Position numbers and translations under genes: made by a program
Shown: positions 1 to 64,000 of the stretch, piece after piece
Position numbering within the stretch: the stretch's first letter is position 1
Layout of the letters: every line of letters begins with the position of its first letter
Notes under the pieces: generated by a model
The model's input: the letters and a program-made list of their open reading frames with translations, nothing else
What the model was told of the DNA's origin: nothing
Database searches by the model: none
NCBI GenBank assembly: GCA_014360995.1
Contig: JACIWL010000001.1
Location: 1 to 64,000 of the forward strand
Source: Candidatus Bipolaricaulota bacterium
GTDB lineage: Bacteria; Bipolaricaulota; Bipolaricaulia; Bipolaricaulales; Bipolaricaulaceae
Reading direction: 5' to 3'
Length of the DNA: 64,000 bases

Positions 1-978
1 GCCCTTTTTGCCGTTGAACACCCCAATGTGCGGATTTCAGTGGGGGTAAGCGGGACAAGCGGAGGATTCCGTCGGTTCCTGGCCGCGGAACTGGACATCG
101 TTTGCGCCTCCCGGCCCATCCGCGATGCGGAAATGGCCACGGCCCGGGAAAGGGGAATAGAGTACATCGAACTCCTCATCGGGTTCGATGGCGTAACCGT
201 GGCCATCTCCCTAAACACCTCCATCTTTAAACCTGGTGTTCCTCCAGTCCTGACCTTAGGCGAGCTCGAGCTCCTGTGGAGCAAGGAGTCCGAGGGCCTT
301 ATCACCCGATGGAGCCAGCTAGGGAGCCGTTTTCAAGACGGGAAGATCCTCCTTTCAGGGGCAGCTTCCACCTCGGGGACTTTTGATTTCTTCACCGAGC
401 TAGTGAACGGCCGGGCAGGGGACTCCCGGGCCGATTACTTCGGCACTGAAGAGGACCAGCTTTTGGCCGAGCTCACCGGAGCGGAGCCCTTCGGGCTCAC
501 CTATTTCGGCTTTGCCTATCTGGAGCACAACCGGGACCGGGTGCAGGCCGTGGCCATCGATCCCCGCCGCACTTTGGTGGATGCCCCAGAAGAGGTGCTT
601 TTGGAGATAAACCGGCGGCGGACGGCTGCGGGTAAACCCCCTCTGGTCAACGAAGGCGGCGCGCCCCGTGGGATCCTGCCTACCCTGGACACCATCGGCG
701 CTTACCTCTATCCCTTGACTAGGCCCCTCTTCATCTACGTAAATGCCCAAAGCGCTCAACGTCCGGCCGTGGCAGCGTTTGTGGAGTTCCTTCTTAAGCT
801 GGTAGAGGACGAAGAGTTCATGCTGGACGTGGGTTATGTGCCTGCATATTTTGAGCTCCTTGAGGCCGCCAGGGAAATCTGGGCTAAGCGCATCACGGGC
901 TCAGCCTTCGCCGGACAAATTTCTGGTCTTGGGGCTGAAGACCTTCTTGCCAAGTACAAGGCCCATGCTGGTAAATAG
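1..978 (+). CDS. pstS: Phosphate ABC transporter substrate-binding protein PstS (5' truncated by the window edge)
   Basis: Frame is open from base 1 (ALFAVEHPNVRISVGVSGTSGGFRRF); SGTSGGF phosphate-binding motif; directly upstream of pstC/A/B. Confidence 0.88.
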   Translation, partial: ALFAVEHPNVRISVGVSGTSGGFRRFLAAELDIVCASRPIRDAEMATARERGIEYIELLIGFDGVTVAISLNTSIFKPGVPPVLTLGELELLWSKESEGLITRWSQLGSRFQDGKILLSGAASTSGTFDFFTELVNGRAGDSRADYFGTEEDQLLAELTGAEPFGLTYFGFAYLEHNRDRVQAVAIDPRRTLVDAPEEVLLEINRRRTAAGKPPLVNEGGAPRGILPTLDTIGAYLYPLTRPLFIYVNAQSAQRPAVAAFVEFLLKLVEDEEFMLDVGYVPAYFELLEAAREIWAKRITGSAFAGQISGLGAEDLLAKYKAHAGK

Positions 979-1900
979 TCATCACTCCATAACTAGCTTA
1001 GAGCTTCGTCCTCCTTTTGGGCGTTTATTGAAGGAACGCTTCATCCGCTGGGTGTTCATGGTCTGTGCCTTTTTTGCTGTCGTCATCACCTTCGCTACCC
1101 TGGGGATGTTCGTGGCGGAAAGCCTCCCCTTCTTTGCGCAGGTTTCCCTAGGGGAATTCCTTGGCGGCATAAGGTGGGCTCCCCTTCACGAACCCCCGAG
1201 CTACGGGGTCTTGGCCCTCGTCGCCGATACCCTGGTCATCACGGCCATCGCCTTGGGCGTGGCCTTGCCCCTTGGTCTCCTTTCCGCGGTGTTCTTGAGC
1301 GAGTACGCGAGCTTTCGCCTGCGACAAGTTTGCAAGCCCATTTTGGAGGTTTTAGCCGGGGTCCCCACCGTGGTTTACGGCTTTTTTGCCCTGCGCTTTG
1401 TTACTCCCCTCCTTCAGCGCACCTTCCTGCCCCAGCTTTCGTTCTGGAATGGCCTTTCTGCCGGGCTAGTTATGGGGATCATGATCATCCCCCTCGTGGC
1501 CTCCATCAGCGAGGAGGTGCTATTCGCGGTGCCGCGGAGGCTGCGGGAGGCGGCCTATGCCCTAGGGGCCACGAAGTTCGAGGTCACCACCCGGGTGGTG
1601 ATCCCCGCCGCCTCCTCCGGGATTGGCGCTTCCTTCATCCTGGCCCTGTCCCGGGCCATTGGCGAGACGATGATCGTGGCCTTAGCTGCGGGGAGGACCC
1701 CGGCCTGGCCTCCCGACCCCACCCGGCCCATGTTGACCATCACCACCACCATTGTGAACATCGCCACCGGAGACCACGAGGCCACAGCCTTCATCTGGTC
1801 AGTTCTTTTTGCTTTGGGCTTTCTTCTTTTCCTTTCCACCCTGGTCTTCAACGTGGCCAGCCACGTCATCGTCCGGCGGTTTAGGGAAAGGTTCCCTTGA
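965..1900 (+). CDS. pstC: Phosphate ABC transporter permease PstC
   Basis: BPD permease EAAYALGATKFEV loop, six-TM pattern; ATG at 965 overlaps the end of pstS. Confidence 0.92.
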   Translation: MLVNSHHSITSLELRPPFGRLLKERFIRWVFMVCAFFAVVITFATLGMFVAESLPFFAQVSLGEFLGGIRWAPLHEPPSYGVLALVADTLVITAIALGVALPLGLLSAVFLSEYASFRLRQVCKPILEVLAGVPTVVYGFFALRFVTPLLQRTFLPQLSFWNGLSAGLVMGIMIIPLVASISEEVLFAVPRRLREAAYALGATKFEVTTRVVIPAASSGIGASFILALSRAIGETMIVALAAGRTPAWPPDPTRPMLTITTTIVNIATGDHEATAFIWSVLFALGFLLFLSTLVFNVASHVIVRRFRERFP

Positions 1901-3318
1901 TGCGGCGCAGCTGGCGCAAAGGGTTGGGGAACGCGTTCGGAGTTTTAGCTACAAGCGGGCTTCTTTTGGCCCTTCTGGCGTTGGGCACGATGATCGCCAC
2001 CACGGCCCTTCAGGCCGGGAAGCTTACGGCGATGGACGCCATGGCCCAAGCCGGTTTAGCCCTTTCCTTGCGCTCGGTGGACCTTCCCGGCCTTGGTTTT
2101 CTTTCTTATGTCGTCGCCGCCCAAGTTGATGCGAACTCCGCTGCGGCGCAGGTCGGGTTAAGCCAAGGCGACGTCATCGTGGCCGTGGGAGGGAGGCCTG
2201 TGGGCCGACCAAACGAGGTCTGGGGGGCGGTGAAAGCCCGCGGGGAGGGCCCTGCGACTATCGCCTGGATTCCGAAACCGGAGAAGCTATGGGGGAGGCT
2301 TCAAGCCGTGGCCCGCCCCGAGCGAGCTGGAGAGTTTTGCGTGACGTTGACCTCGATTCCCGCCGGATCGAAAGCGCAAGAAGCCGGCCTCCAACCCGGC
2401 GATGTCCTTATCAGCGTGGGTGACCTCCCGGTCACGGGAACGCGCCAGGCCTGGGAGGCTGTGGTGGCCGCCGTTCGCTCCGGTTTGGAAGAAGTCCCGC
2501 TCGAAATTGAGCGAGAGGGGAAGAGGCTGAAGCTATCCCTACACCCGGTGCAGCGGACCGAGATCCCCTTCCAATTGGACTTTTTCGGGGCATGGTGGAG
2601 GTTTCTCACCCGCATTGGGGATCCGCGCTATCCGGAGCGCACTGGGCTCCTCAGCGCCTTGGTCGGCTCGCTTTTGGTGGTGGGTGTCATGGCCCTGTTT
2701 GTCTTTCCTTTGGGGGTGGGCGCCGCGGTGTATCTCGAGGAATACGCCCCTAAGAACTGGTTCACGGAGGCAGTGCAAATACTCATCGCGAACCTGGCGG
2801 GGATGCCATCAGCCGTGGTGGGGATTTTCGGGTTGGAAATTTTTGCCCGCTCTTGGGGGCTGGGCCGGAGCGTGTTCGCCGGCGGCTTGACGTTGGCTTT
2901 ATTGATCCTTCCCCAGACCATCATTGCCACCCGGGAGGCCCTGCGGGCCGTGCCCCGCTGGGTGCGGGAGGCCGCGGCCAGCCTGGGCGCCACCCCATGG
3001 CAAGTGGTCCGCTTCCACGTGCTTCCCTATGCTTTGCCCGGGATCTTTACCGGTTTCATCCTCGCGTTGGCCCGGGCCCTGGGCGAGGCGGCCCCCCTCC
3101 TGCTCCTGGGGGCCTTCCTCTACGTCACCTTTGTGCCAAAAAGCCTTATGGACTCCTTCACCATCGTTCCCTTGCAGATCTTTGACTGGGCTACCAAACC
3201 CCAGGACGGTTTTTCCTGCGTGGCCGCCGCTGCCATCATCGTCTTGATCATCACCCACTTGGCCCTCAATAGCCTCGCCATCTTCTTGCGAAATAGATAC
3301 CAAAGGAGGTGGACATGA
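1897..3318 (+). CDS. pstA: Phosphate ABC transporter permease PstA with two PDZ-like domains inserted after TM1
   Basis: C-terminal half is PstA permease ([26 protein letters not shown]). Between TM1 and the permease core are two PDZ-like units: [24 protein letters not shown] and [23 protein letters not shown]. Confidence 0.9.
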
Positions 3319-4115
3319 AGGGGAAAGGGGCGTCTTTGGCGGAGACGACCCAGTCTTTCCTTGTGGAGAACCCCATATTTGAGATTCGCCAACTCAGCGT
3401 GTGGTATAAAGCCCAACAGGTGCTTAAGGACGTAACCATGGATATCCCGGAGAAACAGGTCACAGCAATTATTGGCCCCTCAGGATGTGGGAAATCCACC
3501 TTTTTGCGGTCCCTAAACAGGATGAACGATCTCATCCCCGGCATGCGCGCCGAGGGGCAAGTCTTTTTCCGCGGTCTCAACATCTATGCGCGCTCCGTGG
3601 ATCCCGTGGAGGTGCGGCGGAGGATCGGCATGGTTTTTCAGGTGCCCAACCCCTTCCCTAAATCGATCTTCGAGAATGTGGCCTTTGGGCTGCGCATAAA
3701 CGGTTTCAATGGGGACCTAAAGGCCAAAGTCCAATGGGCTTTGGAACGGGCCGCCCTTTGGGATGAGGTTAAGCATTGCCTTCACAAAAGCGCCTTCGAG
3801 CTCTCCGGCGGGCAACAGCAGAGGCTCTGCATCGCCCGGGCCCTCGCTGTGGAGCCCGAGGTCCTCCTCATGGACGAGCCCTGCTCGGCCCTTGACCCCA
3901 TCGCCACCGCCAAGATCGAGGACCTCATACACGAGCTAAAACGCGAAGTGACCATTGTGATCGTAACGCACAACATGCAACAGGCGGCCCGCATCTCCGA
4001 CTACACCGCCTTCATGTTCCTTGGGGAGGTTTTGGAGTTCGCTCCCACCGGGCTCCTTTTTACCAAACCAAAGGACCCAAAAACCGAGGCCTACCTCGCC
4101 GGACGGTTCGGGTAA
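3315..4115 (+). CDS. pstB: Phosphate ABC transporter ATP-binding protein PstB
   Basis: Walker [10 protein letters not shown], signature LSGGQQQR, Walker [28 protein letters not shown] before ATG 3315. Confidence 0.95.
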
Positions 4116-4255
4116 AAATCCTCTTTTGTTGTCAGTAACTTCTGCGCAGGATTTTTTGGAGAGAGAGCACCAGGGCAAACCTTTGGCCCACCAAAGGGGC
4201 GGCTTTGCCGTTGGCCCTTTGCGGATCTGGGTCTGGTGGGCAAGGATCCCGGGAT

Positions 4256-4284
4256 TTGACATGGGGAAGGGGCAGACCTAAACT
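4256..4284 (+). promoter_or_regulatory. Sigma70-like promoter TTGACA-17 bp-TAAACT
   Basis: Perfect -35 at 4256-4261, 17-bp spacer, -10 TAAACT at 4279-4284, upstream of the zinc-ribbon gene. Confidence 0.5.
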
Positions 4285-4389
4285 TCGCCGGCCATCCCAA
4301 GGAGGAGGGCTAAAAGGGGTGACCGTGATGCTGCTTAAGGAGAAGAAGCCTAAGCAGCCAGGGAAACCTTCCATGTGAGGGAGAGCAAC

Positions 4390-4572
4390 ATGCCGCGGGC
4401 GACTTGTCCGGTCTGTGATGCAGAGCTCCGCTTAAGCCAAGCGGAGGTGGTTTTTGGGCGGCGCTTGACCTGCCCGGAGTGTGGGGCCGTCCTGGAAGTG
4501 GTGGAAGAGGACCCCCTCGAGCTTGAGGAGGTTTTCGAGTTTCAGGACGACTTCGAGGAAGACGAGTTCTAA
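4390..4572 (+). CDS. LysW-like small zinc-ribbon acidic protein
   Basis: CPVCDAEL..CPECGAVLEVV zinc ribbon plus acidic C-terminus; lacks the C-terminal EDWGE carrier motif. Confidence 0.6.
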   Translation: MPRATCPVCDAELRLSQAEVVFGRRLTCPECGAVLEVVEEDPLELEEVFEFQDDFEEDEF

Positions 4573-4573
4573 G

Positions 4574-4596
4574 GGGCGACGAAAGTCGCCCTTTTT
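4574..4596 (+). terminator. Rho-independent terminator
   Basis: gggcgac-gaaa-gtcgccc followed by ttttt. Confidence 0.85.
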
Positions 4597-4602
4597 CATT
4601 TT

Positions 4603-5184
4603 GTGCAGCGGGAAAAGAGGCTTAAGGAAATAGCCGCTTCCCGTCTTTCTAGTATCGTTGCTGTTTGTGTGAACTTTGAAGACCCGCGCAACGCCGCGGC
4701 CATCCTGCGGACCTGCGAAGCTTTGGGCATCCTTGAGGTCTATGTCATCGAAGAGGACCGCCCGTTTTATCCCTCGCCTAAGGTGACACAAGGCGCGGAT
4801 AAGTGGCTGCGAATAAGGCGGTTTCGGCGGGCCGAGCCGGCGTTTTCGGAGCTGCGAGGCCGGGGGTTTCGCATTTTTGCCGCTACTCCCACCGGATCCA
4901 TCACCGTAGAGGAACTTCCTTTGGATTCGCCCCTGGCTTTGGTGTTTGGTAACGAAAAAGAGGGGATTAGCCCGCATATCCTCGCCTTATGCGATGGCAC
5001 TTTTCGGGTGCCCATGTTCGGTCTTACCCAATCCTTCAATGTTTCGGTTGCGGCCGGCATTTCCTTTTACCTTGCTAGCGCGGCCCGGCGCCGCCTCCTT
5101 GGCCAACCCGGGGACCTCTCCCCCGCTGAGCAAAAAGCCCTTTTGGCCGAATACTTGCGAGACCAAAAATCCTCCGATCTTTAA
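4603..5184 (+). CDS. TrmH/SpoU family RNA 2'-O-methyltransferase
   Basis: NFEDPRNAAAILRTCEALG, LALVFGNEKEGIS, FGLTQSFNVSVAAGI SpoU motifs. Confidence 0.88.
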   Translation: MQREKRLKEIAASRLSSIVAVCVNFEDPRNAAAILRTCEALGILEVYVIEEDRPFYPSPKVTQGADKWLRIRRFRRAEPAFSELRGRGFRIFAATPTGSITVEELPLDSPLALVFGNEKEGISPHILALCDGTFRVPMFGLTQSFNVSVAAGISFYLASAARRRLLGQPGDLSPAEQKALLAEYLRDQKSSDL

Positions 5185-5319
5185 CCCCGCTTTGGCTTGC
5201 GGGAACCAGGGTCTTTCTGAGTTTTTCCGGAGAAGGCTTCTTTGGCCGAAGAATTGGCGAGGGGTGTGCCAGTCCGGTGGGGTTGGAGGCGCGGGGTGAC
5301 GGGGCTTTAGCGAGGGAGG

Positions 5320-5325
5320 TATAAT
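5320..5325 (+). promoter_or_regulatory. -10 element (TATAAT) of the tRNA-Cys/tRNA-Val promoter
   Basis: Perfect TATAAT ending 11 bp before the tRNA-Cys 5' end; no convincing -35. Confidence 0.5.
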
Positions 5326-5335
5326 GGGGCTAAGT

Positions 5336-5411
5336 GGCGGCGTAGCCAAGCGGTTAAGGCGAGGGACTGCAAATCCCTTATTCCCCGGTTCGAATCCGGG
5401 CGCCGCCTCCA
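5336..5411 (+). tRNA. tRNA-Cys (GCA), CCA encoded
   Basis: Cloverleaf GGCGGCG...CGCCGCC; anticodon loop around GCA; TTCGAAT T-loop; CCA at 5409-5411. Confidence 0.95.
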
Positions 5412-5488
5412 GGGTGGTTAGCTCAGCCTGGTAGAGCACACGCTTGACGTGCGTGGGGTCGCAGGTTCGAGTCCTGCACCACCCACCA
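5412..5488 (+). tRNA. tRNA-Val (GAC), CCA encoded
   Basis: Acceptor GGGTGGT/ACCACCC; anticodon stem CACGC/GCGTG, loop TTGACGT; CCA at 5486-5488. Confidence 0.95.
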
Positions 5489-5544
5489 GTCAAGATTTCC
5501 TGCCCGTGTAAAACTTCAGGGCGCCAAAGGTTTTGGCACGTAAG

Positions 5545-7242
5545 TTACTTTTCTGTCCCTTCTTGCCAGTAAGCTGGGCGTGGGAATTTGATCTTTATGG
5601 GCTGGCGGAAGGTGGCGTGGCTGATGACCAGTTCACCCTTTTCCAGGCGTGTGACATTCGCCTTAACCGCCGGATCCAGGAAACGATAGGCAGGGGATGA
5701 AAGTTCAACGGAGCCGCTTCGACCAATAACTATCGTTGAGCAGTTGCCTGCTACGCGGTCATGCACTGCGCTCATAAACTGCTCGGCACCGAAAAGCACC
5801 ACCCCCAGCGAACGACCGCGCTCTGCAATGTCCAGCACTTGCTCTATGATGGGGGATTCTTTCTCTCTCGCGGGTGCGTATTTGTTCAACTCGTCCACAA
5901 AGATAATCACCTTTTCTGGCAAATCTTCCCTTTCGCTGCCCTCTTCCGCGTACAAAGCATAGATCGTGCGCAGAATATCGCCAAAGACCAGAGTCTGCTC
6001 CTCGTCGGTAAGGCGAGCGATGTCCACGACGATTGTCTCGCCGCCGCGGATCGTGGCAATCTCTTGGCTAAGATTTTTTGTCCTTTTGTCGCGCTGATCC
6101 ACAAAGATTCCGGACTGGCGGGTCTGCACGATGCGGCGCAGCAATCGGCGGAAGCGCCCGACCGATACCGCGCGCACATCGCCCACCGGCTGGACCTGTC
6201 CCTCTTTCACCAACGGCTCACCGTTCAGTAAACTCTCCCAGTCGGTAACGCTCTTCCATTTACCCTGCGGCCCCCAATGTCCAGTCCTGGGATCGGAGAG
6301 CCCCTGCTGGATCTCGCCGATCAGGGCACCCACCGTATCCCAGGGATCGGGAATGTTGGACAGAAGCAGGTCTAATTTATCGTAGGTATCTGCCAGCGAG
6401 TAGGCGTAGAGGAACCAGTTGCGCTCCGGCAGGCGGAAACTGTTGGGCCTGCCGGTTGTGGGAGTCTCTTTTCCGTAGGGCAAGAGGTAGCGCACGTTGT
6501 CAAACGGCTTGGGCCTAAGTCCAAGCGCTTCCCAAAATTCATGCTGCTCTGGAGGTAGCCCTCCCTTAGGTGGCTGGTCAATCGAGAGCAAATCGCCGTG
6601 CTTGACGTTTAGGATGATGACACCGATGCGGTTGCGATTCTCCGCTTTCTGGAGAATGGACTGGATGAGGAAGATCGCATACGAGGTTTTCGTCGCCAAC
6701 CCGGAGATGCCGGTGATGTTGACGTGCGCGCCTTCCGGTCCCAGAATGTAGCGGCTGTCCAGGTACACCACGGCACGGGTACCGTTGGACATCTCAATGA
6801 GCCCGGCAGGTATCCGGTAGCGCTCCGGCACCTGGTCAATCCCCAGGGCCGTATGGATCCCCTGCTCGTCGGCGAAGCGCACGGGGCGATCGTTCATCAC
6901 CGGCATGTAGATGTCCTGGTCATTGGAGAGAACCGCAACGCGTGCCACCGTAGTCCCCTGCCGCACGGTGTTGGGCTCCGCAGTGATTTGCCCGAAATCG
7001 TTGGAAATGTAATTGGATAGGTGCGTAGGCGCATCGGTACTGTGCTCCAACGTGGTCACAATGCCAAAGGTGCGACTCGTCCCTTCTGGAGCAACCTGTT
7101 CCGCTTCCACGATATCAAAAGGGTTGACAATGACATTGGGTGCAAGCCAGAAGGAGAACTCATTGGATGTGTTGGGCTGGTTTGCGGTCGCCGATGAAAG
7201 CCCAATGATTGGGCGTTCGTCAGTCATCATCTCGTTAGCCAT
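5545..7242 (-). CDS. HerA/DUF87-like ATPase (translocase)
   Basis: Walker B VIIFVDELNKYAP; HerA-like LGVVLFGAEQFMSAVHDRVAGNCSTIVIGRSGSVEL sensor/Arg-finger region; atypical P-loop ITGISGLATKTSYA; downstream of a NurA-like gene. Confidence 0.75.
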   Translation of the reverse strand: MANEMMTDERPIIGLSSATANQPNTSNEFSFWLAPNVIVNPFDIVEAEQVAPEGTSRTFGIVTTLEHSTDAPTHLSNYISNDFGQITAEPNTVRQGTTVARVAVLSNDQDIYMPVMNDRPVRFADEQGIHTALGIDQVPERYRIPAGLIEMSNGTRAVVYLDSRYILGPEGAHVNITGISGLATKTSYAIFLIQSILQKAENRNRIGVIILNVKHGDLLSIDQPPKGGLPPEQHEFWEALGLRPKPFDNVRYLLPYGKETPTTGRPNSFRLPERNWFLYAYSLADTYDKLDLLLSNIPDPWDTVGALIGEIQQGLSDPRTGHWGPQGKWKSVTDWESLLNGEPLVKEGQVQPVGDVRAVSVGRFRRLLRRIVQTRQSGIFVDQRDKRTKNLSQEIATIRGGETIVVDIARLTDEEQTLVFGDILRTIYALYAEEGSEREDLPEKVIIFVDELNKYAPAREKESPIIEQVLDIAERGRSLGVVLFGAEQFMSAVHDRVAGNCSTIVIGRSGSVELSSPAYRFLDPAVKANVTRLEKGELVISHATFRQPIKIKFPRPAYWQEGTEK

Positions 7243-7248
7243 ACTGCC

Positions 7249-8379
7249 TCACCTCCACTTCAGGTATTGCTGAATCACCTCGCGAGAGAGAAGGCTTTCC
7301 TTAACCGCCCGCTCGGCAAGGAAAATGTGATACAGATGGGCGTGCCAACGGCGGTCCAGCCCGTGAGGCGTTACCTGGCGCTCTGCCACTAAAGCACATG
7401 AGAGCCTGTCAATCAGCTCGGAGGGCACTGGCTCTGCAGTCGGATTGACCAGCTCCACCTTGACGACACCCATTAGCGGGTAGTCCAGATGCCGTTGTTC
7501 CCGTAGCCGAACATACCAGAAAACGACCTTGCCATCGCGAGCCCTAAAGGCAGCCGTGCGATGCTCTGCCTCTAAGCCCGCCAGCAATTGATAAATGGAG
7601 CGACACTCTGCGCGCGGACCGCGACCGAAGACAAACTGCGGGTCTTTGCGAAAATTCTTTGACACCCCAATCACTGGCCTGATTCTCTCGCCAGCGCTCA
7701 AACTCTGGAGCACGGGGTCAAACATCAGCGAGCCGTCCGCGATGAGCCAGGAGTTTTCGTCCAGTTTGTCCAGGAGGCTGCTTATCATTTCCGCTTCCAA
7801 CTTCCGCATCTCAAACTGTACTTTACCCATTGCCTTGTTACGCAGGTCAAAGTCTGATAGCACCTGGCTGACGATGTCCCTTTCCGTCAAGTCCACCAGT
7901 CTAACGGCGCTCTGCGAGGAAAGAGCTTCCAATCGGGCCCAGACCGTTTCGGAAAGCCGCTGCCTGCCTACCAGCAGGATATGGTCTACCCGCAAAGCTT
8001 CCCGCCGCACCGAGCCATCATCTTCCCGTCGCAGGACGCAGGCGCCGATTTGCGCGTAGTGCACCGGCGATTCCCGCTCGTTTTCCAGCACCGTGCCGAG
8101 AAAGTAGGAGCGAAATGAGCCGTCAAGGAAGTAGCGAAAGAGAAGCTGCTTTGTGCGCCCGGCGGGGGGCACAGGACGATACATAGGCGGCCTTGGGGTT
8201 GAAGGGTCATGCTCGAAAATCGTTTCAAAGACTTTTTCGTCTTCATTCAGCAATTGATCCTCGCGCTCTTCAAAATCGGGGCGTTCCAAATCCTCCACGG
8301 CGCCACCCACGGCGGGGAGGACCTCCACATCCTGTGCGATGGCTCGGAGGATGTGACGGAGCTCTGGCAAAGCATTCAT
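7249..8379 (-). CDS. NurA-like nuclease
   Basis: RYFLDGSFRSYFLG and WLIADGSLMFDP Asp-Gly motifs, PVIGVSKNFRKDP, YPLMGVVKVELVNP; start ATG overlaps the upstream stop (ATGA); paired with HerA. Confidence 0.7.
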   Translation of the reverse strand: MNALPELRHILRAIAQDVEVLPAVGGAVEDLERPDFEEREDQLLNEDEKVFETIFEHDPSTPRPPMYRPVPPAGRTKQLLFRYFLDGSFRSYFLGTVLENERESPVHYAQIGACVLRREDDGSVRREALRVDHILLVGRQRLSETVWARLEALSSQSAVRLVDLTERDIVSQVLSDFDLRNKAMGKVQFEMRKLEAEMISSLLDKLDENSWLIADGSLMFDPVLQSLSAGERIRPVIGVSKNFRKDPQFVFGRGPRAECRSIYQLLAGLEAEHRTAAFRARDGKVVFWYVRLREQRHLDYPLMGVVKVELVNPTAEPVPSELIDRLSCALVAERQVTPHGLDRRWHAHLYHIFLAERAVKESLLSREVIQQYLKWR

Positions 8380-11300
8380 TCTTCTTCCCCTCCCTCCTGT
8401 TCTTCCCGACCCAACTCGCGCAGGCTGCGCTGGATCTCCGCCAGTTCCTCGTCGCTCAGGCCCCACAATTGGGCGGCGTGACGGTCAATTTCGGTTTCAA
8501 TCTGGCGCAGGGCACGCTCATCACCGCGCCGGGCCGCCTCGTGCGCCTCCTGCGACAACTCCGCCAGCCGCCGATGCACCGGGTTGGACGGGTCGTAGCG
8601 GGGGATGCGAATCCGCTCAACGACCTGCGGTGATGCAATCCCACCACCACCGCCCGGGTACGATGAGATAGCAGCAAAGTCGGCTGGCTTCGAATTGAAA
8701 CACGCACAGAAAAAGTGCGCTTCCTCGGCGCTGTCGAAAGCGACCAGCGAAGTGTTGTGCTCAGGCACAATGACTTTGCCAGTGTCATCGGTGCCGATCA
8801 CTGCTGCCACCAAACTTGGAGAGATCCAAGGCCACACCACCTTCCACGGGGCGAAGGTGTAGTCGCCGACGGCAAACATAGTATAGAACGGTGCACCCTG
8901 CTTCAGCATGTCAGAAACACCACGGGAAGCACGCTCCCGTAGCACTTCCTCAAACCGCTTAAGGTAACCGTAAGTGCGCGGGTAGCGCGTCTGCAGATCT
9001 TTTTCGTCTATGCCGCGCCGCCTGAGCGGATCCTGCACCATCAGGATCATCGCCGATGGCTCCGCCCGCCAGCGCCCCACATCCCGCCCGCGCAAGAGGG
9101 GATAGAGCAGGTCCGGTTCCATCGCCTCCGTCACCTCGTCCACTTGGACCTTCGCCCCTTCGGTCAGGTTGCGCACCACGACCAGGCCATCGGGACGGCG
9201 ATAGACAACCTCCACCCAGTAGACGGCGTTGGCGCCACCGGTGTATACACCTGCGTGGGCTTCATAGTCGGATTTACCGAGGATCTTGCGCACCGCCTGG
9301 AGCGCCTTGGGGCGGGCGGTGAGCCAGGGAGAAGTCGGGTCGGTGGGATCCACGGGCTCGGCGAAAAAGTTCAGGCGCCGGGTGGCCGCCACCACCTCCT
9401 CCAGGGTGCTCTCGTACGTGAAGCGAGCGCCCTTCCGCTTCCGCCAAACGGTGTAGGGCACGGGATATTTGGTCGGCCTTCCCTTCTCCAGCACCATCAC
9501 CGCTGTGCGGTTGGAGGCGCCCTCAAAGGGATTGAGGTCCACCATATCGTCCACGTGGACGGAGGCGAGAAGCGTCGGCGCCTGATTCCGGTGGGGAATC
9601 TGGAATCGCCGAAAGCCCTGCCCAGCCCCCGAAGTCTTGAAGATTGACTGGGTGATCACAAAACCGAGTTTCCCGCCCGTTTTGAGCAAACGGTCTACAA
9701 CGGTAAAGGTCATCAGCATGGAGATGTCTTTTTTCCCCTTGCCGAGAATCGTGTCCATTCCGCCGTGCGGGAATAGTCCGTACTTCTCCCAAATCGGTTT
9801 TATCTCATGCCGATACTTATCAGGGAGATGCTCCCAGTTGACCCAGGGCGGGTTGCCGACTATGTAGTCAAACTCTCCGACAGTGAGGGGGGCGAAGTTG
9901 TTTTTCAGCAGGCGCGCCCAGAGGCCGTTCAGCCCCTGACGGTGTAGGTCCAGCATTGTTTCGTAGAGGTCTCTTAAGAAAGCCTTGTCCCGCTCATCTA
10001 AGGGGCTTTCTGAAGGGAGACGGCTTTGCACCTGATGGACGAAACTTTCCGGGCTGATCCCGCTCCGCACGCTATCTTCCAGCAGGTTCGTGAACCAGTC
10101 AAAGTGCTCCTTTGTGCAAAGTTTTTCCGGCACGAGGAATTCGCCGACAGCAGTCGGGAACCTGTATGCGCCCTGCGCAGGCAGGTCCTCGCCTAACGAT
10201 GGGGTGCGCACCGAATCGGCCAGGTAAACGGGGATGGTGATCTCGCCGCGGCGGTGTTCCAGCAAGTCAGTGATGGCCAGCAAGTAGTTCACGCGGGCGG
10301 TGAGCACTGCCAGCGGGTTCAAATCAAAGCCCACCACATTGCGCAGAATGCTCTCCAGCAGTTCCGATTCGGGAACGAGAAGCGCTCGCCCCAGTTCCAG
10401 CATGCGCGCGATGATGAGGACAAGGAACGTGCCCGAACCGCAGGCAGGGTCAAGAAAACGAGTGTTCATGAGCTTTTGGCGCATCCTGCCTTCGTTCTTG
10501 CTGGGGTTAGCAGTGAAAAACTCGCTATCTAACTGCACCAGCAACCTTTGTGCCAGCCAATCAGGCGTGTAATACTCGCCGAGGCTATGGCGTATTTCTC
10601 GCGGTAAGAGGTAGTGGTAGAGTTTTTTGAAGAGGTCCCGGGTCTCTTCGGGCACGAGGGTCAGGGTCGTCGGATCGTATTCGTTCAGCCGCTTGATCAC
10701 TTCGCGAAGGGCGTCCTCTATTTTGTCGTTCCAGGCATAGAGGTACCAGGAGAAGAAGTCGCCCTCCAAGAGGTTCGTGATTCCGTAGGCGCGGAAGATG
10801 CCGCCCGATTCCATCTCTTGCAGTTGGCGGCGCAAGGTTTCCCCATCAGCGGCCGCTAGCCCAGAGAAAGAGAGGGCACCCAGCCGGACACCCAAGTGAC
10901 GAGAAAGGGCCAGCCAGGCCAGGAGTTTGACCAGAAGAGCGAAATAGGTGTGTAGGACGAAGAAGAACCGCTCCGCCTCTTCCGGGGTGCGGACTTCCAG
11001 TGCTGCCTTGCGCACCCACTTTTTCAGGGGCTCCAGTTTCCGGCCGCCGAAGGCCTCGGAGTAGTCAATCGCTTCACTGAAGAAGATCTTCCACTGGTGG
11101 AATAACTTCGGTACAAGTCCTTGGGGGTTTTTCAAAGCAACTTCAAGGGCCTGAAACAACCTTCGGAGCACGTTCTGTGTGCGCATCTGCTCAATGGAAA
11201 AATCCTGGTTGAGGTTTTCTGAGGTAAGGGCGATACCTGAGGAAAGTCCCGCCAGCCAGGTCAAGAAACGCTCCAAGGAATGCACGTTGACCGCTACTGG

Positions 11301-11720
11301 AGGCTCCACAATCCAATGTCCGCCAATGAAGCGGACAAAAATGAAAAAGTTCCCATCGAAGACGACCCCGGCGAGACGGTCTATCTTTTGCCGTTCCCTT
11401 TGGGCAAGGCCGATCATGTAGTCTCTCACTTGCTGAATGGCATGCCGAGTTGCTGAATCTGGAGGGGATTTAAGTACACCGGGTCTTTCGTATTCGATCA
11501 CGAACCTATTGAAGACCGCATCGGCACGTCCAGTGGCTAAGGTGTACTCGGCGTGGGCGATGGGGTGGACTCCGATGTCCTCGCAGAATTCGGTAAGAAG
11601 GGGGTCTATTTCGCGGCGGAAATCTGCTTCAGTGAGCTTTCGGGGAAGAAGCTCTTCCAATCGCCTTTGAATCTTCTGACTCCAATCCTTAATGAGGCGT
11701 TCCCGGTCCTCGAACTCCAT
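8376..11720 (-). CDS. Eco57I-like N6-adenine DNA methyltransferase / type IIG-like restriction-modification protein
   Basis: MTase motif I DPACGSGTFL, motif IV NPPW, C-terminal specificity-like region; N-terminal PD-(D/E)xK-like GRADAVFNRFVIEYERPG with downstream QQVRDYM. Confidence 0.85.
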   Translation of the reverse strand: MEFEDRERLIKDWSQKIQRRLEELLPRKLTEADFRREIDPLLTEFCEDIGVHPIAHAEYTLATGRADAVFNRFVIEYERPGVLKSPPDSATRHAIQQVRDYMIGLAQRERQKIDRLAGVVFDGNFFIFVRFIGGHWIVEPPVAVNVHSLERFLTWLAGLSSGIALTSENLNQDFSIEQMRTQNVLRRLFQALEVALKNPQGLVPKLFHQWKIFFSEAIDYSEAFGGRKLEPLKKWVRKAALEVRTPEEAERFFFVLHTYFALLVKLLAWLALSRHLGVRLGALSFSGLAAADGETLRRQLQEMESGGIFRAYGITNLLEGDFFSWYLYAWNDKIEDALREVIKRLNEYDPTTLTLVPEETRDLFKKLYHYLLPREIRHSLGEYYTPDWLAQRLLVQLDSEFFTANPSKNEGRMRQKLMNTRFLDPACGSGTFLVLIIARMLELGRALLVPESELLESILRNVVGFDLNPLAVLTARVNYLLAITDLLEHRRGEITIPVYLADSVRTPSLGEDLPAQGAYRFPTAVGEFLVPEKLCTKEHFDWFTNLLEDSVRSGISPESFVHQVQSRLPSESPLDERDKAFLRDLYETMLDLHRQGLNGLWARLLKNNFAPLTVGEFDYIVGNPPWVNWEHLPDKYRHEIKPIWEKYGLFPHGGMDTILGKGKKDISMLMTFTVVDRLLKTGGKLGFVITQSIFKTSGAGQGFRRFQIPHRNQAPTLLASVHVDDMVDLNPFEGASNRTAVMVLEKGRPTKYPVPYTVWRKRKGARFTYESTLEEVVAATRRLNFFAEPVDPTDPTSPWLTARPKALQAVRKILGKSDYEAHAGVYTGGANAVYWVEVVYRRPDGLVVVRNLTEGAKVQVDEVTEAMEPDLLYPLLRGRDVGRWRAEPSAMILMVQDPLRRRGIDEKDLQTRYPRTYGYLKRFEEVLRERASRGVSDMLKQGAPFYTMFAVGDYTFAPWKVVWPWISPSLVAAVIGTDDTGKVIVPEHNTSLVAFDSAEEAHFFCACFNSKPADFAAISSYPGGGGGIASPQVVERIRIPRYDPSNPVHRRLAELSQEAHEAARRGDERALRQIETEIDRHAAQLWGLSDEELAEIQRSLRELGREEQEGGEEE

Positions 11721-11804
11721 GGCACTTTTTAGTTTATATGCCAGGCAAAAGGGCTGGCAAGTGCTTCAAATGAGGGGAATTGTCCTAGCAGGAAATTTGA
11801 AAAC

Positions 11805-12086
11805 CTAGCCGCCGCCGATGGCGGGAAGGAGGGTGAGAACGTCGCCATCCCGAAGGGGCGTGGAAAAGCCCTGCCTGGAGAGGACGGAAACGCCGTTTAC
11901 GAGGGCAGAGATGTGCCGACCAATTCGGCCTTGTTGATCGTAGAACCTTTCCCAAAGCTGGGGATAGCGGGAAACCAAAAATTCTATGGCTTGGGCCACC
12001 GTGGCCGAATCGGGAAGCTCCAACTTCAAAGGATGCTCCGCAAGCTCCTCTCGAAACGGGAAGAGGAGGTGAACCTCCACCTTCAT
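11805..12086 (-). CDS. MoaD/ThiS family ubiquitin-like sulfur carrier
   Basis: Beta-grasp sequence ending VLTLLPAIGGG (C-terminal Gly-Gly), LVNGVSV. Confidence 0.85.
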   Translation of the reverse strand: MKVEVHLLFPFREELAEHPLKLELPDSATVAQAIEFLVSRYPQLWERFYDQQGRIGRHISALVNGVSVLSRQGFSTPLRDGDVLTLLPAIGGG

Positions 12087-12089
12087 CGC

Positions 12090-13451
12090 TCACCGGCCTC
12101 CTACCAAACGGGAAGCGATCTCCCTTTGCCGGGGGATATAGCGGTAAAGGCTCGGATTCACAAGCTCCCCGTTCCGAACGAGGATCTTTCCGTTTACCAT
12201 CACCAAGTCAGCATATTGGGCCGCGCAGTGAAGGAGGGCCGCCACGGGATCGGCCGCCCCAGCGAACTCGAGCTTGGAGATATCAAACAGCACAAGATCG
12301 GCGCACTTTCCAACTTCCAAGGAGCCGATCTCTTTTTCCCAGCCCATGACCTTGGCTCCGCCCGTGGTGGCGAGTTTTAGCGCCGTCCTTGCCGGCATTG
12401 CTTCAGCGCCATATTTCACCCGGGCAAGGAGCATGGCTTGACGGGCCTCCCGGATCATGTTGGAAGAGTCGTTGGAGGCCGAACCATCCACGGCCAACCC
12501 CACCTTCATCCCGGCCTTAAGCATCTCCGGAACGGGAGCTATCCCCGATCCCAAAAGCATGTTGGAGGTAGGACAATGGGCCACCCCAACCCCGGCCTTT
12601 GCAAGTTTCTCAATATCCGCGCTATTGAGGTGCACGGCATGGGCGATCCAAACGTCTGGGCCAAGCCAGTCAAGCTCCTCTAAATACTCCACCGGCCTTT
12701 TCCCGAATTTCTCAAGGCAATATTCCTCCTCGTCCAAGGTCTCGGCGAGGTGGGTGTGAAGGAGGACCCCATAGCTTCTGGCGAGCTTGGCCGTCTCCTT
12801 CATCAGGGTGGGGGTAACGGAAAAGGGCGAGCAAGGGGCGAGGGCGATCCGGAGCATGGCCCCAAAGCTTTTGTCGTGATAGCGCAGGATGAGGCGCTCG
12901 CTATCCTCTAGGATCTCCTCTTCCGTTTGAACCACGTCCTCGGGAGGAAGGCCCCCTTCCTTTCGGGAAAGGGACATGGAGCCCCGTGTGGGATGGAAGC
13001 GAATGCCCACTTCTTTCGCCGCCTCGATTTGTACGTCGATTAAGTTCCTTTTTCCCCGGGGGAATAGATAGAGGTGGTCGGTGGTGGTGGTGCACCCCGA
13101 AAGGAGGAGTTCTAGGCATCCCACGATCGTGGAGACATAAACGGCCTCTTCGTCGATCCCCCGCCAGCGCTCGTAGAGGAAGACGAGCCAATCAAAGAGT
13201 TTCTTGTCCTGGGCTCCGGGGACGGCGCGAAAGAGGGTTTGATAGAGGTGATGGTGGGTGTTGATCATGCCGGGGATCATCACCCGGTCCCTTCCTAGGA
13301 TTACCTCGTCGAACTTTCCCTGAGGGGGCTCCCCTTCGCCCAGGGCGGCAATGCGATTTCCTTCCACCAAAAGCCAGGCTTTTTTCAGCTCCCGCCCAGT
13401 TTGATCGAAAGTGGCAATTACCTCCACGTCCTTAAAAAGGATGCGCCCCAT
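12090..13451 (-). CDS. Amidohydrolase, 8-oxoguanine deaminase / TrzA-AtzA-like
   Basis: PGMINTHHHLYQT metal site, HTHLAET, GVGVAHCPTSNMLLGSG, AVDGSASND. Confidence 0.85.
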   Translation of the reverse strand: MGRILFKDVEVIATFDQTGRELKKAWLLVEGNRIAALGEGEPPQGKFDEVILGRDRVMIPGMINTHHHLYQTLFRAVPGAQDKKLFDWLVFLYERWRGIDEEAVYVSTIVGCLELLLSGCTTTTDHLYLFPRGKRNLIDVQIEAAKEVGIRFHPTRGSMSLSRKEGGLPPEDVVQTEEEILEDSERLILRYHDKSFGAMLRIALAPCSPFSVTPTLMKETAKLARSYGVLLHTHLAETLDEEEYCLEKFGKRPVEYLEELDWLGPDVWIAHAVHLNSADIEKLAKAGVGVAHCPTSNMLLGSGIAPVPEMLKAGMKVGLAVDGSASNDSSNMIREARQAMLLARVKYGAEAMPARTALKLATTGGAKVMGWEKEIGSLEVGKCADLVLFDISKLEFAGAADPVAALLHCAAQYADLVMVNGKILVRNGELVNPSLYRYIPRQREIASRLVGGR

Positions 13452-13470
13452 GGTTCCTCCTTTCTCAAAG

Positions 13471-14502
13471 TCAGAGGCGAAGGTCGACCTCGTGGCAGCG
13501 CTCGAGAAAGGAGACCAAAAGCTGGATGGCCGCTTCGATGTCCTTTTTGTGGGCGGCCTCCACCACCGTGTGGACGTAGCGGGTGGGGACAGAAATGGTA
13601 ACCACTGCGGCGCCCTCCCGGGCGAGTTGAATCGCGCCGGCGTCGGTGCCACCGCGGGGAAGGATCTCCATCTGGTAGGGGATCCCCTTTTCCTCCGCGA
13701 GTTTCACGAGGAACCGCACAAGCCCGGGGTGGGAAATGGAGGCGGAGTCTTTGAGCTTGATGGCCACGCCTTTCCCGAGCTTTGTGATCTGTTCGTGGGG
13801 CTGTACTCCCGGCATGTCACAGGCCAGGGTCACATCCAGGGCCACCCCGATCTCCGGGGCGATTTGAAAGGCGCTGGTGCGGGCGCCCCGGAGGCCCACT
13901 TCTTCTTGGACGGTGGCCACAAAGTAAATATCGGCCTTGTGGCTTTTTAGCCGTCGCAGTGCTTCAATCCCCACATAAAGACCAACGCGGTCGTCCAAAG
14001 CTTTCCCGGAGACCAGCTCGCCCACCTCAGAAAAGCTTTGGAAAAGGGTCACTGGATCGCCCACCTTCACCCGCTCCTTGACCTCTTTTCCCGGGAGCCC
14101 CACATCCACGAACAGGTCCTGAATGCGAATTTCCTTCTTCTTTTCCTCTTCGGTGAGGATGTGGATGGGTTTTATCCCAATGAGGCCGAGGAGGGGTCCG
14201 CTTTCCGTGTGCACCACCACCCGGGTGGCGATAAGGGTGCGGGCATCGAATCCGCCCACCGGCTCCAGGCGCAGGTATCCGTTCTCTTCATCGATGTGGG
14301 AGACGAAAAAGCCGATTTCATCCATGTGAGCGGCCACCACCACCTTTGGCCCCGTGCCCTTTTTGTGGGCGATGAGGTTTCCAAGGAGGTCAACATCGAT
14401 TTCGTCCACGTAGTTTGCCAGGGCCTCGCGCACCAATGTCCGAATCGATTCCTCCCGACCAGGCACTCCTGGCGCCTCCGATAGCCGCTTAAGAAGCTCC
14501 AC
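13471..14502 (-). CDS. M42 family aminopeptidase (FrvX-like)
   Basis: VVVAAHMDEIGF, ALDDRVG, VATVQEEVGLRGA, GGTDAGAI; GTG start with AAAGGGGG RBS. Confidence 0.9.
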   Translation of the reverse strand: MELLKRLSEAPGVPGREESIRTLVREALANYVDEIDVDLLGNLIAHKKGTGPKVVVAAHMDEIGFFVSHIDEENGYLRLEPVGGFDARTLIATRVVVHTESGPLLGLIGIKPIHILTEEEKKKEIRIQDLFVDVGLPGKEVKERVKVGDPVTLFQSFSEVGELVSGKALDDRVGLYVGIEALRRLKSHKADIYFVATVQEEVGLRGARTSAFQIAPEIGVALDVTLACDMPGVQPHEQITKLGKGVAIKLKDSASISHPGLVRFLVKLAEEKGIPYQMEILPRGGTDAGAIQLAREGAAVVTISVPTRYVHTVVEAAHKKDIEAAIQLLVSFLERCHEVDLRL

Positions 14503-14552
14503 TGTTCCCCCTTTCCTCAATGAGCCTAACCGAGCGTGTTGTTTCCCACAAC

Positions 14553-14581
14553 TTCACAAGATCTAAACTCGCGGCTAGAAT
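14553..14581 (+). promoter_or_regulatory. Promoter TTCACA-17 bp-TAGAAT
   Basis: -35 at 14553-14558, -10 at 14576-14581, immediately before rhomboid ATG 14589. Confidence 0.45.
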
Positions 14582-14588
14582 AAGTTCG

Positions 14589-15422
14589 ATGTTTCCCATA
14601 CGAGACTACCGGGTCAGCGGAAGGCGTCCGTGGGCTACGTACATCCTCATCGCCTTGAATGCCCTCGTTTTTTTCTACACCCTGAGCATTCCTGACTCCG
14701 GCTATGTTTTGCTCGACGGTTGTGCCTGGCGAGACGAGTTTGGTCGGGCTCCGCCGGGATTCAGTTCCGCGTTATACCGCCGCTACGGCCGGGGCTGTTT
14801 TTACCCGGTGACCCCACGGGATGCGTTTTACATTCAGTATGGGCTCGTCCCCGCGGAGTTTTTGAGCGGGAAAGACCTTCCTCCCACCGTGCCTTTCCCC
14901 ATTTGGCTCACTTTGTTCACCGCCATGTTCCTCCATGCCGGGTGGCTCCACATCATCGGGAACATGTGGTATCTGTGGATTTTTGGGGACAACGTAGAAG
15001 CCTCCATGGGTCCCCTGCGCTATGTCATCTTTTATCTTTTGTGCGGCGTGGGCGCGGCCGGACTGCAAATGGCGGTGAGCGGAAAAGTCACGGTGCCCAT
15101 GGTGGGAGCTTCCGGGGCCATCAGCGGGGTGATGGGGGCGTACTTCGTCCTCTTCCCCTGGTCGCGCATCCTCACTGTGGTGCCCATTTGGTTTTTCCTC
15201 CACCTTGTGGAGGTGCCGGCCGTGGTCTTTTTGGGCCTGTGGTTCCTTTTGCAATTCTTCTCGGGAATTGTGGATCTACAAAGCCTTGGCGGCACGGCCT
15301 GGTGGGCGCACATCGGGGGCTTCTTGACCGGGGCCCTCTTGGTTTTCCTCTTCCGCCGGCGGGAAGTGATTCCCGGCGTAGTGCGCTGGTGGGAGCGCCG
15401 CCAATATCGCCGGTATTGGTGA
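14589..15422 (+). CDS. Rhomboid family intramembrane serine protease
   Basis: HIIGNMWYLWIFGDNVE, GASGAISGVMGAY, AHIGGFLTGALL. Confidence 0.92.
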   Translation: MFPIRDYRVSGRRPWATYILIALNALVFFYTLSIPDSGYVLLDGCAWRDEFGRAPPGFSSALYRRYGRGCFYPVTPRDAFYIQYGLVPAEFLSGKDLPPTVPFPIWLTLFTAMFLHAGWLHIIGNMWYLWIFGDNVEASMGPLRYVIFYLLCGVGAAGLQMAVSGKVTVPMVGASGAISGVMGAYFVLFPWSRILTVVPIWFFLHLVEVPAVVFLGLWFLLQFFSGIVDLQSLGGTAWWAHIGGFLTGALLVFLFRRREVIPGVVRWWERRQYRRYW

Positions 15423-15425
15423 GCC

Positions 15426-16067
15426 TTGGGGATCGTCCTGGGATTAGACGAGGCCGGCAGGGGAGCGGTTTTGGGTCCTTTAGTTGTGGCCGGTGTGGCC
15501 ATTGAGGAAGGAAAAGAAAAGATTCTTTGGGATCTTGGGGCCAGGGATTCCAAAAGCCTTGCGCGGCCAAAACGTAAGAAAATCCTGCGCACTTTGTGGC
15601 AGGAGGATCTGCGCGGGCGGGTAGTGGTCATCCCCCCGGCGGAGATCGACCAAGGGAACCTAACAGTGCTCGAGCTTCAGGCCATGGCCGGGCTCATTCG
15701 CTGGGGGCGGCCGGAAAAAGTGGTTTTGGACCCTCCTGTGGGCCCGAAGGTCATTACCCGTTTTTGCTGGGCTTTGTCCCGAGAAACCGGCCTTCCCAAA
15801 GGGGCGCTTTGGGCCTTCCCCAAGGCCGACAAGAAAAACCCTGTTGTCGCTGCGGCCTCCATTTTGGCCAAGGTCGTGCGCGACGGGTACATGGAGGTCC
15901 TGCGCCAAAAGTTCGGCGACGTGGGTTGGGGTTATCCGGGCGAGGAGAAGGTGCAAAAGTTCATTGAGCGTTGGTTTCGGGAACACGAGGAGCTTCCTCC
16001 CATTTGTCGTAAACGCTGGCGGTCAGTGCAATGCTTTAGCCTTTTGAAGTTGCAAGGAGAGGTCTAG
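15426..16067 (+). CDS. rnhB: Ribonuclease HII
   Basis: GLDEAGRGAVLGPLVVAGV, DSKSLARPKR, AASILAKVVRD. Confidence 0.93.
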   Translation: MGIVLGLDEAGRGAVLGPLVVAGVAIEEGKEKILWDLGARDSKSLARPKRKKILRTLWQEDLRGRVVVIPPAEIDQGNLTVLELQAMAGLIRWGRPEKVVLDPPVGPKVITRFCWALSRETGLPKGALWAFPKADKKNPVVAAASILAKVVRDGYMEVLRQKFGDVGWGYPGEEKVQKFIERWFREHEELPPICRKRWRSVQCFSLLKLQGEV

Positions 16068-16100
16068 TTTGGGAAAATTAAGCACGTTTAGGGGGAAGGC

Positions 16101-16241
16101 ATGCCGAAGCGAACATATCAGCCGCATCGGCGAAGAAGGCATCGTGTGCATGGATTTTTGGCCCGGATGAGCACACCCGGTGGTCGAGCGGTGATCGCGC
16201 GCCGTCGGAAAAAGGGCCGCAAACGCCTGACCCCGGCCTAG
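16101..16241 (+). CDS. rpmH: 50S ribosomal protein L34
   Basis: 46-aa [49 protein letters not shown]; not in the supplied ORF track because of its size. Confidence 0.95.
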
Positions 16242-16253
16242 GAGAGGAGCAAT

Positions 16254-17981
16254 TTGCCGCGTAAACGCATCTATGAACTAGCGCGCGAACTGGGTATGTC
16301 CACCAGGGACCTCATTTTGGCCCTGGAGAAGCTGGGCATGCCCGGGATGAGCGCGTTCCACATGGTCTCCGAGGAGGAGGCCGAGGTCATCCGCAGCCTT
16401 GTGTTGGAGCGGGCGGAGGCCCAAGCCCCGCCTGCGGAGGCTCCGGCTTTGCCGGAAAAAGCCCCGCCCAAGGGGAAGCCCCGCCCGCCGGTGGTGGCGG
16501 TGCTCGGCCACATCGACCACGGAAAGACGACCCTATTGGACCGGATCCGCCGGACCCACGTGGCCTCCGAAGAGCCCGGGGGGATCACCCAATCCATCGG
16601 CGCCTATCAAGCCCAAGTGGATGGAAAACTCATCACCTTCATCGACACCCCTGGGCACCGGGCGTTCACGGCCATGCGGGCCCGGGGCGCCAAGGCCACG
16701 GACATCGCCGTCCTCGTGGTGGCCGCTGACGACGGGGTCATGGCCCAAACCTTGGAAGCCCTGGACCACATCAAAGCCGCTGGTGTGCCCATGATCGTAG
16801 CCATAAACAAGATCGATAAACCCGAGGCAAAACCCGAGATGGTCAAGCAACAGCTCGCGAATCTTGGGTATGTCCCGGAGGACTGGGGCGGGGAGACCAT
16901 CATGGTCCCCATTTCTGCCCTCACTGGCCAGGGCGTGGACGACCTTTTGGAGATGATCCTCCTTGTGGCCGAGCTCGAGGGCATTTCCGGAGATCCCGAG
17001 GGCGAGCTTGAGGCCATCATCATCGAGAGCCATCTTGATCCGGCTAAGGGTCCGGTGGCCACGGCCATCGTGAAAAACGGGACGCTTAGGGAGCGGGACG
17101 TGGTTGTGGCCGGCACGGCCTGGGGCCGGATCCGCGCCCTCCTTGACCACCAAGGAAAGCGCATCCCCGCCGCCGGGCCGGGCACGCCCGTGCAAATCCT
17201 TGGGCTTTCCGAGGTCCCGCCCGCGGGAGAGAAACTTGAGCGGCTGGGAAGCCCAAAGGAAGCCGAGGAGCTTGTGGAAAAAAGGCGGGAGGAGGAGCGG
17301 GCGAAGAGACTTTCCGTCCGGCCGCGGCCAACCTTGGAGGAACTCCTTTCCGCAGCCCAAACAAAGAAGCTAGTTTTAGTGCTCAAGGCCCAGACCGTGG
17401 GGGCCTTGGAGGCCGTGAAGCTCGAGCTAAACACGATACAGGCCGAGGGAGTGGAGCTAGAGGTGCTTCACGCTGGCGTCGGACAGATCACCGAATCGGA
17501 TGTGCTCCTTGCCGCGGCGGAAACGCAGGGACAGCCCCTGATCCTTGGGTTTGGGGTGAAAATCGACCCCAAGGCGCAGAGGCTTGCGGAGCAGCGGGGA
17601 ATTCCCGTGCGCACCTACGACATCATCTACGATCTTACCCTCGACGTGGAGCGGGCCATGAAGCGCCTCCTCGGCCCGGAGATCCGGGAGGTCAAGGTGG
17701 GCGAGGCCGAGGTCCTCAAGACCTTCGACATCGCCGGGGTGGGGAGGGTGGCGGGATGCGCGGTGCGCTCCGGCCGGGTGGTGCGGGGGGCCAAAGTGCG
17801 GGTCCTCCGCCGCGGCCAAGAGGTTTTTGTGGGAGAAATCGCCTCCCTCAAGCGCTTCGCCGAAGACGTGAAAGAGGTGCGCGAGGGCTACGAGTGCGGG
17901 TTACGCATCCGGGATTTCGATGACGTCCGGGAAGGAGACGTCATCGAGGTTTACGTGGTGGAAGAGGTTCCCGTCCAATAA
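16254..17981 (+). CDS. infB: Translation initiation factor IF-2 (short N-terminus)
   Basis: [47 protein letters not shown] start. Confidence 0.96.
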   Translation: MPRKRIYELARELGMSTRDLILALEKLGMPGMSAFHMVSEEEAEVIRSLVLERAEAQAPPAEAPALPEKAPPKGKPRPPVVAVLGHIDHGKTTLLDRIRRTHVASEEPGGITQSIGAYQAQVDGKLITFIDTPGHRAFTAMRARGAKATDIAVLVVAADDGVMAQTLEALDHIKAAGVPMIVAINKIDKPEAKPEMVKQQLANLGYVPEDWGGETIMVPISALTGQGVDDLLEMILLVAELEGISGDPEGELEAIIIESHLDPAKGPVATAIVKNGTLRERDVVVAGTAWGRIRALLDHQGKRIPAAGPGTPVQILGLSEVPPAGEKLERLGSPKEAEELVEKRREEERAKRLSVRPRPTLEELLSAAQTKKLVLVLKAQTVGALEAVKLELNTIQAEGVELEVLHAGVGQITESDVLLAAAETQGQPLILGFGVKIDPKAQRLAEQRGIPVRTYDIIYDLTLDVERAMKRLLGPEIREVKVGEAEVLKTFDIAGVGRVAGCAVRSGRVVRGAKVRVLRRGQEVFVGEIASLKRFAEDVKEVREGYECGLRIRDFDDVREGDVIEVYVVEEVPVQ

Positions 17982-17984
17982 GCC

Positions 17985-18266
17985 ATGCCAGTGGGAATAT
18001 TGCGGGTGCATTTGCGTTTGTACGGGGTCCATACCCTCAAGGAAAAGAGGTCGGTTCTCGAGGGCCTCTTGGTGCGGCTCAGGCGGGAGTTCAACGTGTC
18101 GGCAGCGGAGCTTGCGGAGCTGGATAACCCGGAACGGGCGGTCCTTGGCTTTGCCCACCTTTCCAATAACGGCGCCTATTCCGACGGCGTCCTGCAGAAG
18201 ATCCTTGAGCGCCTGGAGGGGAGCCGCGAGTTTTACGTAGAGGCCCATGAAATGGAGGTTCTCTGA
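17985..18266 (+). CDS. DUF503 family protein (YlxP-like)
   Basis: LHLRLYGVHTLKEKRSVLEGLL; lies between infB and rbfA as in many bacteria. Confidence 0.85.
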   Translation: MPVGILRVHLRLYGVHTLKEKRSVLEGLLVRLRREFNVSAAELAELDNPERAVLGFAHLSNNGAYSDGVLQKILERLEGSREFYVEAHEMEVL

Positions 18267-18589
18267 TGCGACCGCGGGCTCGCGCAAGGCTGGCGGAGGC
18301 CATTGCCCGGGAGATTGCCGATATTTTGGAGTTTGAGGTGAAAGATCCTGTCTTACGTGAATCCCTTCCCACCGTGCTTGGGGTGGAACTTTCCCAAGAC
18401 GGGCAGGAAGCCAAGGTTCTTGTGTACCTCTCCGGGACCGAGGAGGAGAGGGCCCGGGTGATGGCGGCGTTTGCTAAGGACACGGGGTTTTTGCGCACCG
18501 CTTTGGCTAAGCGCCTTTCGGTGCGGCGCGTGCCACGTCTCACCTTTGCCCTCGACACCTCCCCCGATCGCTGGGCCAGCGAGCCTTGA
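18266..18589 (+). CDS. rbfA: Ribosome-binding factor A
   Basis: RLAEAIAREIADIL..KDPVL..VEVSQDG-like, fold-typical LTFALDTSPDR; synteny with infB. Confidence 0.85.
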   Translation: MRPRARARLAEAIAREIADILEFEVKDPVLRESLPTVLGVELSQDGQEAKVLVYLSGTEEERARVMAAFAKDTGFLRTALAKRLSVRRVPRLTFALDTSPDRWASEP

Positions 18590-19779
18590 AGGTGCCGGCT
18601 CTTCCTGTTTTGCCATTGAGTTCCTCCCTCCGCGGGCACGAGGCTTTGCCCCTTGAGCCCGTTTTGCGGAGGTTTTGGGAAAGCTCGGGCGTAGAGCTTT
18701 TGGTGAAGTCCGAAGAGGAAATCCGAAATGAACCCCTTTTGGTGCTTCTGCACCTTACCGGTGGAACGGAGCATTTGGCGTTGAAGCTTGTCGAAGCTAT
18801 AAAGGCTCCGATTTTGCTTTTGGCCCACAGGAGTCACAATTCCCTTCCTGCGGCATTGGAGACCCTGGCCCGCCTGCGGGAGGATGGCCGCCGGGCCTGG
18901 CTAGTTACGGAAAATTCCGGAGAGACGCTTCCTTTGTTTGCCTGGGCTGCGGCCCTGGCCCGGGAAATTCGGGGAAAACGCATCGGTCTCATCGGGGGTG
19001 CCTCCCCTTGGCTCGTGGCCAGCTCCCTGGATCCCTCTGTCCTGGGGGAGAAGTTGGGGGTGGAGGTGGTGGAAGTACCCCTCGAGGACTTGAAAAAGAG
19101 GCTTCCTTTGAAGCCTTTGGTTTTGCCCGAAGGGGAAGGGATCGGGATCGGCGATAATGAGCGCAAGATGGTCGGCCGGGCCTATACTGCCCTGAAATCC
19201 CTTGTTTCGGAATTTCAGCTTTCCGCCGTTTCTCTCGCCTGTTTTGGCCTTCTTTCGGAGGGGTGCACGGCGTGTTGGGCTTTGGCCCGCCTGAGCGACG
19301 AAGGAATCCCGGGCGGCTGTGAAGGCGATCTTCCCGCCCTTTTGGCGTTGTGGCTTGGCCGAATTCTCACGGGCCTTCCCGGTTTTCTGGCCAATCCCGC
19401 GGAAGCTGATCTAAAAAGAGAGCGCCTCCTTTTGGCCCACTGCACCGTGCCGTTTTTGCTTGTGGAAAGTTTTGGGCTTCGCACGCATTTTGAGTCCGGG
19501 ATAGGTTTAGCCGTGGCGGGGAAGCTCAGGCCCGGGCCTTACACCCTTGTCCGGTTCAGCGGGAAGAGGTTAGAGCGGGCGTTCATTGTGGAGGGCACAG
19601 TCCTTTCGGAGGCACCCGGTCGGGAAGATCTTTGTCGCACCCAGGTGTGGTTCAAAATGCCCAAGGGGGCGATCGAGAAGCTATTGCGCGAGCCTTTGGG
19701 GAATCACCACGTCCTTGTGCCTGGCCACCACCGCCCCGTCCTTTCCCTCTTTCACAAGCTTTTCTTGGCCGAGCCCTGA
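18586..19779 (+). CDS. L-fucose/L-arabinose isomerase-like protein (distant)
   Basis: KRIGLIGGASPWLVASSLDPSVLGEKLGVEVVEVPLEDL resembles the fucose isomerase N-terminal fold. Confidence 0.5.
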   Translation: MKVPALPVLPLSSSLRGHEALPLEPVLRRFWESSGVELLVKSEEEIRNEPLLVLLHLTGGTEHLALKLVEAIKAPILLLAHRSHNSLPAALETLARLREDGRRAWLVTENSGETLPLFAWAAALAREIRGKRIGLIGGASPWLVASSLDPSVLGEKLGVEVVEVPLEDLKKRLPLKPLVLPEGEGIGIGDNERKMVGRAYTALKSLVSEFQLSAVSLACFGLLSEGCTACWALARLSDEGIPGGCEGDLPALLALWLGRILTGLPGFLANPAEADLKRERLLLAHCTVPFLLVESFGLRTHFESGIGLAVAGKLRPGPYTLVRFSGKRLERAFIVEGTVLSEAPGREDLCRTQVWFKMPKGAIEKLLREPLGNHHVLVPGHHRPVLSLFHKLFLAEP

Positions 19780-19809
19780 GCTTTGCGTTATCTCGCAACT
19801 TAGAGCCTA

Positions 19810-20091
19810 TCAACACTGGGTTAGGGCGCGGAAGATAACGAAAATGCCGATCAGGATGAAAAGGACTCCTGCGCCAACTTGAACGTACCTTGTGGGAAGG
19901 TAGCAGCCGATGAGCCCCCCTAAAAAGGCGCCGATCAGGGTGACGGTAGTCAGAGCCAAGGTGGCACCCAAGAAGACCGACCATGGTGTTTGGTGTCTTG
20001 CGGCCAGGGCAAAAACGGCAAGCTGGGTCTTGTCCCCAAGCTCGGCCAAGAACAAAAGCCCGAATGTAGAGAAAACTAAGCGCCAATCCAT
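19810..20091 (-). CDS. GDT1/TMEM165 (UPF0016) family half-size transporter, putative Mn2+/Ca2+ exporter
   Basis: LLFLAELGDKTQLAVFALAAR signature; one ~93-aa repeat. Confidence 0.85.
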   Translation of the reverse strand: MDWRLVFSTFGLLFLAELGDKTQLAVFALAARHQTPWSVFLGATLALTTVTLIGAFLGGLIGCYLPTRYVQVGAGVLFILIGIFVIFRALTQC

Positions 20092-20162
20092 GCGGACCTC
20101 CTTTTCTCACACGCTACCCAAGCTTTTTGGTGCTCGCAACCGCGAGTATACTTGAATCTCCT

Positions 20163-21551
20163 ATGAATCCGGAAAAAGTACGGGAACGCATCCTTCACGG
20201 GCCCATCCTCAAAACCATGGTTCTTCTCGCCTGGCCAGTGATGGTCACCAATGCCCTTCACGCCTTGTACAACTTAGTGGACGCTTTTTGGCTCGGGCGG
20301 TTGGGGACGGCGGCGGTGGCCGCGCCGGGCATGGCCTGGCCCATCCTCTTTTTCTTCATGTCCTTCGCCGGCGGGTTTCAAGTTGCCGGCTCCACTTTTG
20401 TAGCTCAACACTTCGGGGCTGGGAACCGCCGCGGCGCCGAGGAATCCGCGGGTCAGCTCCTCGGCTTTTTGGGCTTGCTTTCCGTAATCCTGAGCGCCTT
20501 GGGCTATGGCCTTGCGCCCACCGTGCTCCGCCTCATCCGTGCCCCCGAGGAAGTTTTTCCTTACGCCCTCACGTACCTTCGCATCGAATGCATGGGCCTT
20601 CCCATCATGTTTGTGGCCCAGGCGTTCGGCGGGTTTATGGTTGGGTTAGGCCAAACACAGTTTCTCATGTACATCAGCGCTTCTTCCCTCTTTTTGAACG
20701 CGGTTTTGGACCCGCTTTTTATTTTTGGTTGGGGACCTTTTCCCGCCTGGGGTGTGGCCGGCGCTGCCTGGGCCACGGTCCTCTCCCGGGCCGCCGTGGC
20801 CGTCGTGGGTTTAACAATTCTCTTTACGGGCATGCGGGGCTTGCGTCTTTCTCCCCGCGCCCTTTGGCCCAAACCTTCTCGGGTTCTCCCCATCCTCCGG
20901 GTGGGATTGCCCAATGTTTTGGACCGGGCCAGCACTTCCTTTGGGTTTGTGGTGATGATGGGGCTTGTGGCGGGATTCGGGACGACCGTGGTGGCCGCTT
21001 ACACCGTGGGAAACCGCATCATCAACCTCATCAACGTGGTGAGCTGGGGCGCGGGTTCCGCTCTTGTGGCCATGATCGGGCAAAACCTCGGAGCGGAACA
21101 GTACGAGCGGGCCACGCAGGTGGCCCGGCGCGGCATCGCCGCCACTTTCCTAGCCTTGGTGGGGCTCTACGGATTGACCCTCCTTCTGCGGCGGCCCATG
21201 TTCGCCATGTTCGTGGCCGATCCCGCGGTGATCCGGGAGGGCGTTTGGTACATCGCGATTTTTGGCATTTCCGTCCCGTTCTTTGGGCTTTTTGATGCCT
21301 CGGCCGCAGTGTTCCGGGGCTCCGGGCACACGGTCCCGCCCATGATCATGGCCATCGTGCGCCTTTGGGGCCTGCGCGTGTTCCTTTCCTGGCTTTTCGG
21401 GTATCAGCTGGGTTTCGGCACCACGGGGATGTGGGCGGGGATGACCCTGAGCAACGTTCTGGCTGGGGTAGGAATGTATCTTTGGATGCGAAAAGGCACC
21501 TGGAAGCTCAGGGTCGTCAAGCCCGTTCCAGCATCTTCCGAAGAAGTGTAG
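20163..21551 (+). CDS. MATE family efflux transporter
   Basis: 12-TM MATE pattern, MVTNALHALYNLVDAFWLGRLG, VNLINVVSWG region. Confidence 0.92.
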   Translation: MNPEKVRERILHGPILKTMVLLAWPVMVTNALHALYNLVDAFWLGRLGTAAVAAPGMAWPILFFFMSFAGGFQVAGSTFVAQHFGAGNRRGAEESAGQLLGFLGLLSVILSALGYGLAPTVLRLIRAPEEVFPYALTYLRIECMGLPIMFVAQAFGGFMVGLGQTQFLMYISASSLFLNAVLDPLFIFGWGPFPAWGVAGAAWATVLSRAAVAVVGLTILFTGMRGLRLSPRALWPKPSRVLPILRVGLPNVLDRASTSFGFVVMMGLVAGFGTTVVAAYTVGNRIINLINVVSWGAGSALVAMIGQNLGAEQYERATQVARRGIAATFLALVGLYGLTLLLRRPMFAMFVADPAVIREGVWYIAIFGISVPFFGLFDASAAVFRGSGHTVPPMIMAIVRLWGLRVFLSWLFGYQLGFGTTGMWAGMTLSNVLAGVGMYLWMRKGTWKLRVVKPVPASSEEV

Positions 21552-21686
21552 ACCAAACCTCACTCCTCACTGAGTTCATCCGGAGCTTCTGTCCCTTTTA
21601 GCAACCGGGTCGATTTTGCCTTTCCACTGAGGTATAGCGTTCTCTTTCTCGATACCGATTGCCGACAAATGTCCCCTAAATTTGGG

Positions 21687-21715
21687 TTGACTTCCAATTT
21701 CGGTGGGTTTATAGT
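21687..21715 (+). promoter_or_regulatory. Promoter TTGACT-17 bp-TATAGT driving the riboswitch
   Basis: -35 21687-21692, exact 17-bp spacer, -10 21710-21715; predicted TSS about 21722 at the aptamer 5' edge. Confidence 0.75.
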
Positions 21716-21724
21716 GGAGAAAAC

Positions 21725-21806
21725 CCTGAAAAAGGGCAAACCCGTCGGGAGGCGGGGGCGCAAAGCCACGGGTCCAGAGAGGACAGCCGGGCTGCCAGGG
21801 GTAACT
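21725..21806 (+). ncRNA. Cyclic di-GMP class I riboswitch (GEMM-I) aptamer
   Basis: AAAAAGGGCAAACCCGUCGGGAGGCGGGGGCGCAAAGCCACGGGUCC..GGACAGCCGGGCUGCC matches the GEMM-I core: GGGCAAACC, GNRA-capped P1b, CGCAAAGCCACGGG, AGCCGGG-UGCC receptor. Confidence 0.92.
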
Positions 21807-21826
21807 TGGCAGCCCGGTTTTGTTTT
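21787..21826 (+). terminator. Rho-independent terminator forming the riboswitch expression platform
   Basis: Perfect 11-bp stem ccgggctgcca / tggcagcccgg (21787-21797 / 21807-21817) followed by ttttgtttt; left arm lies inside the aptamer. Confidence 0.85.
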
Positions 21827-21840
21827 AGGAGGCGGTGAGT

Positions 21841-24800
21841 ATGGAGTTCCGCAAGATTTTCATCGGACTTGGAATCTTGGCAGTGGTTCTAGGCTATGGA
21901 GCCTTGGCCCAACAGTGGCCGTTTTGCCAAAGCGGCTGTACGGCAAAAGACGTCAAGGTTGACCGGCTTTATCTAGTCAACATGCGCTTTGTAGGCGGGG
22001 TTTACTACGTGGATGTGTATGCCGATTTCTCGGTTACCGCTGCAGATCGCTACTGCATCATGGTGGCCGCTGGATTCTCCTCCTCGAGCGATTGTTCGAA
22101 TCTCGTCACAGCCTGGCGCATGTTTGGAGACCTTTCCCAGGGCACCTACACGAATCAGTACGTGGCCACAGTAAAGGTAGCCACGCGGGATCTGTGGGTG
22201 TGTCGCTTCTACGCAATCTGGAGAAACCGGCCGTATCCGGGTTGTCCCACTGGCGACTGCAATTTGTATGCTGTGGGCTCCAAATGCTGGAAATCCACAG
22301 CGACGCCTTACTTTATCCGCGGCCTAGACGCCGTTGAAGATTATTACCACACGGCCATCAATACCCCACTTTACGTTCCGTCGCCCGGAGTGTTGGGAAA
22401 TGACTACTATCCCGATGGGGTAGCGGAGCTCGTGGTCGTCTCCGGGCCTGATTATGGAACCGTCACCCTCAATCCCGACGGAAGCTTTACCTACACCCCG
22501 CCCTCCGGCTGGTCTGGAACGGCTTCGTTCGTCTACCAGCTTAAGGACACGAAAGGATTTACGGATACGGCTACCGTTTACATTACCGTCTCGTCCGATC
22601 AGCCGGTGGATGCAGTGGACGATAGCTACAGCACTTCGGAGGACACACCGCTTTATGTGGCTGCGCCTGGAATCCTCGGGAACGACTCCTACCCCGATGG
22701 GTTCGGAAGCCTTGCGGTGGTGACCTCGCCGGCCCACGGCTCCCTCACCCTGAACCAAGATGGATCCTTCACCTACATGCCGGACCCGAACTTCTGCGGC
22801 CAGGATTCCTTCATTTACCGGCTCTGCGATACCGACGGCGATTGCGATGAGGCCACAGTCACGATCCACGTCACCTGCGTGAACGATGCTCCCGTAGCCC
22901 AGGACGATCGCTACACCACGAACGAGGACACGCCTCTTCTCGTTCCTGCGCCCGGAATCCTCGGCAACGACTACGACGTGGACGGTGACCCGCTTACCGC
23001 TGTCCTGGTCTCGGGTCCCGCCCACGGCACCCTCGCTCTCAACCCCGATGGCTCCTTCACCTACACGCCTGCGGAGAACTTCTGCGGCGAGGATTCCTTC
23101 ACCTACAAAGCTTACGATGGAGCGCTCTACTCCAACGTGGCCACAGTGAGGATCACGGTGACGTGCGTGAACGATGCGCCGGTAGCTAACGATGACGAGG
23201 CCACGGTTCCCGAGGATTCCTCGGTGACGATCCCGGTTTTGGGGAACGACTACGATCCCGATGGCGACCCGCTTTCGGTCTCCATCGTTTCCGGGCCCAC
23301 GCACGGCAGGGCCACGGTGAACCCCGACGGCACGATCACCTACACCCCGAACCCCGACTTCTGCGGCACCGATTCCTTCACCTATAAGGCCTGCGACCCC
23401 GCGGGCGCCTGCGATACGGCCACGGTCACGATCCACGTCACCTGCGTGAACGATGCACCGGCAGCCCAGGACGATCGCTACACCACGAACGAGGACACCC
23501 CTCTCGTCGTTTCTGCGCCCGGAATCCTCGGCAACGACTACGACGTGGATGGTGATTCCCTCACCGCTGTCCTGGTCTCGGGTCCCGCCCACGGCACCCT
23601 CGCTCTCAACCCCGATGGCTCCTTCACCTACACGCCTGCGGAGAACTTCTGCGGTGAGGATTCCTTCACCTACAAGGCCTACGATGGAGCGCTCTACTCC
23701 AACGTGGCCACAGTGAGGATCACGGTAACTTGCGTGAACGATGCACCGGTAGCCAACGATGACGAGGCCACGGTTCCTGAGGACTCCTCGGTGACGATCC
23801 CGGTTTTGGGGAACGACTACGATCCCGATGGTGACCCGCTTTCGGTCTCCATCGTTTCCGGGCCCACGCACGGCTGGGCCACGGTGAACCCCGACGGCAC
23901 GATCACCTACACCCCGAACCCCGACTTCTGCGGCACCGACTCCTTCACCTATAAGGCCTGCGACCCCGCGGGCGCCTGCGACACCGCCACAGTCACGATC
24001 CACGTCACCTGCGTGAACGACGCTCCGGTAGCCCAGGACGATAGCTACACCACGAACGAGGACACGCCCCTTCTCGTTCCCGCGCCGGGAATCCTCGGCA
24101 ACGACTCCGATGTGGACGGTGACCCGCTTACCGCTGTCCTGGTCTCGGGTCCCGCCCACGGCACCCTCACCCTCAACCCCGATGGCTCCTTCACCTACAC
24201 GCCTGCGGAGAACTTCTGCGGCGAGGATTCCTTCACATACAAGGCCTACGATGGGGCGCTCTACTCCAACGTGGCCACAGTCACGATCACGGTAACTTGC
24301 GTGAACGATGCTCCCGTAGCCCAGGACGATAGCTACACCACGAACGAGGACACGCCTCTTCTCGTTCCCGCGCCCGGAATCCTCGGCAACGACTCCGATG
24401 TGGACGGTGACCCGCTTACCGCTGTCCTGGTCTCGGGTCCCGCCCACGGCACCCTCGCTCTCAACCCCGATGGCTCCTTCACCTACACCCCTGCGGGGAA
24501 CTTCTGCGGTGAGGATTCCTTCACCTACAAGGCCTACGATGGAGCGCTCTACTCCAACGTGGCCACAGTAAAGATCACGGTGACGTGCGTGAACGATGCA
24601 CCGGTAGCCAACGATGACGAGGCGAGCGTCCTTGAGGACTCCTCGGTGGCGATCCCGGTTTTGGGGAACGACTACGATCCCGATGGCGACCCGCTTTCGG
24701 TCTCCATCGTTTCCGGGCCCACGCACGGCAGGGCCACGGTGAACCCCGACGGCACGATCACCTACACCCCGAACCCCGACTTCTGCGGCACCGATTCCTT

Positions 24801-26943
24801 CACCTATAAGGCCTGCGACCCCGCGGGCGCCTGCGATACGGCCACGGTCACGATCCACGTCACCTGCGTGAACGATGCACCGGCAGCCCAGGACGATCGC
24901 TACACCACGAACGAGGACACCCCTCTCGTCGTTTCTGCGCCCGGAATCCTCGGCAACGACTACGACGTGGATGGTGATTCCCTCACCGCTGTCCTGGTCT
25001 CGGGTCCCGCCCACGGCACCCTCGCTCTCAACCCCGATGGCTCCTTCACCTACACGCCTGCGGAGAACTTCTGCGGTGAGGATTCCTTCACCTACAAGGC
25101 CTACGATGGAGCGCTCTACTCCAACGTGGCCACAGTGAGGATCACGGTAACTTGCGTGAACGATGCACCGGTAGCCAACGATGACGAGGCCACGGTTCCT
25201 GAGGACTCCTCGGTGACGATCCCGGTTTTGGGGAACGACTACGATCCCGATGGTGACCCGCTTTCGGTCTCCATCGTTTCCGGGCCCACGCACGGCTGGG
25301 CCACGGTGAACCCCGACGGCACGATCACCTACACCCCGAACCCCGACTTCTGCGGCACCGACTCCTTCACCTATAAGGCCTGCGACCCCGCGGGCGCCTG
25401 CGATACGGCCACGGTCACGATCCACGTCACCTGCGTGAACGATGCTCCCGTAGCCCAGGACGATAGCTACACCACGAACGAGGACACACCCCTTGTGGTG
25501 GCGAAGCCGGGAATCCTCGGCAACGACTACGACGTGGACGGTGACCCACTTACCGCTGTCTTGGTCTTGGTCTCGGGCCCAGCCCACGGCGCCCTCACCC
25601 TCAATTCGGATGGCTCCTTCACCTACACACCGAATCCCAACTTCTATGGAACGGATACGTTCACATACCGCGCGTTTGATGGCGAGCTTTACTCCAACGT
25701 GGCAACGGTGACCATCACCGTGAGTTTCGTGAACGACCCGATGGAAGCCAGCGACGTGAGCCTGCGAACGTGTGTCAACGAAGGGAAAGCTTTCGAGGTC
25801 CAGATCAGCGACCTGGACATTCTTTGGACTGGGTTCACGGGTTATCCCGTAAGCTTTGAGCTCATCTCGGGCCCCGAACACGGAGCGATAGCGGGGGATT
25901 GGAACGCTGTGCGCTACGAAGAAGGGGCGGCACTCCTCACTCTCCTTTACACTCCGGACGCAAACTTCCTAGGAAGCGATGAACTCCGCATTCGCGCCTT
26001 CGATCAATACGGCCAGTTCGTGGTATTTACTGTGCGCATCACGGTGGAAAGCTGCGGTCTCACCCCTGCCGGCGCCGCAGGTTTCGTTCCCGGCCCGGTG
26101 GTCATCCACGAGATCGCCTGGGCGGGAACGTCCGCAAGCGCGGAAGACCAGTGGATCGAACTCCGGAGTCTCTCCGATTCGCCGGTGAACCTTGAGGGCT
26201 GGATCCTGCGTTGGCGGAAGAAGAACCCCAAGACCCCGGAGGACCTGATCTGGCGGGAGATCCGGCTTCAGGGAACTATCGAGCCCTACGGCTTCTTCCT
26301 CCTTGAGCGCGGGCACGACGACGTGGTCAAAAATGTCCATGCAGACCTCATCTATCCCATGGTTTTCCGGGCTGGGGACAAAGATCTTCCGCTCCTGTTC
26401 TCCGTGGAAGGCGACGTAGTGGAGCTTTTGAACGAAAAGGGAGAGCTTGTGGACACGGCCAATGCAGATCCTCGGCGCCGGGAAGGCTGGGCTGCGGGAA
26501 ACACTTTGCCTGCCTCCATGGAGCGCAAATCGCCCTTCCTCCCTGACCTCGACGAAAACTGGCACACGAACCTTGGCATCGTGACTTTCGGCAAAGATCG
26601 AAAGGGAAACGACCTCGCCGCCACGGCTCGTAATCCGAATGAGCCAGAGATCCTCGCCATTGCGGGTGAGACGCTGGTTGTGGAACGCGGTCAAAAAGTG
26701 GCGCTTTCCCGGTTTGTCCCGAACGCACCGGAGGCCAAGGTCGTGGTGCTGCGCGCGGATGTGGCCGGCGGTGCGGGTGCTCTTGTGCCCTTCGACAACG
26801 AAGCCCTCGAGCTTCGCTACGATGAGCTTGTGAAAACTGCTTTGGCTTTGTTGGACACCAAGGCGCTTGAGCCCGGCTCCTATGAGGTTGTTGTAACCCT
26901 GGGGGCCGGCCAATACGCAGTGTTCTCCTTAGTGGTGCGCTAA
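21841..26943 (+). CDS. Giant secreted cadherin-like (Big_9/tandem-95 type) repeat protein with C-terminal lamin-tail domain
   Basis: N-terminal signal-like segment; ~12 repeats of DDxYTTNEDTPLxVxAPGILGNDYDVDGDPL...NPDGSFTYTP..FCGxDSFTYKA...VTCVNDAP; C-terminal VIHEIAWAGTSASAEDQWIELRS LTD fold. Confidence 0.9.
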   Translation: MEFRKIFIGLGILAVVLGYGALAQQWPFCQSGCTAKDVKVDRLYLVNMRFVGGVYYVDVYADFSVTAADRYCIMVAAGFSSSSDCSNLVTAWRMFGDLSQGTYTNQYVATVKVATRDLWVCRFYAIWRNRPYPGCPTGDCNLYAVGSKCWKSTATPYFIRGLDAVEDYYHTAINTPLYVPSPGVLGNDYYPDGVAELVVVSGPDYGTVTLNPDGSFTYTPPSGWSGTASFVYQLKDTKGFTDTATVYITVSSDQPVDAVDDSYSTSEDTPLYVAAPGILGNDSYPDGFGSLAVVTSPAHGSLTLNQDGSFTYMPDPNFCGQDSFIYRLCDTDGDCDEATVTIHVTCVNDAPVAQDDRYTTNEDTPLLVPAPGILGNDYDVDGDPLTAVLVSGPAHGTLALNPDGSFTYTPAENFCGEDSFTYKAYDGALYSNVATVRITVTCVNDAPVANDDEATVPEDSSVTIPVLGNDYDPDGDPLSVSIVSGPTHGRATVNPDGTITYTPNPDFCGTDSFTYKACDPAGACDTATVTIHVTCVNDAPAAQDDRYTTNEDTPLVVSAPGILGNDYDVDGDSLTAVLVSGPAHGTLALNPDGSFTYTPAENFCGEDSFTYKAYDGALYSNVATVRITVTCVNDAPVANDDEATVPEDSSVTIPVLGNDYDPDGDPLSVSIVSGPTHGWATVNPDGTITYTPNPDFCGTDSFTYKACDPAGACDTATVTIHVTCVNDAPVAQDDSYTTNEDTPLLVPAPGILGNDSDVDGDPLTAVLVSGPAHGTLTLNPDGSFTYTPAENFCGEDSFTYKAYDGALYSNVATVTITVTCVNDAPVAQDDSYTTNEDTPLLVPAPGILGNDSDVDGDPLTAVLVSGPAHGTLALNPDGSFTYTPAGNFCGEDSFTYKAYDGALYSNVATVKITVTCVNDAPVANDDEASVLEDSSVAIPVLGNDYDPDGDPLSVSIVSGPTHGRATVNPDGTITYTPNPDFCGTDSFTYKACDPAGACDTATVTIHVTCVNDAPAAQDDRYTTNEDTPLVVSAPGILGNDYDVDGDSLTAVLVSGPAHGTLALNPDGSFTYTPAENFCGEDSFTYKAYDGALYSNVATVRITVTCVNDAPVANDDEATVPEDSSVTIPVLGNDYDPDGDPLSVSIVSGPTHGWATVNPDGTITYTPNPDFCGTDSFTYKACDPAGACDTATVTIHVTCVNDAPVAQDDSYTTNEDTPLVVAKPGILGNDYDVDGDPLTAVLVLVSGPAHGALTLNSDGSFTYTPNPNFYGTDTFTYRAFDGELYSNVATVTITVSFVNDPMEASDVSLRTCVNEGKAFEVQISDLDILWTGFTGYPVSFELISGPEHGAIAGDWNAVRYEEGAALLTLLYTPDANFLGSDELRIRAFDQYGQFVVFTVRITVESCGLTPAGAAGFVPGPVVIHEIAWAGTSASAEDQWIELRSLSDSPVNLEGWILRWRKKNPKTPEDLIWREIRLQGTIEPYGFFLLERGHDDVVKNVHADLIYPMVFRAGDKDLPLLFSVEGDVVELLNEKGELVDTANADPRRREGWAAGNTLPASMERKSPFLPDLDENWHTNLGIVTFGKDRKGNDLAATARNPNEPEILAIAGETLVVERGQKVALSRFVPNAPEAKVVVLRADVAGGAGALVPFDNEALELRYDELVKTALALLDTKALEPGSYEVVVTLGAGQYAVFSLVVR
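22880..25735 (+). repeat. Tandem ~285-bp coding repeats, including a near-identical block repeated at 1422-bp offset
   Basis: Repeats visible in DNA and protein; 23453-23716 and 24875-25138 encode an identical alternate-frame ORF, so that stretch is near-identical DNA. Confidence 0.92.
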
Positions 26944-26949
26944 AGAGGG

Positions 26950-26989
26950 AAAAGGGGCGGGGCAGTGACCCCGCCCCTTTTTCTTTTTC
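26950..26989. terminator. Bidirectional rho-independent terminator
   Basis: aaaaggggcggggcagtgaccccgcccctttttctttt between convergent genes. Confidence 0.88.
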
Positions 26990-28412
26990 AGAAAAGCCCT
27001 CGCCAGCCCAGGGTCAAGACCCAGGTCTTTGTGGGATCACTGGGGATCTTACCGGCCTGTAGTCGCACCTGGGCGATGACTTCCCGGGAAATTGGAATAT
27101 ACATGTTGGCATCCAGCATAGCGAATCCAAAGAGGCGACCAGGATCGCGCTGGAAGTAAAAAGCAAATTGCCACCAACCCGGCGCGCCACAGCAGGGGAT
27201 CACTGGGCCTTCCAGCTGGATCACCTCGAAGAAATCCGCGTAGCCGGTGACCGCGGAATCCCGCTCGGGGTTGAAGGAGGTGGCAAACCTCGCCTTATAT
27301 CCACTGGGAAGGTCACAGCGAATCTCCATGCCGTAGACCTCAAGCCCGGAAATTCCGAATCCCCCGCTGGGAAAAAGCAGGTTCACAAGCGGCCGCAGGC
27401 ACACGAACCCCGACCACAACCGAAGGGATGGCGCTACCTCTTTTGCTTCCGTGGTAAAGGTGACGCGCACATCGAGATAAACCTGGAGGGCTTGGCAGAT
27501 GGGGCAAGGAAGAGGGATGTCCTTGATCGTAAACCCCAAGTGGTCGAAGCCGAGTTTTGTCTGCATGAACTCCAGTTCCCATTTGATGGGACAATCGCAG
27601 AAAGGCCAGGGGCCGGACAAATTGAGGGTCCACTCCGCGAAGGTTGGGGTTAAGGTGGCGAATTTCGTGCGGCTGGTTAAGGTGTAGCGATCGATGGAGC
27701 CCTGCGCGGTGAAAGTTGCGTAGGAATCCGTTTGAGGATTGGTGCCGGAGTAGTAAAAGTAGTAGGAAAGATTCCAGCCGAGGATCAAGGTCCTCGCATC
27801 CACTGTCCAGGAAGTCAAGGAAAGAGTGGAGGGATTGAAGGTCAGGGTCGAAGTAATGGGAAGCCGCCAGGCCGAAGGCCAGTCGCCCTCGAGCTCCATC
27901 CGAGCGATGGTGCGAAAGCTAGAAAAACCTGTTTGGTCCCAGGTAGCGTGGGCTTGGGCGTCTAAGTAGGCAAAACGGCCGTAAAAGCCGAAATCGAAGC
28001 GGTAGGAGTCCACGGCGAAAGTCGGCCCGGAAAAGGTTAAAGAACCTTCGGAACGCAGGGAGGGCGCCAGCATCTCCATGGGGCCCAGTACCCGTAGCTG
28101 CACGGTTCCGTAATCGAAAAGGGTCCCGTCGGTAGCTTGCACCAAAAACGTGATCCAATCCGTGCCGGTGAAGCCTTCAGCTGGGATATATACAAGTTCC
28201 GGTGGGAAACCCAAGAGGACACCGTTTTTCGGGGGCTCTACGATGACGAAGATAAGCTTAGTGAGTTCATCCGGCGTTCCTGTGGCCAGAACCACGGGAG
28301 TGGGTGTAGCAGGCCGTACGAAGACAATTTGCAACGGGTAGTATTCCAGAGCCACTGCTGTCAAGCTGCAAAGAAGGCTGTTTAAAAAAACGCAAAGGAA
28401 AAATTTCCGCAT
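26988..28412 (-). CDS. Secreted protein: N-terminal cadherin-like domain plus beta-rich, possibly outer-membrane barrel, region
   Basis: Signal peptide MRKFFLCVFLNSLLCSLTAVALE; VEPPKNGVLLG..YIPAEGFTGTDWITFLVQATDG; alternating aromatic/polar C-terminal half ending in Phe. Confidence 0.6.
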   Translation of the reverse strand: MRKFFLCVFLNSLLCSLTAVALEYYPLQIVFVRPATPTPVVLATGTPDELTKLIFVIVEPPKNGVLLGFPPELVYIPAEGFTGTDWITFLVQATDGTLFDYGTVQLRVLGPMEMLAPSLRSEGSLTFSGPTFAVDSYRFDFGFYGRFAYLDAQAHATWDQTGFSSFRTIARMELEGDWPSAWRLPITSTLTFNPSTLSLTSWTVDARTLILGWNLSYYFYYSGTNPQTDSYATFTAQGSIDRYTLTSRTKFATLTPTFAEWTLNLSGPWPFCDCPIKWELEFMQTKLGFDHLGFTIKDIPLPCPICQALQVYLDVRVTFTTEAKEVAPSLRLWSGFVCLRPLVNLLFPSGGFGISGLEVYGMEIRCDLPSGYKARFATSFNPERDSAVTGYADFFEVIQLEGPVIPCCGAPGWWQFAFYFQRDPGRLFGFAMLDANMYIPISREVIAQVRLQAGKIPSDPTKTWVLTLGWRGLF

Positions 28413-28424
28413 TGCGCCCTCCTT

Positions 28425-29123
28425 TTATCCGCCGTAGACGAGCTTCCGATCCGGCGCGGGGATCACCACCGGAAAGGAATAGGCCACTCCTTCCGCCACG
28501 ATAAGAAGGAGGTATTCGCCGGCTGGGAAACCCTGGAAATTGAGGAAACTAAGCCCGCTTGAGCCGGAAAGCGGCGCAAGGCTTGGCTTTTCCTTGGGTC
28601 CGAAGAGAAAGAAGCTCGGCACCCCTTTTCCGAGGAAGACAAAAGGCGCGACGTAGGAGGAAATGGATTTGGGTTCCCGTAGTTCCACGACGTACCAGGT
28701 TTGAACTCCCCGCGAGACCAGGAAATCAACGAGATCCGTAGAGAAACTGAAGGCCGGCGAGTTGGGAACGATCTTTAAGCTCGTAATTTTCGAGGAGATC
28801 ACAACCTCGACGGCTCCGATGTCAAAAGCGCCGTAAGGGTCGCGGACTCGAAAAGAGAAGCAGTCTTTTCCCTCAAACGCCGGTTTTGGCCGATACTGAA
28901 GAACAGGAGGGGTACCGCGGAGCTCCCCGACTTCAGGTCGGGCCAGGATCTCGAACTCAAGCGCGTCGCCATCCGGATCCTCCGCGAAAAGGATGATCTC
29001 CAAGGGTTCGCCAGGCCGGCCGTAGAGGACAAGGCTTTGCGCCCGGGGCGGCTGATTCCCATAGAGCCCAAAGCTCAAAAGCCCGAGAATGCACAACAAA
29101 ATGAATGTTCTCGCCATGGCCAA
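28425..29123 (-). CDS. Secreted Ig/cadherin-like domain protein
   Basis: Signal peptide; IILFAEDPDGDALEFEILARPEVGELRG..YRPKPAFEGKDCFSFRVRDPYGAFDIGAVEVVI. Confidence 0.6.
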   Translation of the reverse strand: MAMARTFILLCILGLLSFGLYGNQPPRAQSLVLYGRPGEPLEIILFAEDPDGDALEFEILARPEVGELRGTPPVLQYRPKPAFEGKDCFSFRVRDPYGAFDIGAVEVVISSKITSLKIVPNSPAFSFSTDLVDFLVSRGVQTWYVVELREPKSISSYVAPFVFLGKGVPSFFLFGPKEKPSLAPLSGSSGLSFLNFQGFPAGEYLLLIVAEGVAYSFPVVIPAPDRKLVYGG

Positions 29124-29221
29124 AAGAACGTACGGCGTAAAAAGAAGGGAATAGGCGGCTCACGATCCCCAAAAAGGAGCAGTGGGGCACGTGGCTTTCG
29201 GACGAAAGCCCGTAATTCGGA

Positions 29222-30412
29222 TTACTTTAGGGCCGCTTTAGGCTTCCAGACCGCTAAACCGAGGCTCGCGAGGAAGGCCAGTGCTCCACCGAAAAAGAAG
29301 GGCGCAGCGGGACCAAAGGCATCCCAGAGAATTCCCGCGACTAAAGAGGCGGGAAAGGCCATAATCCCCACCACGGTAGCGTAAGCACCGTAAGCGGTGC
29401 CGCGGAGCTCTGGCGGAACGAGATCGGCCACGAGGGCCCGCGCGGTCCCATACGCGACACCGTAGTAAAGCCCATACGCCGCATAAATCGCCCACATCGC
29501 CCAACCCGCGCGGGCAAAGCCGATCCCAAAGTACACGAGCCCGTAAAAAATCCAGCCGCCAAGGATAAGGAGCTTTCGCGGGATTCGGTCGGAAAGAGCG
29601 CCGGCCGGAGTGGAAATCGCCGAATAAACGAAATTGAAAACGGCAAGCATTCCCAAAATTTCGAGAACGGAGGCTCCGAGGGTCTGGGCCCGCAAGACTA
29701 AAAAGGCATCCGCAGAATTCCCGAGCTCAAACATCCCCACGAGGAGAAGGAAGAGGAGGAAGGGCCGGCCAAGGCCGGAAAAGCGAATGGGTAAGCGATC
29801 GGTCCGCGCCAAAGCCCTCGGTTCCCTGGCCAAAACGGACAAAGAAAGGACGGCCAAAACCGCAGGAACAACGCTCACGAGGACGATGAGGCGAAAGGTT
29901 CCGGCAGCAAGCGAAGCCGCGCCACCTTGGGTGAAGGCAACGGCGAAAAGGGCGCCGAGGATCCCCAAAAAAGCTCCAGCTGTGTCGGCAGCGCGATGGA
30001 AACCGAAAGCTAGGCCACGATTATTCGCATCAATGGAATCCGCAACCAGGGCATCCCTTGGGGCAGTGCGGATTCCTTTTCCCACCCGATCGGCCCAGCG
30101 TGCCAAAGCCACATGCCACCAGCTTCCCGCAAAATAAAAGAAAGGTTTGCTCAAAGCAGAAATCCCATAGCCCAAAACCGCAAGCCATTTGCGGTGCCTA
30201 AGACGGTCAGAAATGTATCCGGAAACCACGCGCAAAAGGGAAGCCACGGACTCCGCGACCCCTTCCACCGCGCCGATCACCGTCCCGCCCGCACCGAGGA
30301 CATTGGCCAAAAAGAGGGGAACGAGGTTGAGGACCATTTCGGAGGAGATGTCCATGAGGAAACTCGTGAGGCTTGCGGCCAAAACGTTCCGGGGAAGCTC
30401 TTTCAGCTTCAT
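29222..30412 (-). CDS. MFS transporter
   Basis: 12-TM MFS pattern, SGYISDRLRHRKWLAVLGYGISALSKP. Confidence 0.9.
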   Translation of the reverse strand: MKLKELPRNVLAASLTSFLMDISSEMVLNLVPLFLANVLGAGGTVIGAVEGVAESVASLLRVVSGYISDRLRHRKWLAVLGYGISALSKPFFYFAGSWWHVALARWADRVGKGIRTAPRDALVADSIDANNRGLAFGFHRAADTAGAFLGILGALFAVAFTQGGAASLAAGTFRLIVLVSVVPAVLAVLSLSVLAREPRALARTDRLPIRFSGLGRPFLLFLLLVGMFELGNSADAFLVLRAQTLGASVLEILGMLAVFNFVYSAISTPAGALSDRIPRKLLILGGWIFYGLVYFGIGFARAGWAMWAIYAAYGLYYGVAYGTARALVADLVPPELRGTAYGAYATVVGIMAFPASLVAGILWDAFGPAAPFFFGGALAFLASLGLAVWKPKAALK

Positions 30413-30477
30413 GGGTGGAAAGTTTAGCTTCCTCAGATTCTTTCGACAAACGAAGTTTTGGGCGCTAAAATTTTGTT

Positions 30478-31368
30478 GTGGAGCGATATCGCGAGGTCAT
30501 CCCCGAATGGGAAGCTTTTTGGGAGGCAATTCTCCGCCCTTTGCCCACGGTGATCCGCACGAATACGCTGCGCATCGATCCTTCGGATCTTCGCCGGCGT
30601 CTTGAGCGGAAGGGTTTTGATCTTAGGCCTCTTTTGTGGGACGAAACCTGCTTTGAAATTCGCGGAGAAATCCCGGCGGGGAATACTTTGGAGCACTGGC
30701 TTGGCTACTACTACATTCAGGAAGCTACCCAGCTTCTTCCCGTGAAGGCTTTAGGGCCCAAACCTGGGGAGCGCGTTTTGGATCTCTGTGCTGCGCCGGG
30801 CGGGAAAACTACGCAGATCGCCCAATACATGGAAGATTCCGGCCTCCTTGTGGCCAACGATGATTCGGCCAAACGGATCCAGGCCCTCCTTGCGAACGTC
30901 TATCGTCTCGGCGTGCGGTGCGTGGTGGTGACCGAATGTCCGGGCCAGGAGTTTCCAGGGGAAGCGGAATTCGATCGGGTTCTTGTGGATGCGCCCTGCT
31001 CTGCGGAGGGGGTGGCCCGGCGTTTCCCCCATTTGCGGAAGGGCGCGCCGCCTGGGGTCATTCAGCGCCTCGCGACTTTACAAAAGAAGCTTTTGGTGCG
31101 GGCGCTGGAACTCGTGCGGCCCGGAGGAATCGTGGTTTATTCCACATGCACCCTCGCTCCCGAGGAAAACGAAGGCGTCGTCCAGTCCGTTTTGGAACGC
31201 GGGCTGGCGGAGCTCCTCCCCTGGGAGCCGCCCGTTCCCCATGCTCGAGGACTCGTCCAGTTTGGAGAGGCCGAGTACGGTCCGGAGATGCAAAAGACCG
31301 TGCGGATCTATCCCCATCATTTCGATTCCGAAGGGGGTTTCATTGCCGTTTTACGCCGACCCCAATGA
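30478..31368 (+). CDS. NOL1/NOP2/Sun family RNA m5C methyltransferase (catalytic part)
   Basis: LDLCAAPGGKTTQIAQYM, VDAPCSAEGVARR, YSTCTLAPEENEGVV; ends FIAVLRRPQ*. Confidence 0.9.
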   Translation: MERYREVIPEWEAFWEAILRPLPTVIRTNTLRIDPSDLRRRLERKGFDLRPLLWDETCFEIRGEIPAGNTLEHWLGYYYIQEATQLLPVKALGPKPGERVLDLCAAPGGKTTQIAQYMEDSGLLVANDDSAKRIQALLANVYRLGVRCVVVTECPGQEFPGEAEFDRVLVDAPCSAEGVARRFPHLRKGAPPGVIQRLATLQKKLLVRALELVRPGGIVVYSTCTLAPEENEGVVQSVLERGLAELLPWEPPVPHARGLVQFGEAEYGPEMQKTVRIYPHHFDSEGGFIAVLRRPQ

Positions 31369-31369
31369 G

Positions 31370-31825
31370 GTGGAAAGGCTGCTTCGGGAATTCGGGGTCG
31401 AGGAGATCCCCGGCGAGCTCCTCTTCCGCCACGACGCCTTTTGGCTCACCACCGCCCAAGGGCTGCCGAACGATGTGAAGATTCATGCGGTGGGAATCCG
31501 GCTGGTCCGCGTGCAAAAGCTTGGCCTTAAGCCCACGAGCTTTGGGCTCATGTTCCTGGGTCCGCGAATTCAACGCCGCCGGGTAGAGCTCACAAGGGAA
31601 GAGCTGCGGGAACTCCTTTTGGGCCACCCCTTGCGGAAGCTGGGCCTTCCCCAAGGCTTTGTTGCCCTTTCCTTGGAGGGCGAGGTCGTGGGGTGCGGAG
31701 AAGTGCGGGGAGAGCTTTTGCGCTGCCAAATCCCCCGGGCCCGAAGGCAGGAGCTCCTCATCGTTTTGGCCCAAGAAAGCTCGGTGCTTCAAGGCTCAGG
31801 TAAAATGCCGAAAAAGGAGGAAAAC
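31370..31825 (+). CDS. PUA-like C-terminal domain of the m5C methyltransferase, in the +1 frame
   Basis: Open frame continues VERLLREFGVEEIP..KLGLPQGFVALSLEGEVVGCGEVRGELLRCQIPRARRQELLIVLA; possible GTG start 31370. End is nominal: no stop before the next domain. Confidence 0.5.
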
Positions 31826-32308
31826 GTGGAGACACCGGAAGATGTGCTGAAGGGCGCCATCCTTTTGGAGGAGCGGGGAAAAGCTTTTTACGAGCATGCT
31901 GCGCTTTCTGCACAAAACCCTGGGGTCAAAGAGATCTTTTCCATCCTGGCCCGCGAGGAGGAGCGGCATAAGGAATACTTGGCCAAAGCTTTCGCGGAAT
32001 TTGTGCGCACAGGAAAAGTGAGCCTAAGCGGCCAGCCCGTGGACGTGACCTCGGCGGTGATCACCCCGGAAGTCAAAAAGGAGATCGAGGCCGCCGGTTT
32101 TGAGGCGGCGGCGATCTACGCGGGAATGGCCCTGGAGGAAAAGGCCGTGGCCTTTTACGCGGAAAAAGCGAAGACCGCGCCGCAGGAATTGGCGCAACTC
32201 TACCAGAGCCTCGCCCGGTGGGAACAATCCCACCTGGATCTATTGGCGAGCTTAGATGAAGAACTTCGGCAGAGGATCTGGCACGAACGGGGTTTTTGGC
32301 CCTTTTAG
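31826..32308 (+). CDS. Ferritin-like/rubrerythrin-type di-iron protein
   Basis: LKGAILLEERGKAFYEHAA..EEERHKEYL..GMALEEKAVAFYAEKA..WEQSHLDLL; AAGGAGG before GTG 31826. Confidence 0.8.
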   Translation: METPEDVLKGAILLEERGKAFYEHAALSAQNPGVKEIFSILAREEERHKEYLAKAFAEFVRTGKVSLSGQPVDVTSAVITPEVKKEIEAAGFEAAAIYAGMALEEKAVAFYAEKAKTAPQELAQLYQSLARWEQSHLDLLASLDEELRQRIWHERGFWPF

Positions 32309-34188
32309 CCAAGCCAAAGGGGATCCGGTTCCACTCGGACGTTTTGGGGAAGTTTGGGGAAAAGGGCACGCACCCTGCGGGGAAGGGATGAATCGCCGCG
32401 CAGAAGGACTTGAAACCGGGGCTCGCCCCGCAAGGGATGAAGTCTTGCCGGGCCGAGAACCTCAAGGCCCTTTTCCCGCAGCATCTCCGCCATTTTCCCA
32501 GCTTGAACTTCCGCGCGCTTTCCGGAAACCAGGATGCGAAGCAGGCGTGAAAAGGGAGGATACCGCAGGAGCTTTCGGAATTTGATCTCCTCCTGATAAA
32601 ACGCGAGGTAATCGCCGCGCAGGGCTGAAGAGATCGCGTAGTGGTCGGGCATGTGGGTTTGCACCACAACTTCCCCGGGTTTTTCCCCGCGGCCGGCCCG
32701 GCCCATGGCGGAAAGGAGGAGCTGAAAAGCCCGCTCCGCCGCATAGAAAGTGGGCGAAGCCAAAAGCTGATCGGCATCGATGACGCCTACTAGGGTAATC
32801 CCCGGAAAATCTAGGCCCTTTCCCACCATTTGTGCGCCCACCAAAATGTCGATTTCGCCCTTGGCTAAAGCCGAGAGGATTCGATCTCGCTCTTTTGCCG
32901 TCTCCTCGTCCAACCTCGCGACCCGAGCCTGGGGAAAGAGCTTTTTTGCCTCGTACTCCACGCGTTCTGTTCCCGCCCCAAAGAGGCGGAAGCGCGTTCC
33001 GCCGCAGCGCCGGCAGGCCGGATCGGGAAAATCTTTTCCGCAGGCGGAACAGCGAAACGTTTTCTCCGCAAGATGAAAGACCAAGGCGACCTCGCAATCC
33101 GGGCAGCGCAAAATCTCCCCGCAGGTTCGGCAGGAGGCCCCGGTGAAAAAGCCCAGGCGGTTTAGGAAGAGAAGGATTTGGCCGCCGGCCTGAAGGTGCC
33201 GGGCGATAGCCTCGCGGAGCTCGGCGCCGATGACCTCCTCGGGCTCCTTTTGAGCCGCTTTCACCTCGGGCGGCGAGCCGGAAACCCGCTGAGTGAGGGA
33301 AAGAAGGCGAATTTCCCCTTGTTCCGCCCTAAAAAAGGTCTCCACCGCGGGCGCCGCCGCACCCAACACGAGCGCCGCCCCTTCTTTGGCTCGCTCCTCC
33401 AGGACTTTCCGCGCGTGATAGTGGGGGGAGCGTTCCTCCTTATAGCCGGGCTCGCCCTCCTCATCCAGGACCATAAGCCCCACATGGGGGAAAGGGAGAA
33501 AGGCGGCGGAACGCGTCCCCACAGCGCAAGAAATTTCACCCCGTAAAGCGGAGGACCACACGTGAAAACGCTCTCCAGGAGAGAGCTCGCCGTGGTACAC
33601 CGCGGGCGCTTTTCCCAAAGCGCGGGCGGCCCGGGCCCAAAGCTGGGGAAGGAGGGAGATCTCCGGCTCGAGGAGGAGGGCCGCATAGCCCTGGTGGATC
33701 GCTTCCTGCGCGGAGGCCAAATACACCTCGGTTTTCCCGGAAGCCGGTGGGCCAAAAAGCAGGAATTTTTCGCCCTTCCCGATCCCCTCGCATATCGCTG
33801 CCGCCGCGGCTTTTTGTTCTTCCGTCAATTCCACGTGCTTTGGCTCCTCGGTGTAGCGGAAAGGCAAAAAGGGGGCGCTGTGCCGGCGGGCCGCGGGTTT
33901 GGGCACAATGTGCGCCAAGGCCATCCCTAAAGCCGTGCACGCCTCCTCGCTCACCAGGGAGAAGAGCGGAAAAAGGCGCGGGGGCAGAGCTGGACCGTGA
34001 ACCCGGAGGATGGGCTTAGGCTTGCCGGGATATTCCGGGAGATCCCGAATTTCCTGGACCACTCCGAGAAGGACCCGCTTTCCGAAAGGAACCTCTACCC
34101 AGAATCCCGGTTCGACCTCCATTCCCTCGGGCACAAGGTAATCGAAGCCGGACGTACCCGGAACGGGAAGGAGGACAAAAGCGATCAA
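32305..34188 (-). CDS. priA: Primosomal protein N' (replication restart helicase PriA)
   Basis: LLFGPPASGKTEVYL, VLDEEGEPGYK, four-Cys zinc region CRTCGEILRCPDCEVALVFH..CSACGKDFPDPACRRCGG, AQMVGKGLDFPGITLVGVIDADQLL. Confidence 0.94.
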   Translation of the reverse strand: MIAFVLLPVPGTSGFDYLVPEGMEVEPGFWVEVPFGKRVLLGVVQEIRDLPEYPGKPKPILRVHGPALPPRLFPLFSLVSEEACTALGMALAHIVPKPAARRHSAPFLPFRYTEEPKHVELTEEQKAAAAAICEGIGKGEKFLLFGPPASGKTEVYLASAQEAIHQGYAALLLEPEISLLPQLWARAARALGKAPAVYHGELSPGERFHVWSSALRGEISCAVGTRSAAFLPFPHVGLMVLDEEGEPGYKEERSPHYHARKVLEERAKEGAALVLGAAAPAVETFFRAEQGEIRLLSLTQRVSGSPPEVKAAQKEPEEVIGAELREAIARHLQAGGQILLFLNRLGFFTGASCRTCGEILRCPDCEVALVFHLAEKTFRCSACGKDFPDPACRRCGGTRFRLFGAGTERVEYEAKKLFPQARVARLDEETAKERDRILSALAKGEIDILVGAQMVGKGLDFPGITLVGVIDADQLLASPTFYAAERAFQLLLSAMGRAGRGEKPGEVVVQTHMPDHYAISSALRGDYLAFYQEEIKFRKLLRYPPFSRLLRILVSGKRAEVQAGKMAEMLREKGLEVLGPARLHPLRGEPRFQVLLRGDSSLPRRVRALFPKLPQNVRVEPDPLWLG

Positions 34189-35069
34189 CCGGCCTCCCTG
34201 CGGCGCAGGTACTGAAGCACGCCGCGCACGGACATGGACCAGTCGCCGGAAACACCCGGTCCCACGGGAAACCCCTCGGCTTGAATCTCCGCGAGAACCG
34301 CGGAGACCGCTTCCTCTTCGGGTTTATCCAGGTGGCGCCGAACCCGCTCCACCCAAGAGAGGAGAAGCTTTCGGTACCCTTCGATGAGCGTAGGCTCGCC
34401 TGGGCCAAAATGCGTGAAAAGGAGTTTTTGGGGATTCAGGGCCGCGAGGCGATCGAGGGTAGCTAAGGAAGCTTCGAGGTCAAAACTCGGTGGGACTGTA
34501 GTGGGAAGGAGCCTTCCCTTGATGTAGAGGCCTACAGCATCACCGGTGAAAAGCCAGCCCCGTTCAGGGACAAAAAAACAGAGGTGGTGGGGAGCGTGCC
34601 CGGGAGAGTCGATGGCCTGCACCCGGAGCTTGCCGAGCTGGAAAATTTCGCGATCCTGAGCGGAGTAGATGCGGTTCTCGGGAATGGGCACGGCCTCGCC
34701 ATAGAAACGAAACCGCTCTCCCACCGCATTTTTCGTAGAGGCCACCAATTTCGTCGGGTCCGCAAGGTGCTTGGCTCCCCGGGGATGGACTACCACCTTG
34801 GCGTTGGGCAACTCCGGAAGAAGGACGCCGGCTCCGCCCGCGTGGTCCAAATGAACGTGGGTGAGGAATAACCAGCGAACTTGCGCGCGCTTTATCCCCA
34901 AAGCGTCCATTGCCTCAAGGATGCGATCTTTCGCAAGGGATGTGCCCGCGTCGAAGAGGGCCGCTTCGCCCTCGTCCTGAAGGATGTACGCGCCCCCAAG
35001 GCCGGGCTGGCCAAAGTGGTGAATGTCCACCAGGAAAAGCGCGGGCAAAACTTCTTCCAGGACGACCAT
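34185..35069 (-). CDS. MBL-fold metallohydrolase
   Basis: FLTHVHLDHAGGAGVL, DSPGHAPHHLCFF, FTGDAVG, LFTHFGPGEP. Confidence 0.92.
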   Translation of the reverse strand: MVVLEEVLPALFLVDIHHFGQPGLGGAYILQDEGEAALFDAGTSLAKDRILEAMDALGIKRAQVRWLFLTHVHLDHAGGAGVLLPELPNAKVVVHPRGAKHLADPTKLVASTKNAVGERFRFYGEAVPIPENRIYSAQDREIFQLGKLRVQAIDSPGHAPHHLCFFVPERGWLFTGDAVGLYIKGRLLPTTVPPSFDLEASLATLDRLAALNPQKLLFTHFGPGEPTLIEGYRKLLLSWVERVRRHLDKPEEEAVSAVLAEIQAEGFPVGPGVSGDWSMSVRGVLQYLRRREAG

Positions 35070-35086
35070 CCCTCACACCCTTCGCC

Positions 35087-36385
35087 TCAGAAAAACCATC
35101 CGGTTTGGATCCCAAACCAAACGAAAAAGCTTCCCAGCATCCCGGCCATGAGGAACACCGGGATCCCTACGGTAACCCATTCCTTGTAGCGGATGGGCTG
35201 GTTTCCGTGCCTAGAGAGGTTCATGACCCCGATGTTGGCGGCGGTGGCAAACGGTGTGCCCACGCTGGCAAACCCTATGCCCAAAGCCAAAGCCCACCAA
35301 AGGGGGTTCGTGGCGATGCCCAAAGTGCCCAGCTCGTTCACGAGGGGAACAAAGGCCACCGTGGCGGGGACCGCACTGATGAAAAGGGCTAGGAAACCCG
35401 CGCCCCAGAAAAACAAAAGGGCCAGGGCAAGGACCGAGCCGCCTCCAAGAAGGCTTAGGCGCCGAGCCAAAAACGGAAGAACGCCGCTGCGGTTCAGACC
35501 CCCGACGACGACAAAAAGACAGAGAAGAAAAATGATGAGCTCCCAATCGATGCTCTCCAGCACAGCCTCCACCTTGGGCCGCAGGAAAACGATGGCCAGG
35601 GCGGCGCCACAAAGGGCGGCAAGACCAGGAGAAATGTCAAGCCAGCTATGCACAAGAAAAAGAACGATCACGAGCGCGAAAACTCCAAGAAGCTTGGTCA
35701 TATCCCGGGGCGACTCCAACACCCGCCGTTCATCCAGCTGCATGAGCACCGAAACCTGCGCGCTCTGGGAACGGAAGCTCGACCGATACCGAAAGACCAA
35801 AAACGCGAGGGTCAAAAGGAGGACAGGGAGAGACACCGGAGCGGTATGGGTAAGAAAGTCGTTGAAGGAGAAACGCGCGGCCGAGCCAATAAGAACGTTC
35901 GGCGGATCGCCGATCAGCGTGAACACCCCGCCAATATCGGCGGCGATGGCCTCACCCAAAACAAAAGGAGTCGCGGAAATTCCCAGAACTTCCGCAATGG
36001 AAAGGGTCACGGGGAAAAAGGTGAGCATGGTGGTCAGGTTATCCAAAAACATGGAAAGGACGGCGCTCGCTAGGCTCATAACTAAGAATAGGCTCGTGAT
36101 GTTTCCCTTGGACCATTTGGCCGCCTTAATGGCCACATACTGGAAGAACCCGGTGCGCTTAAGCAACCCCACAATGATCATCATTCCCGCGAGGAGCCAA
36201 ATGGTGTCCACATCGATGACTTCGGCGACCGTGTGGGGGTTATAAAAACGGAAGGCCACGCCCACAAGGATCATCGCCGTGGCCCCGACCACGGCGGCTA
36301 GGGTCTGCTGGAGGCGTCCGGAGAGGATAAGGGCGTAGGTGACAACAAAAACGGCAAGTGACGTGAACGCGGCAGCGGAGTTCAT
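35087..36385 (-). CDS. ArsB/NhaD-family (ion transporter superfamily) permease
   Basis: LLAGMMIIVGLLKRTGFFQY, LDNLTTMLTFFPV, DIGGVFTLIGDPPNVLIGSAARFSF. Confidence 0.88.
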   Translation of the reverse strand: MNSAAAFTSLAVFVVTYALILSGRLQQTLAAVVGATAMILVGVAFRFYNPHTVAEVIDVDTIWLLAGMMIIVGLLKRTGFFQYVAIKAAKWSKGNITSLFLVMSLASAVLSMFLDNLTTMLTFFPVTLSIAEVLGISATPFVLGEAIAADIGGVFTLIGDPPNVLIGSAARFSFNDFLTHTAPVSLPVLLLTLAFLVFRYRSSFRSQSAQVSVLMQLDERRVLESPRDMTKLLGVFALVIVLFLVHSWLDISPGLAALCGAALAIVFLRPKVEAVLESIDWELIIFLLCLFVVVGGLNRSGVLPFLARRLSLLGGGSVLALALLFFWGAGFLALFISAVPATVAFVPLVNELGTLGIATNPLWWALALGIGFASVGTPFATAANIGVMNLSRHGNQPIRYKEWVTVGIPVFLMAGMLGSFFVWFGIQTGWFF

Positions 36386-36400
36386 ACCTAAGAGTGAAGT

Positions 36401-36817
36401 TTAACCCGCGCTGAGCCAGGCTTCCGCTTGACGCAGGGCTTCCCGCTGCTCGGGAAACGTGATGCGTTCCACGGCCTCTTGGAAAGGAAGCCAAACCATG
36501 TCCTCCACTTCCTCCCGAGACGGCTCGCCATCTTCTTCCGTTTGGGCGAGGAAGAGGACCACCTCTTTGTGGACGGGGTTCGCCTCGCGCCAAAAGGTGT
36601 AGCGCACCACGGTGCGGAAGCCCGGCAAAACCTGAAAGTTGTTGATGCGCACCTCTTCCGCGACCTCCCGCAGCGCCGCTTGGAATTCGTCTTCTCCCGG
36701 TTCGATATGGCCCTTGGGGAAGCCCCAGTGCCCGCCGCGTCGGTTCTTGATGAGGAGATATTTTCGCCGGCCGCCGTCCTCGCGGAACAGGATCAAACCC
36801 GCTGCCCGCTCCTCCAT
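36401..36817 (-). CDS. NUDIX hydrolase
   Basis: Nudix box [23 protein letters not shown]. Confidence 0.93.
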
Positions 36818-36823
36818 AACTGG

Positions 36824-39800
36824 CTAAATGATATCCAATTCTCGGCCGCTCTTGTCGTAGGCTCTAAGGGAAAGACCAAGACAGCGGAGTTCCTGCCATA
36901 AGACCCGGAAGGATTCGGGGATGCCCGGACGGGGGAAGTCCTCCCCGCGCAGAATCGCTTTATACAACGCCACCCGGCCCCGCACGTCGTCGCTTTTGAG
37001 GGTGAGCATTTCCTGAAGGAGGGAAGCGGCGCCGTAGGCCTCCAGGGCCCAGACCTCCATCTCGCCCAGGCGCTGCCCGCCGAAATGGGCCCGCCCGCCC
37101 AAGGGCTGCTGGGTGATGAGGGCATAGGGGCCGGTAGAGCGGGCGTGGATCTTGTCGGCGGCGATGTGCTCAAGTTTGAGGAGGTACATAACCCCCACCG
37201 TCACCGGCGATTCAAAGGGCTCCCCGGTGCGACCGTCGCGCAAAATGACCTTGCCATCCTTGCGGGAACCATCAGAAAGGCCGCGCTTTTTGAGCTCCTC
37301 CGTGAGCTCACTGAGGATTTCCTCTTCTTTTGCCCCATCGAACGGTGGGGAGGCCACCTTCTCCCCTCGCAAGGAAGCAAGCCAGCCCAAGTTGGTCTCA
37401 AAAATTTGGCCGAGGTTCATGCGGGACGGCACCCCCAGCGGGTTCAAGATCACATCGATGGGAGTGCCATCGGGGAGGAAGGGCATGTCCTCCACGGGGA
37501 GGATGGCGGAGATAACCCCTTTGTTCCCGTGCCGACCGGCGAGTTTGTCCCCCACGGCGATCCTGCGGCGCTGGGCCACATAAACCTTCACCAGCTCGTT
37601 TACTCCCGCCTCGAGCTCGTCGCCCGCAGCCCGGGACAGCCGCTTCACTCGAATCACCGTGGCCGTGCCAGTGATGGGGGGCATCCGTAAGGACGTGTTC
37701 TTAAAATTGCGCATGCGCTCCCCAAAGATGGAGAGGAAAATGCGCTCCTCCGGAGTGGGCTCGCTCTCGCCTTTGGGGGTGATCTTGCCCACCAAAATGT
37801 CCCCGGTGCGGACCTCCGTTCCCACGCGCACAATCCCGTGCTCGTCCAGATTGCGCATGGCCGAGCGGGGCAGGTTGGGGATGTCCGCGGTGATCTCCTC
37901 CGGGCCAAGTTTCGTGTCCTCCGCGCGCACCTCGAACTCCTGGATGTGGATGGAGTCCAAAATGTTTTCCCGCACAAGCCTTTCAGAAACGACGATGGCG
38001 TCCTCGTAGTTGAAGCCCTCAAAAGGAAGGAAAGCTACAAGGAGGTTTGCCCCTAGCGCCAATTCCCCGCCATCGGAGAATTGAGAGTCTGCAAGGACGT
38101 CACCCTTTTTGACCTTGTCTCCCTTGCGCACCACCGGGCGCTGGTGGATCACGGTGTCCTGGTTCGAGCGCTCGAAGACCCTTAACCGGTAGGTCTTTTG
38201 CCCCTTCTTCCCCTTGACCACGATCTTTTGGGCGTCCACGTAGACCACGGTGCCATCCTCTTCGGCGAGGACCACCGCCCCGGAATCGCGAGCGACTTTG
38301 GCCTCAAGGCCCGTGCCCACAATGGGGGCCTGGGGGCGCAGCAGGGCCACGGCCTGGCGTTGCATGTTTGCTCCCATAAGGGCCCGGTTGGCGTCATCGT
38401 GCTCAAGGAAGGGGATAAGGGCCGCCGAAACCCCAAGGATTGTGTTGGGAGCGACCTCCACAAGGTCCACCTCTTTAGGGGAGACATAGCTAAACTCTTC
38501 GCTTCCTGTGCGAACGAGGACTTTGTCCCCAAGGATGCGCCCTTCCTCATCCACCTCCACCGTGGCCGGGGCGATTTTGTAGTGCTCCTCCTCGTCGGCC
38601 ATGAGGTACTTTATCTCCCCGGTGATGCGACCGTTTTTGACCACGGCGTAGGGGGCCTCCAAAAATCCGTACTCGTTGACCCGGGCGTACACGGCCATGG
38701 AGGTGATAAGGCCCACGTTCTGTCCTTCCGGGGTCTCGATGGGGCAGATGCGCGCGTAGTGGGAGGGATGGACGTCGCGGATCTCCACCTTCGCCCTTTT
38801 TGCCGCGGGAGCGACGTTTCCCAGGGCAGAAAGCCGCCGTTTGTGAGTGAGCTCGGAGAGGGGGTTAGTCTGCTCGAGGAATTGAGAGAGTCGGCCCGTG
38901 TAAAAGAGGCTATTCAGGGCTGCTTGGATGGTGCGGGTGGAGACGATGCGGCGGATGAGGTCCTTCTCCTCGAGCTCGATGTGGATAAGCTTATCCTCGG
39001 CCACGCGGGCCATGCGCATAAGCCCCTCCCGCAGCGCGGCCTGGGCCTGCTCGCCCGCCATGCGCACGCGCTTGTTCGCCAGGTGATCCGGTTCATCCAA
39101 AAGGGAAGGATCCTCCGGAGCCCGCAAAAGGAGGGCCAAAGCGGCGAACACGTCCTCCGGGGTGAGGAAGGTCTCCTCGCGGCTAAGGCCGAGTTTCCGG
39201 TTTATCTTGAACCGTCCGACCGGGGTCAGGTGGTAGGTATCCGGCCGGAAATAGAAGCGCTGTAGGTACTCCTCCGCTTGGGAGAGGGGCACCCGCTCCC
39301 CGGACCGGAATTTCGAGTAGATGAAGCGGATGGCCTCCTCCCGGGAAGCCACCTTCTCCTCTTGCAGGGAGCGGGCAATAGCCGGGTGGGCCACGCGCAC
39401 CTGGGTTCGCCCCAGCCGATTGAGGACCTTCGCCCGCTCGGGCGTGAGCTCCTCCCCCAACGCCCAGACCTCATCCCCCGCGGGGATGCTCTCCGCAAGA
39501 AGAACGGCCTTCCAGCGCTCGAAAAGTTCATCTAGGCCCTCTACCGGAACCTGCACGGAGTAGCGGGTGATGATGTCTTCGGTGCTCAGGCCCAGAGCGC
39601 GCAGGTAGGTCGTGACGGGTACAGTGGCCCGTCGATCCAGCCGGGCCTTGAGAGTCCACTTGCGCACATCGAGCTCAATCTCCAACCACGCGCCCTGCTC
39701 GGGGAGGAAATGGGCGCGGAAAAGGTGTGGCTCATCCTGGGTGATATAAAGGCCGGGCGAGCGCACGAGCTCGCTCACGATCACGTTCTCCGTGCCGTTG

Positions 39801-40150
39801 ATGATGAACGTTCCCCGCGGGGTCATGAGGGGGATGTCTGCCAGGTAAAGTTCCGCTTCCTGGCGCAGTTTCCCCTCGGCGTAGAGGCGTCCGGTGGCCT
39901 TAAGGGGCGCGGCGTAGGTCAGGTCGCGATCGCGGCACTCCCACTCGTCGTAGCGCGGCTCGCCCAGGTAGGGGTCGACGAGCTCCAAGTAAAGGTCCTC
40001 CCGCCCCGGCGCGCGAATGGGGCTCACCTCGGCGAATACCTGGGGGATCCCCTCCCGCAGGAACCGCTCGTAGGACTGGAGCTGGTGGGCGATGAAATCG
40101 GGAGGGTCCAGGCGGGGCTTGACCCGGCTATAGAAGCGGCGCATGTTCAT
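36824..40150 (-). CDS. rpoB: DNA-directed RNA polymerase subunit beta
   Basis: PIETPEGQNVGLI, NYEDAIVVSERLV, GDKLAGRHGNKGVIS, GGRAHFGGQRLGEMEVWALEAYGA. Confidence 0.98.
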   Translation of the reverse strand: MNMRRFYSRVKPRLDPPDFIAHQLQSYERFLREGIPQVFAEVSPIRAPGREDLYLELVDPYLGEPRYDEWECRDRDLTYAAPLKATGRLYAEGKLRQEAELYLADIPLMTPRGTFIINGTENVIVSELVRSPGLYITQDEPHLFRAHFLPEQGAWLEIELDVRKWTLKARLDRRATVPVTTYLRALGLSTEDIITRYSVQVPVEGLDELFERWKAVLLAESIPAGDEVWALGEELTPERAKVLNRLGRTQVRVAHPAIARSLQEEKVASREEAIRFIYSKFRSGERVPLSQAEEYLQRFYFRPDTYHLTPVGRFKINRKLGLSREETFLTPEDVFAALALLLRAPEDPSLLDEPDHLANKRVRMAGEQAQAALREGLMRMARVAEDKLIHIELEEKDLIRRIVSTRTIQAALNSLFYTGRLSQFLEQTNPLSELTHKRRLSALGNVAPAAKRAKVEIRDVHPSHYARICPIETPEGQNVGLITSMAVYARVNEYGFLEAPYAVVKNGRITGEIKYLMADEEEHYKIAPATVEVDEEGRILGDKVLVRTGSEEFSYVSPKEVDLVEVAPNTILGVSAALIPFLEHDDANRALMGANMQRQAVALLRPQAPIVGTGLEAKVARDSGAVVLAEEDGTVVYVDAQKIVVKGKKGQKTYRLRVFERSNQDTVIHQRPVVRKGDKVKKGDVLADSQFSDGGELALGANLLVAFLPFEGFNYEDAIVVSERLVRENILDSIHIQEFEVRAEDTKLGPEEITADIPNLPRSAMRNLDEHGIVRVGTEVRTGDILVGKITPKGESEPTPEERIFLSIFGERMRNFKNTSLRMPPITGTATVIRVKRLSRAAGDELEAGVNELVKVYVAQRRRIAVGDKLAGRHGNKGVISAILPVEDMPFLPDGTPIDVILNPLGVPSRMNLGQIFETNLGWLASLRGEKVASPPFDGAKEEEILSELTEELKKRGLSDGSRKDGKVILRDGRTGEPFESPVTVGVMYLLKLEHIAADKIHARSTGPYALITQQPLGGRAHFGGQRLGEMEVWALEAYGAASLLQEMLTLKSDDVRGRVALYKAILRGEDFPRPGIPESFRVLWQELRCLGLSLRAYDKSGRELDII

Positions 40151-40530
40151 CACTTAATCTGGACCTCCGCGCCGGCGGCCTCCAGCTTCTTTTTGATCTC
40201 CTCGGCCTCCTCGCGGGACACGCCGGCCTTCACCACCGCCGGCAAGTTGTCCACAAGGTCTTTGCACTCCTTGAGGCCTTTCCCGGTGATGTCCTTCACC
40301 ACTTTTATGAGCTGGATCTTCTGCTGGCCGGCGTTGGTGATGACCACGTCCACGGTGGTCTTCTCCGGAGCCTGGGCCTCCGCCGCCCCAGGTTGAGGAG
40401 CGACAGCCACGGCCACCGGCGCCGCCACCTGGGCCGACACGCCGAACCTCTCCTCCAGAGCCTTCACCAGCTCCGCCAGCTCCTTCACCGTCATCCCCTC
40501 GATCGCCTGGATGATCTCTTCCTTCGTCAT
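40150..40530 (-). CDS. rplL: 50S ribosomal protein L7/L12
   Basis: [57 protein letters not shown]. Confidence 0.97.
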
Positions 40531-41060
40531 TGTTCACCCCTCTTTTCCTTGAGTTTCTGAACCTCGCTCAGCGCCACCACCAGCTTCCGCAGGATCCCGG
40601 AGAGGGCGAAGACCAAGCCGCGCACGGGTCCTGTCATGGCCCCGGCGAGCTTCGCCAAAAGCTCCTCTCGGGAGGGAAGGGTGGCGTACCATTTGACCTG
40701 CTCCGCGGGGACCGTCTCCCCCGCAAACACCCCGCCCCGCACCTGGAAGAAGTTCGGATACTTCTGGACGAACTCCACGGCCACTTTGAACGGAACCGTG
40801 GGGTCGTCACGGCCGAGGATGACCAAGTTCGGCCCTCGCAGGAATTCCCCAAGGCCAGGGACCCCGGCCTTCTCCGCAGCCAGGCGGGCCAAGGTGTTCT
40901 TCACCACCTGCATCTCCACCCCGCGCTTCCGCACCTCCCGCCGCAGGGCTGTCATCTCAGCCGCCGGAATCCCCTGGAAAGCCACCACCACTACGGCTTT
41001 GGACTGGGCGAATTTTTTCCCCAACTCCTCCACCGCCGCGATCTTTTCCGGTTTGGGCAT
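40527..41060 (-). CDS. rplJ: 50S ribosomal protein L10
   Basis: L10 N-terminal RNA-binding fold ([26 protein letters not shown]); synteny. Confidence 0.95.
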
Positions 41061-41071
41061 TTCTCTCCTCC

Positions 41072-41779
41072 TCAGCGGAGTTGCGAGGCGGCTGCCAGGA
41101 GCTCCCGCTCATCCACCCGGATCCCCGGCCCCATGGTGGAGGATATGGAAACCCTCTGCACGTAGCGGCCCCGCACGCCCTCCGGCTTCCGCTCCAAAAT
41201 GGCCTTGGTGAGGGCAAGAAGGTTTTCGTAAAGCTGATCCTCAGTGAACGAGGTTTTTCCGAACGCAGCGTGGACAATGCCGTACCGGTCCGCGCGGAAC
41301 TCGATCATCCCGGCTTTGAGCTCGCGCACCACCTGAGCCACGTCCTGGGTGACCGTGCCCGTTTTTGGGGAGGGCATGAGCCCGCGCGGGCCCAGGATCT
41401 TCCCGAGCTTCCCCACGATGGGCATCATGTCCGGGGTGGCCACCACCCGGTCGAACTCCAACCACCCCTCCTTGAGGATTCTCTCGGCCAGCTCCTCGCC
41501 GCCCACATAGTCCGCGCCCGCGGCCTCCGCTTCCCGGATCTTCTCACCCTTGGCGAACACCAAGACCCGCACGGTTTTGCCTGTGCCGTGAGGGAGAACG
41601 CAGGTCCCACGGATCTGATGCTGGCTGGGGTTGATCCCCAACTTAAATGCGGCCTCAGCGCTCTCTGGGAACTTGGCAGTGGCGGTGCGCTTGAGGAGGG
41701 CGATGGCCTCCCGCACCGGATAAACCCGCTCCCGTTCCACGAGGGTAACTGTCTGGAGATAGCGCTTGCTGCGCTTCAT
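41072..41779 (-). CDS. rplA: 50S ribosomal protein L1
   Basis: [35 protein letters not shown]. Confidence 0.97.
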
Positions 41780-42204
41780 GGCACCACCTCGATCCCCATA
41801 TTTTTGGCCGTCCCCAACACCATGCGAATGGCCGCCTCCAGGTCTTCGGTATTAAGGTCGGGCATTTTCTTTTCCGCAATGCGGCGGATTTGTTCCATAG
41901 TCACCTTGCCCACCTTGATTTTATTGGGCTGAGAAGAGCCCTTTTCGATCCCCGCGGCCCTTTTTAGCAAAACGGAAACAGGCGGCTGCTTCAGGACGAA
42001 ATCGAAGGAGCGATCGTCGTAGACGGTGATCTCCACGGGGATCAACGTCCCGGGCTCTTCGTTCTTCGTGGCCTCGTTGAAGCGCTTGCAGAACTCCATG
42101 ATGTTGACCTTATGGGCGCCCAGGGCCGGTCCCACGGGCGGGGCAGGGTTGGCCTGCCCAGCGGGGATCTGGAGCTTGATCTTGGCCACCACCTGTTTCG
42201 GCAT
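41776..42204 (-). CDS. rplK: 50S ribosomal protein L11
   Basis: [35 protein letters not shown]. Confidence 0.97.
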
Positions 42205-42214
42205 CTTCCCCTCC

Positions 42215-43315
42215 TTAGATCTTCTCGATCCCGCTCAGGCTGATGCGAACCGGCGTCTCCCGGCCAAAGATCCGCACCATCACCACGGCCTCCTCAGCCT
42301 CCTTGTCGATCTCTTTTATCTCCCCGGTGAAGTCGGCGAACGGCCCCTCCACGATCTGCACCACCTCGCCCACCTCGAAGCCCACCTCCACCTTGGGCTT
42401 TCCTTCAGGCGTTGGGGCAGCCACGGCCCCCGTCAGCCGACCGAGGACCGTGACCTCCGGGCCATCGATGGGCACAGGAGCGGCGCGGCTTCCCACAAAC
42501 CTCGCCGCCCGCTCTAGCCCCCGTACGAGCTCCCGCATCTGCTCCTCATCCAGGCCCATCTTAGCAAAAACATAACCGGGGATGAGTCGGCGCTTCTCGA
42601 TCCTTTGGATCGTGACCAGCCGTTTATCTTTGTACTCTCGCACTTTCACCAACCCGGAGGCTCCCGCATAGATCTTGTGCTCCTGCTCGATCTCCGCCCC
42701 GGCGGGGAGCTTGGCCCCCACCCGCACCCGCGGGGGAAGAAGGGCCTCGGGCACGATGATCTCTTCCTCTTTGCCCGATTCATACCGGAGCACAACCTTT
42801 TTCACCTTCTCTCGGGCTACGATCTCGCCCTGCTGATCGAAGGTATAGCGCTCGTCGGCGTCGACGGTCATGGGGAGCCCCGGTCGCACCCGGCTTCCCA
42901 CCCGCACGTCCCGGCGCAGGATCTTCGTTTGGGGCACAAGGTAGGCCTTTTCCGTGTGGTTTGGCGTCTCCACTACAATTCGCCAATAGGGCTCAATGGC
43001 CAACACCTCCGCCGCTTCGGGGATGTGCCGCGGCGCTTTTCGGGCGAGGAGTTCGCCGCGCTGGACGCGGGTGTTGTTGGCCACAAGGAGATCGTATTCG
43101 TAGGGTACGCGGTAATCGGCAGACCTTCCCCGCACGGAGCGGGAGGTCACCACCTCCTCCACGGGCACGAAAAAGAGCTCCTCCCGGTCGCCGACCTTTA
43201 TCGGCTCAAAATACTTCTCCCAGCCGAGCTTGCGCACCCTTTCCTCCAGTTCCTCTTTTAAGCGCAGCTCGGAACCAGTATGAGTCTGGATGGCATACCA
43301 CCTTTTGCGCTGCAT
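42215..43315 (-). CDS. nusG: Transcription termination/antitermination protein NusG with large NGN insertion
   Basis: N-term [24 protein letters not shown]-terminal [26 protein letters not shown]; ~170-190 aa between FFVPVEEVV and [12 protein letters not shown]. Confidence 0.93.
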
Positions 43316-43322
43316 CGCCGGA

Positions 43323-43517
43323 TCACTTGGTGACAAGAAGCCGCAGGAGGTGCTGGAGCACCAGGTCCACGAGGCCGAGGTAGAGCCCCAAGGCCACGGT
43401 AAGGAGGATCACGAGGACGGTAAATGTCACCACCTCTTTGCGCGAGGGCCAGCTTACCCGGCTCACCTCGGCGCGCACGGACGCGAAGTACTCCCGCACC
43501 CTCGTTAGCACCGACAT
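43323..43517 (-). CDS. secE: Preprotein translocase subunit SecE
   Basis: REYFASVRAEVSRVSWPSRKEVVTFTVLVILL; position upstream of nusG. Confidence 0.93.
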   Translation of the reverse strand: MSVLTRVREYFASVRAEVSRVSWPSRKEVVTFTVLVILLTVALGLYLGLVDLVLQHLLRLLVTK

Positions 43518-43527
43518 CCTTCCTCCT

Positions 43528-43603
43528 TGGCAGGCCCGGGAGGACTCGAACCCCCAACCTGCGGATTTGGAGTCCGCCGCTCTGCCACTTGAGCTACGGG
43601 CCT
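43528..43603 (-). tRNA. tRNA-Trp (CCA), CCA encoded
   Basis: AGGCCCG/CGGGCCT acceptor; anticodon loop CTCCAAA; between rpmG and secE as in many bacteria. Confidence 0.95.
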
Positions 43604-43630
43604 GTTCGAACCCGAGGCGAGCCTCGGGTC

Positions 43631-43792
43631 TCACACCTCCTTATGCTCCGTGTGCTTGCGGCACCACTTGCAGTACTTGCGGAACGCCAGCTTTCCTCGA
43701 ACCTTTTGCCGATTTTTACGAGTGTAATAATTGTACCGCCCACATTGGGAGCAAGCCAGAGCCACAATGAGCACGTTCTCTTTTTTCGCCAT
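43631..43792 (-). CDS. rpmG: 50S ribosomal protein L33
   Basis: 53-aa ORF MAKKENVLIVALACSQCGRYNYYTRKNRQKVRGKLAFRKYCKWCRKHTEHKEV, not in the ORF track. Confidence 0.95.
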   Translation of the reverse strand: MAKKENVLIVALACSQCGRYNYYTRKNRQKVRGKLAFRKYCKWCRKHTEHKEV

Positions 43793-43793
43793 G

Positions 43794-45011
43794 TTACTTC
43801 AGAATCTTCGTGACCACTCCAGCGCCCACGGTTTTACCGCCCTCGCGGATGGCGAAGCGCTGGCCCTCCTCCAGAGCCACGTGCTTGATGAGCTTGCAGC
43901 GGAGGTTGTCCACGTTATCCCCGGGCATGACCATCTCCACCCCTTCGGGAAGGACGATTTCCCCGGTCACGTCGGTGGTGCGGAAGTAGAACTGGGGTTT
44001 ATAGCCGGTGAAGAAGGGGGTATGGCGCCCGCCTTCCTCCTTGGAGAGGACGTACACCTGGGCCAGGAACTCCGTGTGTGGGGTGATGCTTCCCGGAGCG
44101 GCCAAAACTTGACCGCGCTCCACCTCGTCCTTCTCGATACCCCGCAGAAGCACCCCGATGTTATCGCCGGCCACCGCTTCGTCCAGAACCTTGTTGAACA
44201 TCTCGATGGAGGTGGCCACGGTCCTCTTGATCTCGTCGGTGAGCCCCACGATCTCCACCTCGTCCCCGGGCCGGAGCCGGCCGCGCTCCACCCTTCCGGT
44301 CACCACGGTACCGCGCCCCTTGATGGAGAAAATGTCCTCGATGGGCATAAGGAAGGGTTTGTCCTCCTCTCGCTTGGGAAGCGGAATGTAGTTGTCGAGG
44401 GCATCGAGGAGCTCGAGGATCGGTTTCACCGCCGGGTCATCGATGGAGTTCGCCTGCAAGGCCTTTAGGGCCGAGCCCCGGATGACTGGAACCTCGTCGC
44501 CCGGGAACTCGTACTTCTTGAGGAGCTCGCGGATCTCCATCTCCACCAGGTCCAGAAGCTCAGGATCGTCCACGAGGTCCACCTTATTGAGGAAGACCAC
44601 CATGGCCGGGACGTTCACCTGGCGGGCCAAAAGGACATGCTCGCGGGTCTGGGGCATGGGCCCGTCCACCGCGGACACCACCAAGATCGCCCCGTCCATC
44701 TGGGCCGCGCCGATGATCATGTTCTTGATGTAGTCGTGGTGCCCAGGGCAGTCGATGTGAGCATAGTGGCGCTTTTCCGTCTCGTACTCCACGTGGGCCA
44801 CGTTCACGGTGAGGATCTTCGTCTCGTCGCGGCGGAAGAGCTTCGCGTCGGCCTTCGCCACTTCCTCGTAGGAGCGGAACTTGGCAAAGCCCTTCCAGGA
44901 GAGAACCTTTGTTATGGCCGAGGTCAAGGTGGTCTTCCCATGGTCGATGTGACCAATGGTCCCCACGTTGACATGCGGTTTAGTTCGGACAAACTGCTCT
45001 TTCGTGGCCAT
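43794..45011 (-). CDS. tuf: Elongation factor Tu
   Basis: [41 protein letters not shown]. Confidence 0.98.
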
Positions 45012-45042
45012 TCCCAACCTCCTTAAGTTTGGCGCCTTCGAG

Positions 45043-45115
45043 AGCCCGCGGCCGGAATCGAACCGGCGACCTTCCCATTACCAGCGGGACGCTCTACCGA
45101 CTGAGCTACACGGGC
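45043..45115 (-). tRNA. tRNA-Thr (GGT)
   Basis: Acceptor GCCCGTG/CGCGGGC, anticodon loop CTGGTAA; no encoded CCA. Confidence 0.93.
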
Positions 45116-45156
45116 CTAACTTCCGAGTCTACCCGAACAGTTTGGGCCAACGCAAG

Positions 45157-45243
45157 TGGTGGAGGGGGAGGGATTCGAACCCCCGAAGGCCGAAGGCCGC
45201 CAGGTTTACAGCCTGGTGCGTTTGGCCGCTTCGCTACCCCTCC
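45157..45243 (-). tRNA. tRNA-Tyr (GTA), CCA encoded
   Basis: Long variable arm, anticodon GTA, acceptor GGAGGGG/CCCCTCC. Confidence 0.94.
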
Positions 45244-45319
45244 TGGAGCCAGTGGCCCGACTCGAACGGGCAACCTTCCGCTTACAAGGCGGATGCTCTA
45301 CCCCTTGAGCTACACTGGC
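45244..45319 (-). tRNA. tRNA-Thr (TGT), CCA encoded
   Basis: Acceptor GCCAGTG/CACTGGC, anticodon TGT. Confidence 0.94.
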
Positions 45320-45333
45320 CAGCCGCGCCCATT

Positions 45334-45756
45334 CTAGCTTTGCGCGGCCTTCCCCTCAACCAGGGCGTAAACCCAAACCTGCCGGCGCCGCGGCCCATCG
45401 AACTCGCAAAAATACACGCCCTGCCAAGTCCCCAGGGCCAATCTCCCGCCCTCCACAGGCAAAAGAAGTGAAGGACCAAGGAGGGCCGCCCGCACATGAG
45501 CCGGGGAATTTCCCTCCTCGTGATAAAAGGAGATGTTCGGAACCATTTGGGAAAAGGCGCGGCGGAAATCCTCGCGCACATCGGGATCGGCAGCCTCGTT
45601 CACGGTGAGGGCAGCGGTGGTGTGGGGGCAGAAAAGAAGTACAAAACCTTCCTGAACGCCGAGGGCGCCAATGGCTTCGTTCACCTGGGCCGTAATGTCT
45701 TGTACTTCTTCCTTAGCCCTGGTCTGGATAGCGATTTCCCTCTTGCGCGGGCTCAT
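45334..45756 (-). CDS. YjbQ/UPF0047 family protein
   Basis: ITAQVNEAIGALGVQEGFVLLFCPHTTAALTVNEAADPDV..LGTWQGVYFCEFDGPRRRQVWV. Confidence 0.92.
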   Translation of the reverse strand: MSPRKREIAIQTRAKEEVQDITAQVNEAIGALGVQEGFVLLFCPHTTAALTVNEAADPDVREDFRRAFSQMVPNISFYHEEGNSPAHVRAALLGPSLLLPVEGGRLALGTWQGVYFCEFDGPRRRQVWVYALVEGKAAQS

Positions 45757-46310
45757 TTGAGGGCCGCCTCTAGCTTCTCCCCAAGTTTTTCGGGATCCTG
45801 AACCCCTTGCACGTGGAGGATCACCTCGCCCTCTTGCCCGCGGAGCACAGCCACCAAGGTGAGGTTTTCCTCGGCCAGCACGCTCAACGCCCGGTAGATC
45901 TCGGCGGGGTGATGGGGGCGGAGCCTGATGCGTATCCCCCCTTCCCCGAGCGCAGCCAGATGTGAAAGGGCCCGCAAAAGCCCATCCTTAGAGAACGTCC
46001 CCACAAGGCGGCGCTCCCCATCCACCACGGGCAGGACAAGATAGTGGGCCAGGAGGGCGGCGGCGCGCTCCAAGGGGTCCTTTGGGGTCAGGACGTCCTG
46101 GGGCGGGGTGAGGAGTTTTTCCACGGGGAGGTCGGGCGAGGGCGCAGAGGTCAGAGCCTTTTTGGTGAGGAAGCCCCGGAGCCTTTGGCCTTCGTCCACC
46201 ACGAACAAAACGGCCAGGCCCTTTTCCTCCGCCTGCTTGAGGGCCTCCCGGACGGGGGTGGACTCCACCACCGCCTGGGCCGCCGGGTTCATCCACTCCT
46301 TAACCACCAT
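45753..46310 (-). CDS. CBS-domain protein
   Basis: Paired CBS-like units (PVREALKQAEEKGLAVLFVVDEGQRLRGFLTKKAL; DVLTPKDPLERAAALLAHYLVLPVVDGERRLVGTFSKDGLLRAL). Confidence 0.85.
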   Translation of the reverse strand: MVVKEWMNPAAQAVVESTPVREALKQAEEKGLAVLFVVDEGQRLRGFLTKKALTSAPSPDLPVEKLLTPPQDVLTPKDPLERAAALLAHYLVLPVVDGERRLVGTFSKDGLLRALSHLAALGEGGIRIRLRPHHPAEIYRALSVLAEENLTLVAVLRGQEGEVILHVQGVQDPEKLGEKLEAALK

Positions 46311-48228
46311 TGGCGGCGGCGCGGAGCTGCGCCAAAACCCGCTCCTGCAAAGCGCCGGGCACGTAATCGTAGCGGAGAAATTCCATCTGGAACGTGGCTC
46401 GGCCCTGGGTCATGGACTTGAGATCCAACGCGTAGGAGAGGATCTCCGCCAGGGGCACTTCCGCGCGGATCTTGGTACGGCCGCCCTCGGACTCCATGCC
46501 CAAGATGCGTCCCCGCCGGCCATTGAGGTCGGAGATGATGTCCCCGGTGAAAGCCTCGGGGGTAATGACGGTGAGGAGCATGATGGGCTCAAGCAGCACC
46601 GGGTCCGCTTTCTCCGCGGCGAGCTTGAACGCCTGCCGGGCAGCGATGCGGAAGGAAAGCTCGGAGGAGTCCACCTCGTGGTACATCCCGTAGAACACGG
46701 CAGCCTTGATGTCCACCATGGGGAAGCCGGCCAGGAACCCCTCCTCCATGGCGTCCCGCACGCCCTTCTCCACCCCGGGAATGAACTCTTGCGGGATGAC
46801 CCCGCCTTTCGTTTCGTCCACGAATTCGAAGCCGGCCCCCCGCGGCAGGGGCTCGATGCGAAGATGCACCTCCCCGAATTGCCCGCGGCCACCGGTCTGC
46901 TTTTTGTGGCGATAGCTCGCTGTGGCCGTCTTGCGGATCGTCTCCCGATAGGGGACCTTGGGCAGACGATAGGTCACCTCCACCCCGTACCGGTTGCGGA
47001 GGCGCTCGGCCAAAACATCCAGGTGGATGTCGCCCATCCCGGAGACGAGGCCTTCCTTTGTCACCGGATCGCGGGTGTAGGTGAGGGTGGCCTTGGTGCT
47101 GACCAAATCCCTGAGGACCGTGCTCATCTTCTCCTCGTCCGCCTGGGACTTGGGAGCGACCGCCCTGATGAACACAGGCTTGGGGAAGGGAATGGGCGGG
47201 AGGGGCTCCGCGTCAGGATTGGCGCTGAGGGTCGCTCCAAGGGGGATCCCCTCGATTTTTCCAAGGGCCACGATCTCCCCCGCCTCCGCTTTCCCCACCT
47301 TCTCCATCTTCGTCCCGGAAAACCCATAGATATCGCGAAGCTGCACCTTGTTCTTTGTGGAAAGCTCGTAGAGGGTGTCGCCCTCCTTTATCTCCCCGGA
47401 AAGGACGCGCACGTAGGTCAGGCGGCCCAAATAAGGATCGAGGGCGAGGTTGAAGCAACGCAATTTTGTTTCTGGGCTTTCCGGAAGCTCCGGGGCTAGC
47501 ACTGAAAGCCACCTCAAAAGCTCCGGTATCCCCACGCCAGTTGTCGCGGAGCCAAAAAGGATGGGCACGAGCTCCCCGGACAAAAACCCCGTCCGCAAAG
47601 CATTAACCACTTCTTCCTGCCCTACTTCTTCCTCGGCCAGGAATTTCTCCAAAACGGCGTCGTCGTAGGAAGCGACCTCCTCAATGAGGCTTGCCCGCAG
47701 ATTCTGAGCGGCCGGGGGAAGATCTTTCCCGGAAAGTAAATCCGCCAATCCTTTCAAGTTCCCACCCTCACGCAAGGGAAAACAAAGAGGGACGAACTTT
47801 CCAGGGAGGGAGGATTTTATTTGCTCCAGGGCCTTTTCTGGATCGGCGAGGGGTTTGTCCACCATGTTCACGAAGACGAGGGCCGGCCGCCGATAAACAT
47901 TGCGCGCGATTTCCCAAGCTTGCTCTGTCACAACCTCCACAGGCTTTTCTGCGTTGACCACAAGCACCGTGAGGTCGGCCACATCCAGGCCCTTATAGAT
48001 CTCCTCTACAAATTCCCCAAGCCCCGGGGTTACAAGCATCGTGGCCTTTCGCCCTTCCCAGGTGTATACCCCAAGGGCGAGGTCTATGGTGATGCCGCGG
48101 TTCTTCTCCTCGGGGCTGCGGTCGAACACGGCCTCCGGCGCCTTGGCCGCCTTGAGCAGGGCCTCAGCCAGGGCGGTCTTGCCTGAGCCAGAGTGGCCAA
48201 TAAGACAAACGCTATAAGGTTTTCCCAT
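46300..48228 (-). CDS. EF-G-like GTPase family protein (FusA2-type)
   Basis: GHSGSGKTALAEALL, KNRGITIDLALG, EF-G domain IV/V-like YRHKKQTGGRGQFGEVHLRIEPL; non-canonical G3/G4. Confidence 0.9.
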   Translation of the reverse strand: MGKPYSVCLIGHSGSGKTALAEALLKAAKAPEAVFDRSPEEKNRGITIDLALGVYTWEGRKATMLVTPGLGEFVEEIYKGLDVADLTVLVVNAEKPVEVVTEQAWEIARNVYRRPALVFVNMVDKPLADPEKALEQIKSSLPGKFVPLCFPLREGGNLKGLADLLSGKDLPPAAQNLRASLIEEVASYDDAVLEKFLAEEEVGQEEVVNALRTGFLSGELVPILFGSATTGVGIPELLRWLSVLAPELPESPETKLRCFNLALDPYLGRLTYVRVLSGEIKEGDTLYELSTKNKVQLRDIYGFSGTKMEKVGKAEAGEIVALGKIEGIPLGATLSANPDAEPLPPIPFPKPVFIRAVAPKSQADEEKMSTVLRDLVSTKATLTYTRDPVTKEGLVSGMGDIHLDVLAERLRNRYGVEVTYRLPKVPYRETIRKTATASYRHKKQTGGRGQFGEVHLRIEPLPRGAGFEFVDETKGGVIPQEFIPGVEKGVRDAMEEGFLAGFPMVDIKAAVFYGMYHEVDSSELSFRIAARQAFKLAAEKADPVLLEPIMLLTVITPEAFTGDIISDLNGRRGRILGMESEGGRTKIRAEVPLAEILSYALDLKSMTQGRATFQMEFLRYDYVPGALQERVLAQLRAAANGG

Positions 48229-48295
48229 TCAGATCACCCCGGAAGTTGCCGTAGACGTTTAGGCCAGTATATCCTAGACCCGAAGGAGGGACAAA

Positions 48296-48958
48296 GTGGG
48301 CGTCTTCGGATTGCGCGGCCGCGCCGTGGCAAAGGTGCGGGATCTGGTGCAGGAGCACCTTCATTGGGTGGAGGAGACCCTTTCGGCCATGGGGCAAGCG
48401 GTGGAGGCGTACCTCGGTGGGGAGAGGTGGGAGGTCCTGGAGGAGCGGGCGGTGGAGGTGCACCGCCAGGAAAGCCGGGCTGACGATGCCCGCCGTGTTG
48501 CGGAGACGGCCTTGGTACGGGGCGCGCTCCTCGTGGGAACCCGTCGCAATCTCCTGGACATCCTGGATGCCCTCGACATTGTCGCCAACAACGCCGAGGC
48601 CGCCGTGGATTTCCTCGTGTACCAACGCGTGGCCGTTCCCGAGATCTTGCATCCTTTGATCCGGGATTTCCTCGCTGGTCTTAAAGAAGAATGGAAAATT
48701 TTGCGTTCCGCGGTGGAGGCGTTTTTAGCAGGAAATGCCGAGGAAACGGTACGGCTGTGCGAAGAAGTAGACCAGCGGGAGAGCTTTTTGGACGGGATCC
48801 ACCGGCGCCTCATCATGCGCCTTTTCTCCTTGGAGTTGCCACTGGCGGAAAAGATCCAAGCCCGTGATTTTCTCAACCAGCTTGAAGCCTGCGCCAACGC
48901 CATGGAGGATGTGGGGGATCTCCTCACAGTGGCCGTGGCGGCCAGCCTTTCCTTTTAG
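48296..48958 (+). CDS. DUF47/PhoU-related helical protein
   Basis: ESRADDARRVAETALVRGALL..LLDILDALDIVANNAEAAVDFL; preceded by AAGGAGGG. Confidence 0.75.
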   Translation: MGVFGLRGRAVAKVRDLVQEHLHWVEETLSAMGQAVEAYLGGERWEVLEERAVEVHRQESRADDARRVAETALVRGALLVGTRRNLLDILDALDIVANNAEAAVDFLVYQRVAVPEILHPLIRDFLAGLKEEWKILRSAVEAFLAGNAEETVRLCEEVDQRESFLDGIHRRLIMRLFSLELPLAEKIQARDFLNQLEACANAMEDVGDLLTVAVAASLSF

Positions 48959-48961
48959 GAG

Positions 48962-49630
48962 GTGGGAGAGTTGCGGTGGAAGTGTGGACTTGGCGGGAGG
49001 GGACCTCTGCGTCTTGGGGAGCACGCTCAAAGGGTTGAGGAGACGGTGGAGGAGCTGGGGAAACAACTGCGGGCCTGGGTAAGGGGGGAGCCAGTCCAGG
49101 CCGATTTGGTGAGCGAACGGGAACACGCTGCGGATTTGGTAAAGCGAGAAATCCGCATGCAGGTGGCCAAGACCCCCAGAATGCCGCTCCCCAAGGACAG
49201 GGTTTTGGAACTCCTTTGGCATCAGGATGAGATCGCCGATCTCTCTCAGGATGCGGCCTTGCTCATGGCCTTGCGCCGACCCAATCTGGGGCTGGAGTTG
49301 AAGGACGCCTTCCGGGCCTTAGGAGAAGCCCTGAGCAAAGCGGCCCACACCTACGTTCAGGCCGTGGTCGCCTTCGACGAAGCCTACGCCGCAGGAAAAC
49401 TCAGAGAAAAGGCGCAGGAGATCTCCACCCAGATTGACCTTGTAAACCGGCTTGAACACGAATCCGATCTCCTTGAGCGGGAAATTGTGGCCACGATTTA
49501 TAAGATGGAGGATCTTCCTCCGTTTGACCGCTATCACCTCGTGCAAATGGTCGTTATTCTGGGGAACACGGTGGACCAGGTGGAAAACGCCGCGGGAGAC
49601 CTCAATTTGCTCATGGCGATCCTACAGTAA
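48962..49630 (+). CDS. DUF47/PhoU-related helical protein (second tandem copy; start uncertain)
   Basis: SEREHAADLVKREIRMQV..DRVLELLWHQDEIADLSQDAALLM..LEHESDLLEREIVATIYKME. Confidence 0.7.
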   Translation: MGELRWKCGLGGRGPLRLGEHAQRVEETVEELGKQLRAWVRGEPVQADLVSEREHAADLVKREIRMQVAKTPRMPLPKDRVLELLWHQDEIADLSQDAALLMALRRPNLGLELKDAFRALGEALSKAAHTYVQAVVAFDEAYAAGKLREKAQEISTQIDLVNRLEHESDLLEREIVATIYKMEDLPPFDRYHLVQMVVILGNTVDQVENAAGDLNLLMAILQ

Positions 49631-50042
49631 CTTTATCCCGCAGCCCTTCCAGGGTTTTTGGGCCGATCCCGGGGATGGCCAAAAGGTCCTCGACGGATTT
49701 GAACGGTCCGTGGGTTTCCCGCCAGGCCACGATCCGCGCGGCCAAAACCGGACCTATTCCCGGCAATTTTTCCAGTTCCGCGGCGGTGGCGCGGTTGAGA
49801 TCCAACGGGCCTGATTCCACAAAGCTCACCGGCAACACCTTGGCCTCGATCTCGATGGGGCGCAACTCCGGAATCTTCTTCGTTTCTGGCGGGATCCACT
49901 GGACTCCAAAATAGACAATTAAAGCGAGGATCAAAAGACAGGCCGCCCAAAAGCGGGGAGGGGCTTTAGGGGAGAAGCTCTGCAAGGCGCTCAAGCCCGA
50001 ATTTCTCCTGGGAAATCCTGGCAAGCTCGGGCTGCCGCTCAT
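49611..50042 (-). CDS. ComEA-like helix-hairpin-helix protein (start uncertain)
   Basis: LDLNRATAAELEKLPGIGPVLAARIVAWRETHGPFKSVEDLLAIPGIGPKTLEGL after one TM segment. Confidence 0.85.
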   Translation of the reverse strand: MSGSPSLPGFPRRNSGLSALQSFSPKAPPRFWAACLLILALIVYFGVQWIPPETKKIPELRPIEIEAKVLPVSFVESGPLDLNRATAAELEKLPGIGPVLAARIVAWRETHGPFKSVEDLLAIPGIGPKTLEGLRDKVTVGSP

Positions 50043-50520
50043 ACCGCTCTTTTGTGAACTTCGCCTTCCAAGCGCTGACGAGGATCTCCCGCAGTGCAGC
50101 GCGCACGGCCTTGTTCTCCGCTAGCCAGACGCGGTTTTTCTCCACTAGTTCCTCCACCTCCGGCAAATACACGTCCGTCTGGGCTGCTTCCTTAAAAAGG
50201 CTCAGGGCGCCGGCTGGGTCTTGGGGAAGGAGCGCTGTGGCCTTCCGCCATTTTTCCCGCCTTTGGATCTCCTCCGTGGCTTTGGCCCGCATGCGTTCCC
50301 CTTTTTTGCGGTGTTCCCCTAGCTTCCAAATAGGAAAAGCCAAAACTTCGTGGGGACAGCTCTCGTGGGCGGGGAATTCCTCGGGATGGGCGACGATGCG
50401 GCCGTGCCAGGAAAGGCAAGCCTCGCAAGTGCGCCAATTCACGCTTGTGTAGCACTGATAAAGCCGGAGGTGTCCGCGCAAAAGGTGGCCAAGTATGCGC
50501 ACCACATCAAAAAAGGACAT
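49966..50520 (-). CDS. Conserved hypothetical protein with Cys/His cluster
   Basis: QCYTSVNWRTCEACLSWHGRIVAHPEEFPAHESCPHEVLAFPIW; ATG 50520 starts 3 nt after the tRNA-Leu gene. Confidence 0.6.
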   Translation of the reverse strand: MSFFDVVRILGHLLRGHLRLYQCYTSVNWRTCEACLSWHGRIVAHPEEFPAHESCPHEVLAFPIWKLGEHRKKGERMRAKATEEIQRREKWRKATALLPQDPAGALSLFKEAAQTDVYLPEVEELVEKNRVWLAENKAVRAALREILVSAWKAKFTKERYERQPELARISQEKFGLERLAELLP

Positions 50521-50523
50521 TTG

Positions 50524-50609
50524 TGCCGAGGGTGGGAGTCGAACCCACACGCCCCTTCCGGGGCACGGGATTTTGAGTCCCGCGCGTCTGCCTATTCCGC
50601 CACCTCGGC
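50524..50609 (-). tRNA. tRNA-Leu (CAA)
   Basis: Acceptor GCCGAGG/CCTCGGC, long variable arm, anticodon loop CTCAAAA; no encoded CCA. Confidence 0.94.
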
Positions 50610-51056
50610 CTCGCGGCAATTATACCGGGCTTTCCGGCAGTCGGCGCATATTCCGTAACCCTGGATCACCACTTCGTTCAACTCGAAACCCTCTTCCGCC
50701 GCAGCTTTCTCCACCACGCGGCGCGCACTTTTTCCGGGGAATTCCAGCACCTGCCCACAAACCCGACACACCAGGTGTCCGTGGTCCTCCTGACCAAAAA
50801 CGCGCTCGTAGTGGGCGTGAGCCTCGCCCAGCTCCACCTTGCGCACTAAACCCGCGCGCTCCAGAAGCTCCAGGGTGCGGTATACGGTGGCCGGAGAGAC
50901 CCGGGGATGAAGAGCCATCCAGACTTGGGCCGCTTCGAAATGCTGGGGAAGCCCGGTTAAAGCCTGCAGAACCGCAAGCCGACTGCGGGTCACATTCAAC
51001 CCCGATTTCCGGAGGAAATCCACGAAGGCCTCTTGGGCATTCGCCGCCCTACTCAT
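50592..51056 (-). CDS. Fur family transcriptional regulator
   Basis: SGLNVTRSRLAVLQALTGLPQHFEAAQVW..SPATVYRTLELLERAGLV..HGHLVCRVCGQVLEF..CADCR. Confidence 0.92.
   Translation of the reverse strand: MSRAANAQEAFVDFLRKSGLNVTRSRLAVLQALTGLPQHFEAAQVWMALHPRVSPATVYRTLELLERAGLVRKVELGEAHAHYERVFGQEDHGHLVCRVCGQVLEFPGKSARRVVEKAAAEEGFELNEVVIQGYGICADCRKARYNCREAEVAE
50619..50624 (-). promoter_or_regulatory. -10 element TATAAT for tRNA-Leu, inside the fur coding 3' end
   Basis: Perfect TATAAT on the minus strand, 9 bp upstream of the tRNA 5' end. Confidence 0.5.
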
Positions 51057-51913
51057 GAACTCCGTCCTCCCATGAGCACCAGCTCGCCCACCCTTACCCC
51101 GGCTTCCCTGGCCACCGGGGCGCACTTCGCCTGGAAAAGGAAGAAGATGGGCACCTTTTCCCGAGAGAGCCCCTCGAAATTGCCCATGCCTTTGCTCAGC
51201 ACTAGCTCCGCCTGAGCGAAGCGAGCGCGGAACTCCGGGGAACAAAGAGGCAGGAACACGCCGGGGGTGTCGGCACCGGTGGTGATCACCTCCACCTCGG
51301 GGGGAAGCCCCACCTCCGCAAGGTCAACGGGGGTCACATCGTTGAGGATCGGACCGCCTCGAACAGCAAGCGTCACCCATTTTCCGCGTTCCAAAAGCTC
51401 CTCAATGAGGATGCGGTCGGCCACGATTTCCCCAGCATTGTCCGCAAGATACAGCACGTGGGAAACCTCGGTTAGTTGGGCCACCAGTTCCCGGTACTCC
51501 CAGCGGCCCAGGGGCGAAGCCAGGGCCCGGTCCAGTGCCCGCCCGTAGTCGACCCGCTCGTAAACGCCAAGATCTAGGGCGTTGGCCGCTGCCGCCAAGC
51601 GGATGGCCTCCGCAAGCGGATCCGGCGCGTTGCGCACGCGCTTTTTGAGATCAGGATAAAGTTCCAATAGTTTCGCGTTCCCCTCCCTTTTCGCGCCGCT
51701 GAACGGATCCCCCTCCCCCAGCTTTTGCCGGAGGACCTTGGCCACCGCTGCTCCCAGGACCAGCGGGGGCTTGTCCTCCTCCTTCCAGCGAGCACAAACC
51801 TCGGCTGCCGCTTGCAGAGCTTGCCAGAGCTCCTTTTCCTCTGCTCCGGCGAGCTTCCCGGCCCGGAGGGAAGCGCTAAGAATACAGGGAATGCACTCAG
51901 GATAGGTGCGCAT
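51053..51913 (-). CDS. DUF89 (damage-control phosphatase-like) protein
   Basis: MRTYPECIPCILSASLRAGKLAG.., VLYLADNAGEIVADRILIEEL, LVLSKGMGNFEGLS. Confidence 0.9.
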   Translation of the reverse strand: MRTYPECIPCILSASLRAGKLAGAEEKELWQALQAAAEVCARWKEEDKPPLVLGAAVAKVLRQKLGEGDPFSGAKREGNAKLLELYPDLKKRVRNAPDPLAEAIRLAAAANALDLGVYERVDYGRALDRALASPLGRWEYRELVAQLTEVSHVLYLADNAGEIVADRILIEELLERGKWVTLAVRGGPILNDVTPVDLAEVGLPPEVEVITTGADTPGVFLPLCSPEFRARFAQAELVLSKGMGNFEGLSREKVPIFFLFQAKCAPVAREAGVRVGELVLMGGRSS

Positions 51914-52671
51914 CAAACACCGTCCACAAACTCCCAGACTTTCTCTGCCAGATCTAAAAAAGCTCGGCGCGCGGGATCCCCGAAATCCAAGGGCCTGCCG
52001 CTGTCGCCCGCGGCGACCACTTCCGGAAAGAACGGGAGCCGCCCCAGGAAAGCCACGCCCATTTCCGCGGCCATTTTCTCCCCTCCGTCCTGGCCGAAAA
52101 GCTTGATCGACCCTCCGCAATGGGGGCAACGGAGCTCGGCCATATTTTCCACCACCGCGATTTTCCGCACATTCACCTGGCGCGCGAAGTTCACAGCCTT
52201 ACGGGCATCGAGAAGGGCAACCTCTTGGGGGGTGACGACGACGAGGGCTGCATCCACAGGAGCGAGGAGCTGGGCCACGGACAGAGGCTCATCCCCCGTT
52301 CCCGGAGGAAGATCTACCACCAGAAGGTCGAGATCACCCCATTCCACATCCTCCACGAATTGCCGGATGGCTTTCATCTTGAGGGGGCCGCGCCAGATAA
52401 CAGGCACATTGGGCGCGGGAAGGGCAAAGGACAGGGAGACCACGGCCAGATTATGGGGAGTTACTGCGGGGACAATTTTGTTGTCGCGTATCATGAGAGT
52501 GGCTCCCTCCAAACCCAGCATTTTGGGGACGTTTGGGCCATGGAGATCCGCGTCCAAAAGGCCCACCCTGAGACGATGGGCCAAGGCCGTGGCTACGTTC
52601 ACCGCCACGGTGGACTTGCCCACGCCTCCTTTTCCCGAAAGCACCATGAGCACCCGTTTCACGTTTTTCAT
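51913..52671 (-). CDS. Mrp/NBP35 family Fe-S carrier ATPase
   Basis: VLSGKGGVGKSTVAVNVA, DADLHGPNVPKMLG, DLLVVDLPPGTGDEPLS, CPHCGG. Confidence 0.95.
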   Translation of the reverse strand: MKNVKRVLMVLSGKGGVGKSTVAVNVATALAHRLRVGLLDADLHGPNVPKMLGLEGATLMIRDNKIVPAVTPHNLAVVSLSFALPAPNVPVIWRGPLKMKAIRQFVEDVEWGDLDLLVVDLPPGTGDEPLSVAQLLAPVDAALVVVTPQEVALLDARKAVNFARQVNVRKIAVVENMAELRCPHCGGSIKLFGQDGGEKMAAEMGVAFLGRLPFFPEVVAAGDSGRPLDFGDPARRAFLDLAEKVWEFVDGV

Positions 52672-52824
52672 GAGCTCCTACCCCCGACTGCTTGTGATCT
52701 TAACGTCAGGCGAGCTTTCCTAAGCAAACCTCTCCGTAATCGGCCATTGAAATTCTTCGTTGAGTACTCTGCCTTCTGGAGAGCGAGAGGGCTGTGGCGT
52801 TTAAATTTTGGGGCGGAACGTCGT

Positions 52825-53193
52825 TCAATGTCCGGTGGACTGATGGTGGGCGCAGGTGTCCTCTGCTCTTGCGGGACTCAACCTCCCCGTTTGCCAGGCC
52901 TGGATCGCGTCCCGTGCGGTGCCAAAGGCACCGGAATAAACCTGGATGCCGTGTTCCTTCAAGCGCATTAGGGCCCGGTGACCAATGCCAGAGCAGATCA
53001 CTACGTCCACCTTAGCCCTGGCCAAAAGCTCAGCCGGATGACCTTTACCGCCCATGTGCTTTGAGACGTTGCTCAGAACTTCTACCTGACCGGTATCGGT
53101 GTCGTAGATCGTATAAGTGGGAGAGCGGCCAAAGTGTTCTCCTACTCGGTCATCTAAACCGCCCTTTTCCGCGGTGGGCACACATATCCTCAT
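52825..53193 (-). CDS. NifX/NifB dinitrogenase iron-molybdenum cofactor domain protein
   Basis: MRICVPTAEKGGLDDRVGEHFGRSPTYTIYD..VVICSGIGHRALMRLKEHGIQVY. Confidence 0.92.
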   Translation of the reverse strand: MRICVPTAEKGGLDDRVGEHFGRSPTYTIYDTDTGQVEVLSNVSKHMGGKGHPAELLARAKVDVVICSGIGHRALMRLKEHGIQVYSGAFGTARDAIQAWQTGRLSPARAEDTCAHHQSTGH

Positions 53194-53290
53194 CCTCTCC
53201 TCCTCAAAATCGAGGATGTTTGATGAGGAGCTTTTGCCCCGATGCGTGAGGGCCCGTGTCCCGGGCTATTGATCTCTGTGGGCTGTACGC

Positions 53291-53578
53291 TTAGTCTCCT
53301 TCGTTTTTCTCCGGTTTGAGCTCTTCCAGTCGCTTTTTGATGGCGGCGAGCTCCTCCTCGAGGGTCCGGGCCCAAGTGGAGAGCCATTCCCTCTCCTGCT
53401 CCGGGCTAGGGGGTTGCCACCACCAGGGCATGGTCCACCGCAAGGGAAAAGCCGGCCATCGCCGCACAAAGCGTGGATAAGCCAGACACCAAAGAGGCAT
53501 TCCACCCCAACCTCCAAAGCGACCGAACCGCACCCAACCAGGGAGTCCGGTGAGGTAAAACATGTGCCGCCAGCGCAT
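53291..53578 (-). CDS. DUF5320-like small protein
   Basis: Trp/Arg/Gly-rich N-terminus and C-terminal coiled-coil EQEREWLSTWARTLEEELAAIKKRLEEL; near Mrp/NifX/DUF134 genes. Confidence 0.55.
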   Translation of the reverse strand: MRWRHMFYLTGLPGWVRFGRFGGWGGMPLWCLAYPRFVRRWPAFPLRWTMPWWWQPPSPEQEREWLSTWARTLEEELAAIKKRLEELKPEKNEGD

Positions 53579-53598
53579 CCTGACCACCTCCGGGAAGA

Positions 53599-53626
53599 AT
53601 TATAAGCATATGCTCGTAATAGGCAA
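53599..53626 (-). promoter_or_regulatory. Promoter TTGCCT-16 bp-TATAAT with a perfect palindrome AGCATATGCT in the spacer
   Basis: -35 53626-53621, -10 53604-53599; palindrome at 53605-53614 abuts the -10. Confidence 0.65.
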
Positions 53627-53659
53627 GCCGGGCCTCCCATGGGATAAACTTCTTGTGCC

Positions 53660-53998
53660 ATGCCGCGTCCACCTAAACCGCGCCGTTGCGGAATCTGTCC
53701 GTCCTACGGGACCTTTGTGCCCGTAGGCGTTCCTCCGGGCCGTCTCCAGGCCGTTTTTCTGCAGTTGGACGAGCTGGAAGCCCTCAGGCTCTGCGATCTT
53801 CTCGGTCAGGAGCAAGAGGAAGCCGCCCAATCCATGGGCGTTTCTCGCGCCACCGTCCAACGGCTATTGGCCTCCGCCCGAGCCAAAGTCGCCGAGGCCT
53901 TGGTGCATGGAAAAGCTCTGGTGATCGTGCCCGGTCCCCATGTACGTCTGAGCCCCGGGCACTTTTGCCCCGGTGGACCGCCGTGGGCGGTACAATGA
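53660..53998 (+). CDS. DUF134 family HTH DNA-binding protein
   Basis: MPRPPKPRRCGICP..FLQLDELEALRLCDLLGQEQEEAAQSMGVSRATVQRLLASARAKVAEALVHGKAL. Confidence 0.93.
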   Translation: MPRPPKPRRCGICPSYGTFVPVGVPPGRLQAVFLQLDELEALRLCDLLGQEQEEAAQSMGVSRATVQRLLASARAKVAEALVHGKALVIVPGPHVRLSPGHFCPGGPPWAVQ

Positions 53999-55074
53999 AG
54001 GAAAGGACTGTGAAAGAAAAGATTGTGCGCTGGGCCTTGGACCTATTGCGTTTTCCCACCGTTACCGGCCGCGAACAGCTCTGCGCGGATTACCTCTTTG
54101 AGGAGTTGCACCGCCTGGGGATGCGCGTTCGGGAACAGCCGGTGTTAGGAGCAGGTGCCAATATCCTGGCCAGCCGAGGCGAGGGTGGTCCGTGGTTCGT
54201 CACCCACCTCGACGTATACCCTCCCTTCGACCATCCGGATCCCTTTAGGCCCAAACTGGAGGGTGACCACATTGCGGGCCGGGGCGCGGTGGACACCAAG
54301 GGCCAAATCGCCGCTCTCCTTGCCGCTCTCTCCCATACGGAGGAGCCGGTGCAGGTGGCGTTGGTGGTGGACGAAGAGGAATTAGGGCGGGGCTCGGAGG
54401 CGTTGGAGGTTCCCGCTGGGGTGGAGGGCGCGGTCGTTCTCGAGCCTACAAAACTCGGGATCGCCATTGCCGAAGCCGGTTCCGTGGGATTGGAGATCTT
54501 GGTGCGGGGAAAGCCCGCCCACGGCACCACTCCCTGGGCCGGAACCTCCGCCATCGAGCGGGCCTTTTCCCTCTATGGGCGCCTCCTTTCCGCGCCGTTC
54601 ATGGCCCACCGCCACCCCCTTTTTCCAAAAGGGGCCTGGGTGAACCTCGGCCGCATCGAGGGCGGCTACGACACCATGGTCGTTCCCCCGCATTGCCGGA
54701 TGGAATTGGATCTGGGCTTTGCGCCCGGGCTTTCCGCCCACGAGGTCATCCGCCAGACCGAGGAAGCCATGGCCGAAGCAGAGCGCATCTTTGTCACCGA
54801 TGCTTGGGAGCCCTGGGAGACGGAAAAGGAGGCAAAAGTGGTGCAGATCCTTATGAGGGCTTATGAAGCGGCGCTTGGGCGCAAGGCCGTGTTCACGGGC
54901 ATGTCCTCGTGGACCGACGCGGCAAACATCGTGCGAAAGGGCGTTCCAGCTGTGGTCTTTGGAGCAGGGGATCTGGCCGTGGCCCATACCTGGCACGAGG
55001 CCGTGAGCATCGCGGAGCTAGAGGCGTTGGCCCAAGTCCTTGTGGCCCTCATTCGTCTTTGGCCGCGGGGATAG
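53995..55074 (+). CDS. M20 family metallopeptidase/deacylase (ArgE/DapE/LysK-like)
   Basis: VTHLDVYPP, GRGAVDTKGQIAALLAAL, VVDEEELG, GKPAHGTTPWAG. Confidence 0.9.
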   Translation: MKERTVKEKIVRWALDLLRFPTVTGREQLCADYLFEELHRLGMRVREQPVLGAGANILASRGEGGPWFVTHLDVYPPFDHPDPFRPKLEGDHIAGRGAVDTKGQIAALLAALSHTEEPVQVALVVDEEELGRGSEALEVPAGVEGAVVLEPTKLGIAIAEAGSVGLEILVRGKPAHGTTPWAGTSAIERAFSLYGRLLSAPFMAHRHPLFPKGAWVNLGRIEGGYDTMVVPPHCRMELDLGFAPGLSAHEVIRQTEEAMAEAERIFVTDAWEPWETEKEAKVVQILMRAYEAALGRKAVFTGMSSWTDAANIVRKGVPAVVFGAGDLAVAHTWHEAVSIAELEALAQVLVALIRLWPRG

Positions 55075-55552
55075 GGCGGAACATCCGGATCCAATCGCCC
55101 CAGCGCCCGATCTCCTTAAACCCGAGCTTTGTGTACCACCGGCGGGCTTTGCGGTTGCCCTCCCCCACCCAAAGGGCGGCGAGGCTCATTCCATGGGCTC
55201 GGCCAAGGGCGTAAACCTCTTCCAGCAAGGCCTTTCCTACCCCTTTCCCTTGCCAATCCGGCGCTACCGCGATCTCATGGATCTCCAAAACGACGCCCAA
55301 TTCCCAATCCTTCCAATCCGGGCAGGCAGCGATGAACCCCACCGGGCGCCCCTCCGCCTCCGCCACCAAGAACCCCTCCTTGCACGTCCGCCGCAGCCAC
55401 TTGAGGTAGTGCTTGGCCTCCTTGGGGCTCTCTTCCCCGTACTCCTCGAGGCCCCGGTAGGCCTGCATGAGAAGGCCCACAAGCGCCGGGATGTCTTCCA
55501 ACGTTCCCGGACGGATGGTGATCGTCCCCGTTGAAGCTCTTCCTTCCGGCAT
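55049..55552 (-). CDS. GNAT family N-acetyltransferase
   Basis: EIHEIAVAPDWQGKGVGKALLEEVYALGRAHGM. Confidence 0.92.
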   Translation of the reverse strand: MPEGRASTGTITIRPGTLEDIPALVGLLMQAYRGLEEYGEESPKEAKHYLKWLRRTCKEGFLVAEAEGRPVGFIAACPDWKDWELGVVLEIHEIAVAPDWQGKGVGKALLEEVYALGRAHGMSLAALWVGEGNRKARRWYTKLGFKEIGRWGDWIRMFRPIPAAKDE

Positions 55553-55654
55553 AAGAAAGGGCCCAAAAGCCTAAGGCAGAAGCGCGAACTTGCCAAGGCC
55601 TAAGCTCCTGCAAAAACCCGATGGATTAGGGGTGATGGGCATTTTAGGCTGGGT

Positions 55655-59314
<3,660 letters not shown>

Positions 59315-59320
59315 AGTGCC

Positions 59321-60595
59321 TTAATGAAATTGCGGAAGATACGGCCGATGGGCCGCTTTAATTGCCCTCCACAAGTTATGCGCTACAGAAAAAGAGGGCA
59401 CCAGAGGATGAGCAAGAAGAGCTTGAAGAGCGAGGTGCTCATCTCCTGTTATTGCTGCTTCCAAAGTAAGCTCTTCATACGCTTTGACAGCCTGGACTAG
59501 GCCGCGTACCTGTTTTGGAAGAGGGGACGTGGGGATAGGATGTGCTCCATTCCGGTCTATTCGGGCAGGCACTTCTACCACCGCCTCATGAGAAAGATCG
59601 GGAATAGCTGCGCGGTTTTGTAGGTTGACAATCTGGATCTCCCCTTTGTCGTTATAAACGGCACTGATCAAAGATACAGCGGCTGTAGAATAGTGGGCAC
59701 CGCCGCGTTTTTCCAAAAGAGCTGGTTTTTTGGATAACGCGGGATCTGCGTAGAGTCTGAAAAGCTCCCTGTCAATTTCCTGAACTTCCTCGGCCCTAGT
59801 TTTCAAAGCCTTCTTCTGTTCCTCAACAACTTCATCATGATGGTAATAGTAGCGCAGGTAATAGCTTGGAATTAAGCGAAGCGCTTCAAGAAGGTCCGGC
59901 GAGAAAGGAAAAACCCCAAGGCGCGCTTGCTCCAAGGCCGCCGCAAAGACTTTGGAGAACACATCCTCACCAGAGATCTTAACCCCGCGGACCCAGCTTA
60001 AATGATTTAGTCCGAAGTAATCGAGTTCTACGGTTTCAGGATCAGCCCTAAGCCATCCAGCGATCATGTGCTTCATCCCCAAGGGAACATTACAAAGTCC
60101 GATAGCCCGAACGCGGGTATAGCGAAGGATGGCCTCGGTGACAATGCCGGAAGGATTGGTGAAATTGATGAGGATGGCATTAGGGCAAATTTTTTCAATT
60201 TTTCTTGCAAGATCGAGCATGACAGGAATAGTGCGCAAGGCCTTAGCAAACCCTCCGGGACCTGTGGTTTCCTGCCCCACCACACCAAATTGGAGGGGGA
60301 TCTTCTCATCGAGTATGCGGGCGGCCACTCCCCCAACGCGGATTTGAGTTATAACGAAAGCGGCTTCAGTTAAAGCTTGTTCTAAAGCCGTTGTCAATTT
60401 GATGTGGATTGGAGCTTTTGCAGCTTGAACCATCCGTTCGACCAATCCACCAACAATCTTCAGCCTTTCTTGGTCAATGTCCATAAGGCAAATTTCATCC
60501 AGCGGAAGCTCTTCCCTGCGCACAAGGAAGCCCTCAATGAGCTCAGGGGTGTAGACGCTTCCTCCACCAATGACCGCGATTTTAAGTTTGCTCAT
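59321..60595 (-). CDS. GH4 family 6-phospho-glycosidase (NAD-dependent)
   Basis: [48 protein letters not shown]. Confidence 0.94.
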
Positions 60596-61578
60596 AATGA
60601 GTTTTCTTTTATGAAATCGAAAAGCTCATCAAAAAGGGTGAAGGCTAAACAGGTTACAGTATCCGCGGCTCCGTAATAGATGGCAATGCGTCCCGTTGGG
60701 GGATCATAGAGGGCAGCCGTTGGGAAAACAACGTTTGGAACATCACCAACGCACTCGTAATATTCACGCGGGTTTAAAAGGTAAGGGCGCGTGCGGTAAA
60801 TTACCTTCCATGGCTCATCCAAGTCCAAAATCGCCGCACCAAAACTATAGACAAACCCATTGCAAGAAGTAAGGACCCCGTGATAGAAGAGGAGCCATCC
60901 TTCTGTGGTTTCAATGGGCGTGGGACCAGCACCAACTTTTGTGGACTGCCAAGAATTGGGGGTAGGAGACATGACATGCCGATGTTTTCCCCAGTGGATG
61001 AGGTCTGGGCTTTCCGAGTAAAAGATATCTCCAAAGGGTGTATGGCCTGGATCGCTGGGTCGGCTTAGCATTGCATATTTTCCGCGAATTTTTCGGGGAA
61101 AGAGGACACCATTGCGATTGTAGGGAAGAAAAGCGTTTTCCATCTGATAAAAAGTGCAAAAATCAAAGGTGTAGGCTAAACCAATGGTGGGACCGTAATA
61201 CCAATTGCACCATGTGATATAATATCGATCCTCAAGCCAAGTTACACGCGGATCGTAGCCATACACGAACTTTCCCACTTCTGGATCATTGCATACAAAC
61301 TCGATGCGCTTTGAGGTGATTTCCCAGTGGATCCCATCCGGACTTCGGCCGGCATGGAGCTCCATGTTGCGCGTTGTCGTGTCTACGCGAAACACGCCGG
61401 CAAAACCCCCTTCAAACGGCACAATTGCGCTGTTGAAGATGCTATTTGCTTGGGGAACAGCAGCCCGAGTGATTATAGGATTGCGGTTTGATCGCCATAC
61501 CACATCAGAGCAACCTTGCGGCCGATCCTCCCAGGGGATGTTAGGAAGTGCTGGTCCCACGAGTTTCGCCTGTGGCAT
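60592..61578 (-). CDS. GH130 family beta-mannoside phosphorylase
   Basis: [68 protein letters not shown]. Confidence 0.92.
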
Positions 61579-62545
61579 ATCTCACCTCCTTTTTTGTTTC
61601 CCTGAATCGATGGCAAGCTACAAAATGGCCGTTTTCCACTTCCAAAAGCCCAGGCTTTTCATTGGCGCAAATCTTTTCTTTTTCCTGCACAAAACATCGA
61701 TGATAATAAACGCAACCTTTGCCCAAAGGAGCCGACTGTGCCTGTAACTTTATTTCCACGTCTTCCCATTTTTGGTCCAGCCGGGGCACAGAAAGAAGGA
61801 GCATCTGAGTATACGGATGCAAGGGAGAACCAAACACCTTCGCGATGTCCCCGCTTTCTACAATATTTCCTCGATAAAGGATAAGGGCTTCGTCGCTTAC
61901 GTAGTGCGCAAGCGCAAGGTCATGGGTGATGAACAAAACGGATAATCCCTGTGCGTTTTTGAGGTCAGCCAGAAGATTCAATACGTCGACCCGCGTAGAG
62001 GCATCTAGCATGCTAATGATCTCATCGGCCACAAGTAAGCGGATCTCAAGGAGAAGGGCCCGGGCAATGAGGAGACGTTGGAGTTGCCCTCCGCTTAGCT
62101 GGTGTGGATACTTCCCCAACACTTCCTCTGGGGTCAAGCCCACCGCGCAGAGGGCCTCTTCTTGGCGCTCACGCCACTTTTGTGCGCTTACTTTTGGGAA
62201 AAATTCTTTCTGAACAATGTTAAAAATCCGATCAACCTTAAAAATCGGGTTGTACGACGAAAATGGGTCTTGGAAAACGCCTTGCACTTGGCGATAGTAC
62301 TCCTTAAGGGCACGGCCATGAAACTTTGCGATATCTCGGCCTTCAAAAAGTATTGTGCCAGAAGTTGCGGGAAGCAACCGGAGAATCATTTTCCCGATAG
62401 TGGTCTTGCCCGATCCACTTTCACCAATTAGCGCTACGACTTGTCCGTGGTTCACCCTGAAGCTCACCTGATCCACGGCTTTTAAGCTCTTTCGTCCAAA
62501 GATCCCTAGGCGAAAAATTTTAGTTACACGATCAAGCTCAAGCAT
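61541..62545 (-). CDS. Oligopeptide/dipeptide (or oligosaccharide) ABC transporter ATP-binding protein, OppF/DppF-like
   Basis: [32 protein letters not shown]-terminal Cys-rich Opp region. Confidence 0.93.
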
Positions 62546-63515
62546 GCTTATCCACCGCCAGCCAGCACGCTACCTGCCAAGTCAAATCTCCATCTTTCGT
62601 GGTTACTAGCGGGGGCTCCTCCAAACACTTTTCCCAGGTGCGGGGGCAACGGGTGCGAAACCGGCACCCTTGGGGAGGTTCCAAAAGCGAGGGAGGGCAA
62701 CCCGGGATTCCTTGAAGCTTCTCTTGGGCGTAACGGGCGCCAATCCTTGGGAGCGAGGCCACAAGGAGCTGCGTATACGGATGCTTAGGCCTTTGAATGA
62801 GATCCTCTGTGGAACCTCTTTCCATAAGCTTCCCTGCGTACATCACAAAAATGCTATCTGCGATCTGATAAAGAAGAGAGATGTCGTGCGTGATCACAAT
62901 TATGGCCCCTACAAACTTGCGATCCCTGAACTCCACAAGCATCCTGGCCACGGCCTTCTGAGTGGAAACATCGAGGGCAGAGGTCACCTCATCAGCGATG
63001 AGCAAAGAGGGGTTCAACAAGGTCGAGAGTACCATAACCATGCGTTGTTTCATCCCACCGGAGAGCTCGAAAGGATACATGTTGAGTACTTCAAGGGGAA
63101 GTTCTACGAGCTCCATTCGGCGGCGCAATTCCGGGAAGATCTGGCTGAATTTGATGCCTTTACTCCATAAAATATCGGTGAGCAATTTTTTGACTTTGCG
63201 GGTAGGGTTTAAAGCACTCAAAGCATACTGGGGGATGAGGGAGACCTCCGAAAATCTGAAAGAAGCCATTGTTTTTTTATCCCATATGGGAAGGGGAGTT
63301 CCTTTCAACAAGACCTTTCCCCCTACATATTTCATTGGGGGTTTGAGAAGGACAAGGCTGCGACCTAAGGTGGATTTTCCGCAGCCTGATTCGCCGGCAA
63401 GCCCCATGATTTCTCCAGGGCTCATGGAGAAAGTAACGCCGTCCACGGCTTTGACATCCCCACGCAGGGTTTGGTAATAAACGCGGAGGTTTTCTACTGC
63501 AAGAAGCTCCATCAA
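62538..63515 (-). CDS. ABC transporter ATP-binding protein, OppD/DppD-like
   Basis: LAGESGCGKSTLGRSLV, LSGGMKQRMVMVLST, PEGCRF-like LLEPPQGCRFRTRCPRTWEKC. Confidence 0.94.
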   Translation of the reverse strand: MMELLAVENLRVYYQTLRGDVKAVDGVTFSMSPGEIMGLAGESGCGKSTLGRSLVLLKPPMKYVGGKVLLKGTPLPIWDKKTMASFRFSEVSLIPQYALSALNPTRKVKKLLTDILWSKGIKFSQIFPELRRRMELVELPLEVLNMYPFELSGGMKQRMVMVLSTLLNPSLLIADEVTSALDVSTQKAVARMLVEFRDRKFVGAIIVITHDISLLYQIADSIFVMYAGKLMERGSTEDLIQRPKHPYTQLLVASLPRIGARYAQEKLQGIPGCPPSLLEPPQGCRFRTRCPRTWEKCLEEPPLVTTKDGDLTWQVACWLAVDKHA

Positions 63516-64000
63516 ATCCCCCTCAATTTAGGGTTGAATACTTCGTCAAGTCCCACGTTGGTAATGTAAAGGGCCCCCACAAGAAGGGCGATGGTTAAGC
63601 CAGGAGGGATGAACCACCACCACATCCCCAAGGGCAAAGCTCCCCAGAGAAGGGCGATTTGCATCATGAGCCCTAGAGAGATCCCGCGCGTTGGTCCAAG
63701 GCCGATGAAGTCCAAAGTCGCCGCATTGAGAATAGCCCCGCCGAATTGGAGGATGAAAACCATGACAAGATAAGAGAGCATATTCGGAGCAATCTCCGTT
63801 AGGATGATCTTTGTTGCTCGCATTCCACTAATCCTTGCAAGATCGACAAATTCCCGAGCTTTTAGGGACATGGTTTGGGCACGTACTGCCCGCGCTGTCC
63901 ACGGCCACGCGGTGCAACCGATGAACACGGCCTGGATGAAAAAACTTCGCACACCTAAATACGCAGCAAGGATCAAAAGCAAGGCCAGAGTCGGGATGAC
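63512..64000 (-). CDS. ABC transporter permease, OppC/DppC-like (5' part beyond the window)
   Basis: EFVDLARISGMRATKIILTEIAPNMLSYLVM BPD permease loop; frame open to the window end. Confidence 0.9.
   Translation of the reverse strand, partial: VIPTLALLLILAAYLGVRSFFIQAVFIGCTAWPWTARAVRAQTMSLKAREFVDLARISGMRATKIILTEIAPNMLSYLVMVFILQFGGAILNAATLDFIGLGPTRGISLGLMMQIALLWGALPLGMWWWFIPPGLTIALLVGALYITNVGLDEVFNPKLRGI

Follow-up and report, generated by a model that had tools for sequence, protein, structure and literature searches.

A chromosomal Type IIG restriction enzyme–NurA–HerA cassette, probably of the tdtA type, in a Candidatus Bipolaricaulota genome

Why should a restriction-modification enzyme share an operon with a ring-shaped DNA translocase and a nuclease, and what does such an operon do with DNA? 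We addressed this question for a three-gene cassette on the minus strand at positions 5545–11720 of the window, i.e., the whole 64-kb stretch of DNA that was analysed. The open reading frames (ORFs) of the cassette encode a Type IIG enzyme, a NurA nuclease and a HerA translocase. An earlier note had read it as a candidate defence cassette, catalogued or not, in which a methylase that marks self DNA guides a translocase-nuclease. The junction of the enzyme gene and the NurA gene reads GAAGAATGAATGCT, where the stop of the enzyme overlaps the start of NurA by 4 bp (ATGA), and the NurA stop (7249) is separated from the HerA ATG (7242) by 6 bp. The tight minus-strand unit described earlier is seen directly in the sequence, and the three genes likely form one transcription unit. 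A weak candidate for the operon promoter region lies on the same strand at 11721–11784; its sigma-70-like match (TTGCCA-18-TAAACT) ends 10 bp ahead of the enzyme ATG, and 4 promoter-like sites were found against 2.0 expected by chance. An ordinary ThiS-like gene is located upstream of the cassette. Past the 3' end of the operon lie tRNA-Cys and tRNA-Val (5336–5488, plus strand), and the 3' end of tRNA-Val is 56 bp from the start of the cassette interval.

The first gene (8376–11720, minus strand) encodes a protein of 1114 aa that was assigned to the TspDTI subfamily of Type IIG/IIC restriction-methylation enzymes using its ORF, PADLOC, motifs and fold matches. Two full-length PADLOC models were matched, PDLC03580 at 1688 bits and PDLC03630 at 1434 bits. 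A PD-(D/E)XK nuclease, a helical linker, an N6-adenine methylase and a C-terminal specificity domain (approximately residues 791–1045) are arranged in a single chain, with DPACGSG at residue 424 and NPPW at residue 623. The AlphaFold model (pLDDT 86.5) matched the adenine methylases CamA and M.BseCI, followed by BrxX, DrdV, MmeI and BpuSI. We considered whether the nuclease site is dead and cutting is left to NurA. However, the nuclease residues D67, E76 and E78 form a D-EXE site, and E78 matches the published D-EXE of active TspDTI; since this is the published form of an active enzyme, the window enzyme was not rated inactive and the dead-site reading was rejected. D67 and E76 were invariant in all 34 full-length members, whose third residue was either E (19 members) or K (15 members). 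The atypical D-EXE site, DPACGSG and NPPW are described for the TspDTI/Tth111II/TthHB27I/TsoI subfamily (PMC3384240), with which the window enzyme shares these motifs and the layout of approximately 1100 aa, its activity being predicted. Judged from its sequence, the enzyme is a full Type IIG restriction protein that carries a nuclease site of its own and is more than a marker. The coupling of a marking methylase to a translocase-nuclease, as proposed earlier, found support.

The second gene (7249–8379, minus strand) starts with the ATG at 8379 and encodes a protein of 376 aa. An alternative longer ORF with a GTG start spans 7249–8466; homologues fit the ATG at 8379 instead. Sequence models barely reached NurA. 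The Pfam model PF09376 gave E=0.042 and 13.8 bits, under its gathering score of 21, which is a detection threshold and no biological property, and the same model matched 8 of 37 homologues at E<=0.1. A profile search against Deinococcus NurA gave E=2.5e-4. In Foldseek, the AlphaFold model (pLDDT 88.7) aligned best with Deinococcus NurA (7f6d_G; 360 columns, E=3.6e-11), followed by the Thermotoga putative nuclease TM1739 (1zup, 1.5e-8), and no others were below 0.04. D86, E195, D215 and K241 were kept in at least 76 of 77 homologues, and the DGS (twice) and GVSK motifs named earlier are present. The predicted structure thus settled that the protein belongs to the NurA family and has the NurA fold, despite the Pfam miss.

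The third gene (5545–7242, minus strand) encodes a HerA/TdtA-like ATPase of 565 aa. Its best solved relative is Deinococcus HerA (7f6d_B, 2.4e-43; 8.8e-49 with a two-sequence profile), with which it has in common the unusual P-loop GISGLATKTS. The Walker B motif reads VIIFVDELNKY, of which DELNKY is nearly invariant among homologues; the DUF87 model of Pfam (PF01935) was not reached. The sequence identifies the protein as a HerA translocase, for which a hexamer and ATP-driven translocation are predicted. The earlier identification of all three proteins was confirmed, as were the motifs it had named. The HerA-NurA pair of Deinococcus radiodurans (7f6d) has the same NurA fold and a similar HerA sequence, including the P-loop (GISG-x-ATKTS); however, it has been studied as an end-resection machine, and the publications consulted describe no Type IIG partner for it.

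A published operon contains the same gene set. In Thermus thermophilus HB27, the integrative element ICETh1 carries Tth111II/TthHB27I (TTC1877; Type IIG, 1106 aa), a NurA-like protein (TTC1878; 377 aa), TdtA (TTC1879), which is a HerA/FtsK-type hexameric ATPase, and an N4/N6 methylase of 410 aa (TTC1880) (PMC5365140). DNA donation by HB27 was abolished without TdtA, decreased by 4–5 logs without the NurA-like protein and decreased by approximately 3 logs without the Type IIG enzyme (PMC5365140), and it was later proposed that cuts by the Type IIG enzyme feed TdtA and NurA (PMC7767461). The tdtA operon and the window cassette have the same three core genes, order, strand, near-zero spacing and enzyme subfamily, and both are located at a tRNA gene. 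In contrast, ICETh1 has the TTC1880-type methylase, a XerC-like integrase and 47-bp att repeats, none of which accompanies the window cassette, and its insertion point is the tRNA-Ile 3' end, whereas the window cassette lies beside tRNA-Val.

T. scotoductus DSM 8553, named as a carrier of a tdtA-like cluster (PMC5365140), was recovered as locus L017; its proteins are identical to those of the window at 86% (HerA), 69% (NurA) and 67% (IIG) of positions. Both loci have the order IIG-NurA-HerA and neither has a methylase downstream, but they differ in the specificity region of the enzyme and in genomic context. The first 35 residues of the L017 enzyme equal the published TspDTI N-terminus, and the enzyme has none of the three predicted TspDTI specificity loops. 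Given this link and the described architecture, with HB27 compared by its description only, the window triad may be orthologous to TTC1877–1879. We regard the cassette as a probable tdtA-type operon that resides in the chromosome. Novelty, which the earlier note had made dependent on the lack of a named counterpart, is therefore lost to the published tdtA operon of ICETh1 (PMC5365140, PMC7767461), and an uncatalogued defence system was not borne out. The defence role did not hold as stated either, since gene deletion in HB27 ties the operon to DNA donation (PMC5365140, PMC7767461); for the window cassette, defence is possible.

The cassette was also compared with named antiphage systems. No complete named system was found in PADLOC 2.0.0, where only the Type IIG enzyme reached full-length models and the NurA of the triad has no model. 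The DUF4297-HerA antiphage system also pairs a HerA-type ring with a nuclease; however, its nuclease is DUF4297 and it has no methylase, whereas the partner in the window is NurA, and the HerA of 8xau is distantly similar (E=0.0018). The likeness to MADS was partial, with the methylase region similar to mad2 (1e-14) and the HerA C-terminus similar to mad8 (8.9e-9) of PADLOC. Membership in MADS was rejected, as only these partial matches were found and the operon contains no other mad genes.

We then considered the genomic site. No integrase was found in the cassette interval, no flanking direct or att repeats were found, and the fourth gene (an N4/N6 methylase of approximately 410 aa downstream of HerA) is absent from the ORFs of the window. 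Because there is no tyrosine integrase and there are no direct repeats of a tRNA 3' end, the window cassette was not filed as an ICE. The content of the tRNA site differs in sister genomes. In G018, a congeneric sister genome (L112, G018:C101, 4484–18052), the interval from tRNA-Val to the same amidohydrolase gene is taken up by a different operon; it encodes a DpdE-like helicase (577 bits), a DrmMI/IIG-like methylase (269) and a DruE-like helicase (306). The content of the site therefore changes, and it can accommodate defence-like genes. A simple empty site was not obtained from sister genomes: most have the two flanks on separate contigs, and G018, where both are on one contig, has the other operon between them. 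HerA of the cassette type was found in 1 of 100 genomes of the host phylum, one marginal match aside, indicating a probable horizontal acquisition of the cassette. Both comEC and dprA are present in the host, as in most control genomes, so DNA uptake is possible.

To determine how widely the gene set occurs, one genome per species was scanned and 80 loci were obtained. In clade A (46 loci; HerA approximately 54–89% identical), a Type IIG gene lies beside HerA in 42 loci from many phyla. Three of the four remaining loci end at contig edges and the fourth (L027) has a helicase gene instead. The order is IIG-NurA-HerA in 32 loci and NurA-HerA-IIG in 10, and a few loci have broken genes or an inserted gene between them. 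Pairwise identities were correlated over 28 loci (HerA-NurA, 0.66; HerA-IIG, 0.66), with none of 2000 permutations as high. The conserved methylase-NurA-HerA triad anticipated earlier is thus observed in this survey, as well as on a phage contig. That contig (L005; IMGVR_UViG_3300045912_000930), from a phage or prophage, has an IIG-NurA-HerA-methylase operon adjoining a dNMP phosphatase and a minor tail gene, together with phage replication and tail genes. The four-gene form with the N4/N6 methylase was found at eight genome loci and on this viral contig. The triad on a 6.4-kb contig of a Clostridiales MAG (L018) is almost the same as the T. scotoductus one, which would reflect misbinning or a very recent transfer. 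Around triads elsewhere, in a scan without a control set, the neighbours were mostly ordinary genes, with 3 integrases among 113; the integrase candidates that were scanned among the neighbours of other loci were no integrases.

The partners of NurA-HerA vary. Clade B (34 loci, mostly from gut Clostridia; HerA 33–39% identical) has NurA-HerA without a Type IIG gene. In these loci (L055–L091), and likewise in L145 and L146, with two viral contigs among the carriers, the genes after NurA-HerA encode an Hsp90-like HATPase protein (Pfam E=2.7e-8) and a protein that contains a radical-SAM cysteine motif, an arrangement for which our literature search found no published description. All seven loci of the order NurA-HerA-IIG with enough downstream sequence (L030, L036, L041, L043, L048, L050 and L087) carry a radical-SAM-type gene downstream, with Pfam matches to B12-binding and Radical_SAM in those scanned. 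The same motif test flagged none of the next four same-strand genes at loci of the order IIG-NurA-HerA. One of the seven loci (L048, 7015–12291, Caldisericales) combines the partners of both clades, as NurA-HerA-IIG is accompanied by spore-photoproduct-lyase-like, HATPase and radical-SAM-type proteins. On plasmids, only distant HerA relatives and no NurA matches were found; four such plasmids of Cyanobacteria, Chlorohelix and Streptomyces (L007, L008, L009 and L010) have SbcD- and SbcC-type genes downstream of HerA.

The enzyme also occurs alone. A related Type IIG enzyme (58–61% identical) is present in seven other genomes of the host's family, with NurA-HerA absent from the stretches examined. 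All six solo enzymes that were checked are D-EXK, and in the tree the solo enzymes group together as sister to the 16 triad enzymes that are closest to that of the window. These copies indicate that the enzyme is a separable module and that its coupling to NurA-HerA is not obligatory.

We propose a 'break and pump' mechanism for the window cassette and, taken together with its assignment to the tdtA-type family, regard it as fairly probable. The Type IIG enzyme would methylate adenine in an asymmetric site and nick or cut unmethylated copies at a distance, an activity that has been shown for relatives in the TspDTI subfamily and is suggested for the window enzyme by its motifs only. The HerA ring and NurA would then load on a DNA end, and the duplex would be pumped through the ring while NurA trims it, as shown for the Deinococcus and archaeal HerA-NurA and by analogy expected of the window pair. 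We infer that breaks made by the restriction enzyme would serve as loading sites for HerA-NurA; if so, the methylation state would decide which DNA is processed. The HB27 genetics suggest that the enzyme is coupled to HerA-NurA, and so do the conservation of the linkage and the way in which the three proteins diverge in step. As the output, donation of DNA to competent neighbours has been demonstrated in T. thermophilus HB27 only.

For the window cassette, we put donation at about an even chance, restriction of incoming DNA at somewhat under that, and repair or clean-up as improbable. The cassette encodes no export channel, which counts against our proposal, as do the missing fourth gene, integrase and direct repeats and the existence of solo enzyme copies. 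A dedicated antiphage or anti-plasmid restriction function, which we consider plausible but short of even, would put the same machine to a different output: the Type IIG enzyme would cut an unmethylated invader and HerA-NurA would degrade it from the cut ends, and Thermus donation would be secondary or a side effect. The DpdE-, DrmMI/IIG- and DruE-like operon at the tRNA-Val site of G018 and the rarity of the cassette in the phylum (1 of 100 genomes) favour this explanation. The same applies to the phage-borne operon and to the variability of specificity: within the enzyme, parts of the specificity domain (926–1025) rank with the segments of lowest conservation, and the TspDTI specificity loops are missing from the T. 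scotoductus protein. Exchange of partners, such as SbcCD with HerA on plasmids and HATPase plus radical SAM with NurA-HerA in Clostridia, points the same way, as do triad neighbours that match AriA, CARF-HEPN, type IV REase and RT defence models in the scan without a control set. However, that scan returned mostly ordinary genes, PADLOC catalogues only the enzyme of the triad in full, and the sole genetic study reports donation. A broader proposal is that IIG-NurA-HerA represents a restriction system that is widespread but has escaped recognition, with a ring translocase-nuclease fed by methylation-controlled cuts and donation in Thermus as a by-product, and that the NurA-HerA and B12/radical-SAM-type variants, with or without the Hsp90-like ATPase, belong to the same defence family; we hold this only tentatively.

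Alternatively, NurA-HerA may act as insurance, repairing or clearing breaks that a leaky Type IIG enzyme leaves in the genome of its host. Archaea and Deinococcus use HerA-NurA for end resection (PMC9960219), and cleavage by Type IIG enzymes of the Thermus family is incomplete (PMC3384240). As the earlier note stated, Mre11/Rad50 is not present in the 64-kb window, and SbcD was not found in the recovered host genome (86% complete). Nevertheless, we regard this explanation as unlikely: solo enzyme copies persist in relatives without NurA-HerA, and what has been described for HB27 lacking the NurA-like protein or TdtA is a defect in donation (PMC5365140). Chance adjacency of the three genes was rejected as extremely improbable: apart from the solo Type IIG copies nothing favours it, and against it stand the linkage at 42 of 46 loci in two gene orders, across many phyla and in a phage, and the correlated divergence.

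Taken together, many bacterial phyla harbour a transjugation gene set whose study has so far been confined to one Thermus species, and a phage genome carries it too. The breadth of the triad, its phage-borne copy, the contrast of solo and coupled enzymes and the radical-SAM-linked variants are the main additions made here. This spread makes it testable whether methylation-controlled cuts by the restriction enzyme may serve as loading sites for HerA-NurA, and whether the product would be exported DNA or destroyed invader DNA.
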